A DNA stretch of 62,547 nucleotides from Phycisphaerae bacterium (lineage in GTDB: Bacteria > Planctomycetota > Phycisphaerae > Sedimentisphaerales > Anaerohalosphaeraceae): assembly GCA_012729675.1 (NCBI GenBank), contig JAAYCR010000096.1, positions 1 to 62,547 on the forward strand. Reading direction: 5' to 3'. This document shows, in pieces, positions 1-62,547 of this stretch. Position 1 is the first letter of the stretch, and each line of letters opens with the position of its first letter. A program made the translations under genes and the position numbers. The notes beneath the pieces are model-generated. The model was not told the DNA's origin, did no database searches, and was given only the letters and a program-made list of their open reading frames with translations.

Positions 1-241
1 TTCTGATCCACCCGGCGTTTGACCTGTCGAGATGGATGGACCGGATGTCCATCCACAATCAAAAAGACTATCTGCTTGTTTGATGTGCCTTGAGCCAATT
101 GAAAATCGAGGTGCGTCCTACACCAAACATGCGACAGGCTTCGGCCTGAGGCAATTGTTCGTTGATAATCGCATGAACGACCCGATTTCGCAGCTCCTGC
201 TGCGCTTGCGGAGAAAGCTTTCTGCAAGCGTGTGTTTTCAT
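1..241 (-). pseudogene. IS630-type transposase remnant (internally deleted, runs off the window edge)
   Basis: On the minus strand an ATG at 239-241 opens a 57-codon frame that looks like the helix-turn-helix end of an IS630 transposase (QAEACRMFGVGRTSIFNW), stopped by TAG at 68-70. Directly after it, in another frame and reaching the window edge, the DNA reads VFLIVDGHPVHPSR, which matches the region around the second catalytic Asp of the IS630 DDE domain. The whole middle of the enzyme, including the first catalytic Asp, is missing, so this is a deletion derivative and not an active element. No terminal inverted repeats can be defined because one end lies outside the window. Confidence 0.75.
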
Positions 242-316
242 ACAGATTGATACGAAGCAAAATCATATATATTCAATAAATTATGCTCTGGTTAGTAAGT
301 GTGTTTAGTTTCACTT

Positions 317-342
317 AACAAGCTGAAGCTTGAACTGCAAAC
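317..342. repeat. 26-bp dispersed hairpin repeat, copy A
   Basis: The stretch starts AACAAGCTGAAGCTTGAAC and contains the self-complementary core CAAGCTGAAGCTTG. Near-identical copies lie at 9352-9377, 9710-9735 and 16114-16139. This copy sits just past the stop codon of polA and could act as a 3'-end hairpin for it. Confidence 0.75.
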
Positions 343-348
343 AGTTTT

Positions 349-3126
349 TCAGTCTTCCATCCACGTCGATCCGACGGCCACATCGACTTTTAACGGCGCC
401 GCAAGCTGCATCGCCTGGGTCATGTCGTCGGCGATCCAGGCACGATGCCGGTCGGCGTCGCGCTGGGGCAGTTCAAAGACCAATTCGTCGTGGATTTGCA
501 GAATCATTTTAACCGGCAGTTTTTCCCGGTCAATCCGCCGGTGGATGTTGACCATCGCCGCCTTGATCAGATCGGCCGCCGACCCCTGGATAACGGTGTT
601 GATCGCCATCCGCTCGGCCTGCGAGCGGATGTTGTGGTTGCGGCTGTCCAGCCCGGTAATCGGCCGCCGCCGCCCCAGGATCGTCTCGGCATAGCCCATC
701 TTTTGGGTTTTTCGGATGACGTCATCCATAAACGCCCGGATGGATTTGTACCGGGCGAAATAGGCGTCGATGAACTGTTTAGCCTCCTGCTGGCTGACGC
801 CGACACTGCGGGCCAGGCCGAACGCGCCCTGCCCGTAGATGATGCCGAAGTTGACGCCCTTGGCCTTGCCGCGCATCGCGGAGGTCACCTCGTCGAGGGA
901 AACGCCGTAGATTTGCGAGGCGACAAAGGTGTGGATGTCGCGGTCTTCGGTAAACGCCTTGAGCAAGGCCGCATCGCCGGAAAAATGCGCCAGCAGCCGC
1001 AGCTCGATTTGCGAGTAGTCGGCGCTGAGGATGCAGCCGTCTTTGTCGGCGGGGACGAACGCGGCGCGAATCTTTTTGCCCAGTTCGGTGCGAATGGGGA
1101 TGTTCTGCAGGTTCGGGTCCGACGAGCTGAGCCGCCCGGTGGCCGTGATGGTCTGGTTGAAGGAGGCGTGCACGCGGCCGGTGCGCGGGTTAATCAGCAG
1201 CGGCAGCTTGTCGATGTAGGTATTATTGAGTTTGACCAACTGGCGGTACTGCAAGAGCAGCGGGATGATGTCGTGCTGATCGGCCAACTGCTCAAGCACG
1301 CCGGCGTCGGTGCTGCGGCCGGTCTTGCCGGATTTGACGCTTTGCAGGCCGAGCCGGTCGAAGAGAATCTCAGCAAGCTGTTTGGTCGAGTCGATGTTGA
1401 ACGGTACGCCCGCCAGTGCGATGATCCTGTCGCTCAGGTCGTTGATGCTGTCGGAGATTTCGTTGCTCATCCGCCGCAGCAGGGCCGTATCCAGCGATAC
1501 GCCGTTGGCCTCCATCCGCGCCAGCACCTCGACCAGCGGCATCTCGACGGTCTCGAAGAGTTTTTTCAATGACGGCTGGGCGTTGAGCCGTCGGGACAGG
1601 TATTCGTAAAGCTGCCACGTCACGTCGGCGTCCTCGGCGGCGTAATCGCACGCGGCCTGTGTGTCAACCTGATCGAAGGTGCGCTGGGTTTTGCCCTTGC
1701 CGATGAGCGTGTCAATGGGAATGGGGTCATAGCCGAGAAAGTCCCGGCTCATCGCATTCATCGAGTGGCTGCCGCGATCCGGCGACAGGCAATAGGAGGC
1801 GACCATCGTGTCGAAGACCTTGCTTTCGGCGACGGCGACGGGCATCCGGGCGTTTTCCAGAATCAGCCAGTCGTATTTGAGGTTTTGCGCGATTTTATAG
1901 CGGCTTGCATCGGCCAGAATCGGTCCGACGGTCTTTCGCACGGCGTCAATATCCAGATGCGGCTGGCCCATCGGCGCCCGCACGGGAAGATAGAAGGCCT
2001 TGTGCGCCTGCCACGAGAAACTCAACCCCACCAAATCCGCCCGCATCGGGTCGATGTGCGTCGTCTCGGTATCAAAGGCAAACCGCTGCTGGGCTTTCAG
2101 TTCCTTGACAAATGCCTCCAGCTTTTGGGGCGTATCGACAAGCACATAGTCTTTGTGGGCCGGTCGTTCGGCGGGCGATGCGTGCGGCTCATCGAACAGG
2201 CTGCCCTGTCCTTTTGGCCCGGCGGACGCAGGCTTGGCCTTTGAAGGCGGCGGAGGCGATTCGGCCTTGAGTCCCATTTGCGTCAACAGACGAGTAAAGC
2301 CCAGTTCGCCGAACAGCTCGGCCAGTTTGTCGCGATCCGGCTCGGATACCGCAAACGCCGCCTCGTCAAATGCAATCGGCGCCTCGCAGTTGATCGTAAC
2401 CAACTCACGGCTCAACTCGGCCTTATCTCTGTTGGCGCGCAGGTTGTCGCCGCGCTTGCCCTTGATTTCGTCGGCGTGGGCATACAAATTCTCCAGCGAC
2501 CCGTATTGTTTGATCCACTCCATCGCGGTCTTGGGGCCGACATCCGGCACGCCGGGCACATTGTCGGCCGTATCGCCCTGAAGCGCCATCATATCGATGA
2601 TCTGCTCCGGCGAAAGACCAGTCTTTTCTTTCAGCGCCGCCGCATCCGTTATCGTGTCGCTTTTGAGGTCATAGGCCACGACGTGCGCGTTAAGCAGTTG
2701 GAGCATATCCTTGTCTTTGGAGCAGATATAGGCGTCAATCCCTTTTTCGGCGGCCGTTTTGGCCAGCGTACCGATCAGGTCATCCGCCTCCCAGCCATCG
2801 ACCCGCAGCATCGGGATACGCATCGCCGCCAGAATCTGCTCGATGCGGTCGATCTGGACGGGCATATCCTCCGGCATCGGCGGGCGGTGGGCTTTGTAGT
2901 CCGAATAGATTTTCGTGCGAAAACTCGGCGTCTTGGAATCCATCGTCACAACCAGCATGTCGGGCTTTTGACGTTCCAGAAGTCCCAGCAGCGCGGTCGT
3001 AAAGATAAACACCGCCTTGGTCGGCTCGCCCGTCGGTGCCGTCAGCGGTCGCATCGGCGCATAATAGGCCGAATAGATATGGGCATGGCCGTCGATGATG
3101 AATAATTTTGGGACGTTCTGGCTCAC
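349..3126 (-). CDS. polA: DNA polymerase I
   Basis: This is a full-length family A DNA polymerase (925 aa) that fills gaps and removes primers in the cytoplasm. The 5'-3' exonuclease domain covers about residues 1-290 (GWEADDLIGT, GVPDVGPKTA). A Pro/Ala-rich linker follows. The DEDD-type 3'-5' exonuclease domain begins near residue 325 and keeps D352 and E354 in FDTET, so proofreading is probably active. The polymerase domain shows motif A (DYSQIELRLLAHFSGD), motif B (KGVNFGIIYGQG) and motif C (QIHDELVFE). The start is GTG with no strong ribosome binding site. It lies downstream of dnaA on the same strand, about 170 bp away, and the two may be cotranscribed. A dispersed hairpin repeat follows the stop. 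Confidence 0.97.
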   Translation of the reverse strand: MSQNVPKLFIIDGHAHIYSAYYAPMRPLTAPTGEPTKAVFIFTTALLGLLERQKPDMLVVTMDSKTPSFRTKIYSDYKAHRPPMPEDMPVQIDRIEQILAAMRIPMLRVDGWEADDLIGTLAKTAAEKGIDAYICSKDKDMLQLLNAHVVAYDLKSDTITDAAALKEKTGLSPEQIIDMMALQGDTADNVPGVPDVGPKTAMEWIKQYGSLENLYAHADEIKGKRGDNLRANRDKAELSRELVTINCEAPIAFDEAAFAVSEPDRDKLAELFGELGFTRLLTQMGLKAESPPPPSKAKPASAGPKGQGSLFDEPHASPAERPAHKDYVLVDTPQKLEAFVKELKAQQRFAFDTETTHIDPMRADLVGLSFSWQAHKAFYLPVRAPMGQPHLDIDAVRKTVGPILADASRYKIAQNLKYDWLILENARMPVAVAESKVFDTMVASYCLSPDRGSHSMNAMSRDFLGYDPIPIDTLIGKGKTQRTFDQVDTQAACDYAAEDADVTWQLYEYLSRRLNAQPSLKKLFETVEMPLVEVLARMEANGVSLDTALLRRMSNEISDSINDLSDRIIALAGVPFNIDSTKQLAEILFDRLGLQSVKSGKTGRSTDAGVLEQLADQHDIIPLLLQYRQLVKLNNTYIDKLPLLINPRTGRVHASFNQTITATGRLSSSDPNLQNIPIRTELGKKIRAAFVPADKDGCILSADYSQIELRLLAHFSGDAALLKAFTEDRDIHTFVASQIYGVSLDEVTSAMRGKAKGVNFGIIYGQGAFGLARSVGVSQQEAKQFIDAYFARYKSIRAFMDDVIRKTQKMGYAETILGRRRPITGLDSRNHNIRSQAERMAINTVIQGSAADLIKAAMVNIHRRIDREKLPVKMILQIHDELVFELPQRDADRHRAWIADDMTQAMQLAAPLKVDVAVGSTWMED

Positions 3127-3143
3127 CTGTCGGCTTTCTAATT

Positions 3144-3287
3144 AAATTCTAAATTTCAAGCACTAAATTCTAAACAAATCCAAAAGATAGAAAAACAAAA
3201 TATCAAAACGCATATACCCTGTTTTTGAATTTTATTCTTCTAACAATCTGATCTTGTTTATGATTTAGTGCTTCGAATTTAAGATTT
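3144..3287. repeat. inverted pair of AT-rich repeats between dnaA and polA
   Basis: Arms 3144-3180 and 3251-3287 are imperfect inverted copies, each with GCACTAAAT at the centre; about 27 of 34 aligned positions match. They fill most of the polA-dnaA gap. Other intergenic gaps in this window contain inverted pairs of unrelated sequence. Confidence 0.6.
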
Positions 3288-3294
3288 CCAAATG

Positions 3295-4611
3295 TTATTT
3301 GTTATTCTGCATAATCCAGCCGGTCAGCTTGTCGATGCGGTCGCGGAAGTCGGCGTCTGCCTTGTACATCGTCTCGATCTTGGAGCAGGAATGAACCACG
3401 GTCGAGTGGTCGCGTCCGCCGAGATGGCCGCCGATCTCTTCCAGACTGTGCCGGGTCAGGCTGCGGGCCAGGTACATACAGATCTGCCGCGGTAGCGCGA
3501 TGCTCTGGCTGCGTTTTTTGCTTTGCAAGTCGGTAATACGCACATCAAACTGCTCGCTGACGGCGCGAACAATGTCAGTCATCGCGATACTGCGCACGGC
3601 GGCGGCCTCCTGTACGCCGAGGGCCTGCTTGGCCAGCTCCAGGTTAATCGGCTGGCCAGCGGCGCGAGCGGTGGCATAAATCACCGTCAGCGCCCCTTCC
3701 AACTCGCGAATATTGGTCTTGATCTGCTCGGCAATCAGTTCAGCCACATTGTCCGGCAGCGCCAAGCCGCGCAGGTTAGCCTTTTTCTTGATGATGGCGA
3801 TGCGCGTTTCGTAACTGGGCGCATCCAGCCTCGCCACCAGGCCCCACTTAAAGCGGCTGATGAGCCGATCCTCCAGTGCCGGCAAATCCTGCGGCGCGCA
3901 GTCGGCGGTCAGGACAATCTGCTTGCGATTGTTATACAGGGCGTTGAAGGTATGAAAAAATTCTTCCTGGCTCTGCTCGCGTTCGCGCAGAAACTGGATG
4001 TCGTCAATGATCAGAATATCGACGCTGCGGTATTGATTTTGAAACTCCGTCAGGCTGCCCTGTTCGATGGCGCTGATAAAGCCGTTGACGAATTCCTCAC
4101 AGCTCTGAAATCGAATGTTGACGTCCGGGGCCTGCTTGCGGGCGTCATGACAGACGGCGTGCAGCAAGTGCGTCTTGCCCAAGCCGACATTGCCGTATAA
4201 AAACAGGGGGTTGTAGATCATTCCGGGGTTCTGGCTGACGGCGATGCAGCTTGCGTGCGCCAGCCGATTGCACGGACCGACGACAAAACTGTCAAATGTA
4301 TAATCCGGATGCAGCCGCACCGTCGGCCGGGCGGCGGACGCATCGGGCATCGCCTCCTGCCGGCCGGTCACAACAAACTGCACCCCGACCAGATGACCGG
4401 TAATGCTTTGTGCGGCATGGGTAAACGTCGTGAGGCAGCAATCCTGCAAGTACTGCGCCCACGACGGTTCCTGACAGCCGACCTGCAGCAGCCCGCCGTC
4501 AAACGACACCGGCGTCAGCTCGTCAAACCATTTGCGGGTGTTGACTGGATCGACGGATTTGACCCGTTCCAGTATCCGATCCAGAATTTCGGTTGTGTCC
4601 TGAACGATCAC
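3295..4611 (-). CDS. dnaA: chromosomal replication initiator protein DnaA
   Basis: DnaA binds origin boxes and opens the duplex for replication initiation. The 438-aa protein has the domain I helices at the N-terminus, an AAA+ domain with Walker A (GNVGLGKTHLL) and Walker B (ILIIDDIQFL), and the C-terminal DnaA signature GRDHSTVVHSCSKIE in the DNA-binding domain. The start is GTG at 4609-4611, supported by AAGGA six bases upstream. polA follows on the same strand. yidC and mnmE lie within 15-18 kb, as they often do near bacterial origins. No convincing DnaA box cluster was found on either side, so the origin cannot be placed. Confidence 0.97.
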   Translation of the reverse strand: MIVQDTTEILDRILERVKSVDPVNTRKWFDELTPVSFDGGLLQVGCQEPSWAQYLQDCCLTTFTHAAQSITGHLVGVQFVVTGRQEAMPDASAARPTVRLHPDYTFDSFVVGPCNRLAHASCIAVSQNPGMIYNPLFLYGNVGLGKTHLLHAVCHDARKQAPDVNIRFQSCEEFVNGFISAIEQGSLTEFQNQYRSVDILIIDDIQFLREREQSQEEFFHTFNALYNNRKQIVLTADCAPQDLPALEDRLISRFKWGLVARLDAPSYETRIAIIKKKANLRGLALPDNVAELIAEQIKTNIRELEGALTVIYATARAAGQPINLELAKQALGVQEAAAVRSIAMTDIVRAVSEQFDVRITDLQSKKRSQSIALPRQICMYLARSLTRHSLEEIGGHLGGRDHSTVVHSCSKIETMYKADADFRDRIDKLTGWIMQNNK

Positions 4612-4959
4612 GTGTATCCTTGTTTATCTTCTGCGGCTCGAAAGCCGTAAATAGTGGACTTGGTGTCTCTGAAAACCGGCAAAACGGGAAACAAATCGCC
4701 CTGCGTCGGAAAGCGAAGATGGTCCCTCTCCGCCGGTCGAAAAGAAACTTTACCGGTTGCGGCGGTTATTGTCAAAGGAATTTGCATCATTGCCCGCTCA
4801 TTCGCCCAATTCTCACGAAATTGAAAAAAATAATAAAAATAATATCTTTCCTTGACTTTGTGTGTCCAAAGTCCGAAAATGAGATTGATTGATTACACAG
4901 AAATTCACTAAAAAAATGATCCGGCAAAAAGCAATTAAGCTATTGAAAGGAAAAGCGTT
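4612..4959. promoter_or_regulatory. dnaA / parvulin divergent intergenic region with a candidate plus-strand promoter
   Basis: This 348-bp gap separates divergent dnaA and the parvulin gene. An A+T tract near 4820-4850 (GAAATTGAAAAAAATAATAA) could be a DNA unwinding element, but no TTATCCACA-type boxes accompany it. A sigma70-like promoter candidate for the parvulin is TTGACT at 4852-4857, then a 17-bp spacer, then GAAAAT at 4875-4880. A GAAAGG ribosome binding site precedes the ATG at 4960. Nothing else was recognised. Confidence 0.4.
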
Positions 4960-6015
4960 ATGAGATTATTTGCAGCATTTATCAGTCTTTTTTTGGCTGT
5001 GGGGTATTGTGCGTCAGCGGCCGGCGAAACAGCGACCGCGGAAGTTATACGTACCGCCGATCCTGAGGCGGCCGTTGTCACCATCAACGGTACTGTAATC
5101 AAAGAAAAGGAAGTCGCCGCCGAGACCGCAAAGCAACTGGTGGTCCAGACACGGCAGATGCCTCCCGGCATGGAACTCAACGACTGGATTCGCAATCAGA
5201 TTCGTATCGCTGTCGTGGATATGCTGGTGGATAAGACCCTGATCGAAAAAAAGATGACCGCTCAAAAAATCACCATTACCGAAGAGCAGGTGATTGCGGA
5301 GATTGAGAACATCGCCAAACAGCAGAATCTCGCGGTGGAAGATATACCGGCGGAAATCGCCAAACTCGGCTTAACAATGGACGACCTGAAAGGTCAAATC
5401 AAGATGAAGGTTCAGATGGATACCCTCATCGAAAAAGAGATGAAAGACAAGGACGTTAAGGACGAAGAGGTCAAGGCGTTTTATGATGATAATCCGCAGT
5501 ACTTTGATCGTCCCGAACAGGTGCGTGCGGCGCATGTCCTGGTTCTGACGCAGAACAAGAGCGACGAGGAAAAGGCCGCGGCCAAGACGAAGATTGAGGA
5601 TATCTTGAAAAAGGCCAAGGCAGGCGAAGATTTTGCGGCGCTGGCAAAAGAACATTCCGAAGACCCCGGTTCAAAGGATAAGGGCGGCGAGTACACCTTT
5701 ACCCGCGGCGAGATGGTTCCGGAGTTTGAAGAGGCAGCCTTTAAGCTCAAAGACGGCGAAATCAGCGGGATTGTTGAGACAGATTATGGCTATCACGTCC
5801 TGAAGAAGTTGGAACATTTGAAAGCCGGGAAGGTTCCGTTTGACGAGGTCACAAAAAAAATTAAGGAATTTCTGACCCAACAGAAGCGCAGCACGTTCTG
5901 GGAAGGCTACAGCAAAAAAATGCACGACGAGGCCAAGATCGAATACTCCGAGGCCGAAAAGAAGCTTCGCGAAGAAGCTGCTCTGCCGATGATGCAGCAG
6001 ATGCCGCCGCAGTAA
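4960..6015 (+). CDS. secreted parvulin-type peptidyl-prolyl isomerase (SurA/PrsA-like)
   Basis: The 351-aa protein starts with a signal peptide (RLFAAFISLFLAVGYCASA), followed by a helical SurA-N-like chaperone region. A PpiC/parvulin domain follows at about residues 185-285, with family words such as RAAHVLVLT, DFAALAKEHSEDPGS, KGGEYTFTRGEMVPEFEEAAF and DYGYHVLK. It should fold exported or outer-membrane proteins in the periplasm. The C-terminus is a charged helix ending in PMMQQMPPQ. GAAAGG sits 11 bases before the ATG. A strong terminator follows directly, so it is probably a single-gene unit. The assignment to SurA versus PrsA is not resolved. Confidence 0.9.
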   Translation: MRLFAAFISLFLAVGYCASAAGETATAEVIRTADPEAAVVTINGTVIKEKEVAAETAKQLVVQTRQMPPGMELNDWIRNQIRIAVVDMLVDKTLIEKKMTAQKITITEEQVIAEIENIAKQQNLAVEDIPAEIAKLGLTMDDLKGQIKMKVQMDTLIEKEMKDKDVKDEEVKAFYDDNPQYFDRPEQVRAAHVLVLTQNKSDEEKAAAKTKIEDILKKAKAGEDFAALAKEHSEDPGSKDKGGEYTFTRGEMVPEFEEAAFKLKDGEISGIVETDYGYHVLKKLEHLKAGKVPFDEVTKKIKEFLTQQKRSTFWEGYSKKMHDEAKIEYSEAEKKLREEAALPMMQQMPPQ

Positions 6016-6043
6016 ACGGCTGTGCAGCAATGACGTATTTCAG

Positions 6044-6083
6044 AATCGCTGGACACAGGTAACGTGTGTCCGGCGATTTTTTT
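6044..6083 (+). terminator. Rho-independent terminator of the parvulin gene
   Basis: A 14-bp stem (6044-6057 with 6065-6078, one G-T pair) with a 7-nt loop is followed by a run of T. It overlaps the last bases of the convergent minus-strand gene ending at 6082. Confidence 0.85.
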
Positions 6084-6348
6084 ATGGATGGTCGAAGACC
6101 ATTTTTTTGACCTCGACGCCCTCGACGGCGTTGAGCCTCTCGGCCAGCGTGTCGGCATTTTGGGCGTCGTCGGTCATTTCGAGCAGCAGCAGACCGCTGG
6201 GCGAACAGAAGCCCTTGTCGGCCTCGTGCAGCCCCAGCCGGGTGCGGATACTGCAGCCGTACTCGGTCAACAGGTGCTGAACCACATCGACGTGGTGAAT
6301 ACGGTCGGTAATGTGAACACCCAGAATGATATGCGAGTTGAGAGGCAT
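6082..6348 (-). CDS. TM1266-like ACT-fold protein (iron-only hydrogenase regulator family)
   Basis: This 88-aa protein resembles the TM1266 family, small ferredoxin-like/ACT-fold proteins often encoded next to [FeFe]-hydrogenase genes. Family-like features are an N-terminal strand HIILGVHITDR, the HVDVVQHLLTEYGCSIRTRLGLHE segment (here given only as a motif), a central GLLLLEMTD strand and the final strand EGVEVKKMVF. The start was set at 6348 because AAGGAAA lies about ten bases upstream; a longer frame to 6393 has no such signal. No hydrogenase gene is present in this window, so the partner is unknown. Its function is inferred from the family only. Confidence 0.65.
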   Translation of the reverse strand: MPLNSHIILGVHITDRIHHVDVVQHLLTEYGCSIRTRLGLHEADKGFCSPSGLLLLEMTDDAQNADTLAERLNAVEGVEVKKMVFDHP

Positions 6349-6599
6349 CGTCGTTTCCTTTGCAAACAAGTGAACTCCGTCAATGTAACACACGAAATTA
6401 TTCGATTATTTTAGTCTTCATAAACTGTTTTTCAAGCCAAAAAACAATTGTCTGTCTTTCTTTAAAAAATACATAGACTTAGAGACCCTGTATGTACAAA
6501 ATAAGTCTTTCTCGAAAATTTCGATTTGCAGTTTTTTTGCATTGATTTTGAGGAAATCTGTTATAATGACCGTGACCATACACAACGGAGGGTTATGCT

Positions 6600-8891
6600 A
6601 TGTTGCCGAAATATCTCGTTCGGTCGATGTGGGTTGGATTTGCGGTCTGTGCCGTCAGTCTGGTTGTCTATGCCTGGGTTCCCCTTGTTGTTGCCAATGA
6701 TCCCCTTGTGCGAATGCCGGGCACACAGCCGGCGCAGGGCGTAACCATCGAAGCGCCGAACCGCTGTATGAATTGCCATGAAGGGTATGACCCGCTCATT
6801 GAGCCGGGGCACACGTGGAAAGGCGGGATGATGGCCCAAGCGGCGCGCGACCCGATCTTCTGGGCCTGCACGACCGTGGCGGCGCAGGATTCGGTCTGGG
6901 TGCTGGGCAATCCCAACGCGGCGGACTTGTGTCTGCGGTGTCATTTCCCCCAAGGCTGGATGGCCGGGCGCTCCGACCCGCCCAATGCCTCGCGGATGAC
7001 CGGAAGCGACTATGACGGGGTGCACTGCGACTTTTGCCACTCGATGTACGACCCGTTCTTTGAGGCCACCTACGCGGGCACACGCGAAGGCAGCGACTGG
7101 GTCGGCTACTGGGATGAGGCCACGCCGCTGTCGGCCAGCGAGGCGCTGAAAACCTCCAATGCCGACCGCACACAGGCGGCCGGCATCAAACTCTTCAGCG
7201 GAGCGGACTTCTACAGCAAAACTTTTCTGCCCCAATACGCAACCTACACCGAGAACGCATCCGGCCAGTATTTTGTCAGCGCCACCGGCGACAAACGCGC
7301 CAGCTTTGCCGATGCCAACGCCACACACAAAATGTTCTATAGCCGGTATCACAAATCCAAATACTTCTGTGCGACCTGTCATGACGTGTCCAATCCGGCA
7401 CTGGCCAACCTCGGTCTGTCCGGCCTGCCCGACCAGTCCGGCGGGACGGATTTAATCAGCGAACAGTATGCGGCGCACCGCTATTTCCATGTGGAACGCA
7501 CGTTCTCGGAGTTTATGCTCTCCGCCTACGGCCGGCAGGACGGCGCGGCGACCAATCCGGAGTTTGTACAACTGACCGGCATTGACTCCGTCGCCAAATG
7601 CCAGGATTGCCACATGTTCGACGCTGTCGGTCGCGGCTGCGACAAGAAAAATGTGCCCCTGCGTCCTGTCGAAAGCGCTGCGCATCCCAACTCTGGCCTG
7701 CCGGTTCACGATATGACCGGCGGCAATGCCTGGTTTACGCATATCATGGGCAGTCTCGATCCATCCGGGCCGATTTACGATCCGGTCAACGCGCAGATAC
7801 TGAACAAAACGACCGCCCAGATGACGCTTGATTTGAACGCGGGAATATCGCCGATAAATAACGGCGCAGCGCTGGCGGCCGCCGTCGAGCGCGCCAAAGA
7901 CCAGCTTCGCTTTGCAGCGACGATCAAAGACCTGCACTACGACCCGGCCACCGGCGAGTTGACGTTTAAAGTACAGAACAACACCGGCCATAAACTCATC
8001 AGCGGCTTTCCCGAGGGGCGACGAATGTTTTTGAGCATTACCGCATGGGTCAACGGTCGCCCGGCATGGCGCGTCAATCCGTATGATTACGCCGTCGGAA
8101 CGCTCAAGGGCCTGTCGCTGGAGTCCGCACCGGCCTCGCCGCCGCTGGGGGCGGGTGAGGTCTATGTCGATGAACTGGTCTATGAGGCCGCGATGAAAAG
8201 CGACCTGACCGGCGAGGACAAGACGTTTCATTTCGTGCTGGCCACCGGACGTTACAAAGACAACCGCATCCCGCCGAAGGGCTTTGACTTGGCCGCCTCG
8301 TATGAGCGCATCGCACAGCCGGTCTGGCACGGCGTGGACGCACCGGACTATTTCAGCGCCGATGAATACGCCGACGGGTATCATCAAGTCGCCCTCAACG
8401 CCCCGGCCAACGCCGAGTACATCACGGTCGAGCTGTACTATCAGGGCACCAGCCGCGAATACGTGGAGTTTTTGCGCGACCAGATCAACGGCACAGGCAA
8501 CACCCTCAGCAGCCCGACGCCCTCCGGCGAGGCGAATGCGTATATCATCCAGACCGATCCGTTCTTTCAGCAGTTGCGGGTGTGGGGCGATATCCTCTGG
8601 GACTTGTGGGTACACAACCACGGCATCAACGGCAGCGGCAAGGCCGTCGCCGGCATCGTGCCGTTTCAGATGACCTCGGCGGTGTGGGGAACCGCTCCGC
8701 AGTTGCCGCGTGCGGACTTGAGCGGCGACGGGGCGGTGGATATGGTGGACTTTGCCGCCTTTTCCGACGACTGGCTGCGCACCGGCTGCGTGGATCCCAC
8801 ATGGTGCGACGGCTCGGACTTTACCCGCAGCGGCACGGTCGAACTGTCGGACCTGCTGATCCTGGCCGACGAATGGCTCCGCGGCAAATAA
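6600..8891 (+). CDS. secreted pentaheme c-type cytochrome with EF-hand/dockerin-like tail
   Basis: The 763-aa exported protein has an N-terminal hydrophobic signal or anchor and five CxxCH heme sites at residues 56-60, 111-115, 143-147, 257-261 and 334-338. A large beta-rich middle region follows (about 390-690; it includes KVQNNTGHKLISGFPEGRR, seen in other multiheme cytochromes). The C-terminus carries two calcium-loop-like repeats, DLSGDGAVDMVDFAAFSDDW and DFTRSGTVELSDLLILADEW. It should carry electrons outside the cytoplasm; the partner is unknown. The start is fixed by GGAGG eight bases upstream of the ATG at 6600, preferred over an out-of-frame ATG at 6595. A TATAAT lies near 6561. Such tails are common on exported planctomycete proteins. 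Confidence 0.85.
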   Translation: MLPKYLVRSMWVGFAVCAVSLVVYAWVPLVVANDPLVRMPGTQPAQGVTIEAPNRCMNCHEGYDPLIEPGHTWKGGMMAQAARDPIFWACTTVAAQDSVWVLGNPNAADLCLRCHFPQGWMAGRSDPPNASRMTGSDYDGVHCDFCHSMYDPFFEATYAGTREGSDWVGYWDEATPLSASEALKTSNADRTQAAGIKLFSGADFYSKTFLPQYATYTENASGQYFVSATGDKRASFADANATHKMFYSRYHKSKYFCATCHDVSNPALANLGLSGLPDQSGGTDLISEQYAAHRYFHVERTFSEFMLSAYGRQDGAATNPEFVQLTGIDSVAKCQDCHMFDAVGRGCDKKNVPLRPVESAAHPNSGLPVHDMTGGNAWFTHIMGSLDPSGPIYDPVNAQILNKTTAQMTLDLNAGISPINNGAALAAAVERAKDQLRFAATIKDLHYDPATGELTFKVQNNTGHKLISGFPEGRRMFLSITAWVNGRPAWRVNPYDYAVGTLKGLSLESAPASPPLGAGEVYVDELVYEAAMKSDLTGEDKTFHFVLATGRYKDNRIPPKGFDLAASYERIAQPVWHGVDAPDYFSADEYADGYHQVALNAPANAEYITVELYYQGTSREYVEFLRDQINGTGNTLSSPTPSGEANAYIIQTDPFFQQLRVWGDILWDLWVHNHGINGSGKAVAGIVPFQMTSAVWGTAPQLPRADLSGDGAVDMVDFAAFSDDWLRTGCVDPTWCDGSDFTRSGTVELSDLLILADEWLRGK

Positions 8892-9061
8892 TTGCACCCT
8901 GCCCCTAACGGATGTGCGTGAGAGCAGATTAACCAAGACAATTGAAGGAACTATAAAGGGCGAAAGATTCTTGACACTACCAAAGCCGTACATTTACGGC
9001 GGGTGGCCTCGGTGAGATTGGATAATAATCAATCGTCAATCGTCAATAGTCAATTGTGTGT

Positions 9062-9085
9062 GGCACCTTCAAGCGCAGCTTGTGG
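9062..9085. repeat. 24-bp repeat also found inside mnmE
   Basis: The 24-bp unit begins GGCACCTTCAAGCGCAGC. It matches 21758-21781 inside the mnmE reading frame at 23 of 24 positions. The core CAAGCgcAGCTTG is nearly self-complementary. Confidence 0.8.
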
Positions 9086-9216
9086 GTGCGGGGGACTGCA
9101 ATTGATAATTGCTTATTGATTATTGAGTATTGTTCTGGTGAGACTGACGGACACGGGAGAAATTTAAAATTGCCGATTTCAGATTTCCTATTGGGGGTGG
9201 AATTTTTTGTTTTAAA

Positions 9217-9590
9217 GGGCGAACACGCAGGTTCGCCCCTGTGTGAAAAAACGTATCACGGCCATCTTGGCCGTGCTTTTTTATCACGGGCAGGATGCCC
9301 GTGCTACGGCAATCTGCGTTCATCGGCGCAATCGGTGGTTTTGAGGTTATTAACAAGCTGAAGCCTGGACGACGAACGGTGATGGGCTAAAGCCCATCCT
9401 GCGTTATTTGGCGGGTACAGGTTACCCTGTGGCGATTTCCCATCGGTCTGCTGCGCAGAGCCGATGCCACCCATTGACGTTTTATAGCCCATCCGGCGAA
9501 GCGGAAGGATGAGGGGATGCGGGAGCGCATTATTGGTCCACGGCCTTGCGGCCGAGGCTGCAACATAACGCCTGCTGCGCAGGCTTTTTT
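9217..9590. repeat. array of small hairpins (REP-like)
   Basis: Within 374 bp at least six clear stem-loops follow each other: 9217-9238 (GGGCGAAC/GTTCGCCC), 9257-9275 (CACGGCCA/TGGCCGTG, 3-nt loop, then six T), 9285-9303 (CACGGGCA/TGCCCGTG, 3-nt loop), 9381-9398 (GATGGGCT/AGCCCATC), 9441-9466 (CATCGG..CCGATG) and 9570-9584 (GCCTGC/GCAGGC, then six T). Weaker ones lie at 9413-9427 and 9540-9556. The two with T runs could terminate transcription from the cytochrome gene. They are separate families, not one tandem repeat. Confidence 0.8.
9352..9377. repeat. 26-bp dispersed hairpin repeat, copy C
   Basis: This is a divergent copy of the AACAAGCTGAAGC repeat. It lies immediately upstream of the GATGGGCTAAAGCCCATC hairpin at 9381-9398. 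Confidence 0.65.
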
Positions 9591-9709
9591 GGATTGACGA
9601 ATGACGAGGGACGAGGGGAATTAAGAATGAAGAACTCAAAACTTCTCTCCCCTCTACTCTCTATCCTCTATCCTCTATCCTCTGACTTCCGTCTTCTGTC
9701 CCCTGTAAT

Positions 9710-9735
9710 AACAAGCTGAAGCTTGCACTGCGAAC
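9710..9735. repeat. 26-bp dispersed hairpin repeat, copy D
   Basis: It matches copy A (317-342) at nearly every position, starting AACAAGCTGAAGCTTGCAC. It ends 22 bp before the ATG of the aldo/keto reductase, so it would lie in the 5' leader of that gene. Confidence 0.75.
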
Positions 9736-9757
9736 GTAATTGACTATACTGTAGCGT

Positions 9758-10891
9758 ATGATCTATAAACCTTACGGAATGACGGGGCCGTCGGTCAGTG
9801 CGGTCGGGTTCGGCGGAATGCGGTTTGATACGACGCAGGCGGACGCGAAAAATGCCGAACTGCTGTGCTATGCGGTGGATAGGGGGATTACCTATCTGGA
9901 TACGGCGCCGGGGTACTGCGACGACCGCAGCGAGGACATCTTCGGGCGGGCGGTCAAGATGCTGGGCCGCCGCCGTGAGGATGTGTTTCTGACCACCAAG
10001 GGGATGCCGGAAAGCAGTCCCACGGCCGACAAGGCGCGTCAAGCGGTGCAGAAATCGCTCACCCGGCTCAAGACCGACTATATTGATTTTTATCACGTCT
10101 GGTGTATCCGGCGGATGGAAGAGTATGAGCTGGCGATGCGGCCCGGCGGCCAGTATGAGGGCTTGATGCAGTGCAAAGAAGAAGGGCTGATTCGCCATAT
10201 TGTCGTCTCGACCCATCTGCGCGGGCCCCAGGTCAAAACCCTGCTGGAAAAGAATGAATTCGAAGGCGTGCTGCTGGGCGTCAATATCCTCAATTTTCTG
10301 TATCGCTGGGAGGGCGTTGTGGCGGCGCATCAACAGGAGCTGGGTGTCGTCGCGATGAACCCGCTGGCCGGCGGCGTGATCCCGCAAAATGAAAAGACAC
10401 TGGCGTTTCTGGCCGACGACGGCGAAACGCCGACCGAGGCGGCCTTGCGCTTCTGTCTCAGTTGTCCGCAGATGACCGTCACGCTGCCCGGTTTTACCAC
10501 GCGCGGCCACATCGACACCGCCTGCCGCGTCGCCGACCGGGCCGAACCGTTTACCGATGCTCATATCGAGCGCATCCGGGGGCATCTGTCCAAGAATATG
10601 GACACGCTCTGCACCGGCTGCGGCTATTGCATGGGCCGCTGCCCGGTGGAGATTCCCGTCGCCGGGTATATGCAGTACTACAACGACAAGCTGCTGGGCG
10701 GCAAAACCGATGTGGAAATGGCCAAAGAACTGGACAATCAAAAGAAATTGGGCTTTCTGGTCGGCGCCCGCCCGGCCGGTGACTGCGTCGCCTGCGGCCG
10801 CTGCGAAACGGCCTGCACGCAGCACCTGGACATCGTCCGCCGCCTCAACACTCTGGCCGAATGGGAACAACAGCCTGCTTGGCGAAAATAA
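9758..10891 (+). CDS. aldo/keto reductase with C-terminal 2x[4Fe-4S] domain
   Basis: The 377-aa protein has an N-terminal aldo/keto reductase barrel with the usual catalytic residues D48, Y53 (APGYCDDR), K81 (LTTKGMPES) and H113 (DFYHVWC). After about residue 280 it has a ferredoxin-like extension with two CxxCxxCxxxC(P) clusters: CTGCGYCMGRCP and CVACGRCETAC. This is a recognised family of predicted iron-sulfur oxidoreductases in anaerobes. The substrate is unknown; electron transfer between ferredoxin-type clusters and a nicotinamide-linked carbonyl site is the family inference. The ribosome binding site is weak. A fragment of a second, related gene survives at 31297-31399. Confidence 0.9.
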   Translation: MIYKPYGMTGPSVSAVGFGGMRFDTTQADAKNAELLCYAVDRGITYLDTAPGYCDDRSEDIFGRAVKMLGRRREDVFLTTKGMPESSPTADKARQAVQKSLTRLKTDYIDFYHVWCIRRMEEYELAMRPGGQYEGLMQCKEEGLIRHIVVSTHLRGPQVKTLLEKNEFEGVLLGVNILNFLYRWEGVVAAHQQELGVVAMNPLAGGVIPQNEKTLAFLADDGETPTEAALRFCLSCPQMTVTLPGFTTRGHIDTACRVADRAEPFTDAHIERIRGHLSKNMDTLCTGCGYCMGRCPVEIPVAGYMQYYNDKLLGGKTDVEMAKELDNQKKLGFLVGARPAGDCVACGRCETACTQHLDIVRRLNTLAEWEQQPAWRK

Positions 10892-10960
10892 ACCGATGGT
10901 CCGTATCCGGCGATTTCAAAGAACTGCTCGTATTGTTAAACGCAAAGAAGATTGAAGAAG

Positions 10961-11419
10961 ATGAAATGGCCTGACATCGCTGCGTTCGTGGTTGCCCACA
11001 CAGTTGCGGCAGGCACCTACCTTGTGCTGTTCCTCGTTGTTCCAGTCCTTTTAGGCCTCGTCGCGGTCACCTTGCTGCTGATCGGAGGCATCATCACGGG
11101 CGACATGGGCGGCCCCCTTTTCCTGCCCGGAGTGTTCTTCCTTGGGTTGACCTACGCCGGCTGCGTTGCCGCATTCGGAGTACTCCTCTTCTTTCTCACA
11201 GGCGGTATTCAACTGCTCCGCCGTCGTGTCAGAGTCTCTGTCTGGGTCCCTGTTGTGGTGGTTTTTCCTGTTGTATTCACGTTCCTTGTCATGACTCGAT
11301 TTGGAGGAGTCTTACTCAGTTTGGCCGTGTCCGCAGGCTTTGTGACTTACTGGCTTGCGTTTTCCGGATCAGATGCCGTTCTAAAGTGGGCCAGGAGTGG
11401 GAATATGTATTCCTTTTAA
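10961..11419 (+). CDS. small integral membrane protein of unknown function
   Basis: The predicted protein is 152 aa, almost entirely hydrophobic, with about four membrane segments (AAGTYLVLFLVVPVLLGLVA, the GPLFLPGVFFLGLTYAG region, VWVPVVVVFPVVFTFLVM, and a last one near the C-terminus). The ATG at 10961 was chosen because AGAAG precedes it; a TTG nine bases upstream is the alternative. No family was recognised and no conserved polar motif stands out. It follows the aldo/keto reductase by about 70 bp on the same strand and may share its transcript. Confidence 0.6.
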   Translation: MKWPDIAAFVVAHTVAAGTYLVLFLVVPVLLGLVAVTLLLIGGIITGDMGGPLFLPGVFFLGLTYAGCVAAFGVLLFFLTGGIQLLRRRVRVSVWVPVVVVFPVVFTFLVMTRFGGVLLSLAVSAGFVTYWLAFSGSDAVLKWARSGNMYSF

Positions 11420-11480
11420 ACAAAATGAATACCTTTATGGGTGGTGCCTCTATTAATTATAAATCGTCATTCGTCAACCA

Positions 11481-12035
11481 TTACCCTCCTGCGAAAGAAC
11501 CTGTTTTATCTTGCATTATCCCCGAGCCGCACCCCATACAGAAACATTCTCCTTTAGGGGCTTTAGCAATGAAATGACCTGTCATATTAATAATTTCAAT
11601 GTCACCGTGGGTGCTGACAATATTAATATTTGCGCTGCTGGGAAGCATAACAGCATAGCGGATGCTCAACTGATGTTTTTTGTTATCCCAATCGTCCGGT
11701 CTGGATACTTCCACGGAATAGTTCTCACCATCCTGAACAAGTTCCAGTTGCAGTTGTTCCTTGGCTAGTGTGCAGGCTTCGGCAAGCGTAGGTGCCGAGA
11801 CCCACAAGAAAGCCCGAACATCACATGTTTCATATCCCTCTACACCTACAATCGTAATTGATTGATCTGAGATCAATGAAAAGTTCATTCCCTCCGACAT
11901 GGGAATACTAATCTTTTGTGAGTGAATGCCGGAATAGCATTGGCAACCGGACATCAACAGAAAGCAAATGACAAAACCTATCGGAAGTAATAATCTCTTC
12001 AGCCGACATTTCCCATTGAAGCTTTCACAAAACAT
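11481..12035 (-). CDS. lipoprotein, DUF4097-like N-terminal part, probably truncated
   Basis: The 184-aa protein has a lipoprotein signal (LLLPIGFVICFLLMSGC, lipobox LMSGC) and then beta-strand segments ending with STHGDIEIINMTG. That phrase is typical of DUF4097 adhesin-like beta-helix proteins, where it normally starts a long series of similar turns. Here the frame stops only about 30 residues later, so the protein looks C-terminally truncated. The start at 12035 has AAAGGG eight bases upstream; a longer frame to 12092 would include a duplicated FNGKC segment caused by a 16-bp direct repeat (12004-12019 and 12061-12076). The cell location is probably membrane-anchored. Confidence 0.55.
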   Translation of the reverse strand: MFCESFNGKCRLKRLLLPIGFVICFLLMSGCQCYSGIHSQKISIPMSEGMNFSLISDQSITIVGVEGYETCDVRAFLWVSAPTLAEACTLAKEQLQLELVQDGENYSVEVSRPDDWDNKKHQLSIRYAVMLPSSANINIVSTHGDIEIINMTGHFIAKAPKGECFCMGCGSGIMQDKTGSFAGG

Positions 12036-12134
12036 TATACTACCCTTTCCGATTCTGAACTGACATTTCCCATTGAAACGATCAAAAAGCACGATTTTCT
12101 CCTAACAACATCAACAATTCTACAAAATTCGCTA

Positions 12135-12493
12135 TCACTGGGTCAAGAAAAAACCCATTCCATGCCCGGTTTTCCTCAAAATCCTGTAAATATACGGTTC
12201 GGGTTTCAAATTTTTATCCAGCAGGACTTCGGTAACGGCGTCGATCATCGGCGGCGGGCCGCAGAGGAAGGCCTGATGCCCCCGCAGGTCGTCGGGCAGG
12301 TATTTGTCCACGCTAAATCCGGTTTCGCCGTCCCATGGCTCGTTGTCTTTCATCTCGGAGAGGGCATTAATGACCTTGAAATGCGGATGCTTGGTTGACA
12401 GTTCCTGAAACATCTCCGGATAAAAGACATCGTCGGTGGAACGGCAGCCGAAGAACAGCCAAACAGTGATGTCTTTCGGGACAAAGCCTTCAA
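12135..12493 (-). pseudogene. C-terminal fragment of a ferredoxin-reductase-type (NqrF-like) oxidoreductase
   Basis: The minus strand reads YLIEGFVPKDITVWLFFGCR then STDDVFYPEMFQEL, followed by HFKVINALSE and the NAD-binding signature FLCGPPPMIDAVTEVL. These match the nicotinamide-binding end of FNR-family reductases such as NqrF. The frame opens immediately after the TGA of the upstream SdpI-like gene and has no usable start before the conserved sequence. The FAD-binding and 2Fe-2S parts are missing. It is best read as the leftover 3' end of a larger gene. An internal ATG could give a 92-aa product, but that would lack half of the domain. Confidence 0.75.
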
Positions 12494-13159
12494 TCAGATA
12501 TCAGCTTTTAATGCGTTCTGTTTTTGTTCACGGCGATAAAATATATAGGACAAAATGATCAGAAGAACGGTGATCGACAACACCGGGGCCAGAACGAAGA
12601 CGATTGCATAATCATTCCATAGGGCCCCTAACAACACGATACAGGCGGCAGATTTGAATAACAGTTCGCCCCAGTGGTGTGTTTGCATCCAGACCTGTTT
12701 GCTGCTGAGCGTCCACGGGGTTCGGATTCCGATGGCCCAGTTGGGGCGTAATTTGCCCATCAACGAACCCAGTCCGAAGATAAGCACCGCTATCATCACC
12801 GGCACCAGCACGTTGATACGGACTTGAAAGCCCAGATTCCAACTGATGATGTGCGCCTGAACAACAAACAGAAAACCGAGAAAATACAGAATAGCCGTGT
12901 TATAAATCCCGCGAAACGTTTCGATGTTGCGTTTGAGTGGATCGATCTGTGCCAGCACAAGCAGCAATGACACAATTGCCAGAGCAATCATCGGCAGCAT
13001 CAGCAGTCCCGCTGTTTTGGACGTATAGCCGTCCACCTGTCCCTGAGCGTTCCAGTGCGTGGCCAGGCGGTCGGGCAGGCGGGGATAGAAAAACAGGCTT
13101 AAGCAGAACATTCCGAGCACACACAAAAATATCAGCCACGTTGAGTAGTGTACTTTCAT
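12494..13159 (-). CDS. SdpI/DUF1648 family membrane protein
   Basis: The 221-aa protein has about six membrane segments. Near the N-terminus is the DUF1648 phrase LPDRLATHWNAQGQVDGYTS, and in the middle the SdpI phrase RPNWAIGIRTPWTLSSKQVW with TH two residues later. SdpI in Bacillus is an immunity and signalling protein against the SdpC toxin; in most genomes the family role is unknown. Its ATG overlaps the TGA of the upstream HAAS protein (ATGA), so the two are translationally coupled. No toxin-like gene was seen next to it. Confidence 0.8.
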   Translation of the reverse strand: MKVHYSTWLIFLCVLGMFCLSLFFYPRLPDRLATHWNAQGQVDGYTSKTAGLLMLPMIALAIVSLLLVLAQIDPLKRNIETFRGIYNTAILYFLGFLFVVQAHIISWNLGFQVRINVLVPVMIAVLIFGLGSLMGKLRPNWAIGIRTPWTLSSKQVWMQTHHWGELLFKSAACIVLLGALWNDYAIVFVLAPVLSITVLLIILSYIFYRREQKQNALKADI

Positions 13160-13875
13160 TGGACAACCTCCTTAATCAAAACATAATAGAACGGCGACTG
13201 ATGACGCAGCAAGACGTCTCCGCTGTGCCATTCAAAGAACAGATAATGCTGTCCGTCAATGGATCGAATTTCATATTTGGCATGACTGTTGTTCTCGGGG
13301 TGAAAGATGTCGCCCTGCGTCCATTTCCACGGCCCGGAGGTCGTGCCGTCCGGATAAAAAGTCAACTGTTTCAGACCCAATTCGTCTGTCCATGCCGTAT
13401 TTCCCGGGTCAAAGGCATCGGGGTTTTCTACAATATCAACCGATTTCCAATTGCCCACAAGCACTGCATCCGTCCGGAACGCCGTGTGTTCCGCATGGGA
13501 CGGCTCCAGATACGCTCCGGTTGACAGTATCCAGGCAGCGACTCCGATCAGCAGGACGACAAATGCGACATCAATCAGACGATTCAGGCAGAGCCAGGAG
13601 GACGATACCGGCGGCGTATCGCAGGAGTGAAGATTGCGGTGTTCCATGCTGAGCAATTCGGCGTAATCGTGTGCCGGCCCCATATCCTGTATAATCGCAC
13701 CAAAGCGCTCGGGGGTTTGCTGATTTGGCCCAAGCTCGCTGCGTCGCTGATCCAGATGGGCTTCGACATCCCGCATGATGTTGGTCCGGAGGGCGTCATC
13801 GACGGAATCCAGCGTCTCAGCGATCTGGGCGAGATACTGATTCTTGATTGTATTCCATGTATTTGATGGATTCAT
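13156..13875 (-). CDS. HAAS-domain membrane protein with BlaR1-type C-terminal beta domain
   Basis: The N-terminal 75 residues resemble the HAAS/DUF1700 helical domain (RDVEAHLDQRRSEL, TPERFGAIIQDMG). A single membrane segment lies near residue 110 (DVAFVVLLIGVAAWIL). The exported C-terminal part contains GNWKSVDIVENPDAFDP, LKQLTFYPDG, WTQGDIF, YEIRSIDGQHYLFFEWHSGD and YYVLIKE, which match a domain found at the end of BlaR1-like sensor proteins. HAAS proteins usually sit in operons with a PadR regulator and SdpI-like proteins. Here the SdpI partner is present and only a 21-codon frame lies where PadR would be expected. The sensing function is inferred. Confidence 0.7.
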   Translation of the reverse strand: MNPSNTWNTIKNQYLAQIAETLDSVDDALRTNIMRDVEAHLDQRRSELGPNQQTPERFGAIIQDMGPAHDYAELLSMEHRNLHSCDTPPVSSSWLCLNRLIDVAFVVLLIGVAAWILSTGAYLEPSHAEHTAFRTDAVLVGNWKSVDIVENPDAFDPGNTAWTDELGLKQLTFYPDGTTSGPWKWTQGDIFHPENNSHAKYEIRSIDGQHYLFFEWHSGDVLLRHQSPFYYVLIKEVVQ

Positions 13876-13937
13876 GATTCTTCTCCTCGGCGGATATCCC
13901 GGATTCCGACAATCAACTCATCCCAGCGCTCATTCAT
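13872..13937 (-). CDS. 21-codon upstream frame, coupled to the HAAS gene (possible PadR tail or leader)
   Basis: The frame begins with an ATG at 13935-13937, reads NERWDELIVGIRDIRRG, and its stop overlaps the ATG of the HAAS gene as ATGA. The AGGAG that serves the HAAS start lies inside it. The same frame stays open upstream to a TAA near 13984, without a start. The W..L...I..I pattern could be the tail of a PadR regulator, but this is a guess from length and context. It could equally be a leader peptide that couples translation. Confidence 0.3.
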   Translation of the reverse strand: MNERWDELIVGIRDIRRGEES

Positions 13938-14668
<731 letters not shown>

Positions 14669-15373
14669 ATGACAGAATACGGAAAAATGGGCGAAGAGAC
14701 GTGGCGTGTGTTTCGGATTATGGCCGAGTTTGTGGAGGGCTTTGACGAGCTTTCGAATATCGGGCCGGCGGTGTCGATTTTCGGGTCGGCGCGGGAGCCG
14801 GCGGGGTCGCCGTACTATAACCTGACGGTTGAGACGGCCAAGGCGGTCGGCAAGGCGGGCTTTTCAGTCATTACCGGCGGCGGCGGCGGGCTGATGGAAG
14901 CGGCCAACAAAGGCGCCCGCGAGGCGGGGGTTCGGAGCGTCGGGCTGAATATCGAGCTGCCGCACGAGCAAAAGCCCAACACCTATCAGAATTTGTCGCT
15001 GAATTTTCGCTACTTTTTCTGCCGTAAGGTGATGTTCTTGAAGTATGCGCACGGTTTTGTGGTGATGCCGGGCGGGTTCGGCACGATGGACGAGTTTTTT
15101 GAGTCGCTAGTGCTGATCCAGACCCTCAAACAGGCGTATTTCCCGGTGGTGTGCATGGGAACAACGTTCTGGGGCGGGCTGATCGATTGGATCCGCGAGC
15201 AGATGCTCCGGGACAATCAATATATTAATCCGGAGGATATGAATGTGTTTTCTGTGACCGACGACCCGGACGAAGTGGCGCAGATCTTTGTGGATTTTGA
15301 AAAGAAAAACGGCAAAGGCGGACTGAGAGAGCCGCGCGGAATTCGCAAACCGGTTAACGGAACGCAGCAATAA
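14669..15373 (+). CDS. LOG-family protein (TIGR00730, nucleotide 5'-monophosphate phosphoribohydrolase)
   Basis: The 234-aa Rossmann-fold protein has the LOG signatures GGGGGLMEAANKGA and PGGFGTMDEFFE, plus SIFGSAREP near the start. Family members cleave nucleoside 5'-monophosphates (AMP or cytokinin ribotides) to the base and ribose 5-phosphate. In bacteria the physiological role is mostly nucleotide turnover. The ATG at 14669 has GGAG seven bases upstream; an earlier in-frame ATG at 14642 lacks a site. The following gene starts 3 bp after this stop, so the two are one operon. The C-terminal tail is charged. Confidence 0.88.
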   Translation: MTEYGKMGEETWRVFRIMAEFVEGFDELSNIGPAVSIFGSAREPAGSPYYNLTVETAKAVGKAGFSVITGGGGGLMEAANKGAREAGVRSVGLNIELPHEQKPNTYQNLSLNFRYFFCRKVMFLKYAHGFVVMPGGFGTMDEFFESLVLIQTLKQAYFPVVCMGTTFWGGLIDWIREQMLRDNQYINPEDMNVFSVTDDPDEVAQIFVDFEKKNGKGGLREPRGIRKPVNGTQQ

Positions 15374-15375
15374 CG

Positions 15376-16053
15376 ATGAAAACATTAACGGTCATCAAGA
15401 ATGTGATTGTGCTGGCGGTGGTCGCCTTGGCTGCCGGCGGTGGGTATCTGATGTGGCAGCAGTTGACAGTCAATGAGACGGTCGAGCGGCTGCTGGTCGA
15501 GAACACGACGCTGCGTGAAGCGATTACGAACCTGACGACCGAGACGCAGATCGGCTACGCAAAGGTAACGGGGCAGGAGATACGCGACGACGTACTTTAT
15601 ACGCGTATTCTGTTTGTTGAGACCGATCCGCAGGATATGACGCAGCGGGTCTTGCAGAAAGAGTATGAGATCGAAGGCGATATGGCGCATTTTGATGCCC
15701 TGATCGTGAAATTTACCGAGCCGATGGTCATGGATGGGGGTGAGCGGGCGATGTATCTGTGGCGGCGGGTCTATGGTGAAAAGATGCGGCCGGAAGACGG
15801 GTTTGCCATCCAGACGCCTTTTGACGAACCCCAGCGCTACGCCGCCATCGGCCAAAAACTCTCGCTGGCCGAGCGGGACCAGTTTTGGAATGAGATTTGG
15901 GACCTGTCCAACGACCCCAAAAAACTCGAAAGCCAGGGCATCCACGCCATCTTCGGCAATGTCGTCTATAAACGCCTCCGCCCCGGTCTGATCTACGTTT
16001 TCAAGATCAACGCCACCGGCGGCATTTATCCCGAAATGGTACCGGAACTGTAA
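15376..16053 (+). CDS. membrane-anchored protein of unknown function with short coiled coil
   Basis: The 225-aa protein has one N-terminal membrane segment (VIVLAVVALAAGGGYLMW), then a short coiled coil (VERLLVENTTLREAITNL), then a soluble alpha/beta region with KVTGQEIRDDVLYTRILFVE, EGDMAHFDALIVKFTEP and VYKRLRPGLIYVFKINATG. The order suggests an exported domain held at the inner membrane. I do not recognise the family. It starts 3 bp after the LOG gene, indicating a shared transcript, but this does not point to a function. Confidence 0.75.
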   Translation: MKTLTVIKNVIVLAVVALAAGGGYLMWQQLTVNETVERLLVENTTLREAITNLTTETQIGYAKVTGQEIRDDVLYTRILFVETDPQDMTQRVLQKEYEIEGDMAHFDALIVKFTEPMVMDGGERAMYLWRRVYGEKMRPEDGFAIQTPFDEPQRYAAIGQKLSLAERDQFWNEIWDLSNDPKKLESQGIHAIFGNVVYKRLRPGLIYVFKINATGGIYPEMVPEL

Positions 16054-16081
16054 TTAGGGAAATTCAAAATTCGATGTTTGT

Positions 16082-16139
16082 AGTTCACACTTTAGTGTGT
16101 TGTGCACCAAAAAAACAAGCTAAAGCTTGAACCACGAAC
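16082..16139. repeat. hairpin plus 26-bp dispersed repeat, copy E, between convergent genes
   Basis: 16083-16102 holds the hairpin TTCACACTTTAGTGTGTTG. 16114-16139 is a copy of the AACAAGCTGAAGC repeat with one change in the core (AAGCTaAAGCTT). Both lie between the convergent ends of the unknown membrane gene and dapF and may end transcription from either side. Confidence 0.65.
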
Positions 16140-16157
16140 GCCGTTTTCACACACATA

Positions 16158-17033
16158 TTATTCCCGCCAGTGGCCGGTGAAGACTTCGGTGGCCGGGCCG
16201 GTCATATAGACGCAGTTGTCCTGCTGGCACCAGTTCAGTTGAAGGTCGCCGCCGGGCAGGTGGGCGGTGACGAGGCGTCGGCACTTGGCGGTCAGGACGC
16301 CGGCGACGGCGCAGGCACAGGCGCCGGTGCCGCAGGCCAGCGTGATGCCGCTGCCGCGTTCCCAGGTTATCATCGTGAAGTCGTCCGGGCTGTCGGCCTT
16401 GACGAAGTGGACGTTGACGCGCTCGGGAAACAGCTCGTGGCGTTCGATGATGGGGCCAAGTCGCGGCAGGTCGATGCTATCGAGATGTTCACAGAAAAAG
16501 ACGGCGTGCGGGTTGCCCATCGATACGCAGGTCATGGACAGTTCCTGATCGTCGATGGGCAGCGGCAGGTTGACGACGGTGGGGGTGTCGGCAGCGACGG
16601 GGATTTGGGCGGCGTCGAGGATGGGCTGACCCATATTGACGCAGACGCGGCTGACCCGGCCGTCCGGCCCGATTTCCAGCCCGACGGTGAGAATGCCCCG
16701 GCCGGTTTCGATGCGCAACGAGGCGGGGAAGGTTCCCTGGCCGGGCAGCGAAAATTCGGTGTCGGTGCGGGCTAAGTTGTGGTCATAGACGTACTTGGCG
16801 ACGCAGCGGATGCCGTTGCCGCACATCTGGGCCTCGGAGCCATCGGCGTTGAACATCCGCATCCGGGCGTCGGCGATCTCGGACGGCTCAATCAGAATCA
16901 ACCCGTCGGAGCCGACGCCGAAGTGCCGGTCGCTGATGCGTACAGCCAGCCCGGCCGGATCGGCGACACCCTGCGAAAAGCAATCGACATACACATAATC
17001 GTTGCCCAGCCCGTGCATTTTGGTAAACTGCAT
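16158..17033 (-). CDS. dapF: diaminopimelate epimerase
   Basis: DapF interconverts LL- and meso-diaminopimelate in lysine and peptidoglycan synthesis. The 291-aa product has the two catalytic cysteine motifs, [15 protein letters not shown] near residue 70 and [13 protein letters not shown] near residue 235, and the starting phrase [17 protein letters not shown]. The ATG at 17033 is preferred over an in-frame GTG at 17042 because AAGGTGA sits five bases before it. Length is normal for the family (about 275-290). It stands alone on the minus strand. Presence of dapF indicates a diaminopimelate cell wall or lysine pathway, as now expected for planctomycetes. Confidence 0.96.
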
Positions 17034-17299
17034 AAAATTCACCTTAAATAATAGAAGTCAAATAATCTCCTGCAAGTATAGCCGCTGTTGCCCTCCAAGG
17101 CAAGCAGCAGTCCGGGACGAAAGTCAGGATAAGCTTCCTCCAGAACGCCGCAAGTCTTTTCGCTGGTTTTCCGTTGCTCCTCAAACCGGCGTCTGGTATA
17201 AGAAGCATTCAGCACGTGGTCAACGCAGCTCATGGGCGGGGCGACGATCCCTGTGGGGTAATGTAACGTCAATATTCAGAATTATTTAGGAGTCAACGC

Positions 17300-18268
17300 A
17301 TGAATGTTTTTCGCAGCATCACAATGGCGGTTCTGGCCGTAACGGGTTTATTTGCGATGTCGGGGCGAGCCGACCAGCAAAACTCCGACTCCGAGGTCTT
17401 TTTGTTCAGCTATTTCCGCGGCAACGGTGATACCGGCCTCTATTTTGCCTATAGCGAAGACGGGCTTAAGTGGACCGCACTGAAAAACAATCAGTCCTTT
17501 TTGAAACCCCAAATCGGAGGCAAACTGATGCGCGACCCCAGCATTGTCCAAGGGCCGGACGGCACGTTCCACATGGTCTGGACGACCGGTTGGTGGGACA
17601 ACGGCATCGGCGTAGCCCACTCCAAAGACCTGATCAACTGGTCGGAACAAACGTTTCTTCCGGTGATGAAACACGAGCCGACTGCTAAGAATTGCTGGGC
17701 GCCGGAGATTTATTATGACGAGGAAACGGAAACCTTCTTGATCTGCTGGGCAACCACGATCCCGGGCAGGTTCCCGGAAACCGAACGCGAGGACGACGAC
17801 AACAACCACCGGATGTACCATGTGGCGACCAAGGACTTCAAGACCTATACCGACACCGCGCTCTTTTTCGAGCCGGGCTTCAACGTCATTGACACCTTCA
17901 TCATCAAGGACAGGGAAAACAAGCGATACGCGATGTTTCTAAAGGATGAGCGCAAGGCCCCCGTCGCCCAAAAGAATATCCGCGTCGCGTTCGCCGACAA
18001 GGCCGCCGGCCCCTACGGCACGGTCTCAGAGCCGATCACCGGCGCATACTGGGCCGAAGGTCCGACCGTCCTGAAGATTGAGGGTCGGTATATCGTCTAT
18101 TTCGATAAATACACGCAGGGACGCTATGGCGCAGTCGCCTCGCGCGACCTGAAGAAATGGGAAGATATTTCTGACCAAGTGCAGTTTCCCCGCGGCGCAC
18201 GGCATGGAACGACCTTTGCTGTAAGCCGCGAGATTCTTGAAAAACTCAAGGCCGTCGATCCCGACTGA
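17300..18268 (+). CDS. secreted glycoside hydrolase family 43 enzyme
   Basis: The 322-aa protein has a signal peptide (ITMAVLAVTGLFAMSGRA) and a five-blade beta-propeller pattern with the GH43-type words RDPSIVQGPDGTFHMVWTTG, WAPEIYYDEETETFLICW and YWAEGPTVLKIEGRYIVYFD. The last Glu and the Asp of RDPSI fit two of the three acidic catalytic residues. Family members remove arabinose or xylose from hemicellulose or galactan side chains. The exact substrate cannot be read from sequence. AGGAG lies eight bases before the start. No transporter or other hemicellulase is adjacent. Confidence 0.85.
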   Translation: MNVFRSITMAVLAVTGLFAMSGRADQQNSDSEVFLFSYFRGNGDTGLYFAYSEDGLKWTALKNNQSFLKPQIGGKLMRDPSIVQGPDGTFHMVWTTGWWDNGIGVAHSKDLINWSEQTFLPVMKHEPTAKNCWAPEIYYDEETETFLICWATTIPGRFPETEREDDDNNHRMYHVATKDFKTYTDTALFFEPGFNVIDTFIIKDRENKRYAMFLKDERKAPVAQKNIRVAFADKAAGPYGTVSEPITGAYWAEGPTVLKIEGRYIVYFDKYTQGRYGAVASRDLKKWEDISDQVQFPRGARHGTTFAVSREILEKLKAVDPD

Positions 18269-18365
18269 CGGTTCGGCAAGATTCCTTGGACGTTCAAGAT
18301 GATTCCGGTCGGATTTGACACGCGGGTGGAACTGGCGAAGCCCATTCTTCGCATCTGCTGATCTT

Positions 18366-18381
18366 CGAGCGGTTCCGCTCG
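18366..18381. repeat. perfect 7-bp-stem hairpin 3' of the GH43 gene
   Basis: CGAGCGGTTCCGCTCG is self-complementary with a 2-nt centre, about 100 bp after the GH43 stop. No T run follows on the plus strand, so terminator function is doubtful. The rest of the gap to 18521 shows only runs of T, A and G before the phosphoesterase gene. Confidence 0.5.
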
Positions 18382-18521
18382 CTAAAAAAGGGAGGTGCGG
18401 ACTTTGTACCAGCTTGTTACATTCTGTTTTTTTGGGCGGTCTGCAACGTTTTTGTGGAAAAAGGGGGGGCGATATGCTATAAAGATGGGTTTGAATTGAA
18501 AAATTGAAAGGTCTTATAGTT

Positions 18522-19298
18522 ATGTTTGCGATAATCAGCGATATCCATTCGAATCTTGAGGCGTTGACGACGGTTCTGGACGACATTGCGCAGCGCGGGA
18601 TCAAGACTATCTATTGCCTCGGGGACGTGGTGGGATATGCGGCCAACCCGAAGGAATGCCTGGATTTGGTCATTGAGAAGACGGAACACTGCCTGATGGG
18701 CAACCATGACTATGCGGCGTTGTATGAACCGACGAACTTCAACGCCGGGGCCGAGTCGGCAGCGTATTGGGGGCGCAAGGTGCTGGAACAGGAGACCGAC
18801 CGCGAAAAAAGCGACAAGCGGTGGCGGTATCTGGGGTCTCAGCAGATGCGGTGGACCCTTCAGACCAAGTTGAATGGCGTGGTTGCGACGCTGGATTTTG
18901 TGCATGCCTCACCGCGGCGGCCGATCAATGAGTATGTGTTTCCGGACGACGTTTATACCACCACGGGCAAGATGACGGCATTATTTGAACGGGTTAAGCA
19001 CATCTGTTTTGTGGGGCATACGCACCTGCCGGGCGTGTTTCTGGAGGATCCGGACTTTTATTCGCCGGAGGAGATGGGGGGGAGGTACCCGATCATCGCG
19101 GACGAGAAGGCGATTATCAATGTCGGTTCGGTGGGTCAGCCGCGCGACCGGGACAATCGGGCCAGCTATGTGTATATCGAGGACAACTACGTGCATTTTG
19201 TGCGGCTGGAGTATGATTACAGGACGACGGCGGATAAGATTTATGCCGAGCCGGAATTGGACGACTTTGAGGGCGACCGGCTGGCGGACGGACGATGA
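18522..19298 (+). CDS. calcineurin-like metallophosphoesterase
   Basis: The 258-aa protein has the ordered metal-binding motifs of the family: ISDIHSNLEAL, CLGDVVGYAANPKEC, GNHDYA, and CFVGHTHLPG near residue 165, followed by VGSVGQPRD. This layout is the MJ0936/YfcE-like and PP2A-like bacterial group, probably acting on phosphodiesters or phosphoproteins; the substrate is unknown. The ATG at 18522 was chosen with GAAAGG ten bases upstream. The reading frame could begin at a TTG at 18504. yidC follows 65 bp downstream on the same strand. Confidence 0.85.
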   Translation: MFAIISDIHSNLEALTTVLDDIAQRGIKTIYCLGDVVGYAANPKECLDLVIEKTEHCLMGNHDYAALYEPTNFNAGAESAAYWGRKVLEQETDREKSDKRWRYLGSQQMRWTLQTKLNGVVATLDFVHASPRRPINEYVFPDDVYTTTGKMTALFERVKHICFVGHTHLPGVFLEDPDFYSPEEMGGRYPIIADEKAIINVGSVGQPRDRDNRASYVYIEDNYVHFVRLEYDYRTTADKIYAEPELDDFEGDRLADGR

Positions 19299-19363
19299 TG
19301 TTAAATGTTAAATGGCAAATGTTAAATGTGATTGAATGCAGCACGAGATTAAGGCGAAAGCGG

Positions 19364-21340
19364 ATGAGAAATAGGGCGGTTGTTTTTTGTGGATGTGCGG
19401 CTGTTTTGGCGTTGTGTGTCGTGTCTGCGCGGGGGCAACAGGCGATTGGGGCGGCGGACAGTATTGATCTGTCGGCGGTCAGCGGGCCGGAGCAGACGGT
19501 CACACTGGGTGCGGTGTATCCGGATGATATTCGGCGAACCAAAGACGAGAGCCGATATAAATTCCAGATCGAGCTGACGACGCTGGGGGCGGCGGTCAAG
19601 ACGGCGACGCTGAGCGAGTTTGACAATCGGGACATCCGCAACCGGCAGCCGCAGGTTTTGCTGGCGCCGCTGGGCAACGATAGGCCGGTGTATTCGCTGG
19701 CCAATACGGCGCTTCGGGTGGCGCCGGCAGGGGCCGAGCGGTTTGCGGCGCGATCGTTTCCGCTGGATCGGCTTAATTGGCGTCTGGTCGAGCAGAACCA
19801 GCGGGATACGGCGATGTTTGAGGCGGAGTTGCTGGACGTCGAGATGCGCGAGCCGACGTTGCGGCTGACCAAGACGTATCAGGTGCGGCCGGGCAGCTAT
19901 GATGTGGTGTTTGAACTGACGGCGGAGAATCTGACTGATACGCCGCTTCAGGTGATGATGGAGATGCGGGGGCCGGTGGGGCTGGGGCGCGAAGATGTGC
20001 GGGAGGATGTGCGGAAGATTCTCGCGGCGTATAAGAAGGATGCCGAGATCGAGACCACGATGCTGCCGGCGCTGGAGATTCGTCGGGCCGAGCGTGGAAA
20101 GATTCGGCCGGAGACGGGGGTTTTTACACGATTAAAGAAACCGTTTTCAAAGCCTGTGCCCCCGGAGGAACTGCTTCGGATGGCGGTGAAAAACGGCCAG
20201 CCCCCGTTGTTGTGGACGGCTGCGACGAATAAATATTTTGCAGCAATTGTGCGCCCTGTCGGCGAGGCGTTGACGGCGCCGGGGCCGGTGCGGTTCGGAC
20301 GGGCGACGTTTTATGATGCGGAGCTGATGGCCAATGAGCCGGCTGAGAATGCCGGGGCGGCGGGGATTTTGGAGACCGAGGCGTTGACGCTGTCGGCAGG
20401 GGGGCGACAGACACTGACGTTTGAGATGTACCTGGGGCCGAAGGATAAAAGCATTTTCGAGGCCAACGAAACGTATCAGACGCTGGCGTATTTTCTGACG
20501 ATTGATTTTCGCGGGTGCTGCTGTCCGACGTCACTGATCGGGCCGCTGGCCTTCGGGATCATCTGGCTGATCAAGACGCTCTATACACTGATGGGGCCGC
20601 TGGGCAACTACGGGGTGGTGATCATTTTTCTCGTGTTTCTGGTACGGCTGATTCTGCATCCGGTGACCAAACGCAGCCAGGTGTCGATGATGAAGATGCA
20701 GAAGCTCGGCCCCAAGATGCAGGAGATTCAGAAAAAGTACGCCAACAACAAGCAGGAAATGCAGCGCAAGACGATGGAGATGTATAAGGAGATGGGGGCC
20801 TCGCCGGTGGCGGGGATGCTGCCGATGTTTTTGCAGATGCCGATTTGGATTGCGTTGTGGACGGCGGTCTATACGAGCGTCGATCTGCGGGGGCAGGCGT
20901 TCTTGCCGTTCTGGATTACGGATCTGGCCGCGCCGGATCATTTATTCCGGTTTCCGTTCGGGCTGGCGATCCCGTATTTCGGCGAGTATCTGAACCTGTT
21001 GCCGCTGCTGATGGGCGGGGTGATGTTCGCCCAGCAGAAGCTGATGCCGACCTCGCAGGCCTCGGCGCAGGCCAACCCGCAGGTGGCCCAGCAGCAGAAG
21101 ATGATGATGATTATGATGCCGCTGATGTTTCCGTTCTTACTGTATCACGGACCGTCGGGCGTGAACCTGTACATTATGAGCAGTATCGGCGCCGGTGTCA
21201 TCGAGCAGATGGTCATCCGCAAGCACATCCGCGAGCGGGAGGAGCTTGAGGCGCAGGGTACGGTCCCCGTCACGGCCAAAACCGGCGGCAAACTGAAAAA
21301 GAAAAAACCGAAACCGATGTATAAGTTCGATAAGTCGTAA
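19364..21340 (+). CDS. yidC: membrane protein insertase YidC
   Basis: YidC inserts and folds inner-membrane proteins, alone or with SecYEG. The 658-aa product has a signal/first membrane segment (VVFCGCAAVLALCVVSARG), a large periplasmic beta domain (about 45-370), and the conserved five-helix insertase domain (YGVVIIFLVFLVRLILHPVT, MQEIQKKYANNKQEMQRKTM, GCLP-like GMLPMFLQMPIWIALWTAVY, LNLLPLLMGGVMFAQQKLMP) ending in a basic tail. The large periplasmic domain is typical of Gram-negative YidC. The ATG at 19364 has AAGG upstream. A longer frame from 19295 would translate an ATGTTAAATG-type intergenic repeat and is unlikely. rnpA and jag, often neighbours, are not here. Confidence 0.95.
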   Translation: MRNRAVVFCGCAAVLALCVVSARGQQAIGAADSIDLSAVSGPEQTVTLGAVYPDDIRRTKDESRYKFQIELTTLGAAVKTATLSEFDNRDIRNRQPQVLLAPLGNDRPVYSLANTALRVAPAGAERFAARSFPLDRLNWRLVEQNQRDTAMFEAELLDVEMREPTLRLTKTYQVRPGSYDVVFELTAENLTDTPLQVMMEMRGPVGLGREDVREDVRKILAAYKKDAEIETTMLPALEIRRAERGKIRPETGVFTRLKKPFSKPVPPEELLRMAVKNGQPPLLWTAATNKYFAAIVRPVGEALTAPGPVRFGRATFYDAELMANEPAENAGAAGILETEALTLSAGGRQTLTFEMYLGPKDKSIFEANETYQTLAYFLTIDFRGCCCPTSLIGPLAFGIIWLIKTLYTLMGPLGNYGVVIIFLVFLVRLILHPVTKRSQVSMMKMQKLGPKMQEIQKKYANNKQEMQRKTMEMYKEMGASPVAGMLPMFLQMPIWIALWTAVYTSVDLRGQAFLPFWITDLAAPDHLFRFPFGLAIPYFGEYLNLLPLLMGGVMFAQQKLMPTSQASAQANPQVAQQQKMMMIMMPLMFPFLLYHGPSGVNLYIMSSIGAGVIEQMVIRKHIREREELEAQGTVPVTAKTGGKLKKKKPKPMYKFDKS

Positions 21341-21360
21341 GTAACGAAACGATTGATTGA

Positions 21361-21433
21361 AACCAAGAAGAACATGAAGTTCATGAAGACAAAAATTATT
21401 TCAAGCTTCATGTTCTTCAAGTGCTTCATGGTT
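21361..21433. repeat. imperfect inverted repeat between yidC and mnmE
   Basis: Arms of 28 bp at 21361-21388 and 21406-21433 pair at 23 positions and are separated by 17 bp. Each arm is made of AACATGAAG-like units. The right arm ends 5 bp before the mnmE start, so a hairpin here could affect mnmE translation or end the yidC transcript. Confidence 0.65.
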
Positions 21434-21438
21434 TATTT

Positions 21439-22914
21439 ATGTTGAATGATCAGATCATTGTTGCCGTTAGCAGTGCCGCGGGGGGGGTAGGTGAGGTTGC
21501 GCGGCGGATTGTGCGGCTGTCGGGTGCGGGGGTGTGGGAGGCGCTGGAGGGGGTTATTGATGCGCTGCCTGAGGGGCGGGGCAATACGGTCACGACGTGT
21601 CGGGTGCGGGTGTGTGAGGGGGTGGAGATGGATGCGGTGTTGTATGGGTTTCAATCGCCGCAGTCTTATACCGGTGAGGATATGGCGGAGCTTCATCTGT
21701 GGGCGGCGGGGGATGCAGTGGAAGCGTTTTTGGGACGGATTTGCGGCGACGACGGGTGGCACCTTCAAGCGGAGCTTGTGGCTGATGACGATAAGCGATG
21801 GGCTAAAGCCCATCCTACGCGAACCCGGCGTTGTGCAGTGCGGCTGGCGCAGCCTGGGGAGTTTACGCTGCGGGCGTATCTGAACGGCAAGATGGATTTG
21901 ACGCAGGCCGAGGCGGTGGCGCAGATTGTGTCCTCGGCCAACAGCCTGCAACTGGCGGCGGCGGAAAAACTCCTGCACGGGCGGTTTTCCGAGACGATTG
22001 CGCGGGTGCGGGGTGAAATTCTGGAGGTTTTAAGCCTGATTGAGGCGGGGCTGGATTTTTCGGAAGAGGACATTTCGTTTATCTCCTGCGAACAGGCCGC
22101 CGGTCGCATCGCTGCGCAGCGTACAGCGCTGCAGGGGCTGCTGGACGGCAGTGTGCGGCTGGAGCGGATGATCGATCTGGACGCGGTGGGTCTGGCGGGG
22201 CTTCCGAACGCGGGCAAGAGCAGCCTGTTGAATGCCTTGCTCGGCACGCAGCGGAGCATTGTCTCGCCGGTTGAAGCGACGACGCGGGATGTGCTGACAG
22301 GCGTGCTGGAGATGGGGCGGGTCGGTTGTGTGCTGTTTGATTGCGCTGGACTGCTGCCCGATGCAGAAAAACGCCAGGGGGTGGATGAACTAGCTCATCA
22401 GGCGGCGGTCGATGCCTTGGGGCGGGCGGAGTTGGTGCTGTTTTGCATCGACGCGGGAAAGCCGTCGTTTGAGATGGAACTGCGGATACGCACGGCGATC
22501 CAGGCCGAATCGATTATCCCGGTGGCGACCAAGGCCGACCTTGCGGATGCGGCGGCAATGGGGCGGCTTGAGCAGTTGGCCGCGGCGCATTTCAAGATGC
22601 CGCTGTGTGTAACCAGCGCAAAGACGGGGCAGGGACTCGCGGCGTTGAAAGAATGTATTGAAACGGCGCTGATTAGCGGTCGCGGCGGCGAGCAGGGGGC
22701 CGACCGGTTGACGCTGAACCAGCGACACGCCGACCGGATTGGGGAGGCGGTTAAGGCGATGGGCGAAGTAGCCGATGAAATGACGGCCGGACGCGAGGAC
22801 ACGGCAGCAATGCTGCTGCGGCAGGGGTATGAGACGCTCGGCGGGTTGGAACGGGAAAATGTCAGCGAGAAAATCCTCGACAGCATATTCTCACGATTCT
22901 GTATTGGAAAGTAG
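21439..22914 (+). CDS. mnmE: tRNA modification GTPase MnmE, carrying an in-frame repeat insertion
   Basis: MnmE works with MnmG to modify wobble uridine 34 of tRNAs. The 491-aa product has the formyl-tetrahydrofolate domain, the G domain with GLPNAGKSS (G1), TTRD (G2), DCAGL (G3) and ATKADL (G4), and the C-terminal CIGK motif whose Cys is essential in the family. Between the second half of the N domain and the conserved LAQPGEFTLRAYLNGKMDL segment there is an extra stretch of about 26 residues (WHLQAELVADDDKRW and following). Its DNA matches dispersed repeats found intergenically at 9062-9085 and 9381-9403. The start at 21439 fits the usual N-terminus; no good ribosome binding site is visible. 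Confidence 0.95.
   Translation: MLNDQIIVAVSSAAGGVGEVARRIVRLSGAGVWEALEGVIDALPEGRGNTVTTCRVRVCEGVEMDAVLYGFQSPQSYTGEDMAELHLWAAGDAVEAFLGRICGDDGWHLQAELVADDDKRWAKAHPTRTRRCAVRLAQPGEFTLRAYLNGKMDLTQAEAVAQIVSSANSLQLAAAEKLLHGRFSETIARVRGEILEVLSLIEAGLDFSEEDISFISCEQAAGRIAAQRTALQGLLDGSVRLERMIDLDAVGLAGLPNAGKSSLLNALLGTQRSIVSPVEATTRDVLTGVLEMGRVGCVLFDCAGLLPDAEKRQGVDELAHQAAVDALGRAELVLFCIDAGKPSFEMELRIRTAIQAESIIPVATKADLADAAAMGRLEQLAAAHFKMPLCVTSAKTGQGLAALKECIETALISGRGGEQGADRLTLNQRHADRIGEAVKAMGEVADEMTAGREDTAAMLLRQGYETLGGLERENVSEKILDSIFSRFCIGK
21758..21819 (+). repeat. dispersed repeats read in frame inside mnmE
   Basis: 21758-21781 matches 9062-9085 (23 of 24). 21797-21819 matches the hairpin unit at 9381-9403 (22 of 23). 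The two units are joined by a 15-bp spacer and leave the mnmE frame open. Confidence 0.85.
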
Positions 22915-22927
22915 TGACCGTGTAAAT

Positions 22928-23098
22928 CAAAGATCAAAAATAAAAAATCAAAATGACAACGGAAGAATCAAAAAATAGAGCTTTCATACAGCGTTTTCCT
23001 GCGGAAATACGCCCTCTTGTTGTATTTTTTTGGGGGTGTTGCACTCTTTTGTTTTTGAAATTTGATTTGTATTTTTAATTTTTGCTTTTTAATCTTTA
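22928..23098. repeat. A/T-rich inverted pair between mnmE and the kinase gene
   Basis: A tract of ATCAAAAATAAAAAATC type (about 22928-22975) faces a roughly inverted tract TTTTTAATTTTTGC (about 23045-23098). The gap contains no gene. Pairing is loose because both tracts are low complexity. Confidence 0.4.
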
Positions 23099-23111
23099 TT
23101 CTGGATTATTG

Positions 23112-24212
23112 ATGGCGAAATTGACGGTATTGACCGGCGCGATGCGCGAGACAACGTTTGAGCTGACGCCTGCGCGGGGATGGGCCAAGATCGTCGGGCG
23201 CGGGGCCGAGGGGGTTGACATCCGCATTCCGGACGCGGTCGTGTCGCGACGGCACGCGGAACTGTCGTTTCGGGATGGGCAATGGATGGTCCGTGATCTG
23301 GAGTCGTCCAACGGGACGTTTGTCAATGAGTTGCGCGTTCAGGGGGGGGGGCTGCTTAGAGACAACGACCAAGTTCGATTCGGGTCAACGGTGCTGTTGT
23401 TCGAGGGAGATTCCGACAAAAAGACAACCGATTCACAGGTTGTTTCAGAGGGGCCGGTTGAACTGGAGTATGACCCCGGCGAAACGATGATCGCGGTGGC
23501 GTTTGAGTCGCTGCATTCCAAGCAGACCGCCCGCCAGCGCAAGCGGATTTTGGAGGCGGGGCAGGCGGCGCTGAATATGTCGCACGGGGTCAAGAATATC
23601 CTGCAGGCGCTCCGGTCGGGGCAGGACGTGGTCGATGACGCCTTTGGGTACAACGACATCGAGCAAGCGAAAAAGGGCTGGGCGATCCTTAAACGAAATC
23701 TGGACAAGATGCAGAAGGTCGTGCTGGATATGCTCAAGTTCAGCCGTGAGATGCCGCCAAAACTGCAACCATGCCAATTCAATCGGCTCGTCGAGTCGGT
23801 GGCCGAGATTCTGCGGCCGCAGGCCGATCAGCGGCAGATTGCCCTCTTGCTTCAGTTGGATGAACATATCGGCCAAGTGCGGGTCGATCCCGATCAGATG
23901 CAGGACGTGGTGATGAACCTGATGCTCAATGCCATCGAGGCAGTCGCGCCGCAAGCGGGACAGGTTGCGGTGCATACGGAGCGGGACAAGGAAACATCAG
24001 AGTTGATTTTGCGCGTCACCGACAACGGACGGGGGATTGAAGACACCGGAATTATTTTTGAGCCATTCCACACCGACAAGCAGGGACAGGGCACGGGGCT
24101 GGGACTGGCCATCACGCGTAAGATCGTCCATAATCACCGAGGCCGCATAGATGTCAAGACCCTGCTCGGCGAAGGGGCGATCTTTACGGTGCGCATCCCG
24201 ACGGCGGGGTGA
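23112..24212 (+). CDS. FHA-domain sensor histidine kinase, soluble
   Basis: The 366-aa protein has an N-terminal FHA domain (about 1-105; GRGAEGVDIRIPDAVVSRRH, SSNGTFVNE), which binds phosphothreonine peptides. A dimerisation/phosphoacceptor segment follows with the H-box NMSHGVKNILQALRSG. The HATPase part has the N box (NLMLNAIEAV), G1 (DNGRGI), F (FEPFHTDK) and G2 (GQGTGLGLAI) boxes. No membrane segment is present, so it senses in the cytoplasm, probably recruited by a phosphoprotein. No response regulator is adjacent. The ATG at 23112 starts the FHA fold; an earlier frame covers only AT-rich repeat DNA. Confidence 0.9.
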   Translation: MAKLTVLTGAMRETTFELTPARGWAKIVGRGAEGVDIRIPDAVVSRRHAELSFRDGQWMVRDLESSNGTFVNELRVQGGGLLRDNDQVRFGSTVLLFEGDSDKKTTDSQVVSEGPVELEYDPGETMIAVAFESLHSKQTARQRKRILEAGQAALNMSHGVKNILQALRSGQDVVDDAFGYNDIEQAKKGWAILKRNLDKMQKVVLDMLKFSREMPPKLQPCQFNRLVESVAEILRPQADQRQIALLLQLDEHIGQVRVDPDQMQDVVMNLMLNAIEAVAPQAGQVAVHTERDKETSELILRVTDNGRGIEDTGIIFEPFHTDKQGQGTGLGLAITRKIVHNHRGRIDVKTLLGEGAIFTVRIPTAG

Positions 24213-24236
24213 TATGGGGCGGCCGGCGCCATCCGG

Positions 24237-25265
24237 TTATTCAGGCTGAATCAGCTTTTGAGGTTTTTCCCCGTTCGTGACGACCGCTTTGATAAACCGT
24301 TCGACCACCTGCTCTTCCAGTGCAGCGATTTTCGGTTGCGACAGGCCTTTGATGCTGACTTGGCCGCCGGCGTAGCTGGGGTGTCCGCCGCCGGTGCCTT
24401 TGCGTGCTACCAGCTTGTGCATCACATCGTCGGCATGCAGATGCTCCTGTTCGGTGCGCAGCGAAATGACCAGCTTGTCCTGACTGAGGCCGTAGGCCAT
24501 CACCCAATCGGTCAGGTCGTCCCGCAGCAGCAGATCGGCGGCCTCGGCCACCATATCCGGATTGTCGAGGCGGCCGAGATTGGTCACAATCGCATTGCCA
24601 TAGACGGCGGCGTTCTGCAGGGCGTCGGCCAGCAACTTGAAATAATCGCGCTGCACCTTGCCCCGTTGAATCTGGCTGAGCATCCGTTTGTTGGCCAGCG
24701 AAAACAACTCTGCCAGCGCCAGTGTATCGGCTCGCGACGTATCCCGCCCCAAATCCTGCGTATCCGAGCGGATGGCGTACAGCATTGCCGTCGCCAGCGG
24801 GGTGTCGATCTTGATCTCGGCGGCCTTGAAATACTCGAACAGGATCGTCACCGTCGCCCCGTACTGGCTGCGAATATCCGTAAACCGGCAATGCCGCGTT
24901 CGTTGCCGACAGGGATGGTGGTCGATGACAATGTCCGGTTCGATAGGATCGGGCAACGAATTATTACCCGTCCCCGGCTGCGTATCGACCAATGCAAACA
25001 GTTCAAACGCCGCCGTGTCGATCTGCTCGATCGGCCGCAGATTCAGCCCCAGATATTTGACCAACGCCCGGTTTTCCCCGCGTCCCACCGAACCGCCGTG
25101 CGCAATTGAGCATTGTACCTCGGCCAGCACGTTCGCCAGCTTTCGCAGCGCAACGGCGGCGGCAATGGAGTCCGGGTCGGGGTTATCCTGCATCACGATC
25201 AGCATTGTCTTGTGGTTTTCCAGCACGGCTTTGAGCTGTTCGAGTTTGGTCTTCGTTTTTTCCAT
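24237..25265 (-). CDS. DHH-family phosphoesterase (NrnA/RecJ-like)
   Basis: The 342-aa protein has the DHH motifs in order: DNPDPDSIAAAVAL, a central VDTQP, IDHHPCR and SDTQDLGRDTS. The DHHA1 end carries GGGHPSYAGGQVS. The closest described types are NrnA nano-RNases, which degrade short oligonucleotides and 3'-phosphoadenosine 5'-phosphate; cyclic dinucleotide breakdown products are also possible substrates. It is cytoplasmic. It is the last gene of a minus-strand run and starts 21 bp after the DUF2179 gene. It converges with the kinase gene with only 24 bp between stops. Confidence 0.88.
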   Translation of the reverse strand: MEKTKTKLEQLKAVLENHKTMLIVMQDNPDPDSIAAAVALRKLANVLAEVQCSIAHGGSVGRGENRALVKYLGLNLRPIEQIDTAAFELFALVDTQPGTGNNSLPDPIEPDIVIDHHPCRQRTRHCRFTDIRSQYGATVTILFEYFKAAEIKIDTPLATAMLYAIRSDTQDLGRDTSRADTLALAELFSLANKRMLSQIQRGKVQRDYFKLLADALQNAAVYGNAIVTNLGRLDNPDMVAEAADLLLRDDLTDWVMAYGLSQDKLVISLRTEQEHLHADDVMHKLVARKGTGGGHPSYAGGQVSIKGLSQPKIAALEEQVVERFIKAVVTNGEKPQKLIQPE

Positions 25266-25285
25266 AGACAGCCTTTGACAGGATA

Positions 25286-25888
25286 TTATTTGCCTTTGCG
25301 GAATGGCCGGAAGACTTGTGAAACGCTTATGCCGCCCGGCAGTTTGCGCGGGGCCAGCTTTCCTTTGCTCACCTCGCCGATGCTTTCGATCGAATAAAAT
25401 GCATTGGGGTTGTGCGACTGGATGATCTTGATGACTTCATCGACCGACTGACGCTGCACAATCGTAAAAATGACTTTCATCGGCCCGAACGCCCCGTGCC
25501 CGTCGATGCTCGTAAGGCCATATTTTTGGTTTTTTAACGCATCGATCAAGTTGTCGCTGTTTTCGTGCGTCAGAATACGCACCAGCACCACCCCCAGCGA
25601 CATTTTCTCCGTCAGTGTTACGCCGATGTAATTGCCCATCGCAAATCCCATCGCAAAGGCAATCACGCACATCGGATTCGACAGGTTCTGCGTCGCATGA
25701 CCAATCGCCACCAGCCAGATCAGTACTTCCCAAAAGCCGATTGACGCCGCCAGCAGTTTATACCCGCGCGAGATAAAGACCACACGCGCCGTTCCCAGGC
25801 TCACGTCGATGACGCGCGCCACAAAGATCAACCCGGGCAAAATCACCCACGCATACAAATCAGGATGTGTCTGCATCCACTCAAACAT
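25286..25888 (-). CDS. DUF2179/UPF0316 membrane protein
   Basis: The 200-aa protein has about three membrane segments in its first 110 residues (WVILPGLIFVARVIDVSLGT, SIGFWEVLIWLVAIG, VIAFAMGFAMGNYIGVTL). A soluble C-terminal DUF2179 domain follows with TSIDGHGAFGPMKVIFTIVQ and FYSIESIGEV. The family is widespread and of unknown function. GGGAG lies eight bases before the ATG. It lies between corA and the DHH gene on the same strand, 51 bp after the CorA stop. Confidence 0.85.
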   Translation of the reverse strand: MFEWMQTHPDLYAWVILPGLIFVARVIDVSLGTARVVFISRGYKLLAASIGFWEVLIWLVAIGHATQNLSNPMCVIAFAMGFAMGNYIGVTLTEKMSLGVVLVRILTHENSDNLIDALKNQKYGLTSIDGHGAFGPMKVIFTIVQRQSVDEVIKIIQSHNPNAFYSIESIGEVSKGKLAPRKLPGGISVSQVFRPFRKGK

Positions 25889-25938
25889 AGCAACAGCTCC
25901 CTATTCAAACAAAAGGGTTGGCATTCCGGTTCGACCCT

Positions 25939-27027
25939 TCAAAAAAACTTATTCCGCTTGAAAACATACAGCATTCCCAGCACCATTGCAACAATGATCC
26001 CCCAAAACCCCCACGGGTAAGCCCACGCCCATTTTAATTCGGGGAAGTACTCAAAATTCATCCCGAAAATGCCAGTAATAAAGCTAAGCGGAATAAAGAT
26101 TGTTGCAATCACTGTCAGCACCTTCATCGTCGCATTCATCCGGTTGCTCACGCTTGACAGGTAAATATCCAGCATCCCCGACACCACATCGCGAAAGCTC
26201 TCGACGATATCCATGATCTGGATCGTGTGGTCATACACATCGCGAACAAAGATGCGCGTCGCCGGTGTGATCAAACCCGATTCCGTCCGCTGTATTCCGC
26301 CCAGCAGCTCCCGCAGCGGCCAGACGGACTTACGCAGCAGCATCAGCTCGCGCTTCATATAATGGATCGACGACAGTATCGAGGCGTCAGGAGTCGCCAG
26401 CACCTGCTCTTCCAGTGTCTCGATTTTCTCGCCTATTGTCTCAAGGATCGTAAAGTACTGGTCCACCGCCGCATCCATCAGTGCGTAGGCCAGGTAATCG
26501 GCTCCCATTTTGCGGGCGCGCCCCTTCCCCGCTCGAATTCGCTGGCGCACCGGTTCGAAGACATCGCCCACAAGCTCCTGAAAGGTAATCAGCGTGTTGC
26601 CGCACAGAATGAAGCTGACCTGTTCGCTGGTCACAGATGCAGCATCAACGCCATAGCGCAGCATTCGCAGTACAATAAACAGGTAGTTCTCATATTCTTC
26701 AAATTTGGGGCGTTGTCCGGGGTGTACGATATCCTCCAGTGTCAGTGGATGCAGCCCTAAACGTGCGCCGACCTTCTCGACGGTCTGCACGTCGTGAACG
26801 CCGTCGATATTGATCCACGTTATCGACGACGGCGATTCCCGGTCAAAACCATCTTCGATCTTCTTCAAGACATGCTCATCACATGAAATTTCATCGTACG
26901 TCATGCGCGTAATACGAATCGGCTCGCCGGCACGGTCGCCGACATAGACCGGTGTACCCGGCGGCAGACCAGCTTTCTTGGCCGTCGCGGTAAAGAGGCG
27001 TCCTTTTTTACGTTTCTTCGGCATCAT
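25939..27027 (-). CDS. corA: CorA-family magnesium/cobalt channel
   Basis: The 362-aa protein has the soluble N-terminal domain and long stalk helix of CorA, then two C-terminal membrane helices with the family GMN motif (FITGIFGMNFEYFPELKWAW) and the basic tail FKRNKFF. It carries divalent cations, mostly Mg2+, across the inner membrane. AGGAG precedes two adjacent ATGs at 27027 and 27024; the first is used here. The start overlaps the end of the upstream phosphoesterase by about 20 bp, showing an operon. Confidence 0.92.
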   Translation of the reverse strand: MMPKKRKKGRLFTATAKKAGLPPGTPVYVGDRAGEPIRITRMTYDEISCDEHVLKKIEDGFDRESPSSITWINIDGVHDVQTVEKVGARLGLHPLTLEDIVHPGQRPKFEEYENYLFIVLRMLRYGVDAASVTSEQVSFILCGNTLITFQELVGDVFEPVRQRIRAGKGRARKMGADYLAYALMDAAVDQYFTILETIGEKIETLEEQVLATPDASILSSIHYMKRELMLLRKSVWPLRELLGGIQRTESGLITPATRIFVRDVYDHTIQIMDIVESFRDVVSGMLDIYLSSVSNRMNATMKVLTVIATIFIPLSFITGIFGMNFEYFPELKWAWAYPWGFWGIIVAMVLGMLYVFKRNKFF

Positions 27028-27901
27028 CAGATCTCCTATTGCTTCTGGCCTCTTCAATCAGAACGCCCTGTCCGTTCTTCCACTCGTACGCCTGCACCGT
27101 TCCATCCGGGGTGATCTGAAGATAATTATTCCGAAGCCCCACCCAGCAGCCGCTGTTGGCGTACCAGTTCCCCGTCAGTCCCGCCCGGTGGGTATGGCCG
27201 GCCACCAGGCAATCATAGCTCTTTTGCAGCCGGTCTTTATGATAGAGCGCCAAAATACCCTTGACTCGCCCCGGCTCCTGCGTTGGCGTCAGCGACTCGG
27301 CCACCGCGTGGTGCGGCTCGTCCGGTGTGCCTTTCTCGAAGACGTTGACGGAGTTGTTCCACAGCCACATAAACGAGCGGCTGACCCCCAGCAGCGTCTT
27401 TTCCGTCAGGCCGCCGGCCGACAGCAGCGGCGAGCCTTTGCGGTCTTCAATCATCCCGCCCAGAATGGCCAATATCCGCCCCCATCGCGGCCGCCCGTCC
27501 CGGTTGAACGGCTCGACCTCATGGCCGTGCATGAACCGAAACGACCGTTGCCCGATCTGACGCGAAAACGGCGCGCTCATCCGCTCAAAAAAGGGGTGAT
27601 TCAGCAGCCCGGTCCCGATCAAATCCTCCAGATCGGCGTCGTGATTGCCCACCACATAAGTCGCCCCCATGCGCGCAAATCGGTCAATAAACGGCATACG
27701 ATGCACGATGACCCGCCCGACGTTGGCCTGCCAGAACTCAAACAGATCGCCCAGAATGAACAATTCCGCCCCTTTCGTCTCCACGGCGTCCAGAAACAGT
27801 GAAAACTGCCGCTCCTTACCGTCGGCAGCAAAATTATCCCGCGCCCCGCCGTCGCCCATGTGCAAGTCACTGACAATAATAATAGTACGCTGTTCGGCCA
27901 T
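27008..27901 (-). CDS. LpxH-like metallophosphoesterase
   Basis: The 297-aa protein carries the metallophosphoesterase motifs VSDLHMGDGGARDNF, FILGDLFEFWQ, VVGNHDADL, MHGHEVEPFN and VAGHTHRAG, then NSGCWV. The DLFEFWQ and HGHE phrases are those of UDP-2,3-diacylglucosamine diphosphatase-like enzymes, which act in lipid A synthesis, but this group also contains many enzymes of unknown substrate. No lpx gene is adjacent. It is the first gene of the minus-strand run to the DHH gene. The start codon has only a weak upstream site. Confidence 0.82.
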   Translation of the reverse strand: MAEQRTIIIVSDLHMGDGGARDNFAADGKERQFSLFLDAVETKGAELFILGDLFEFWQANVGRVIVHRMPFIDRFARMGATYVVGNHDADLEDLIGTGLLNHPFFERMSAPFSRQIGQRSFRFMHGHEVEPFNRDGRPRWGRILAILGGMIEDRKGSPLLSAGGLTEKTLLGVSRSFMWLWNNSVNVFEKGTPDEPHHAVAESLTPTQEPGRVKGILALYHKDRLQKSYDCLVAGHTHRAGLTGNWYANSGCWVGLRNNYLQITPDGTVQAYEWKNGQGVLIEEARSNRRSDDAEET

Positions 27902-28093
27902 AACCTGATATTATACGCCATATCGTTTGCGATCTGAAGCAGGTAATGCTATGTTGCCGGGAAAAATTGCCAAATTTTTCGCGATATTAATTGCTGGCCT
28001 CGTCGGCGAATTTCCATCCGGTTTCCTTGGTTGTATCATGGCCGCTAAGTTCATCTGGACAGTAAACACCAAGGCGATATAATAAACCCACGT

Positions 28094-29218
28094 ATGGGAA
28101 TAAAAGAGATAGAAAACACGACACATCCGGTTGAGCTTGAGTCTCCGTCCGCCCCGGAACAGCGACAGTTGACGGTGGCCGTGATAGGACTGACCGAGTT
28201 GACGGAGACGCTGCTGGATATTGCCTGGGCTGAGCCAGGGCTGCGGATTGTGGCGGCCGGCGATACCGATCCGGTCAAGGCCGAGGCGGCGGCGCGAAAA
28301 TACGAATGCACCACCTATACCGACTATCGGCAGCTTATTGTCCGCAATGAGGCCGATGTGCTGCTGGTTGGCGCTGCGCCGCATCAGGCGTTCGAGTACA
28401 TCCGGCAGGCGTTGCAGAAGAAGATGAACATCCTGTCCGGCTGGCCGTGGGCGGTCAATTTTGAGCAGGGTGCGGAGTTTGTCAATCTGGCCCGGCGGGA
28501 AGGTGTGTTGTTCACAGTAGCACAAAATGGGCGATTTGGTCGGCCATTCGAATACATCAAAGAGTTTTTACATGCCAGCGTGGAACAATCGAACACGATA
28601 CATCTGATTTCGGCGGTCTGCCATATTCCCGTTGGGCCGCTGGAACCGTCGCAGCGGTGGCTGTATGACCCGAAGCTGGCCGGGGGCGGGGTACTTGTGC
28701 AGAATTGCTATAACCTGATTGATGAGCTGTCGTTGTGTTTCGGTCTGCCGCAGCGGGTGTATGCACTGACGCAGAGTCAGGCCCCCGACCGGCAGCAGCG
28801 GCTGAGCCTGACGGAAGATACGGCGGTGATGACGATGCAGTATTCGGATACGCTGATGGCGCAGGTGTGCGCCAGTCGGACGCTGGGCCCGGCCCGGCAG
28901 CATCTTCGGATTCACGGCAAAGACCGTCACCTGACGGCTACGCCGGAGGAGGTGGTGGTCTGCGATAATACGGGGGCGGAACTGGAGCGGGCGGCATACA
29001 AGGACGACCGGCGCCCGGCGTTGGAACGGCTGCTCAAGAATCTGGCCGGGCATTTGCTCGATCCGAAAGAACACCCCCTGTATCCCGATCACGGCGTGGA
29101 TTTGAACACGCTGGCGGTGATCGAAGCGGCCTACCTGTCGGCGCGAACGGGAATGCCCGAAGAGCCGGCTAGAATCCTGCGACTGGCCGGGGCCGCGGAA
29201 TTGAATATTGACTATTGA
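28094..29218 (+). CDS. Gfo/Idh/MocA-family oxidoreductase
   Basis: The 374-aa protein has an N-terminal Rossmann fold (LTVAVIGLTELTETLLDIAW, then AAGDTDPVKAEAAARKYEC) and the family C-terminal alpha/beta domain. In the usual EKP position it reads SGWPWAVNFEQG, so the Lys of EKP is replaced, which may mean altered catalysis. Family members oxidise or reduce sugars and related compounds with NAD(P). It stands alone on the plus strand, without sugar transport genes nearby. The ATG has only a weak upstream site. Confidence 0.8.
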   Translation: MGIKEIENTTHPVELESPSAPEQRQLTVAVIGLTELTETLLDIAWAEPGLRIVAAGDTDPVKAEAAARKYECTTYTDYRQLIVRNEADVLLVGAAPHQAFEYIRQALQKKMNILSGWPWAVNFEQGAEFVNLARREGVLFTVAQNGRFGRPFEYIKEFLHASVEQSNTIHLISAVCHIPVGPLEPSQRWLYDPKLAGGGVLVQNCYNLIDELSLCFGLPQRVYALTQSQAPDRQQRLSLTEDTAVMTMQYSDTLMAQVCASRTLGPARQHLRIHGKDRHLTATPEEVVVCDNTGAELERAAYKDDRRPALERLLKNLAGHLLDPKEHPLYPDHGVDLNTLAVIEAAYLSARTGMPEEPARILRLAGAAELNIDY

Positions 29219-29327
29219 TTTGTTTCAAAACCTACACCCCCTCTCATCAAAGAGATTGTTCGTAATGCACTCTCGTGTGCCAGACGCAGGCTGTTATTGT
29301 AACGAAGCATTTTTGGGGTGCATGGGA

Positions 29328-30497
29328 TTATTGATTTCGAATGTCCTCAATCAGGTCGTTGACAAGGGCGTTCAGTTCAGGCACTGCCCAGCCAGCGACA
29401 TAATCGCGAGGCCATCCACGGCCGCTGGTCTTTTCGGCCGCCGACATGAGAGGTATCAGCGCAAATCGCTCGTAGCCGGAGTCAATGAGGTTGTGTGCGA
29501 TCTGGAACGTCAGAAAAATCACTGTCGCCCTTACATGGCCGAATATACCGGGGCCAAGGCCGTAGATGGTGCCGTCTCTGAGGCCGTCCGTATAAAGTTC
29601 GTTGATCGCGGCGATTTTGTCGCCAAGCGTCAGCTCAGGCTCTTCGGGCCAGACACCTTCGCCGGTCAGCAGGACCTCCACCAGAGGCCGTTCGGGGTCG
29701 TCGCTGAAAATCTGCAAGACCGCCTCATAAGGGCCTTCTTCCAAAGGCGCAAACACCACCTCGATCTCGATGACGCTGTTAGGCTCCATCGTGACAGGCA
29801 GTTGAGTCAGAGGCATAATATCAAAGGCCATCGCTTCATCTTGCAGGAGTTGGAGGGACTGCAGCGCCAGATTGCTGCTGCCGACGTTGGCGACCGTCAC
29901 GAACGCGGTTTGCGTTTGCAGGGCGTCGACTTCAACGTCGCCGAACTCGACAAGGTCGGACGAGACCTCGATTTGAGGCGCCGAATCAACCCAGCCCAGC
30001 TTAACAGTCGTAAAGAAATCGCCTTCCTCAAAACAGGAGACAGGGTACTCAAATGCGGTTCCACTCTCATAGATGCCGCTGAGGACGTTGTCTCTGAGAA
30101 ACAGCTCAGGCGTTCCGGGTTCGACAGGTACCCCATCCATCGCGAAGTCGTTGCCAAAAATGGTGACTTGTGCTTCGGGCAGACCGTTATACGACGTAGT
30201 CACAATGAGGACCGAATCGATTTTGCCGCCGTAGATATTCAGCACGGCGCCGCTCTCGGCGCAGACTTGGCCGGGTTCTGAATAGTAGTCTTTGATCCAG
30301 GCGTTCTCATATAGATTGACGGTCGCGTCGGCCACCCACAGATAGCCGTTGACCTCGCGGTCGATATCGACGACTTTCCCCTCGGTCACGCCGCTATCGT
30401 AATATTCTAAGGCCTGTACCCAACCGACACAGCAGAGCAACAGGCACAGCACCGCGGCTGTCTTACGGCACATTAAGTTGCATCGTTTATTTGTCAT
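29328..30497 (-). CDS. secreted beta-sandwich protein with HYDIN/choice-of-anchor-D-type domain
   Basis: The 389-aa protein has a signal peptide (TAAVLCLLLCCVGWVQA), then a region with VNLYENAWIKDYYSEPG and NIYGGKIDS that recurs in exported planctomycete proteins. A domain near residues 200-300 reads VEFGDVEVDALQTQTAFVTV, then EIEVVFAPLEEGPYEAVLQI and FSDDPERPLVEVLLTGEG, typical of ASH/HYDIN or choice-of-anchor D folds. The C-terminal 90 residues are unassigned. It has no enzyme motif; a cell-surface or binding role is likely. The ATG at 30497 has GGGGG upstream and is preferred over one at 30515. It is divergent from the pseudopilin gene. Confidence 0.75.
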   Translation of the reverse strand: MTNKRCNLMCRKTAAVLCLLLCCVGWVQALEYYDSGVTEGKVVDIDREVNGYLWVADATVNLYENAWIKDYYSEPGQVCAESGAVLNIYGGKIDSVLIVTTSYNGLPEAQVTIFGNDFAMDGVPVEPGTPELFLRDNVLSGIYESGTAFEYPVSCFEEGDFFTTVKLGWVDSAPQIEVSSDLVEFGDVEVDALQTQTAFVTVANVGSSNLALQSLQLLQDEAMAFDIMPLTQLPVTMEPNSVIEIEVVFAPLEEGPYEAVLQIFSDDPERPLVEVLLTGEGVWPEEPELTLGDKIAAINELYTDGLRDGTIYGLGPGIFGHVRATVIFLTFQIAHNLIDSGYERFALIPLMSAAEKTSGRGWPRDYVAGWAVPELNALVNDLIEDIRNQ

Positions 30498-30632
30498 CAG
30501 AACCCCCATATTCATATTTGTTGTTTCTGTTTAGCTATTTACACCAAATTTCTTAATAATATCTTAATAAACAATAACACATAAGTGCCAAAAATGCAAA
30601 TTCACGACTGACAGTGCCATTATGGCCGATTA

Positions 30633-30649
30633 TATGGGAGCGTCCCATA
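30633..30649. promoter_or_regulatory. perfect inverted repeat between divergent genes
   Basis: TATGGGA-GCG-TCCCATA has 7-bp arms and a 3-nt centre, in the 248-bp gap between the exported beta-sandwich gene and the pseudopilin gene. The central GAGCGTC also appears in the inverted repeat at 14597-14615. It could be an operator; no regulator is adjacent. Confidence 0.35.
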
Positions 30650-30745
30650 ATACAATGCAAGGGTCGCCAATAGATTTGGAAAAATGTCGTAATCAGTGCC
30701 TGTACAAAAACCGAAAATAATAAATAAATGTTATATTTTAAAACG

Positions 30746-31246
30746 ATGAAACGCGGTTTTACTCTAATCGAGCTGATGATTGTGGTTTCCATTCTTGGAA
30801 TCCTGGCAGCGATCGTGTTGCCCCACTTTCAGAGTCACCAGCAGCAGGCGCGGCAGGCCGCGGCCAAAGACACCCTGCGCTCCGCTAGGGGGCAGATTCA
30901 ACTGTATAAGCTCGAACACAACGGCCTGGCGCCAGGCTTTAGAGGCACGACGCCCATTGACGCGGCCGTGACGCTGGTCAACCAGTTTGTCGGCACCACA
31001 AGGCTTGATGGTATGGCCAGCCCCTCCAGAACCCCCTCCGCAGGGTATCCCTTCGGCCCTTATCTGGATCGGATGCCCGTCAACCCCTTTAACGGGTTGT
31101 CCACCGTCAAATATGTCGCCGCCGCCACCGAATTTTCCGCCGCCGCCGATAACGCAACCGGATGGCTTTATAAACGCGAAACGGGGGATTTTCGACTGAA
31201 CAAAAGGGACAACGACCCCGAAGGCGTCGCGTATGTGGACTATTGA
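30746..31246 (+). CDS. type II secretion/type IV pilin-like pseudopilin (prepilin)
   Basis: The 166-aa protein has a class III signal cleaved between G and F in KRGFTLIELMIVVSILGILA, the standard prepilin peptidase site with Glu at +5, followed by a long hydrophobic helix and a small soluble head. The head has GFRGTTPIDAAV and TGWLYKRETGDFRLNKRDND, resembling GspG-type major pseudopilins. It would be assembled in the inner membrane by a type II secretion or pilus machine. No assembly ATPase or platform gene is nearby. The earlier ATG at 30728 is less likely because the prepilin leader would be longer. Confidence 0.85.
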   Translation: MKRGFTLIELMIVVSILGILAAIVLPHFQSHQQQARQAAAKDTLRSARGQIQLYKLEHNGLAPGFRGTTPIDAAVTLVNQFVGTTRLDGMASPSRTPSAGYPFGPYLDRMPVNPFNGLSTVKYVAAATEFSAAADNATGWLYKRETGDFRLNKRDNDPEGVAYVDY

Positions 31247-31296
31247 GCAGCGCGAATAGTATTCACTTCTTCGTTCCTGCCATTGTCGTGTTTCTT

Positions 31297-31399
31297 GTCG
31301 TCGTCTCTACCTATCTCCGCAGCCCCGACCTCCGCACGCTTCTGGAAAACCGAATTCGAAGGCGTGCTGCGGGCGTCAATGTCCACAATTATCTTTCGG
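31297..31399 (+). pseudogene. remnant of a second iron-sulfur aldo/keto reductase gene
   Basis: The DNA reads VVVSTYLRSPDLRTLLE, then after an apparent frameshift GVNVHNYLS. This matches IVVSTHLRGPQVKTLLE and GVNILNFLY of the intact enzyme at 9758-10891 (about residues 148-183). At base level 31353-31381 matches the intact gene at 29 of 30 aligned positions with one deletion. The flanking DNA on both sides shows no further similarity: the pseudopilin stop lies 50 bp upstream and the convergent CocE-like gene ends at 31401. It is a scrap of a paralogous gene, not a functional frame. Confidence 0.75.
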
Positions 31400-31400
31400 G

Positions 31401-33170
31401 TCAGTGCGCTCCTATGATCGGCAGGGTCAGGAAGGATTTATGGGCAGGATCCCGATAGATTGTCACTTCCGGCGCCGGGTCGATGCGGGGTGTGCCGCGG
31501 CCGGAAAAGGTGATCGCCAGCCGTATCCGGTGACCGGCCTTGACGACGATTGACGTCGGCAGTATCGGAAATTCAAGCTCGACCGGTTGGCCGGGTACCA
31601 GCGGGCTAACGTCGGCCTCGGTCGAACTGTGCCAGGGCAATCCGAGATTGTTGTACGGCGGGTCCTTCAGCGTTCGCAATGAGGCACGAAGCTGTCCCTG
31701 AATGTTATAGGTCGTGGCCCTGCCGTCCGGCGCGACATCATAAATGGTGGCAATAAAATCGCCGTCCGTCGCCGTCGAAGATACCCACAGGTTGACGACG
31801 GGGTGTCCGGTAATCTGAACATCCGCACCAAGGGGGGCGGTTTCATAGACCAGCCCGCCGGCCGCAGAGGCGAACCCGCCGGTGTAAGAAACTGTGGTCA
31901 CGTCTTTTCCGCCGTCAGTCGTCGGGGCCGCGGTGCTCAGCGAACCTTCGCCCAGATAGTATTTGACTCTTTTTTCACCGGGCAGGGGCCACTGCTTGGC
32001 CGAAGTCCACTCGGCCCCGGCCGGGGCGTTGTAGGTATAATAATAGACGGGGTCTTCGTCCATGACGCCGTTGTCGATGCCCTTGAGCCAGTAATCGAAG
32101 AAGCGGCGTTCCTCTATGGTGATGTCGAAGCCCGTTTGCCTTTGCACGCCGATCCAGTCGCAATGGCGGCTCGGTCCGATAATGAACTTCTTCGGGTTTT
32201 TGACATTGTTAAACGTGAAGAAAGGCCCGTGTTTTGTGGGTCCTTCGTCCCAGTTGGCTACCAGATACATTGCGATTCCGGAGGCGTTAATCGTCTTCAG
32301 ATAGGTATGGGGGCTGCTAACAATCCACCACTGTTTGGAGTCCGGATCGGTGATCGTTTCTGAAAGGCTGTCGCGATAGGGCACGTAGCCCGGGCTTTCA
32401 ACCGTTCCGGCATGCTGGGCAACCGCCTGTTTCAACAGTGACCGGTCGGTGTCTGCATCCACGGGCGCGGCATTTGCATCGCGCGCTTCCTGGGGCGACT
32501 GTCCGCCTGCGCGAGGCATGGAATCTGCACCGCGGGCACCTGTTATCCCGCCGGGAACACGAAACGCATAGACGTCAAACTCGCTGCTCATCGGGAATAT
32601 CGCTTTAAGGTGCGGAGGCGCTGTGGTCGCTGCCTGTATCTGGCTGCCGCCGGTGGCCGAGCAGCCCCACATGCCGATGTTACCGTTGCTCCATGGCTGT
32701 TTGGCGAGCCATTCGGTGATGTCGTAGGCATCCATGCGCGCGGCGGTGGTCCATTGGCCGCGGTTATATCCCTCGTTGTGTCCGAAGGATGCGAATAATC
32801 CGCGATAATCCACAGTGGCGACGACGTAGCCGTATTTCACCAGTCGTCCCGCGGTTCCCGCGTAATTGTCAACGGTAAGCCGGTTCGGATTATTGTCGTT
32901 ATATCTGCGATTGTAAGGGGTGTGCATCCATAGAACGGGCAGCGGGGTCTCGACGACCTTGCCGGTGATTTTGTCTTTCGGCCGATACAGATCCATCGCC
33001 AGCTTGGTGCCGTCTCTGACCTCGACATAAAGCGAGGACATTTCCCATTCGTCGGCGTAGATTGCGTCGCTATAGCCGGCATACTCGCCGGGCCTGGAAA
33101 CGCGGTCGGCAACTGCCGTAAGTGCGAAGATACTTGAAATCAAGATGGCTAAGATTGTGAGCTGTCTCAT
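31401..33170 (-). CDS. secreted CocE/NonD-family hydrolase (X-Pro dipeptidyl-peptidase-like)
   Basis: The 589-aa protein has a signal peptide (LTILAILISSIFALTAVA). An alpha/beta-hydrolase domain follows (about 45-330) with VEVRDGTKLAMDLYRP, GYVVATVDYRG and the nucleophile elbow GMWGCSATGG, in which S replaces the usual GxSYxG surroundings with SAT. The C-terminal jelly-roll domain (PX-PEP_C) has HPVVNLWVSSTATDGDFIAT, GHRIRLAITFSGRGTPRIDP and similar phrases. Family members hydrolyse esters or peptides. Preceded by GGAG ten bases upstream. It lies alone on the minus strand. Confidence 0.88.
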   Translation of the reverse strand: MRQLTILAILISSIFALTAVADRVSRPGEYAGYSDAIYADEWEMSSLYVEVRDGTKLAMDLYRPKDKITGKVVETPLPVLWMHTPYNRRYNDNNPNRLTVDNYAGTAGRLVKYGYVVATVDYRGLFASFGHNEGYNRGQWTTAARMDAYDITEWLAKQPWSNGNIGMWGCSATGGSQIQAATTAPPHLKAIFPMSSEFDVYAFRVPGGITGARGADSMPRAGGQSPQEARDANAAPVDADTDRSLLKQAVAQHAGTVESPGYVPYRDSLSETITDPDSKQWWIVSSPHTYLKTINASGIAMYLVANWDEGPTKHGPFFTFNNVKNPKKFIIGPSRHCDWIGVQRQTGFDITIEERRFFDYWLKGIDNGVMDEDPVYYYTYNAPAGAEWTSAKQWPLPGEKRVKYYLGEGSLSTAAPTTDGGKDVTTVSYTGGFASAAGGLVYETAPLGADVQITGHPVVNLWVSSTATDGDFIATIYDVAPDGRATTYNIQGQLRASLRTLKDPPYNNLGLPWHSSTEADVSPLVPGQPVELEFPILPTSIVVKAGHRIRLAITFSGRGTPRIDPAPEVTIYRDPAHKSFLTLPIIGAH

Positions 33171-33304
33171 TGATAATCTCCTATTATTGAATTAATACCA
33201 AAAAGTTTTTCAAGTAACCACGGTATAAGTTTTCACAACCTATCACTGGCGTGCTCTCCTGTTAATAGGGCAAGGCGATGATCCGGAACATCCATTCAGA
33301 CTGT

Positions 33305-33958
33305 TTACCGAGTCGGGTCGCTGACGGACTGCCGCATCGCACGGCGGAGGGCGTGGACGCCGGAGAGGATGGTCATCAGGACCATCAGGAAATACGTCAC
33401 CAAGGTAAACCAGTCGCCCCATTCGCGCGAGACGAACGCCCAGCCGATGAGGACGGTGCCGATGCCGAAGGATTGGAGAAACATCTTGATCTTGCCATAG
33501 ACGACCGCGCCGAAATTGACGCCGCGTGCCTCGGCGATTTGCCGCAGTGTCTGGACGACGATCTCGCGGGCAAAGAGGATGACGGCTGTGCCCCAGCGGA
33601 TCAGGTGCAGCGTGATGTCCGACCAGCCGAAATTGGCCAGCCGGGGTTGGGCGACGAGAGCAAAGCAGAAAAACGCCCCGCAGACGAGAATTTTGTCGGC
33701 CAGCGGATCGACCGTGCGGCCGAACTGACTGGTGACGTCGAATTTCCGTGCGAGGTGCCCATCGACAATATCCGTCAGCCCCGCCACGACAAACAGCACA
33801 AACGCGGCCGTCAAAAAACCTGCGGGCTTGTCCTGTCCCGTCCGAGGCGTATACAGAACCATCCCCAGAAAGATCAGCGTCAGCACCAGCCTGCCGACCG
33901 TCAGGGCGTTCGGAATATGCCGAATAATTCCTTTATTGGGCTTTTTATCCATAACCAT
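33305..33958 (-). CDS. pgsA: CDP-diacylglycerol--glycerol-3-phosphate 3-phosphatidyltransferase
   Basis: PgsA makes phosphatidylglycerophosphate, the first step to phosphatidylglycerol. The 217-aa protein is mostly membrane helices and carries the CDP-alcohol phosphatidyltransferase signature with all acidic residues: DIVDGHLARKFDVTSQFG followed by RTVDPLADK. The N-terminal phrase IPNALTVGRLVLTLIFL is typical. It follows rimO by 41 bp on the same strand; rimO-pgsA is a known neighbour pair in other bacteria. The name PgsA is chosen over PssA because of the overall match and the neighbour. Confidence 0.9.
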   Translation of the reverse strand: MVMDKKPNKGIIRHIPNALTVGRLVLTLIFLGMVLYTPRTGQDKPAGFLTAAFVLFVVAGLTDIVDGHLARKFDVTSQFGRTVDPLADKILVCGAFFCFALVAQPRLANFGWSDITLHLIRWGTAVILFAREIVVQTLRQIAEARGVNFGAVVYGKIKMFLQSFGIGTVLIGWAFVSREWGDWFTLVTYFLMVLMTILSGVHALRRAMRQSVSDPTR

Positions 33959-33999
33959 CGCCGCTGATTATAATAAAGTCCTTTTCACAAGGCAACTGC

Positions 34000-35337
34000 T
34001 CATCTTGTTTCCACTTCAAAATCGTATCCGTCCCGTCCGGTGACGCGGGCGTTGATGAATGTTCCGGGTGGGGCGTCACAAGGGGCGAGCAGGCATACCG
34101 AGTCGATATGGGGGGCCTGGCCATAGTGGCGGCCGACAGCGCCGTCCGAGTCATTGTCATCGACCAGCACCGTCAGTTCCTTGCCCTTCCAGTTGTCCAT
34201 CTTGGCGAATACGATTTCCTGCTGGGTCTGCATCAGGCGGTCGGCGCGCTTGTGTTTGACCTTGTCGGGCAGTTGGTCGGCCAGCTCGGCTGCGGGCGTT
34301 CCCGGCTCGGCAAAAAACGGAAAACACCCCAGCGCGTCAAACTGTGCCCAGCGGACAAATTCCAAAAGCTCTTCGAACTCGGCCTCCGTTTCGCCGGGGT
34401 AGCCGACGATCATCGTCGTCCGCAGGACAACATCGGGCATTCGCGTCCGCAGCCGCTCGATCAGATGCAGGTTCTTTTCCTTGGTGTCCGCCCGCCGCAT
34501 ACATTTGAGGATGCGATTATTGATGTGCTGGACGGGGATATCGGCATAATGCACCACCTTGTCGCTTTTGGCCATCGCCTCCAGCAGGGCGTCATCGACG
34601 CCGGACGGGTACAGGTACATCAGGCGAATCCATCGCAGCGATTCGAGCTTTTCCATCTCGCCAATCAGTTTGACCAGTCCGTTTTCGAGCTTGAGGTCGC
34701 GGCCGTAATAGTTGCTGTCCTGGGCGATGAGGCTCAGTTCGACGGCCCCGTTTTCGACCAACTCGCGGGCCTCATCCAGTACCATCTCCATCGGTTTACT
34801 GCGAAACCGGCCGCGAATGGAGGGAATCGTGCAGAACGAGCACTTCCGGTCGCAACCCTCGCTGATGCGCAGGTATGCCCAGTGCGCCGGCGTGATGAGC
34901 AATCGCCCGCGGTCGTCGTGAATTTCAGGGACCGATGCCTCCCGTCTCAAGGATCGCCCTTCGAGACAAGCCGCGACAATCTCTGCGATGCGATCCCGCT
35001 GATCCAGCCCGACAATCGCGTCAATCCCTTTGACTTCCTGCCGCAGCGCCTCGCCCATCCGCTCGGACAGACACCCGGCGACGACAACTTTCCGGATATG
35101 GCCTCGCCTTTTCTGATTCACGGCCTGCCGGATCGCGCTAATCGCCTCCGCCTTGGCTGGGGCGATGAACCCGCAGGTATTGATGACCACCACGTCCGCC
35201 CGGTCGGGGTCGCCGCTGAGGACAAACCCCGCCTGCCCGATCTGCGCCAGCATGACCTCGCTGTCCACGATGTTTTTAGGACATCCAAGGGCGACAAAGC
35301 CGACAGTGGTAACTTGATTTTGAATCTTTTTTTTCAT
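34000..35337 (-). CDS. rimO: ribosomal protein S12 methylthiotransferase RimO
   Basis: RimO is a radical-SAM enzyme that methylthiolates an Asp of ribosomal protein S12. The 445-aa product has the N-terminal MTTase domain with its three cluster cysteines (GCPKNIVDSE, NTCGFI, VAGCLSER), the radical-SAM CxxxCxxC (EGCDRKCSFCTIPS) and a C-terminal TRAM domain (ELTVLVDDNDSDG, ARVTGRDGYDFEVE). The GCPKN and domain order fit RimO better than MiaB. The ATG at 35337 is where family similarity begins; an earlier in-frame ATG at 35475 would add an unrelated 46 residues. Confidence 0.93.
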   Translation of the reverse strand: MKKKIQNQVTTVGFVALGCPKNIVDSEVMLAQIGQAGFVLSGDPDRADVVVINTCGFIAPAKAEAISAIRQAVNQKRRGHIRKVVVAGCLSERMGEALRQEVKGIDAIVGLDQRDRIAEIVAACLEGRSLRREASVPEIHDDRGRLLITPAHWAYLRISEGCDRKCSFCTIPSIRGRFRSKPMEMVLDEARELVENGAVELSLIAQDSNYYGRDLKLENGLVKLIGEMEKLESLRWIRLMYLYPSGVDDALLEAMAKSDKVVHYADIPVQHINNRILKCMRRADTKEKNLHLIERLRTRMPDVVLRTTMIVGYPGETEAEFEELLEFVRWAQFDALGCFPFFAEPGTPAAELADQLPDKVKHKRADRLMQTQQEIVFAKMDNWKGKELTVLVDDNDSDGAVGRHYGQAPHIDSVCLLAPCDAPPGTFINARVTGRDGYDFEVETR

Positions 35338-35652
35338 AAATATGTGGTTTCTTTCCTTGCTGAACCGCCGAAATCTTATCAACAAAACGTCCTGATTGCC
35401 AGCATTTCCCGAAAACACACACTTTCTCTCAATACAGGCAATAAACCCCTCTTTACAAGCGTCCTGAATGAACATAGGATAGGTCTGTCGTCTTTGTTCA
35501 AAATGGACTGACGGGATGCGTTTTACTACAGAAAAAACGTATTCTGTGCCGATAGGAAAAGGTGTTCGGGATAGAAGTTCAACTACTAATACGGATTTTG
35601 GATGCAGTTTCTCTTTAGCAGCTTTGCCAACGTTAGAATCAGCCGACTTTGT

Positions 35653-37329
35653 ATGCGCATCGGGGTTTACGCCGGTCTGTGCATCGCGATGTCCGGCTGC
35701 GGGGATTTTTTAGCCAAGAAATCCACTGAGATCGAATCCAAAGCGGTTATCCGCGATATTGCCCGTGTGCGCGAGAACCCCCATATCTATAACGCGCCTC
35801 CGGAGATGTATCGGTCGGCTCCGCAACGGCTTGCGCTGGGCGACGGAGTGCGGATGTTTTATTTCACCAAGCATCACCCGGCCAAGGATATTGCCGATGA
35901 GCTCAAAAAGCTGGGCTTTAAGGTCAGCCAGAACTCCAGCACGAATCAGGTTGTCATTCACGCCGCAGATGAGGACGAATGTGACATCATCGAAGAGTAT
36001 TTGCTGCGCACGGATGTTCCGCCAATCCAGGTGCACATCGACTGTATTATTCTGGAACGCTTTGGTGATGTGACCAAGGACTGGGAAACGACGATTCTGA
36101 TCGAAAACCTCTTTGGTGAACAGATCACGCTCGGCGAAGGCAAGTATCCCGGGGCGGCATTTCCTGGTGCCGCTCTGCGTGAGGCCCGGCGCAGCGAATT
36201 TGGGCTGGATTTTGGTTTTTGGAAGAATGAAGGGATTCCGGGGCATCAGGTGCGAGTGATTGTGGATATCCTGGAATCCCGCGGGTATCTGAAAATCCTG
36301 ATGAACCCGACCTTGGAAACCGTCAATGGCAAGGCGGCGACCGTCCAGATACGCGACCGGGCGCCGATTGAAAAGGTCGTTACTAATAAAAACCAAACGT
36401 ACAGTGTTGTGGATTATCAGTGGGTCACCGATACGGTTACGGTAACGCCGTTTGTCTATGCCGACGGCTCGGTCGGGCTGAAAACATCGATTGTGATGGG
36501 GTCGCAGTCCAAGCCGGAAGGTGTTGTACAAAAGCCGATCATCACCGAGCGGTCGATTGATGTGGCCGAAAACCGGATTGAGCCGGGCATGAGCCTGATT
36601 ATCGGCGGGATGCGTAAAAGCGAAAATCGCTCGGTTGTCCGCGGAGTGCCGTTTTTCAAAGATCTGCCGCTGATCGGCGTCCTGTTTTCCAGCAAGGACT
36701 TTGAAGAAAATGCCAACGAAACTGTGTTTATCCTGACGCCCAGCATCTCGTCCGGCGGTGTCCATTATACCGAAATGGCCGAGATGATCCGCGAAAAATA
36801 TCGCACGCCCGACCAAGATACACTATTGGACGATTTAGTCGCCGACCCGCTGGCCGGCGATGTCTATACACAGTACGTCGAACAAAAAGGTGATCAAGCG
36901 CGAGCGGATACGGTACGCTTCCAACGCGAGGCCCAGCGGGCGGACTTTGAGGCACAGGAAGCACGTCTGCGGGCTGAACGGATCATGCTTGAAATGCAGG
37001 CGATGCGTGTCCGAGGCGAGCAGGCCGTTGCGCAGACCAAGGCCGACCAGGCGCGGGCACAGGCCGCCGCCAAAGAGGCGCAGGCCCAACAGGCCCTGAT
37101 CTCGCAGACTCAGGAAGACATTGAAAAGGCCCAAGCAGAGGCCGCTGCCGCGCGGGCCGAGGCACAAGCCGCTCAAGACGAACTGGATGTCGCACGGCAA
37201 AAAACACAGGCCATCGAACAGGAGGCCCAAACGATCAAGGCGCAGCAGGACGCCCTTGAGGCGGAGCTCCAAAACCTACGACAAATAGAGGAACCCCAAG
37301 ATACGCCTCCGGCGTCTGTAGAGCAATGA
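35653..37329 (+). CDS. secretin-domain lipoprotein with coiled-coil tail, first of a pair
   Basis: The 558-aa protein (start uncertain; 35602 is the alternative) has a lipoprotein signal ending AMSGC followed by GDF. A single secretin-N-like domain lies near residues 65-130 (FYFTKHHPAKDIADELKKLG). The secretin domain spans about 130-380: VTVTPFVYADGSVGLKTSI, LIIGGMRKSENRSVVRGVPF then FKDLPLIGVLF and TVFILTPSIS. From about residue 405 onward it is an Ala/Gln/Glu-rich coiled coil (ARADTVRFQREAQRADFEAQ and more). Secretins form outer-membrane rings in type II, type III and pilus systems. It overlaps the next gene by 4 bp. Confidence 0.82.
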   Translation: MRIGVYAGLCIAMSGCGDFLAKKSTEIESKAVIRDIARVRENPHIYNAPPEMYRSAPQRLALGDGVRMFYFTKHHPAKDIADELKKLGFKVSQNSSTNQVVIHAADEDECDIIEEYLLRTDVPPIQVHIDCIILERFGDVTKDWETTILIENLFGEQITLGEGKYPGAAFPGAALREARRSEFGLDFGFWKNEGIPGHQVRVIVDILESRGYLKILMNPTLETVNGKAATVQIRDRAPIEKVVTNKNQTYSVVDYQWVTDTVTVTPFVYADGSVGLKTSIVMGSQSKPEGVVQKPIITERSIDVAENRIEPGMSLIIGGMRKSENRSVVRGVPFFKDLPLIGVLFSSKDFEENANETVFILTPSISSGGVHYTEMAEMIREKYRTPDQDTLLDDLVADPLAGDVYTQYVEQKGDQARADTVRFQREAQRADFEAQEARLRAERIMLEMQAMRVRGEQAVAQTKADQARAQAAAKEAQAQQALISQTQEDIEKAQAEAAAARAEAQAAQDELDVARQKTQAIEQEAQTIKAQQDALEAELQNLRQIEEPQDTPPASVEQ

Positions 37330-39002
37330 ACGGAATGTTAGACAAACAATTTGGAGTGCGTAATACGTTGGCGGCAGCCGCGTTGCCGGCGTTGCTTATG
37401 CTGGCCGGGTGTGGGGACTTTTTTGCACGACAACCAACGGAAATTCAGTCGATGGCGATCCTCGAAGAGCTTGGGCAGGTTCGCGAAAGCCCTCACGTTA
37501 ACAATACGTTACCGGAAATCTATCGCCAGCCGCCATCCCGTCTTGCCATTAAAGACGGCACCAAATTGTTCTATTATACCAAGCATCACCCTGCCGGCCA
37601 ACTGGCGGCACTGGTCAAAGAACAACTGGGCGTCGATGCGTCCGTTAACGCTGCGACCAATCAGTTGGTGCTGTTCTGTAAGGACAATCAGGAAGCGGAT
37701 TCAGTGGAACACTACCTGCTGTATCTCGATGTACCCCCGGTACAGGTAAACGTGGATTGCCTGATTTTGGAACGCTTCGGCGACATTACAATGGACTGGG
37801 AATCGTCCATTATGATTCAAAACTTTCTCGGCGAAGAGATCACAATGGGCGAAGGACGCGGGACATTTAATAAACAGGGGCAATTGACCAATCTTGATCC
37901 GGCGTTTCCCGGTGCGGCAATCCGCGAGACCGAACGCGCAAAATTCGGAATGGATTTTGGCTACTGGCAAAACAAAGGCGTCCCGGGCCATCAGATTCGT
38001 GCGGTGGTCGATGTGCTGATCTCGCACGGCTACCTCAAAATCCTGCTCAATCCGACGCTGGAAACGGTCAACGGCCAGAAAGCAACCGTTACGATCAAGG
38101 ATTTCGCTCCCACGCAAAAGGTCGAGCTTGGCCGGGGCAGCGATATCGAGGTTTACAACATCACAGAATATATCTGGGTTGAAAACACCCTGACCGTGAC
38201 GCCGTATGTCTATTCGGACGGTTCCATTGGTCTGACCACCGATATCAAAATCGGCTCGCGTTCCAAGCCCGAAGGTGTTGTCCAGCGGGCGATCATCACC
38301 GAGCGCTCAATCAAAGTGGCCGAGAATCGCGTCTTGCCCGGCGAGAGCCTGATCATCGGCGGGATGCGCAAAAGCGAAAAACGCTCGGTCATCCGCGGGG
38401 TTCCATTTTTTAAGGACCTGCCGCTGGTGGGGTTGTTGTTTTCCAGCAAAGACTTTGAAGAGAAGGGCACCGAGATCATCTATATCCTTACGCCCAGTAT
38501 TTCCTCCGGTGGTCAGGAGCACAGCGGCGTCGTTGAGGATATTCGCGATAAGCACGCGACTCCGAAGTACGAGACCAGCATAAAACAGGTGTTGACCGAG
38601 CCGTTCGATTCCAGCATCTATGGGACGATGGTCGAACAGCAAGCCGCCCAGGCGGAATTGGACAGGTTGCAGGCGGAACTGAATCGTGAAGAAGCGATCA
38701 CGCGGGCACAAACAGAAAAAGGCCGAGCCGACCGGATTGCTGCCGAGGCCGAAAAGCTTCGCGAAAAAACGGATGCCTTGACGGCACAGGCACAGGCCGC
38801 CGCCGATGAAGCCGCTGCTGCCGAAGCCCAAGCCGCGGCTGAACGCCAGCGGGTCCAGGAACTTCAACAGCTGCGAGATGAAGTGCAGGCTCAGAAACAA
38901 GAAGACCCCGGACAAGGCGAATCGGAAACGCCGCGTGATAATGCAACCCCTCCGGACGACGGGCCGGATGCCCCGAAAGGGCTTGAACCGGACGAAAGCT
39001 GA
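37326..39002 (+). CDS. secretin-domain lipoprotein with coiled-coil tail, second of a pair
   Basis: The 558-aa product is a paralogue of the preceding protein along its length. It has a lipobox (LLMLAGCGDFF), the same N domain (YYTKHHPAGQLAALVKEQLG), the secretin core (TLTVTPYVYSDGSIGLTTDI, SLIIGGMRKSEKRSVIRGVP, FKDLPLVGLLFSSKDFEE, YILTPSISSGG) and, from about residue 434, a coiled coil (EQQAAQAELDRLQAELNREE). The last 50 residues are rich in Pro, Asp and Glu and probably disordered. Its ATG overlaps the TGA of the first gene, so equal amounts may be made. No type II or III machine genes are nearby. Two lipoprotein secretins with tails could form a mixed ring; this is inference. Confidence 0.82.
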   Translation: MNGMLDKQFGVRNTLAAAALPALLMLAGCGDFFARQPTEIQSMAILEELGQVRESPHVNNTLPEIYRQPPSRLAIKDGTKLFYYTKHHPAGQLAALVKEQLGVDASVNAATNQLVLFCKDNQEADSVEHYLLYLDVPPVQVNVDCLILERFGDITMDWESSIMIQNFLGEEITMGEGRGTFNKQGQLTNLDPAFPGAAIRETERAKFGMDFGYWQNKGVPGHQIRAVVDVLISHGYLKILLNPTLETVNGQKATVTIKDFAPTQKVELGRGSDIEVYNITEYIWVENTLTVTPYVYSDGSIGLTTDIKIGSRSKPEGVVQRAIITERSIKVAENRVLPGESLIIGGMRKSEKRSVIRGVPFFKDLPLVGLLFSSKDFEEKGTEIIYILTPSISSGGQEHSGVVEDIRDKHATPKYETSIKQVLTEPFDSSIYGTMVEQQAAQAELDRLQAELNREEAITRAQTEKGRADRIAAEAEKLREKTDALTAQAQAAADEAAAAEAQAAAERQRVQELQQLRDEVQAQKQEDPGQGESETPRDNATPPDDGPDAPKGLEPDES

Positions 39003-39040
39003 CCTGCGCTGCCGTATTCGATCAATCGACGAATTCGGTA

Positions 39041-39520
39041 TTATTGACCCAGATCGAAATAGTCCATCCACACGTCCGCTTCCAGCTCGGTGACACCTTT
39101 TTGTTTTTCGCGCGGCTCCGGGGCGGTTCCGGGGCGGTTTTCGAGGGTCTTGCACAGCGCCGGCCAGAAGATATCGACGGGTACGGATTTGGCCTTGCGG
39201 CGGGTCGCGGCCGTGCGAAGCTGTCGGTCGCTGCTGACCACCACCAGCCGCTTGGGTGCGGTGTTATCTCCGATGATCCACTCGATAAGGGTGTCGGCGT
39301 CCGAGCGGTCGCCTGAAAACCGTATGTCCAGCCCGCGAATGCCCATCAATTCACGCTTGTCCGGCGGGCCGACGCCGTCAAAGACAATCGTGCCGCGGTC
39401 GCGCACCGCGCGCAGAAAATCCGCCAGATACCGGCATAACTGAACATCGGTCAGGTCGGCATACTGATCGTGCTTTTGCACCGACCGGAGCAAGTTGTAC
39501 CCATCAATCAAAAACGGCAT
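39041..39520 (-). CDS. NYN-domain (YacP-like) predicted ribonuclease
   Basis: The 159-aa protein matches the YacP/Rae1-type NYN group: FLIDGYNLLRSV at the start with the first catalytic Asp, TIVFDGVGPPDKRE, FSGDRSDADTLIEWII with the acidic pair, and VVVSSDRQLRTAA. NYN nucleases have a PIN-like fold and cut RNA; Bacillus Rae1 cuts mRNA in the ribosome A site. The substrate here is unknown. The start is uncertain between ATG 39520 and a GTG at 39532. It is convergent with the secretin gene and follows the SYLF gene by about 20 bp. Confidence 0.8.
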   Translation of the reverse strand: MPFLIDGYNLLRSVQKHDQYADLTDVQLCRYLADFLRAVRDRGTIVFDGVGPPDKRELMGIRGLDIRFSGDRSDADTLIEWIIGDNTAPKRLVVVSSDRQLRTAATRRKAKSVPVDIFWPALCKTLENRPGTAPEPREKQKGVTELEADVWMDYFDLGQ

Positions 39521-39539
39521 AAGTGAAACCACGCCCTGC

Positions 39540-40088
39540 TTATCGTACGGTCATTGGCACATAGTTGAATTTCTGGCCGCCGATGGACGCATCGACCATC
39601 AACCCGGCGTCGGTCATCACAAAGACGGCCATCCCGTCTCTGTAGTCGGCCTTGGCCGCCGCTCCGGCTGTAATGGCAACCGCAGTCGCCTGAGCCGAGA
39701 ATGTGTAATCTTTTATTTTAAATCGTTCAATATCGGCCGTGGTGCGGAAGAATATAATTTCGCGGAAAAATTCGCCGCCGAACGAAAATCCGAGCGTCGC
39801 CTGCGACAGACTGACATATCCGGTAGCTTGACTGCCCTCGTAGAGTATTCCGTTGCCGTGTGCCCCGCCAATCCAGAAGGCGCCTTTGAACACGCGCGGA
39901 AACGCCGCATATCCGGCCGACTGGTCAAAAAACCGCTGGATACCCGGATCTTCCTCTTTGAAGCGGACAAAGGCCTCATTGATCTGGGCGTCGAGTACCT
40001 CTCTGGATTCGGCGCGTTTGGGAACCGGCGAGCAGCCGGCCGTCAATGCCACTGCAGCCAACATCAACATACTGAGCATTGTTTTCAT
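39540..40088 (-). CDS. SYLF-domain (Ysc84-like) lipoprotein
   Basis: The 182-aa protein has a lipoprotein signal (LSMLMLAAVALTAGC) and a SYLF/Ysc84 lipid-binding domain with SAGYAAFPRVFKGAFWIGGA, GYVSLSQATLGFSFGG, ERFKIKDYTFSAQATAVAIT and GMAVFVMTDAGLMVDASIGG. SYLF proteins bind phosphoinositides in eukaryotes; bacterial members are exported lipoproteins of unknown role. AGGAG lies seven bases before the ATG at 40088. It is only 19 bp after pyrC on the same strand but has no metabolic link to it. Confidence 0.85.
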   Translation of the reverse strand: MKTMLSMLMLAAVALTAGCSPVPKRAESREVLDAQINEAFVRFKEEDPGIQRFFDQSAGYAAFPRVFKGAFWIGGAHGNGILYEGSQATGYVSLSQATLGFSFGGEFFREIIFFRTTADIERFKIKDYTFSAQATAVAITAGAAAKADYRDGMAVFVMTDAGLMVDASIGGQKFNYVPMTVR

Positions 40089-40107
40089 TGTTTTTCTCCT
40101 GAAAAAG

Positions 40108-41409
40108 TTAGTGCAGCGAACGTTCAAACTCCGGCGCGATGTATCGCACTTCACCGGCGACCAGGGTTGCCAATGGTTTGCCTTTGACGGTCCAGCCGTG
40201 ATAGGGGCAGTTGCGGCTCTTGGAATAAAAGGCGTCCGCGTCGATCACCCACTCGGCATCGGGATCAATGATCGTGATGTCCGCCCGATTGCCGACGCCG
40301 ATGCGGCCTTTGTCCACCTTGAGGACATCTGCCGGCCTCCAGGTCAGCATCGACAGCATCCCGGCCCAGTCCGTGACCCTGGTCTCGATCAGCGCCTTAA
40401 TATACAGCGGTAAGGCGCACTCGATTCCGGCGATTCCGAACGGTGCGGCCAGAAACTCCAGCTCTTTTTCGCTTTGCAGGTGCGGCGCATGGTCGGTCGC
40501 CAGAGCATCGACGATGCCGTCGCGGATGGCGTCCTTAAGCGCCTGCACATCGGAGGCCGTCCGCAGCGGCGGGTTGACCTTGTAATTTGTGTCATATCCG
40601 ACGACATCATCTTCCGTCAGGAGCAGATGGTGCGGGGCGACTTCGCAGGTCACCGGCAGGCCGTCGCGTTTGGCCTGACGGATGATCTCGACTGACCCGG
40701 CGGTGGAAAGATGCTGAGCGTGATAGCGCACGCCCGTCTTGCGCACCAACTGCACGTCGCGCCAGAGCATCATCTCTTCGCCCAGCGGGTCCATCCCCGG
40801 CAGTCCCAGCACCGTCGAGTTGTAGCCGGCGTTCATCACACCGTTCTTGACCAGTGCGTTGTCCTGGCAGTGCTGCGAGACGACGGTATTGAACATCGAG
40901 GCGTACTTCATCGCACGTAGCATCACGGCGGTATCCTGCACGCCGCAGCCGTCGTCTGTAAAGCCGATGGCCCCGGCCTGCAGCATCAGCCCCATCTCGG
41001 CCAGTTCCTGACCGGCGCGGTCTTTGGTGATCGCTCCCATCACATACACGAACGTCTTGCGGGCCTGCCGTCCCATCCGGTGGATGTACTCGACGCCGGT
41101 GGCCTCGTCAATCGACGGATTCGTGTTCGGCATGCACACCACCGACGTATAGCCGCCCGCCACCGCTGCGGCCGAGCCGGAGGCGATGGTCTCTTCTTCC
41201 TCGTCGCCCGGCTCGCGAAAATGGACGTGCAGGTCGATCAGGCCGGGGCTGACGATCTTGCCCGCCGCATCGATCCGCCGCGCCGCCGACTCTTCGAGGT
41301 TTGGGCCGATCTTGACCACCTCGTCGTCGGCCAGCAGCACATCGGCAACCGTATCCAGATGATTGGCCGGATCCATGACCCGACCGCCGGTGATGAGAAT
41401 CTTTTCCAT
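40108..41409 (-). CDS. pyrC: dihydroorotase
   Basis: PyrC closes carbamoyl aspartate to dihydroorotate in pyrimidine synthesis. The 433-aa enzyme has metal-binding HVHFREPG, the substrate phrase CMPNTNPSID, the conserved Asp motif ATDHAPHLQSEKE, and the two His regions (VVSQHCQDN, YHAQHLSTAGS). Type I dihydroorotase (about 430 aa) is usual in bacteria that keep it with pyrB. No SD-like sequence lies before its ATG; the preceding 20 bp is part of a repeat (41420-41439). A TTG four codons upstream is a possible alternative start. Confidence 0.95.
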   Translation of the reverse strand: MEKILITGGRVMDPANHLDTVADVLLADDEVVKIGPNLEESAARRIDAAGKIVSPGLIDLHVHFREPGDEEEETIASGSAAAVAGGYTSVVCMPNTNPSIDEATGVEYIHRMGRQARKTFVYVMGAITKDRAGQELAEMGLMLQAGAIGFTDDGCGVQDTAVMLRAMKYASMFNTVVSQHCQDNALVKNGVMNAGYNSTVLGLPGMDPLGEEMMLWRDVQLVRKTGVRYHAQHLSTAGSVEIIRQAKRDGLPVTCEVAPHHLLLTEDDVVGYDTNYKVNPPLRTASDVQALKDAIRDGIVDALATDHAPHLQSEKELEFLAAPFGIAGIECALPLYIKALIETRVTDWAGMLSMLTWRPADVLKVDKGRIGVGNRADITIIDPDAEWVIDADAFYSKSRNCPYHGWTVKGKPLATLVAGEVRYIAPEFERSLH

Positions 41410-41419
41410 GTTAAAAGCC

Positions 41420-41439
41420 AAATGTAAAATGTTAAATGT
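41420..41439. repeat. 20-bp inverted repeat, left copy
   Basis: AAATGTAAAATGTTAAATGT, exactly the reverse complement of 41831-41850. It lies between the four-helix-bundle gene and pyrC. Confidence 0.9.
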
Positions 41440-41446
41440 AGAACCG

Positions 41447-41821
41447 TTACTGCCCGTTTTTTTTCAAACTGACCACACAAGCACCGACCATTTTTGATAA
41501 CTCTTTTGCTTCTTCAATCAACATCGTCAGTGTTTCATCATTCAGTCGTTTGGCATCTCTGAGCAATCCCAGCCAATACAACGTTTCATTCGCCGATTTC
41601 AGCGAATACGAATAAAAATTGACAAAATCCTTTCTCGAGCTTGCACCCTTTGCTTCCACCAGATTCGCGCCGACGGACGTAGCCGAGCGAATCAGTTGTT
41701 TTACAATAATCGTCCCTGTTGCATCCAAGGGTAATCGATCAATGTACTGTATCACGTTGATCGAATAATAATAGGCACGTTTCCGAACATCGCTTTCCGC
41801 TCCTGTCGCTGTTTGGCCCAT
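41447..41821 (-). CDS. four-helix-bundle protein (23S rRNA intervening-sequence family), inserted in the pyr operon
   Basis: The 124-aa protein matches the TIGR02436 four-helix-bundle family: a long first helix (AYYYSINVIQYIDRL), then TIIVKQLIRSATSVGANLVE, the RKDFVNFYSYSLKSANETLY helix and a final helix with LSKMVGACVVSLKK. Members occur in 23S rRNA intervening sequences and, as the Avd accessory protein, next to diversity-generating retroelements; they bind nucleic acid in the latter. Here no rRNA or reverse transcriptase is nearby; it sits between pyrB and pyrC. GAGG lies a few bases before the ATG. Perfect 20-bp inverted repeats flank the gene, suggesting it came in as a unit. Confidence 0.85.
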   Translation of the reverse strand: MGQTATGAESDVRKRAYYYSINVIQYIDRLPLDATGTIIVKQLIRSATSVGANLVEAKGASSRKDFVNFYSYSLKSANETLYWLGLLRDAKRLNDETLTMLIEEAKELSKMVGACVVSLKKNGQ

Positions 41822-41830
41822 TCAATCCTC

Positions 41831-41850
41831 ACATTTAACATTTTACATTT
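41831..41850. repeat. 20-bp inverted repeat, right copy
   Basis: ACATTTAACATTTTACATTT, exactly the reverse complement of 41420-41439. It contains the last base of the pyrB stop codon region (pyrB ends at 41849). Confidence 0.9.
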
Positions 41851-42805
41851 AACTTTTTACATCCGTTTGCATGGCGGCCTGATTGACCAAAAACAGCACC
41901 GCCATGCGGATGGCCAGTCCGTTGGCGACCTGTTTTAGGATGATGCTGTTGGGGCCGTCGGCAACTTCAGACTCGATCTCGACCCCGCGATTCATGGGGC
42001 CGGGGTGCATTACAACGATGTCCGGCTTGGCACGCTGCATCCGCTCAACCGTCAGGCCGAAATAGTGCGAGTATTCCCGCACGGACGGAAACGGATTGCC
42101 GCCCATCCGCTCAAACTGAATCCGCAGCATATTGATCACGTCCAGTTCTTCGATCACCGCGTCCAGGCTGTAGGAGACCTTGACGGGAAGTTTGCGGACG
42201 CACGGCGGCATCAGCGTCGGGGGGCCGATCAGTGTGACTTCTGCGCCGAGTTGGGTCATCGCGTATATATTGCTGCGGGCGACGCGCGAGTGAGAAATAT
42301 CGCCGACGATGCCGATCTTCAGTCCGTCCAGCGTGCCGCGCGCCTGGCGAATGGTGTAAACATCCAGCAGTGCCTGAGTCGGATGCTCGTTATAGCCGTC
42401 GCCGGCATTGACCACGCAGGCATTGATGCTGCGGCACAAAAGGGCGGGGGCACCGCCGGCACCGTGCCGAATCACCACAATATCCACGCCCATCGCCTCA
42501 AGATTGCGGGCGGTATCGACCAGCGTCTCGCCCTTGTTGACGGCGCTGGATTTTTTGGTAAACTCGATGACATCGGCGCTGAGTCGGCTGGCGGCCAGCG
42601 TAAAGCTGTTGCGTGTGCGGGTGCTGTCTTCAAAAAACATATTGACAACCACCTTGCCCCGCAGTGTCGGCACCTTCTTGATTGAGCGTGTGCTGAACTC
42701 CTCAAAGCCCTTGGCCGTGTCGAGGATGAATTCCAGTTCCCGTCGGCTCAACTCCCGGAGTCCGACTAAGTGCTTCCGTGTCCACTGAAATGTGCTTTTT
42801 GTCAT
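41849..42805 (-). CDS. pyrB: aspartate carbamoyltransferase, catalytic chain
   Basis: PyrB condenses carbamoyl phosphate with aspartate. The 318-aa chain has the carbamoyl phosphate loop FEDSTRTRNSF, the HPTQALLDVYTI motif, and HPGPMNRGVEIES. Its ATG overlaps the pyrR stop as ATGA, so they are coupled. The last residues QTDVKS and the TAA lie against the repeat copy at 41831-41850, and this end may have been changed by that insertion. No pyrI regulatory chain is present in the window; the enzyme is presumably a plain catalytic trimer. Confidence 0.96.
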   Translation of the reverse strand: MTKSTFQWTRKHLVGLRELSRRELEFILDTAKGFEEFSTRSIKKVPTLRGKVVVNMFFEDSTRTRNSFTLAASRLSADVIEFTKKSSAVNKGETLVDTARNLEAMGVDIVVIRHGAGGAPALLCRSINACVVNAGDGYNEHPTQALLDVYTIRQARGTLDGLKIGIVGDISHSRVARSNIYAMTQLGAEVTLIGPPTLMPPCVRKLPVKVSYSLDAVIEELDVINMLRIQFERMGGNPFPSVREYSHYFGLTVERMQRAKPDIVVMHPGPMNRGVEIESEVADGPNSIILKQVANGLAIRMAVLFLVNQAAMQTDVKS

Positions 42806-43344
42806 AGAGTCTCCGACTGCTCCACAATCACTTCGTCAACCTGATCCTCCTCGATCAGATGCACAAGAACCGACTCATTCGGTTCGACCTCGGCGCGAAG
42901 ACCGACATAGTCGGCTCGAATCGGCAGCTCCCGGTCGCCGCGATCAACCAGCACTGCCAGCCGCACGGCGCGGGGCCGGCCCAAATCCGTCAGGGCGTCC
43001 ATCGCCGCTCGCACGCTGCGTCCGGTATGCAGCACGTCATCGACCAGCAGGATAAATTTGTCGTTGACGTCAAAGGCAATCTCCGTCGCCCGTACCGTCG
43101 GCTGGACGCCGCTGCGGGGGGAATGGATATCATCGCGGTACAGGGTGATGTCGAGCGTACCGCAGGGAATCTCTCGGCCGAGTTGCTCGTTGAGTTTTCG
43201 GTTCAGCCGCTGTGCCAGAATCTCGCCGCGGCTGCGAAGGCCGATAATTGCCAAATCCGAATTCGGACTTATATCGGCTATAATTTGACTAAACAACGCC
43301 TCGACTGTGGTGTGAATCTGATCTGAATTCAATAGTATTTTCAT
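42802..43344 (-). CDS. pyrR: bifunctional pyr operon regulator / uracil phosphoribosyltransferase
   Basis: PyrR binds pyr mRNA leaders when UMP is present and has weak uracil phosphoribosyltransferase activity. The 180-aa product has the PRPP loop ILLVDDVLHTGRSVRAAMDA, the flexible-loop segment ITLYRDDIHSP and GLRSRGEILAQRL. The start was set at the ATG 43344; the frame is open further upstream but extends into the leader. The gene is first of pyrR-pyrB-four-helix-bundle-pyrC. A promoter is visible at 43422-43450 and the leader contains a possible PyrR site. Confidence 0.93.
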   Translation of the reverse strand: MKILLNSDQIHTTVEALFSQIIADISPNSDLAIIGLRSRGEILAQRLNRKLNEQLGREIPCGTLDITLYRDDIHSPRSGVQPTVRATEIAFDVNDKFILLVDDVLHTGRSVRAAMDALTDLGRPRAVRLAVLVDRGDRELPIRADYVGLRAEVEPNESVLVHLIEEDQVDEVIVEQSETL

Positions 43345-43421
43345 GTATGCGGATCTTCTATAGTTATTTTCTTTTTTGCTCACCTCAACCGGTTTCTTTG
43401 CCGAAAAAACTGTCGGCCCAA

Positions 43422-43450
43422 AGTATAACCGGCTCATTGTGTGAAAGCAA
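43422..43450 (-). promoter_or_regulatory. sigma70-type promoter of the pyr operon
   Basis: On the minus strand TTGCTT (43445-43450), a 17-bp spacer and TATACT (43422-43427) form a good sigma70-like promoter. The leader from about 43415 to pyrR holds a small stem (GCCGA/TCGGC) and AACCGGTTGAGG near 43380-43395, which resembles the PyrR binding loop with one extra base. Confidence 0.6.
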
Positions 43451-43575
43451 GAAGAACGTTTTGGGACAATAATCGCCAAAACGGTAAAATTACCCTGTAG
43501 TGCTATTGAATTATGACCCCGTTACCCTGTATAATAGAAGAAGTTGTTAAAGAGGAGATTAGTAGGTTGTTTTAT

Positions 43576-45306
43576 ATGTTTTTGAAAAAAGTCAGCGTCC
43601 TGTCAGTCGTTCTGGCCGTTATGACGATGATGGTCTATGCCGATGGTGAGGCATTGCCGTTGCCGGCGGAACCGGCGGCACTGGAGGCGGCGGGCATTCG
43701 CGCCCTTCAGCAGACTTGGCCCGAACTGGACGGTTCCGGCGTGACCATTGCGGCGGTGTGCCGAAGTATGACTTATTTCAATAATTTGCCGCAAAATGAT
43801 TATCGCTTCAATATGCACCATTACAGCCTCCGCGACGCGGACGTGGTGTTTGAAGACTATTCCGACGGCAAACACGGCATTTCGCCGCACTCCACGGCTG
43901 TTGCCGGAGTTCTTATCGGACTTGACCCTCTCGGTAAGCTGACTGACGGAACAGCATTTGACTACCGCGGCGTTAGCCCGCTTGCGTCGTTGGAGGTGTT
44001 CGAGTTTTGGCGTTTCACGGCCTTGTGGCTGTTCGGCCAAAAACCCATCGTTGCCGATGTCATTACGCTGAGTTTGGGCGATATTTATGAGGCTTGGTGG
44101 ACGCGAGCCATCGAACAGCTTGCCGCCGAGAACGGCACGGTGGTTGTGGCCGCGATCGGTAACGGTCTGGCCGCCAGAGACACCACCCTCTATCCGGCCG
44201 CCGGGGCCAATGTGATCGGCGTCGGCGTGATCGGATCAGTGGTTGATGCGGACGGCAACACCGTCTTGGGCGATTTTGCCGTGCCGACTGCACAGCTTTC
44301 CAGTCAAGGGCCGACGGACGACCTGCGATCCAAACCCGATTTGGTGGCTCCGGGAACGGCGATTATTCCCGACGCCTACACCGAAAACGGCTATTCCGTT
44401 CTGACCAACGCCTCCAGCCTGGCCGCGCCCATTACAGCCGGGACCGCCGCTTTGTTGTTGCAGAAAGCCGCACAGGACGAGGTCCTGCCGTCGGCGATGG
44501 CCGATGCGCCGATCAACTGCATCATCAAGGCGGTGCTGATGAACTCGGCCCGAAAGCTGCCCTACTGGCACAAGGGGGATGTTACCGAAGACGACGATCT
44601 CTATCGCCCGCTGGATCGGCTTCAGGGTGCCGGGGCACTGGATGCGGCGGCCGCGATGGCACAACTGACCGCCGGACAGCAGTCGCCGGGTGAGGTGTCG
44701 CCGCTGGGCTGGGACAGCCATGCCATTGAGCCGGCGCAAACGAACTTCTATATCATTGATGCGACGGAAGCCGGCGACAGGCTGACGGCAACGCTGACGT
44801 GGAATCGGCATTATGAAAATCAATATCCTTTCCAACTCAAACCCGAACAAAGCGACCTGCGGCTGGAACTGTGGGCGATTGATCCGAATGCGCCGGACGG
44901 CGTAATTTTGCTGGATGTCAGCGACAGCCCCGTCGATACGGTCGAGCATCTTTGGACGCCGCTATTGGAGGATGTGTCGCACTATATGCTGGCCGTGCGG
45001 TTCAGTCCCGACGCTGTGCAGCCGATGCTGGACGTTGAACGGTTTGCCCTGGCTTGGTCGGTTGGCTCCGATTTATCCGCCGGCCATCCGTTATGGGAAG
45101 ACCTCAACGGCGACGGCCGCATCGACGCCTGGGACAGTTTAATCAAAGCTTTGCTGGAGCAAAACGACGGAACCCTTGAGCCTCTCGACCCCGCTTTCAA
45201 TGAACAGGTGCTGGGGCTTTCCCCCGAACGCGCCGAGTTGCTGACCACTCTCTGGCCGCTGTGGCGGCCGCATCTGGTATCCGAACCCGACCTTTCCATT
45301 GAATAA
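43576..45306 (+). CDS. secreted subtilase-fold (S8) protein, catalytic Asp not conserved
   Basis: The 576-aa protein has a signal peptide (SVLSVVLAVMTMMVYADG) and an S8 fold. The His motif (SPHSTAVAGVLIG), the oxyanion Asn (AAIGNGLAAR) and the Ser motif (NASSLAAPITAGTAALLLQ) are present. In the position of the usual VAVIDTG the sequence reads TIAAVCRSMTYFN, so the catalytic Asp is replaced by Cys. A C-terminal beta domain follows and a single EF-hand-like loop DLNGDGRIDAWDSL near residue 520. It may be inactive or use another residue. The start is uncertain: a TTG at 43567 has a better upstream AGGAG than the ATG used. Confidence 0.78.
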   Translation: MFLKKVSVLSVVLAVMTMMVYADGEALPLPAEPAALEAAGIRALQQTWPELDGSGVTIAAVCRSMTYFNNLPQNDYRFNMHHYSLRDADVVFEDYSDGKHGISPHSTAVAGVLIGLDPLGKLTDGTAFDYRGVSPLASLEVFEFWRFTALWLFGQKPIVADVITLSLGDIYEAWWTRAIEQLAAENGTVVVAAIGNGLAARDTTLYPAAGANVIGVGVIGSVVDADGNTVLGDFAVPTAQLSSQGPTDDLRSKPDLVAPGTAIIPDAYTENGYSVLTNASSLAAPITAGTAALLLQKAAQDEVLPSAMADAPINCIIKAVLMNSARKLPYWHKGDVTEDDDLYRPLDRLQGAGALDAAAAMAQLTAGQQSPGEVSPLGWDSHAIEPAQTNFYIIDATEAGDRLTATLTWNRHYENQYPFQLKPEQSDLRLELWAIDPNAPDGVILLDVSDSPVDTVEHLWTPLLEDVSHYMLAVRFSPDAVQPMLDVERFALAWSVGSDLSAGHPLWEDLNGDGRIDAWDSLIKALLEQNDGTLEPLDPAFNEQVLGLSPERAELLTTLWPLWRPHLVSEPDLSIE

Positions 45307-45322
45307 TTGAAAGGAATCGCCA

Positions 45323-45947
45323 ATGGCTCGTTCCCAACGTGCTTTTGTGTTTCGTGAGCGCGTTCGTCTCACTTTTGACTGCCGTTTAGTTTGTGTTTAT
45401 GTCCATCAGTGGTATCGTTCTGTTTATCGCCCCGTCCGGACGACGCGCCGTGGAGTGGCATGTCTGGGCGATGTCGCGGGATGAGTGGATTGTGATGCAT
45501 TTGAGCTTCAGCGCTGTTTTTCTGTTCGCCGCGATTGTGCATCTCTGACTCAATCGAAAACCGCTCTTACACTACCTCGAACTCAAAACCAAAGCCGCCG
45601 CCGGGCTGCGATGGGAATGGCTGGCTGTTTCGCTTTTGGCCGGTGTAGTAACGTGGGGCACACTCAAACCGTTTGAACCGTTCACATCTCTTATTCAATG
45701 CCGCGACCACTTTCACCGGCGATCCTCCGACACCCAAGACGAAACCGCCATCGAAACTGCCGGCATGGGACAAATCACGTTGGCCGATTACTGCCGCCAA
45801 AACGATCTGGATATCGACCGGGCGATTGAAATTTTAGACGTACAAGGCATTGCCGCCAACCCCTCTGACACCCTCAGAAGGATTGCCGACCGCGGCAACA
45901 TCCATCCCAGCCGACTGCGCAGCCTGCTCGACGACGCCCGCCCCTGA
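45323..45947 (+). pseudogene. DUF4405 membrane protein pseudogene
   Basis: Read in three pieces, this is a DUF4405 membrane protein. An opening hydrophobic helix (VLLCFVSAFVSLLTAV) is broken by a frameshift from the first ATG and a TAG at 45387-45389. The core GIVLFIAPSGRRAVEWHVWA and LFAAIVHL is cut by an in-frame TGA at 45546-45548. The frame continues LNRKPLLHYLELKTKAA and a soluble C-terminal tail to a TGA at 45945-45947. DUF4405 proteins usually have His residues for heme in a cytochrome-b-like bundle. Three lesions make it a clear pseudogene. It follows the subtilase by 17 bp. Confidence 0.8.
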
Positions 45948-46102
45948 ACACTGCCGAATCGCAACATTGAGAGGGTGTTATAAAAATTTCGGAGACGAAA
46001 TTTTGTGCTTGAAAATGGGGAGTGTTCAGTTATATTGATAGTCAATCAGTGCTTATCGGTAATCCATCAAATTGTGCTGTTTGAAAGGGATGCGAGATAA
46101 AC

Positions 46103-46602
46103 GTGACAGCAAAAACCACAGCAATTCAACCATCGCTCTGGTACAAAGACGCCGTGATTTATGAGGTGCACGTCAAGACGTTTTGCGACAGCAACGACGA
46201 CGGCATCGGCGATTTTCCGGGTTTGATTCAAAATCTGGACTATCTTCAGGCCCTGGGCATGACGGCGCTGTGGCTGCTGCCGTTTTATCCGTCCCCGCAG
46301 ATGGACGACGGCTACGATATCGCGGATTATTTCGATGTGCATCCCGATTACGGCACGCTGAGCGATTTCAAGCGTTTCTTGCGTGAAGCCCACAAACGCG
46401 GCATCCGCGTCATTACCGAGCTGGTCATCAATCACACTTCCGATCAGCACGCGTGGTTTCAGAGGGCGCGTCGCGCCAAGCCCGGTTCGACGTGGCGGGA
46501 TTTTTATGTCTGGAGTTGGGCTATGAACTGAATAACCGTCCCGAGTGGCTTGACATTGCCATGCACGGCCTGCTGGCGCTGCTCGGCGAAAATCCGCAAT
46601 GA
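46103..46602 (+). pseudogene. treS: trehalose synthase/maltokinase fusion gene with large internal deletion
   Basis: The N-terminal 137 codons from a GTG are a clear GH13 trehalose synthase start: [74 protein letters not shown] and RDFYVWS. Directly after WS the frame shifts. In a different frame the DNA then reads [20 protein letters not shown], the last residues of the maltokinase end of fused TreS proteins (normally about 1,100 aa). Thus about 900-950 codons are missing and the two ends are joined near 46511-46516. GH13 catalytic residues are lost. glgB follows 24 bp downstream. Confidence 0.82.
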
Positions 46603-46625
46603 CAGCGTCTGATCGCTGAACCCGT

Positions 46626-48559
<1,934 letters not shown>

Positions 48560-48563
<4 letters not shown>

Positions 48564-50056
48564 CAGCGGCCGTACAGTTCCATCAGATGCCGCAGCCTTC
48601 GGGCAGTGGACGCCTTCAGGGCATTGGGACGCATTCGCCAGCTCCAGTTGCCCTTGCTCGTGGCCGGGTTGTTCATCCGCGCCGACGAGCCCAGTTTCAG
48701 AATATCCTGCATCGGAACGATACACAAGTGCGCGTTCGACGCCATCGCCAGTCTGATCATCTCCCAGGCAACGGTCTGTGCGGAAAGCTTTTTGCCCAGA
48801 TAGTCGGTCAGCCGCTTTCGCGTCGCCGCATCGATTTCGTCTTTATACCAGCCCGTCGTGGTCATATTATCGTGCGTGCCGGTATAGGCGATGCTGTTGC
48901 GGATATGATTGTGCGGCAGATGCGTGTTGCGCGGGTCTCCGTCGAAAGCAAACTGCAGCACGTTCATACACGGAAAATCATACATCCGGATCAGTTCCCG
49001 CACGCCGGGGGTGATAAAGCCCAAATCTTCCACCACCAGCGGGGCCTGCGGAATCTGTCGAAACAGCGCCTCGAAAAACCACTTTCCGGGGCCTTCGACC
49101 CACGCGCCCCCGATGGCTGTCTTCTGGCCGTAGGGGACCTGCCAATAGGCCTCAAACGCCCGAAAATGATCGATGCGCAGCAGATCGAACAGCTTGAGGT
49201 TGTGCCCCAGCCGATCCATCCACCAGCGATAGCCGGTGCAGGCATTCGCATACCAGTCATACACCGGATTGCCCCACAACTGACCGGTCTTGCTGAAATA
49301 ATCCGGCGGTACACCGGCGATAAACTGCGGTTTTTTGTCGCGCCGCAGCTTGAACAGATTCGGATGCGACCATACATCGGCGCTGTCGTAGGTCACATAA
49401 ATCGGCAAATCACCGAACAGAAGCACGCCGTTTTTGTTGCAGTAATGCTTGAGCGCCATATACTGCGTCAAAAAAATGTACTGAATGAATTTTTCACGCT
49501 CGATGGCCTCATGGCAGCTCTTGCGGAACTCATCAAGGGCTGCCTGCCGCCGCTCGCGGATTGCCACCGGCCACTGCGACCAGGGGTTTTGGCTCTGTGT
49601 CTTTTTATAGACGACAAAAAACGCAAAGTCGTCCAGCCAGCTTTGGTGGTCGAGCTTGAAGGTCTCAAAGGCGGTGTCCATCCCTTTCTTGCTGAACCGC
49701 TCAAACGCGATGTCCAGAATCTGCGACTTGAATCGCATCGCCTGCACAAACTGCGCCGACTCTTCCGGAAAAGACGACGGCGGCTCCATCTCGCTTTTGC
49801 GCAGCAGCCCGTTTTTGTAGAGCATCTCCGGACTGATCAGCAGCGGATTGCCCGCAAACGCCGAAAAAGAATTATAAGGCGAATTCCCGGTGCCGTCGGT
49901 GGTGTAATTGAGCGGCAGAATCTGCCAGTAATTGGCGCCTGCCTGTTTGAGAAAGTCCGCAAAGGCATAGGCTTGGGGTCCAAAATTGCCCGCCCCGTAC
50001 CGCGAAGGCAGCGAGGTCAGGTGCAGAAGTACGCCGCCGGCTCTTCGTTTCAGCAT
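48560..50056 (-). CDS. malQ: 4-alpha-glucanotransferase (amylomaltase, GH77)
   Basis: MalQ transfers alpha-1,4 glucan chains between maltodextrins. The 498-aa protein has GH77 family features: [70 protein letters not shown] with the nucleophile Asp, [15 protein letters not shown] with the acid Glu, and [21 protein letters not shown] precedes the ATG. It is convergent with glgB; the two stop codons share TTAA. It is preceded by GH57 on the same strand (about 40 bp). Confidence 0.95.
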
Positions 50057-50095
50057 CGATGTCCCTTTCTCTTATAAAGTCGCAAAACGGCTCGA

Positions 50096-52522
50096 TCAGA
50101 CGATCACCAGATCCAGCAACTGCGCCAGATTGCCAAGATGCCGAATCCATTTTTGCGCCGCCTCATCGCCGGCGTCCGCTTTTTTTCGAGCGGACGGATA
50201 TATAGTTTTAGCGATGGTAAAAAAGATATTTTGTGCGTTCTGGAGATTCAGATCAGTGTCCATTGTTTTCACAATCTCAAGAAGCTCTTCGATTTGCCCC
50301 AGCAGCGCCGTATCCTCAGGTTTTTCTTCGAGCGAGACAAACATTTGCGCGATCTTCCGGTTGAACTCAAACTGAATTCTCCGCCGGTTCAGCGTCAGGC
50401 CGAACCGCCTCACTTCCTCAAACCGCCGCTTGATTTGCCGAACATTAATCTCTGGTTTTCGGATCGACCGGGTCAAATCCCGATTGAGCACAAACTCCGC
50501 CGGAGCCGACAGCGCCGCCGGCAGCGGAATGTTCATATTGTGCATCAACTGCATAATCGAGTAGTTGTGTTCGTAGATATGCCGAAAGGCGCTCTCGATC
50601 TCCTGCCATGTGTTTTCAAGCAGTTCATCCAGAATGCGGCGCTGCTCGTCCCGGAACAAATGCGAGATGGAATAGTTGTCGCCGTCAAACAGCACGTTCA
50701 TCAGCCGCATCACTTCGTTGGTGTCGCCTTTTTGGAACGCATCGATCAGAAGTTTTTCGCTTCGCTCCATCGCTCCCTCCGACAGATGCGATCCGAGCGT
50801 GGCAAACAGATTTTGCCCGCCCAGATACAGCCCGACCAGATAGAAGGTTTTTTTTTCGCAGATGATATTGGAATGAATCGTTGCCGTGCCGGTCGTCAAG
50901 ACCTGGATGCCCGCCTGCTGCCGCTGGAAATGGGTAATCGCGGCCGAGTAGGTAAAGATATCCGTGCTCTCCACATCGCCTTCCTGAAACAGCGAGCTTA
51001 ACGCAATGTGCGCGCCGACCCGTTCCAGATCGACTTTCATCGGCTTGATCAATGCCTCATAAATCGCCTTGCCGTTGGGATGCAGCCCTTTGTGCGAGGG
51101 GGCTTGCTCAAGCCGATCTGCAAACTCCGGCTCCAGATCCAGCCCGACAACGTCCCGACACAACTGAATCGCACGCGCGGCATACTGCATAATCTGCGTC
51201 GTCTCAAGCCCCGACACATCGTCGAAAAACCATCCGCAACTGGTGTACATCAGCATCGTATTACGCTGCATTTCCAGCAGCTTCAGGACGGTGCAGGTTT
51301 CGTGCGGTTCCAGTTCCCGCCCCATCCATTCGCGCAGCCGCCGCTGTACATTTTCTTTACTGCGATCGAGTACGATCTCGATATAGGCGTTTCGGATCGC
51401 CCACGGATCCTGCACAAACGCCCGCATGCGTTCATCAAACACCGCTGCCAGCCGATCGCGCAGCCAGTCCAGCGTCTCACGCAGCGGCGCACGCCAGTCC
51501 TGTTTGCCGACGAGCGACTGGTCGCTACAGCAGCCGCAGTTGCTTTTCCAGCGTTCGACGCCGTGCGCACAGCTCCAGGAGCTGTTTTCGTGAATCATCG
51601 CCTCATTCTCGGGCGGAAATTTTTCCAGAAATTCGCCATAAATCGTTAATTTGGCGTCGCTACGTGTCTCAATCTGATGCAGGCAGTACGCCAGTGCCAT
51701 ATCGCCGTGCCGGTGGTGGTGGCCGAAGGATTCGCCGTCGGTGGCCAGATGCACAAGACGTGCGGCGCCGTCGGATTCGGGGAATGACTTCAAAATACGC
51801 CCGGCAAAATTTTCCCCGCTGTGCAGCAATCCCCCATAAGCGACGTCATGAGACACCGGTCCGCAGTAAAAAAACAGCACAATCTTCTTGCCCGACGGCA
51901 GATGACACACATACGGAACCGTCGTATCAAGCGTTTCTTCGTTCACATCTTTCCATCGCTTGCCGATCTTGCGTACCTTTTGCGCCTGACGCGGCGACAG
52001 CACCGTAAACCGAATCCCATGCTCGGCCAGCGCCTCGAGCGAATCGGTGTTTACCGCCGTCTCCGGCAGCCACATCCCCTCCGGCTTGCGCCCGAACCGC
52101 ACTTCAAAATCCCGAATCCCCCAGATGATCTGTGTGTGCTTGTCCTGCGCATTGCACAACGGCATAATCATGTGGTTATACGGCTGCGCCAGCGCCGAAC
52201 CGTGCCCGGAATATCGCGCGATGCTCAATTTGTCCGCATCAAGAATTTTCTGATATACATCCGGCGCCTTGGTCTGAAGCCAGGACAGCAGCGTCGGCCC
52301 GAAATTAAAGCTCATCGTGGCGTAATTATTGACGATATTGACGATCTTGCGGTCATCACCCAGAATCCGAGACGCGGCGTTTTGCCGATAACATTCCTCC
52401 GTGATTCGCTGGTTCCAGTCATGATACGGATACGCCCCATCCTGAAGTTCAACATCCTCCAGCCACGGGTTCTCACGCGGCGGCTGATAAAAATGCCCGT
52501 GAATGCAGATATATTTGTCCAT
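50096..52522 (-). CDS. glycoside hydrolase family 57 protein with DUF3536
   Basis: The 808-aa protein begins ICIHGHFYQPPRENPWLEDV, the standard GH57 opening. GMWLPETAVNTDSLEALAEH supplies a conserved Glu, and LVHLATDGESFGHHHRHGDM a further motif with acidic and His residues. The long C-terminal half matches the DUF3536 layout. GH57 enzymes act on alpha-1,4 or 1,6 glucans (amylases, branching enzymes, amylopullulanases); the precise activity is open. It is the upstream partner of malQ. The whole set around it (glgB, malQ, remnants of treS and GH65) points to glycogen turnover. Confidence 0.88.
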   Translation of the reverse strand: MDKYICIHGHFYQPPRENPWLEDVELQDGAYPYHDWNQRITEECYRQNAASRILGDDRKIVNIVNNYATMSFNFGPTLLSWLQTKAPDVYQKILDADKLSIARYSGHGSALAQPYNHMIMPLCNAQDKHTQIIWGIRDFEVRFGRKPEGMWLPETAVNTDSLEALAEHGIRFTVLSPRQAQKVRKIGKRWKDVNEETLDTTVPYVCHLPSGKKIVLFFYCGPVSHDVAYGGLLHSGENFAGRILKSFPESDGAARLVHLATDGESFGHHHRHGDMALAYCLHQIETRSDAKLTIYGEFLEKFPPENEAMIHENSSWSCAHGVERWKSNCGCCSDQSLVGKQDWRAPLRETLDWLRDRLAAVFDERMRAFVQDPWAIRNAYIEIVLDRSKENVQRRLREWMGRELEPHETCTVLKLLEMQRNTMLMYTSCGWFFDDVSGLETTQIMQYAARAIQLCRDVVGLDLEPEFADRLEQAPSHKGLHPNGKAIYEALIKPMKVDLERVGAHIALSSLFQEGDVESTDIFTYSAAITHFQRQQAGIQVLTTGTATIHSNIICEKKTFYLVGLYLGGQNLFATLGSHLSEGAMERSEKLLIDAFQKGDTNEVMRLMNVLFDGDNYSISHLFRDEQRRILDELLENTWQEIESAFRHIYEHNYSIMQLMHNMNIPLPAALSAPAEFVLNRDLTRSIRKPEINVRQIKRRFEEVRRFGLTLNRRRIQFEFNRKIAQMFVSLEEKPEDTALLGQIEELLEIVKTMDTDLNLQNAQNIFFTIAKTIYPSARKKADAGDEAAQKWIRHLGNLAQLLDLVIV

Positions 52523-52799
52523 CGTTTTTCCAATTCGTTAACGTCGAAAATAATTGCTTCTGTACCCTCTTATTTTAAACGCAAATGGCCTCGCATCCCA
52601 GTAAATAGTCGTTTTATTTCAACGACACCGTTCATTTTTTCGAACACCTCGCGTTGACGGCATCCGAATGTTTCTGGCCTCTGGCGGTATTGAACTGTCC
52701 TAAGGCTCTCCGGAAGACGAACCGGGCACAGAGAGGATTCACGGCCTGAGCATCCTGAAAAACAGTATTTCTTAGAATATCTCGACAAAAAAGGCCCCA
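52523..52799. other. gene-free interval upstream of GH57
   Basis: 277 bp. A hairpin GTCGTT..AACGAC lies near 52607. Degenerate coding traces such as EHPEKQYFLEYLDKKGP are seen in the plus direction near 52749-52799, possibly the decayed front of the HAD-GH65 gene. The upstream region probably also contains the GH57 promoter, not resolved. Confidence 0.4.
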
Positions 52800-53098
52800 A
52801 AGCAACCGAACGTCACCCCAGAACGGGCAGTGGTGGTCGAAGACGCGATTTCCGGTGTTCAGGCCGGACGCGACGGAAGTTTCGGCCTGCTCATCGGCAT
52901 CGCCCGTGCGGGCGAGAAGGCCTCAAAGAAATGAGCATCAAGGTCAAATACCAAGGCCGATGGATCGATGTCTGCACGACGCCGGACACGATGACCATCG
53001 CCTCGGACGCCTGTGAAAGCAGCCCGATCCAATTTCGCTTTGGGGACGAGGTGTATGAGCTGTACCCCGGCCAGAAGCGGACGTTCAGGATTGACTGA
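52800..53098 (+). pseudogene. HAD phosphatase/GH65 phosphorylase fusion remnant with internal deletion
   Basis: The plus strand reads TPERAVVVEDAISGVQAGRD, then GSFGLLIGIARAGEK, which is the third part of a beta-phosphoglucomutase-type HAD domain. In another frame, from about 52925, the DNA reads LKEMSIKVKYQGRWIDV, then IQFRFGDEVYELYPGQKRTF and RID before TGA. That is the C-terminal beta domain of GH65 (kojibiose/trehalose phosphorylase). In intact HAD-GH65 fusions these two parts are separated by about 700 residues. So an internal deletion joined them near 52915-52930. The start of the gene is also missing. It ends next to the ACT gene. Confidence 0.78.
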
Positions 53099-53533
53099 TC
53101 ACAGTTCGTACAACTCTTCGTTGGACAACACGCGAAAGTCATACTGCGCCACCAATTCGGCGATATCGACCGCATCGGGATTTTCAAACTCCATAAAGCA
53201 TAGCCCCTGCCGGTCGTTGGGTGAGACAAACCCGTACATATCCTTGATGTTGACGTGCTTTTCGAGCAATGCAGAGGTCAGCCTGTCCAGGTTTCCAGGC
53301 TTGTCGGGGGCGATGATGGCCAGGACGTCCTTTAACGCGCACGCAAACCCGCGGTCGGCCAGCGCCAACTGCGCCCGGTCGGGCTTATCGACGATCAGCT
53401 TCATCAGCCCGAAATCCCCGCGATCCTGAATCGTAAACGCCCAGATATTCAGACCCTGCTCTTCAAGAATATCACACACCGAATTGACCCGCCCGGGCCG
53501 ATTCTCCATAAACACCGTCAATTGTTTGGCCAT
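53099..53533 (-). CDS. tandem ACT-domain protein (first)
   Basis: The 144-aa protein contains two ACT domains: KQLTVFMENRPGRVNSVCDI at residues 4-23 and DVLAIIAPDKPGNLDRLTSA in the second half. Tandem-ACT proteins of this size are typically encoded with phenylacetate-CoA ligase and probably sense aromatic amino acids or products. It follows the first paaK by 45 bp, with a hairpin (AAGCCC/GGGCTT) and an AAGGAG ribosome binding site between. It is a paralogue of the 54928-55359 protein. Confidence 0.85.
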   Translation of the reverse strand: MAKQLTVFMENRPGRVNSVCDILEEQGLNIWAFTIQDRGDFGLMKLIVDKPDRAQLALADRGFACALKDVLAIIAPDKPGNLDRLTSALLEKHVNIKDMYGFVSPNDRQGLCFMEFENPDAVDIAELVAQYDFRVLSNEELYEL

Positions 53534-53577
53534 AACACATTCTCCTTATCCGTTAAGCCCTTCGGGCTTTTGACAAT

Positions 53578-54888
53578 CTACAACCTCTCCCGTTCATCGA
53601 CCACCCGTTTGGCCTTGCCTTCAAAGACGGGCAGCGCGCCGGGTTCGTGCAGTTCGATGTGGGCGTTGATGGTAATCGACGCGCGCAGGCGGTCTTTGAT
53701 CGTGCCTTTGAGCGTGTCGATCTGCGACAGGTCGCCGGTAAAGAGTTTTTGATACAACTCAACCTGCACCGTCAGCCGATCCAGCCCGTTGCGCGACGTC
53801 AGATGAATCATATAATTATTGCCCACTTCGGGGATGCTCATCAGCACTTCTTCGATCTGCGACGGAAAGACGTTGACGCCGTTGATGATGAGCATATCGT
53901 CAGTGCGGCCCTGAATGCGCGACAGGCGGCGGTGCGTCCGGCCGCAAGCGCACGGTTCGGGATGAATGAACGCCAGGTCGCGCGTCCGATAGCGCAAGAG
54001 CGGCAGCGCCTCGCGGATCAGATTGGTGAAGATCGCCTCGCCGATTTCCCCGTCCGGCAGCGGCTCGCCCGTGGCTGGATCTACAATCTCTACGATATAA
54101 GCGTCTTCCCACACGTGCGGGTCGGCCTTGCAATGGCACTCAAACGCCACCCCCGGCCCGTTCATTTCGCTCAGGCCGTAGCAGTTGAAGATATCCATTT
54201 TATACAACTCCTGCAGTTTCTGCCGGGTCGGCTCGGAGTGGGGTTCGGCGCCCATGTAGGCGCGTTTGAGCGACAAATCGCTCAAGTTAATCCCGAATTC
54301 CGCCATGCGGCCGTGGATATGCAAGAGGTAACTCGGCGTGATGTGCAGGCTGGTGGTTTGAAAATCCTTCATAATCTGAAGCTGCCGCTGGGTATTGCCT
54401 CCGCCGACGGGGATGACCGTCAGCCCGACGCGCTCGGCGCCGTAGTGCAGTCCCAGCCCGCCGGTAAAGAGGCCGTAGCTCATCATATTCTGAAAAACAT
54501 CGCCGGCCGTTGCCCCGCTGGCGACAATACCGCGTGCCAGCAGCTCTGTCCAGCGATCCAGGTCGCCCTGCGTATAAAAGATCACCGTCGGAATGCCCGT
54601 CGTTCCGCTGGACGAGTGCACCCGCACCACCTGCTTCATATCCACCGCCAGAAGCCCTTTCGGGTAGCTTTGCCGCAGGTCGTCTTTGACGGTAAAGGGA
54701 ATTTTCCGCACATCCTCCAGCGAGCGAATATCCTCCGGCACGGTTATGCCCGCCCGAAACAGCCGCTTTTGATACAGCGGCGTGCGCAGGGCATTGGCGA
54801 TGCGCAGCCGCAACCGCTCAAGCTGAAGCGTCTCCAGCGCCGTCCGCTCCAGCGTCTCAACCTGCCGATTCCAGAACATCGAGTCCAT
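53578..54888 (-). CDS. paaK: phenylacetate-CoA ligase (first copy)
   Basis: This 436-aa member of the ANL ligase group activates aryl-acetic acids to CoA thioesters with ATP. It has the phosphate loop SSGTTGIPTVIFYTQGD, CYGLSEMNGPGVAFE, the motif YRTRDLAFI and the C-terminal GRTDDMLIINGVNVFPSQIE region. The ATG at 54888 is preferred over a TTG at 54900 because GGGA precedes it. It lies between the two ACT genes. In archaea and anaerobes such ligases work after IorAB in amino acid fermentation. Confidence 0.92.
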   Translation of the reverse strand: MDSMFWNRQVETLERTALETLQLERLRLRIANALRTPLYQKRLFRAGITVPEDIRSLEDVRKIPFTVKDDLRQSYPKGLLAVDMKQVVRVHSSSGTTGIPTVIFYTQGDLDRWTELLARGIVASGATAGDVFQNMMSYGLFTGGLGLHYGAERVGLTVIPVGGGNTQRQLQIMKDFQTTSLHITPSYLLHIHGRMAEFGINLSDLSLKRAYMGAEPHSEPTRQKLQELYKMDIFNCYGLSEMNGPGVAFECHCKADPHVWEDAYIVEIVDPATGEPLPDGEIGEAIFTNLIREALPLLRYRTRDLAFIHPEPCACGRTHRRLSRIQGRTDDMLIINGVNVFPSQIEEVLMSIPEVGNNYMIHLTSRNGLDRLTVQVELYQKLFTGDLSQIDTLKGTIKDRLRASITINAHIELHEPGALPVFEGKAKRVVDERERL

Positions 54889-54927
54889 TGAAATTCCCAA
54901 TTCTTAATTTTCAAATCTTAATTCAGC

Positions 54928-55359
54928 CTACAGGCTTTCAATGTCGTGTTCGCCGACGACATTAACGCCGTTGGCCTTGAGCGTCTGATGGGCTTTTTCG
55001 GGATCGTCGAACCGGAACACCAACAGTGCATTTTCGGTAAATTTTTCGACAAAGCCGTACATATACTCGACATTGAGGTCGTTGTCGGTCAGGATATCCA
55101 GCACTTTGGCCAAACCGCCCGGCGTATCGGGCACCTCGACGGCCACCACCTCGGTCTGGTTGGCGGTGACGCTGTGGGTGCGAAACGCATCCATTGCCGC
55201 TGCCGGCTTATCGACCACCATCCGTAGCACGCCGAAGGTCTCCGTTTCGGCAATCGTCAGCGCCCGGATATTGACGCCCGCTGCGCCGAGCATCGAGCAA
55301 ATTTCGGACAGCCGCCCCTTGCGATTCTCAAGAAATACGCTGATTTGTTTAATCTTCAT
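54928..55359 (-). CDS. tandem ACT-domain protein (second)
   Basis: The 143-aa protein has two ACT domains: KIKQISVFLENRKGRLSEIC and VAVEVPDTPGGLAKVLDILT. It is paralogous with the first ACT protein, and the pair repeats the ligase-ACT order. AAGGAA precedes the ATG at 55359; an in-frame start at 55389 has no visible site. It follows the second paaK across a 134-bp gap that contains an inverted repeat. Confidence 0.85.
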   Translation of the reverse strand: MKIKQISVFLENRKGRLSEICSMLGAAGVNIRALTIAETETFGVLRMVVDKPAAAMDAFRTHSVTANQTEVVAVEVPDTPGGLAKVLDILTDNDLNVEYMYGFVEKFTENALLVFRFDDPEKAHQTLKANGVNVVGEHDIESL

Positions 55360-55384
55360 CGCTTCTGTTCCTTTCTTATTTCTT

Positions 55385-55454
55385 GACACAGATTTACACT
55401 GATTATCACAGGTTTTTTTTATTTTATCCGTGTTTATCTGTGTTAATCTGTGTC
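55385..55454. repeat. inverted repeat between second paaK and its ACT gene
   Basis: Arms 55385-55412 and 55426-55454 are built on GACACAGATT units and pair at about 22 of 28 positions. A further AAATCTGTGGTTTC unit lies at 55471-55484, close to one at 14170. Confidence 0.6.
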
Positions 55455-55493
55455 TAAAATTGTCCCGTTGAAATCTGTGGTTTCATTTTTCCC

Positions 55494-56795
55494 TTAAAGC
55501 TGTCGCTTGTCGATGACGCGCTTGGCCTTGCCTTCGCTGCGGGCGATGGTCTTGGGTTCGACCAGCCGCACGGTCACGCCGATAGACAGCACTGCCTCGA
55601 TCTCTTTCTTGATCTTCTGCTCCAAAGCGTGCATCCGCTTGATCTCATCGGAAAAGATGCGTTCGTCCACTTCAACCATAATCTCGACGCTGTCGAGCTT
55701 ATGGGCGCCGCGGTCAATGACCAACTGGTAATGCGGATGTGTGCCTTCGATGCCCAGCAGCACATGCTCGATCTGAGACGGAAAGACGTTGATGCCGCGC
55801 ACGACAATCATATCGTCCGTGCGGCCTTTGATCTTGCTGGTGCGCGGGCTGGTACGGCCGCACTTGCACGGCTCATACGTCAGACTCACAATATCTCGCG
55901 TCCGGTAGCGAATCAGCGGAATGCCCTGCTTGGTCAGCGTTGTAATGACCAACTCGCCGTCCTGTCCCTCCGGCACAGGCTTGCCCGTGTCCGGGTCGAT
56001 GATCTCGGGATAGAAGACATCCGAGTACAGGTGCAGGCCGTCTTTGTACGTGCATTCCTGCGAGACGCCCGGCCCGATGATCTCGCTGAGGCCGTAAATA
56101 TCCGTCGCCAGCATATCCCACGTCTGCTCGATCTCGCTGCGCATCGATTCGCTCCAGGGTTCGGCCCCGAAGACGCCGATCTTCCAACTGGCGGTGCGCG
56201 GGTCGATCCCTATCTCGCGTGCGTCGTCCGCCATATAAAGGCAATAGCTCGGTGTGCACGCCAAAATCCGCGGCTGGAAGTCCTGCATGATCTTAAGCTG
56301 CCGCTTGGTCTGGCCGGACGAGGTCGGGATAATCGTCAGCCCCATCTCCATCGCCCCGTAATGCGCCCCCAATCCGCCGGTGAACAGCCCATAGCCGTAG
56401 GCGATCTGGATGGTATCGTCGGGCACAGCCCCCGCACAGCACAGCGACCGGGCCATCACCTCGCCCCACAGCGATATATCGTCGCGGGTGTAGCCCACCA
56501 GCGTGGGATTGCCGGTGGTGCCGCTGGAAACGTGGATTTCGACCAGATCCGTCCGCGGCCGGCTGAACAAGCCAAACGGATAACTGTCGCGCATATCCAG
56601 CTTGTTCGTGAACGGCAGCTTGACAATATCGTCGATGCTTTTGATGTCCGCCGGCCCAACGCCCACGTCGTTAAACTTGCGTTTGTACCACGGGCAGTTG
56701 TCATAGACATACCGCGCCAGCGATACAAGGCGCTCGGATTGCAGATTCTTCAGCTCTTCCAGCGGCATCGTTTCAAATTTTTCGTTCCAAATCAT
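55494..56795 (-). CDS. paaK: phenylacetate-CoA ligase (second copy)
   Basis: The 433-aa ligase has SSGTTGNPTLVGYTRDD, IYGLSEIIGPGVSQE, YRTRDIVSLTYEPCKCGRTS and GRTDDMIVVRGINVFPSQIE, all standard for PaaK. It is a paralogue of 53578-54888 rather than a fresh copy, as they differ in many places. GAGAGG lies five bases before its ATG. It follows iorB by 88 bp. Two ligases may serve different aryl acids (phenyl-, indole- and hydroxyphenyl-acetate); this is inference. Confidence 0.92.
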   Translation of the reverse strand: MIWNEKFETMPLEELKNLQSERLVSLARYVYDNCPWYKRKFNDVGVGPADIKSIDDIVKLPFTNKLDMRDSYPFGLFSRPRTDLVEIHVSSGTTGNPTLVGYTRDDISLWGEVMARSLCCAGAVPDDTIQIAYGYGLFTGGLGAHYGAMEMGLTIIPTSSGQTKRQLKIMQDFQPRILACTPSYCLYMADDAREIGIDPRTASWKIGVFGAEPWSESMRSEIEQTWDMLATDIYGLSEIIGPGVSQECTYKDGLHLYSDVFYPEIIDPDTGKPVPEGQDGELVITTLTKQGIPLIRYRTRDIVSLTYEPCKCGRTSPRTSKIKGRTDDMIVVRGINVFPSQIEHVLLGIEGTHPHYQLVIDRGAHKLDSVEIMVEVDERIFSDEIKRMHALEQKIKKEIEAVLSIGVTVRLVEPKTIARSEGKAKRVIDKRQL

Positions 56796-56883
56796 AAAAC
56801 CTCTCCTATTCTGATTGACGACTGACGATGGACGATTTTCGTTTTATTCGTCCATCGTCAATCGACCCTCGTCAATTCTATTG

Positions 56884-57378
56884 CTATTTCAATTCGGTTT
56901 GCGCCGCGTTGCGGGCCTTGTGGAAAATCGCTTTATTGCTCTGTCGCAGCTTTTCGGGGAAGACCGTCTCGAGCGCCTTTTCCCAGCTTGCATCTTTGAT
57001 CGGCAAATACGCCGCCAGCACGCCCGTCATCGCCGTATTGAGCGCTTTGGGATTATCAATCATCGTCCTGGCCTTGTCCAGCCAGCCGAACAAATCGACG
57101 CCGTCTTTGTTGAGAAAATGCCCCAGCCGTTCGTACTCGTCCTCGTGAAAGCACAGCAGAAAATCCGCCTGTCCGACTCCGAGCAGCGGCGAATACACGC
57201 CCTTGCCGAACCGCACGTGCGATTCCACCGAACCGCCGCGCTGACTCATCCCATGTACTTCCGACTTTTTAACCGGATAACCGTCATACATCGCCGCCCA
57301 GCCGAGCAGTTCCGAGGCCGTAAGAATCCCCTGTCCTCCGATCCCGCCGAACGTGATATTGTAATTTTGTTTTTTCAT
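56884..57378 (-). CDS. iorB: indolepyruvate:ferredoxin oxidoreductase, beta subunit
   Basis: IorB is the gamma-type domain subunit of the enzyme that turns aryl-pyruvates into aryl-acetyl-CoA with ferredoxin. The 164-aa protein has the glycine-rich start TFGGIGGQGILTASELLGWA, EVHGMSQRGGSVESHVRFG, and ending KAIFHKARNAAQTELK. It is slightly shorter than most (about 190-200). It begins 8 bp after the iorA stop. The two subunits are cotranscribed. Confidence 0.93.
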   Translation of the reverse strand: MKKQNYNITFGGIGGQGILTASELLGWAAMYDGYPVKKSEVHGMSQRGGSVESHVRFGKGVYSPLLGVGQADFLLCFHEDEYERLGHFLNKDGVDLFGWLDKARTMIDNPKALNTAMTGVLAAYLPIKDASWEKALETVFPEKLRQSNKAIFHKARNAAQTELK

Positions 57379-57386
57379 GATTCCCC

Positions 57387-58943
57387 TTATTTTTTCTTCT
57401 TCAACACACAGGGATGTTTGGCGATGATCACGCTCAGGGCGTCTTCATTGAGGCGTTTTGTAACCAGTTCTTCCATCGCCTTGACGTTACCGACCGGATC
57501 GATCACATCGACGTTGTCAGCCCCGCAGCTTTTGCACATGGCCGCCAAATCCAACTGTTTGGTCGGCTCATTGCGGATGGTAAACCCCGTCGCCGGATGC
57601 GGCTGGCCGCCGGTCATCGCCATCGTGGAGTTGTCCAGGATAATAATAATCCCCTTGGCCTTGTTGTAGGCAGCGTTAATCAGGCCTGTGATACCGGAAT
57701 GCACAAACGTCGAATCGCCGACCACGCCGACGATTTTCTCCTTTGGATGCGCCAGCCGCAGCCCCTCATTAAACGTTACGCCCGCCCCCATACAAATACA
57801 CGTATGCAGCGCCGACGTCGGCGGCAGCGAACCAAGCGTATAGCAGCCAATGTCCCCGGCCACGAACAGTCCCAGCTTTTTCAGCACTGAAAACGACGCC
57901 CAGTGCGGACACCCCGGACACAGCCGCGGCGGACGCACCGGTATCTCCTGGACGTTGCGTTCTCTGCCCGCGACCACGTCCCCGATCAGGCCGGGGTCAA
58001 ACTCGCCGAGCCGGAAGGATGGGTGCTTGAACTTAGCCTTCTTGATTCCCAGCGCCTTGACGTGCTCTTCGATGAACGGATCCAATTCTTCGACGACCAC
58101 GACCTTTTTGACCGATGCGGCAAATTCCTTGATCTTTTCGTCGCAGAACGGGTACAGAAACCCAAGCTTTAGATACGACGCATCGGGAAATCGCTCTTTC
58201 AGGTAGCAATACGACACACTCGACGTAATAAAGCCCAGCGAGGTATCTTTCAGCTCAACTTGGTTGAGTTTGGTCTTTTCCGAAAATGCCTGAAGCTTCA
58301 CAAGCCGCTTTTCAATGAAAGCGTGCCGCATCCGCGCCAACTTCGGCACCATCACATACTTCTGCATATTTGGCGTCAGCGGCTTAACGGCGTATTCGAC
58401 CCGTGTGCCGAGTTTGACATCCTCTTTTGAGTGCGAAATGCGGGTATTCATCCGCACAATCACCGGCGTGTCATACTTTTCGCTGATGGCAAACGCCTCG
58501 GCCACGAAGGTTCTGGCCTCGGACGGCGTCGATGGCTCCAACACCGGCAGTTTCGAAAAAATGCCCACCCACCGGCTGTCCTGCTCGTTCTGAGAGGAGT
58601 GCATACCGGGGTCGTCGCAGACCACCACGACAAACCCCGCCTCAACGCCCGCATACGAGGCCGTCATCAGCGGATCCATCGCCACATTCAGCCCGACGTG
58701 CTTGCAGGCAAACAGGCTCCGCGCACCGCCGACCGCCGCGCCGTAGGCGACCTCAAAGGCCACCTTTTCGTTGACTGACCACTGCACGGCCAGTTCCGGA
58801 TAACCGGCCAGGGATTCGAGAATTTCGGTTGAAGGGGTGCCGGGATACGCCGCGGCCACCTTCAATCCTGCTTCCCATGCCCCGCGTGCCAAAGCTTCAT
58901 TGCCGGAGAGAAACGCCTTGCCTGAAGATGTTTTGTTAGCCAT
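57387..58943 (-). CDS. iorA: indolepyruvate:ferredoxin oxidoreductase, alpha subunit, lacking the ferredoxin domain
   Basis: IorA carries the thiamine diphosphate site and normally 2x[4Fe-4S] at its C-terminus. The 518-aa chain has the pyruvate-oxidoreductase-like domain (AYPGTPSTEILESLA, DDPGMHSSQNEQDSRW) and the TPP domain (CPGCPHWASF, GDSTFVHSGITGLINAAYN, DNSTMAMTGGQPHPATG). It stops at IIAKHPCVLKKKK, exactly where the usual dicluster ferredoxin segment should begin; only 8 bp separate its stop from iorB. The ATG has AGGAA upstream. If intact in the genome, electrons must leave through a separate ferredoxin. Confidence 0.92.
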   Translation of the reverse strand: MANKTSSGKAFLSGNEALARGAWEAGLKVAAAYPGTPSTEILESLAGYPELAVQWSVNEKVAFEVAYGAAVGGARSLFACKHVGLNVAMDPLMTASYAGVEAGFVVVVCDDPGMHSSQNEQDSRWVGIFSKLPVLEPSTPSEARTFVAEAFAISEKYDTPVIVRMNTRISHSKEDVKLGTRVEYAVKPLTPNMQKYVMVPKLARMRHAFIEKRLVKLQAFSEKTKLNQVELKDTSLGFITSSVSYCYLKERFPDASYLKLGFLYPFCDEKIKEFAASVKKVVVVEELDPFIEEHVKALGIKKAKFKHPSFRLGEFDPGLIGDVVAGRERNVQEIPVRPPRLCPGCPHWASFSVLKKLGLFVAGDIGCYTLGSLPPTSALHTCICMGAGVTFNEGLRLAHPKEKIVGVVGDSTFVHSGITGLINAAYNKAKGIIIILDNSTMAMTGGQPHPATGFTIRNEPTKQLDLAAMCKSCGADNVDVIDPVGNVKAMEELVTKRLNEDALSVIIAKHPCVLKKKK

Positions 58944-59048
58944 TGATTCCTGTCACAATAAGTAACATTGTACGTCCACTTTACGTAAATTACAGGCCCT
59001 TAAGGTACAAAGTTTGCTGTCACAGGTCAAGAAATTTCGCGAATCGCA
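58944..59048 (-). promoter_or_regulatory. iorA upstream region with direct repeat
   Basis: On the minus strand TTGACC (59025-59030) could be a -35 element. TGTGACAG occurs twice (around 59017-59025 and 58951-58957, the second overlapping the ribosome binding site AGGAA). A repeated octamer in this position could bind a regulator of the aryl-pyruvate operon. Confidence 0.35.
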
Positions 59049-59077
59049 TAAAAAAAGCCCGGCTGTGCAGCCGGGCT
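59049..59077 (-). terminator. Rho-independent terminator of the porin gene
   Basis: A 10-bp stem AGCCCGGCTG/CAGCCGGGCT with a tight loop is followed on the minus strand by a run of T. It lies 43 bp past the porin stop. Confidence 0.85.
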
Positions 59078-59120
59078 TTCAAAAAGGAGATCAAAAGTCT
59101 TAAACAGTAATGCTTAAGCC

Positions 59121-60545
59121 TTAGAACGTCCACTCCATATTCACGCGGGCAAAATAGGCTTGATCGCCGCGCGGCGTTTCATAATAGCCGCCCGGAATGA
59201 AGTAATCCAACAAGAACTGGGTTCTGAAATTTTTGCAGCACTGGTAGGTCAGAAGGCCGGTAAGCATGTGGCCGCGGAAATTGCCGCTGTTTGAATACCC
59301 CTCCGTCGTGCCGCGTTCCGAGTTCTCATCCGCCCACAGCAGATTGTAATCCGTTGCCATTGTCCAATTCTGGTGCGGCTTGAAGCTGTGGCCGACGCCC
59401 AAACGGTGCAGGTTGGATACTTCACCGGTATTGCCTTCGGCCGACCAGATATACGACTGCAGATCGCCGCCGCGCTGCGTCTGAGGCCAGTCGCCCCACA
59501 TCGTGTTGAATCGTTCATTTTTGCCGGTCCCCGTATCATCGCCGGACAGGTATTCGTAGCCAATGTGAATTTCATTTCGCCATTCATCGTGGAACGAATA
59601 TTGAAGTTTGTTGTTGGTGCCAAACGCCCGTTGATCGACAAATTCTCCGCCGTTCGGACGAAATCGACCAAACTGGTACGCGCCTTCGACGCTGTAGCTC
59701 CAGTGGTCGTCCAGGTTGCCGAACACGCGGCCGCCAATGACATTGGTTTCCTGATCATCGCCGGTTCGGCCGTAATGGCGTGCCAAACCGGACTCTTTGT
59801 CTTTCTTGAACATATAATAGGCGTCAAACCCAAAATTTTCAGAGACGTTGTTCGTCAAATAAAGGATAACGGCTTTCTCGTCCTGATTCTGCGTCAGATG
59901 ACGGCTATCTCGCACTGCCCCGTGATTGAAAGGCTTAAGCCACTTGCTCTCATCGTCATACTGCTGAATGAAAATCATATCGAGCTTGGCCGTGTCGGTT
60001 AGCTGATAGGTTCCGCGTACCGCATCAAAGAAAGTGGTTCGCGAGCCGTCAGCGGGCGTACCGTCCAGCACCAGCCATCCGGTACCGAGGATAATGTCCT
60101 GACGGCCGACCGTCAGGGTCAGCGGCAGGTCAAAGGCATTGCGGAACTGAATATTCATGATATCGAAGATCGCCTCGTTAAAATCGGTGCTTCGCAGTCC
60201 TTCGGGTTTGCAGTAATTCCAGAACTCCCAGGTCAAGCGGGTATTGAATGTGATGTCCTCATCCAATGTCCACTTGGTGGACCACCGCGGACGAACACGC
60301 TGATAGTGCCTGTCCCCCTCGTCATCGCTGACGGTAACCATATTTTGGGCATAGACCTCACGCAGACGCAGATCCAGCCCCATCTCCAGGCCTTCCATCG
60401 GGTTTTTGAATGCCCGCAGCACATCCGAATCAATATCGTGCCAATGCGCGGCCGGCGCGTCTGCGTAGTTCGCCGGACTCTGCGACATACCGGTTGCGGC
60501 GATCATCACCACCGCAATTAATCCCATTACCATACTCTGTCTCAT
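59121..60545 (-). CDS. alginate-export-type outer-membrane porin
   Basis: The 474-aa protein has a signal peptide (VMGLIAVVMIAATGMSQS) and alternating beta-strand patterns typical of an 18-strand barrel of the alginate export/AlgE-like family (LRLREVYAQNMVTVSDDEG, LTLTVGRQDIILGTGWLV, FFDAVRGTYQL, YFARVNMEWTF). The last residue is Phe, as in outer-membrane proteins inserted by BamA. AGGAG lies six bases before the ATG. The substrate is not known. It follows the symporter on the same strand, 72 bp apart, and ends in a strong terminator. Confidence 0.8.
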   Translation of the reverse strand: MRQSMVMGLIAVVMIAATGMSQSPANYADAPAAHWHDIDSDVLRAFKNPMEGLEMGLDLRLREVYAQNMVTVSDDEGDRHYQRVRPRWSTKWTLDEDITFNTRLTWEFWNYCKPEGLRSTDFNEAIFDIMNIQFRNAFDLPLTLTVGRQDIILGTGWLVLDGTPADGSRTTFFDAVRGTYQLTDTAKLDMIFIQQYDDESKWLKPFNHGAVRDSRHLTQNQDEKAVILYLTNNVSENFGFDAYYMFKKDKESGLARHYGRTGDDQETNVIGGRVFGNLDDHWSYSVEGAYQFGRFRPNGGEFVDQRAFGTNNKLQYSFHDEWRNEIHIGYEYLSGDDTGTGKNERFNTMWGDWPQTQRGGDLQSYIWSAEGNTGEVSNLHRLGVGHSFKPHQNWTMATDYNLLWADENSERGTTEGYSNSGNFRGHMLTGLLTYQCCKNFRTQFLLDYFIPGGYYETPRGDQAYFARVNMEWTF

Positions 60546-60617
60546 TGTGTTCTCCTGTAACAAATTTCCGTTCGTGTTCATGTTTGATGTTTCTACATTC
60601 TGCATTCTAAATTCATA

Positions 60618-62420
60618 TCATTGAACGCCCTTGAAGCATCGCTCCAGCTGCTCCTGTGAAGGCGGTTGCGTAAAGAGACTGACAACAATCGCGGTCACCA
60701 TTGAAATCGGCAGTGCAACCACAATCGGCTCGACCACCGGCCAGTTCGGCACATCCTGCAGCAGCGATGCTTTCCCGAAAAGTTTTTCACACAACCCGAT
60801 CGTCGCCGCTTCCTGGGCCTTGATGAATGTCACCCAAAAAGCGGTTACCGCAAAACCGACCACCATCGACCAGATCGCTCCGGCCCGTGTCATTCGGCGC
60901 CAGTACAGCCCGCCCAGAAAAGCGGGAAGAAACGCCGCTGCACACAGCCCGAAAAAGATCGCCGTCGCACGGGCGATAAACGTGCTTTCACGCATATAAA
61001 AACTGATAACGACGGCATAAATGATACCGACGATGATTCCAATGCGGTTGATCGCGGTGCTTTTGCCGTGCTGTCCCGTGACCTGTTCATAGACATCGCG
61101 TCCGATGCTTGTTCCGACCGTATGGAACTGGCTGCTGAGAGTGCTCATCGCGGCTGACAACAGCGTTAGCAAGAACAGGAGTCCGAACCATTTGGGCATT
61201 GCATGGGTGATAAACGAGGGAATTATTTCGTCGGCAGAGCCCCCCGCATAGACCACCGCGATGCTTCGTCCTTTTTGGACGTCCACAGGCTCGTCGTTGA
61301 CCACCGCCTGGGCAAAGCCGGGATCTGACAATTTGACGGGGGCGGACTTGCCTTCCACATCCTGCCAGAGGCCGGCGTCATTTTGTTTCATAATCTGCAG
61401 CACGGCCAGACCCTTGTCGGCATCAATAACTTTGGTGACCCGGCCTGTCATTTCCGGACCCTTTTCGGCAAAGTAGGCATTGGTCAACGCGCCAACAGTA
61501 AAGGCCACGCCGGTCATCACGAGAATGAAGACGCCGCCGATGAGCGTAGCGCGGTTCAGCTCGCGTCGGCTGCGCACCGTCATAAACCGTACCACCAACT
61601 GCGGCTGGGCCAATACCCCGATGCCGACGCCGAGTGTAATCGTACTGATGACAGTCCACCATAAGTTATACTCCGAACTGCCCCAGCCGAACTTCGGCAT
61701 CGCCGTCCAGCCCTGATGCCCGATGGCACGCAAGCTGTCGGGCACCAGCGGGGCCAGGTCGGTCAGCTTCTGGTGCGCCTCGGTCACGCCGCCCAGTAAC
61801 CAGTAACAAGACACCAGCAGCGCAAACATCCCGACAAACATGATTGACCCTTGCAGCGCATCGGAATACATTACGCCTTTGAGACCGCCGACCACGACAT
61901 AGGCGGCGATAATCACGCTGAATATCAGCAGCGCTGTCGAATACGGCATCCCAAACACCGAGGCCACAAACACGCTGCCCCCGATCAGCACCGCCGCGGC
62001 ATATAGTGGAATAAACAAAAAGATAATCGCCCCGGCAAATATCTGAATAAAGCGGCTGTCAAAACGACGGGCCAGAAACTCCGGAAAGGTATGCGCATCC
62101 AGATGGTGGCCCATCCGCCGTGCCCGCGGCGCAAAAAACACAAACGCGATAAAAATACCCACAAAGATATTGCACACCGTCAGCCACAGCACGCTCATCC
62201 CGAACAGCCCCGCTACCCCGCCAAAGCCTACAATCGCGCTGGTCGAGATAAACGTCGCCCCATAGCTCATCGCCATCACAAACGGATGCACCCGCCGCCC
62301 GGCCACCAGATAATCCGTTGCGTTTTTGGTACGTAAAAAACCCATTATTCCTAAATAAATGATTACCAGCAGATAGGCCAATACAACAATGATATCCCAA
62401 ATTCCAACGTTTTGTGCTAT
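60618..62420 (-). CDS. sodium:solute symporter family protein, start codon unclear
   Basis: The protein (about 600 aa; 587 from a TTG at 62381) has the SSS family layout of about 13 membrane helices. It includes DYLVAGRRVHPFVMAMSYGA, TFISTSAIVGFGGVAGLFGM, GGLKGVMYSDALQGSIMFVG, LGVGIGVLAQPQLVVRFMTV and SAAMSTLSSQFHTVGTSIGR. A loop of about 60 residues between helices (VTKVIDADKGLAVLQIMKQN) is larger than usual. The natural N-terminus appears to begin at 62420 with ATA (IAQNVGIWDII), not ATG; the TTG at 62381 would delete half the first helix. Solute unknown; a porin is its neighbour. Confidence 0.85.
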   Translation of the reverse strand: MAQNVGIWDIIVVLAYLLVIIYLGIMGFLRTKNATDYLVAGRRVHPFVMAMSYGATFISTSAIVGFGGVAGLFGMSVLWLTVCNIFVGIFIAFVFFAPRARRMGHHLDAHTFPEFLARRFDSRFIQIFAGAIIFLFIPLYAAAVLIGGSVFVASVFGMPYSTALLIFSVIIAAYVVVGGLKGVMYSDALQGSIMFVGMFALLVSCYWLLGGVTEAHQKLTDLAPLVPDSLRAIGHQGWTAMPKFGWGSSEYNLWWTVISTITLGVGIGVLAQPQLVVRFMTVRSRRELNRATLIGGVFILVMTGVAFTVGALTNAYFAEKGPEMTGRVTKVIDADKGLAVLQIMKQNDAGLWQDVEGKSAPVKLSDPGFAQAVVNDEPVDVQKGRSIAVVYAGGSADEIIPSFITHAMPKWFGLLFLLTLLSAAMSTLSSQFHTVGTSIGRDVYEQVTGQHGKSTAINRIGIIVGIIYAVVISFYMRESTFIARATAIFFGLCAAAFLPAFLGGLYWRRMTRAGAIWSMVVGFAVTAFWVTFIKAQEAATIGLCEKLFGKASLLQDVPNWPVVEPIVVALPISMVTAIVVSLFTQPPSQEQLERCFKGVQ

Positions 62421-62497
62421 CCACTACTGTCCGGTTATAAGTTGAATAATAACAATTGGTTATCATAATCGCTCTTTTGTGTTTTGTCGAACTCTTG

Positions 62498-62524
62498 TGA
62501 AAACGCTTCCGAAATGGGTGTTTT
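62498..62524. promoter_or_regulatory. LacI-type operator candidate upstream of the symporter
   Basis: TGAAAACGCTTCC (62498-62510) is close to the LacI-family pattern TGWAARCGYTTWCA. Together with GTGTTTTC at 62518-62525 it also makes a longer inverted repeat. Sugar-responsive control of the symporter would fit. The upstream end of the window cuts the region. Confidence 0.3.
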
Positions 62525-62547
62525 CTCGAAAATCGACACACTGGCAA

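Follow-up and report, generated by a model that had tools for sequence, protein, structure and literature searches.

The window analysed here is a stretch of 62,547 nucleotides from a Phycisphaerae bacterium. Its forward strand carries two adjacent genes, which we call A (35602..37329, with an alternative start at 35653) and B (37326..39002). They overlap in an ATGA, the ATG of B beginning at 37326 and the TGA of A spanning 37327–37329. A sequence-only reading of the region, which took 35653 as the start of A, had described overlapping genes for paralogous lipoproteins, each with one N domain and a full secretin core. This description holds: both reading frames are in place, the two proteins are 52% identical, each contains a lipobox, and a domain search matches PF00263 in both. 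In A and B alike, a signal peptide with a lipobox is followed, in that order, by a short conserved segment, one N domain, the secretin core and a C-terminal tail.

The lipobox cysteines, as read from the sequence, lie at 35698..35700 in A (MSG-C, in agreement with the homologues) and at 37410..37412 in B (LAG-C). Across the family, a lipobox is found by strict pattern in 48 of 61 N-termini and by eye in most of the others, and is lost in a few second copies. Both the alignment and the AF2 models place one N domain only between the lipobox and the core. In A, it occupies 35824..36012, is N3-like (β-α-β-β-α), aligns with the N domains of PilQ and GspD, and is modeled with a block pLDDT of ∼66–82. 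The core of A (36271..36747, residues 224–382) matches PF00263 with an E-value of 4.3e-28 and 98.5 bits, and that of B (38016..38501, residues 231–392) with an E-value of 1.4e-24 and 87 bits, against a curated cut-off of 27.5. Profile positions 2–167 of 169 are covered in both proteins, so that each core is complete, and 49 columns of the core are invariant among 26 sequences. The AF2 models of the barrel, built from three-sequence alignments, are poor (mean pLDDT of 52.6 for A and 41.9 for B); Foldseek matches of the barrel model are consistent with a secretin and add little.

The GspD equivalog profile scores 83.4 bits for A and 81 for B against a cut-off of 351, the PilQ profile 70.7 and 68.2 against 284, and the SctC profile 69 and 54.5 against 238, with no injectisome context. 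The N0-N1-N2-N3 stack of GspD was not found in A or B, which have a single N domain. Judged by sequence, A and B would be classed as secretins that are liposecretin-like in having their own lipobox, and not as GspD, PilQ or SctC. They share with GspD/XcpQ the secretin core, an N3-like domain and a C-terminal region that follows the core at the position of the S-domain. However, they lack the N0–N2 stack and a Gsp operon, have a lipobox of their own, and end in a long coiled coil, whereas the S-domain of GspD/XcpQ has ∼60 residues. The closest solved relatives by profile are PilQ structures (9sh1 and 4av2; E ∼1e-17), although PilQ carries long additions at its N-terminus and stops shortly after the barrel, and no pilMNOP genes lie beside A and B. 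The best single-sequence PDB match for A is pIV of filamentous phage (7ofh; E-value of 1.6e-10), which is likewise short, has few N domains and works with neither a pilus nor a type II platform. To our knowledge, pIV has neither a lipobox nor a coiled-coil tail, and we saw no phage genes in the stretch that was examined here. The liposecretins HxcQ and BfpB are similarly self-lipidated and able to get to the outer membrane unaided by a pilotin; they are parts of complete machines, and we know of no C-terminal coil in either. A tail of this kind might already have been known from a secretion machine, but the open-licence papers that we searched contain no description of the family or of a secretin with such a tail.

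Beyond the end of PF00263, A continues for 193 residues and B for 166, compared to 17–109 in the five other secretins of the genome. The tail of A begins with a conserved linker at the S-domain position (36748..36858; IRxK..P....DP...Y...VE), defined by the homologue alignment and kept in most homologues in the fuller form IRxKH..P....DP(F/L)G..Y...VE..A. The linker is followed by a coiled coil (36859..37284), modeled by AF2 as two helices (residues 403–484 and 487–544; block pLDDT mostly 70–88). The coiled coil of B (38613..38900) is modeled as a single AF2 helix (residues 430–525). Coils of 120–150 residues had been proposed; the limits of the AF2 helices agree with this length for A (∼140) and show it to be overstated for B (∼96). 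The helix of A is broken at residues 485–486, and the coil may fold back instead of extending.

The tail could be measured in 51 homologues and has a median length of 205 residues (range 100–501); the linker leads into an Ala/Glu/Gln/Arg-rich stretch and then a Pro-rich end. The spectral power of the hydrophobic pattern in 50 tails averages 6.1 at a period of 3.5, compared to ∼1 at other periods, which indicates a coiled coil beyond a mere Ala-rich composition. The estimated coil has a median of ∼143 residues, corresponding to ∼21 nm as one helix, with the middle half of the estimates at 20–24.5 nm. The tail is near-universal in the family, one member (G237) being almost without a coil.

The tails had been described as periplasmic or surface-exposed, and two observations bear on this choice. 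The S-domain of solved type II secretins comes after the barrel and packs against its periplasmic side (PMC6532946). In addition, the 501-residue tail of one homologue (G044, L065:1435-4179) ends in a predicted transmembrane helix, a 19-residue hydrophobic segment (Kyte-Doolittle value of 2.57) followed by RKNHY, which has the appearance expected of an inner-membrane anchor. Based on both, we favor the periplasmic half of the earlier description, with tails that would reach towards the inner membrane, A and B themselves having no transmembrane end. If the coils instead projected outward as an adhesin or stalk, one might expect Ala/Gln/Glu-rich coils with disordered ends, as seen here, but this resemblance to surface stalks is a general one with no specific tool support. 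The side of the barrel on which the S-domain lies, together with a terminal hydrophobic helix and trailing basic residues that suit the inner membrane better, makes surface tails highly improbable. A clear C-terminal transmembrane end is present in that one genome only; the other tails have disordered-looking ends with no recognized peptidoglycan-binding domain, and neither such a domain nor an inner-membrane anchor was found at the end of the coil in A or B.

Upstream of the pair, on the reverse strand, are two conserved neighbors, a rimO-like methylthiotransferase gene (34000..35475; Radical_SAM, UPF0004 and TRAM_2) and a pgsA-like CDP-alcohol phosphatidyltransferase gene (33305..33958). The rimO-like gene is divergent from the first secretin gene in 16 of the 21 loci compared, including the window, often with pgsA behind it. 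Many of the 21 loci contain endonuclease-III-like, CPBP-type and DUF2617-like genes downstream (all three named by eye); the window retains the upstream neighbors, and its downstream ones are replaced by NYN_YacP and Ysc84-type genes. Two relatives lack the secretin cassette: in G015 the flanks are intact with a rimO–nth gap of 77 bp, and in G018 this gap is 823 bp. The empty sites imply that the cassette was gained or lost as a unit and, together with its stable place beside rimO/pgsA, that it is self-contained. An origin as a horizontal island or phage was rejected, as the flanks are housekeeping genes retained over much of the order. Elsewhere in the window, 43513-45306 encodes a subtilase (Peptidase_S8) with a C-terminal sequence, DLNGDGRIDAWDSL, that is dockerin-like in look, and 29328-30515 encodes a secreted protein with an ASH/HYDIN-type Ig domain.

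No gsp or pil genes are found among the conserved neighbors in the 21 loci. The only pilus-like gene near the pair is an isolated prepilin-like ORF that contains an N_methyl motif (30728-31246) and is located 4.4 kb upstream; it is not among the conserved neighbors of the pair in relatives. Our analysis therefore confirms the observation of a tailed secretin pair with no secretion or pilus operon beside it, while the interpretation that had been attached to it is, overall, partly supported.

Machines encoded elsewhere in the genome were also considered. Three of the other secretins (at C40, C33 and C91) adjoin their own E/F genes, and two (C13 and C54) are long orphans. Two pilus-type machine loci have no secretin in the stretch examined, one with N/P-like genes, E, T, F and prepilins (G000:C67, L089) and one with E, T, E, F and prepilins (G000:C10, L090). 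Similarly, each of four finished genomes of relatives has at least one T2SSF locus with no secretin within ∼20 kb. Such loci, and the fact that PilQ, GspD and pIV are the nearest solved relatives, are what would be expected if A and B acted in trans, as an accessory or alternative secretin for a type IV pilus or type II platform encoded elsewhere, with the tail docking instead of an N0–N2 stack. This is the main rival to a stand-alone ring, but the distribution of the machines does not follow that of the pair. The C67-type ATPase is missing in the family carriers G035, G040, G042 and G046, and present in G015, G018, G024, G027, G054, G056 and G057, all of which lack the family; obligate use by the C67 machine was rejected on this two-way disagreement. 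The C10-type machine occurs in ∼54 of 59 genomes, its ATPase being equally common with and without the pair, and since it is near-universal no correlation with the pair can be obtained. No machine that we tested tracks the pair. Moreover, A lies far below the cut-offs for GspD (83 versus 351 bits) and PilQ (71 versus 284), and the long orphan secretins would be just as available to such a platform. We consider use in trans, for instance by the C10 type, a serious possibility, if a rather unlikely one.

The family is strongly matched in 41 of 59 close relatives, all in one order, presumably the Sedimentisphaerales to judge by these relatives. It occurs in 27 of 248 genomes of a class-wide sample and in 8 of 392 genomes of a phylum-wide sample, again all in the same order. 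The possibility that the pair is peculiar to this strain is thus ruled out by its occurrence across many relatives, and the predicted conservation of the pair with its tails in planctomycetes is borne out in many genomes, in the same gene order and at the same place. In a scan of 198 class genomes with a profile of 26 sequences, intact members exceeded 550 bits, one partial match within the order scored 207, and the best match outside the order scored 117. The gap between >550 and 117 bits marks a sharp family edge at that sampling. A wider presence in the phylum, for example as the crateriform structures of Planctomycetia, was rejected, with no match at E ≤ 1e-40 beyond the order among the 392 phylum genomes. 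In class members outside the order, secretin cores sit in open frames of ∼1700–4900 residues (for example G201:C1:3607817-3608812, G104:C1:575849-576652 and G173:C79:44469-45335).

The absence of the family from 18 of the 59 relatives implies that it is not essential, which bears on a mainly structural role. In such a role, the barrel would serve as an anchor from which the coils join the outer membrane to the peptidoglycan or inner membrane, and the pore would be secondary or lost. The presence of the coil in nearly all members, its length, which is near the typical width of the periplasm as generally known, and the transmembrane end in G044 are all compatible with a tether. The lack of a recognized peptidoglycan-binding domain argues against it, and the strongly conserved core suggests a working pore. 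Tethering as the main role is, in our judgment, unlikely.

Whether two subunits are needed can be assessed from the relatives. The locus has a single copy in G017, G020, G035, G039, G040 and others. A quick-method tree of 59 sequences, with SH-aLRT support only, resolves the window's wider clade into two supported sets, one of first copies and one of second copies, indicating that the duplication in this clade is old. The pairs of G009, the G011/G012/G013/G016 group, G037 and G042/G046 fall on separate branches, a pattern that points to several duplications independent of one another, or to gene conversion; tandem pairs have probably originated on several occasions. The two-component ring originally envisaged is thus not required in that form, since single-copy loci and the probable repeated origin of pairs mean that a homo-ring must also work. 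In the pairs of G011 and G013, no lipobox precedes the mature start of the second copy, and in that of G016 there is probably none (by eye), a loss that would be expected if this copy is assembled with a lipidated partner. Between the two copies of a pair, tail length correlates only moderately (r of 0.56 for 14 pairs).

Taken as a whole, the reading that we regard as having an even chance of being correct is an order-specific, stand-alone and self-piloting secretin ring with C-terminal coiled coils that span the periplasm. A and B would be exported by Sec and then lipidated at the lipobox cysteine, and their own lipid would carry each protein to the outer membrane, making a separate pilotin unnecessary. 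There, they would assemble into a secretin ring, from A and B where both exist and from one protein alone where the gene is single, with a single N ring under the barrel in place of the usual stack. The tail would exit the barrel at the S-domain position on the periplasmic side, the coil (∼14–21 nm in A and B) would span the periplasm, and its Pro/Glu/Gln-rich end would lie close to the inner membrane or the peptidoglycan. Such a ring would act as a stand-alone gated outer-membrane pore for its presumed cargo, and a palisade of coils would hold it in alignment with the inner envelope, with no inner-membrane pilus or secretion platform. More tentatively, and with considerable doubt, we propose a new class of envelope-spanning pore, in which a ring of secretins, in many cases built from two paralogous subunits, bridges both membranes by its own C-terminal coils and dispenses with an N-domain stack, an inner-membrane platform and a pilus or secretion motor.

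In the usual account, secretins form the outer gate of larger machines and owe their periplasmic reach to N-terminal domains. If the stand-alone ring is correct, a conserved family with C-terminal reach and no tracking machine would mean that a secretin pore can serve on its own. It would also offer a testable route to how planctomycetes link their membranes, and to how these polysaccharide degraders let large molecules through their outer membrane.
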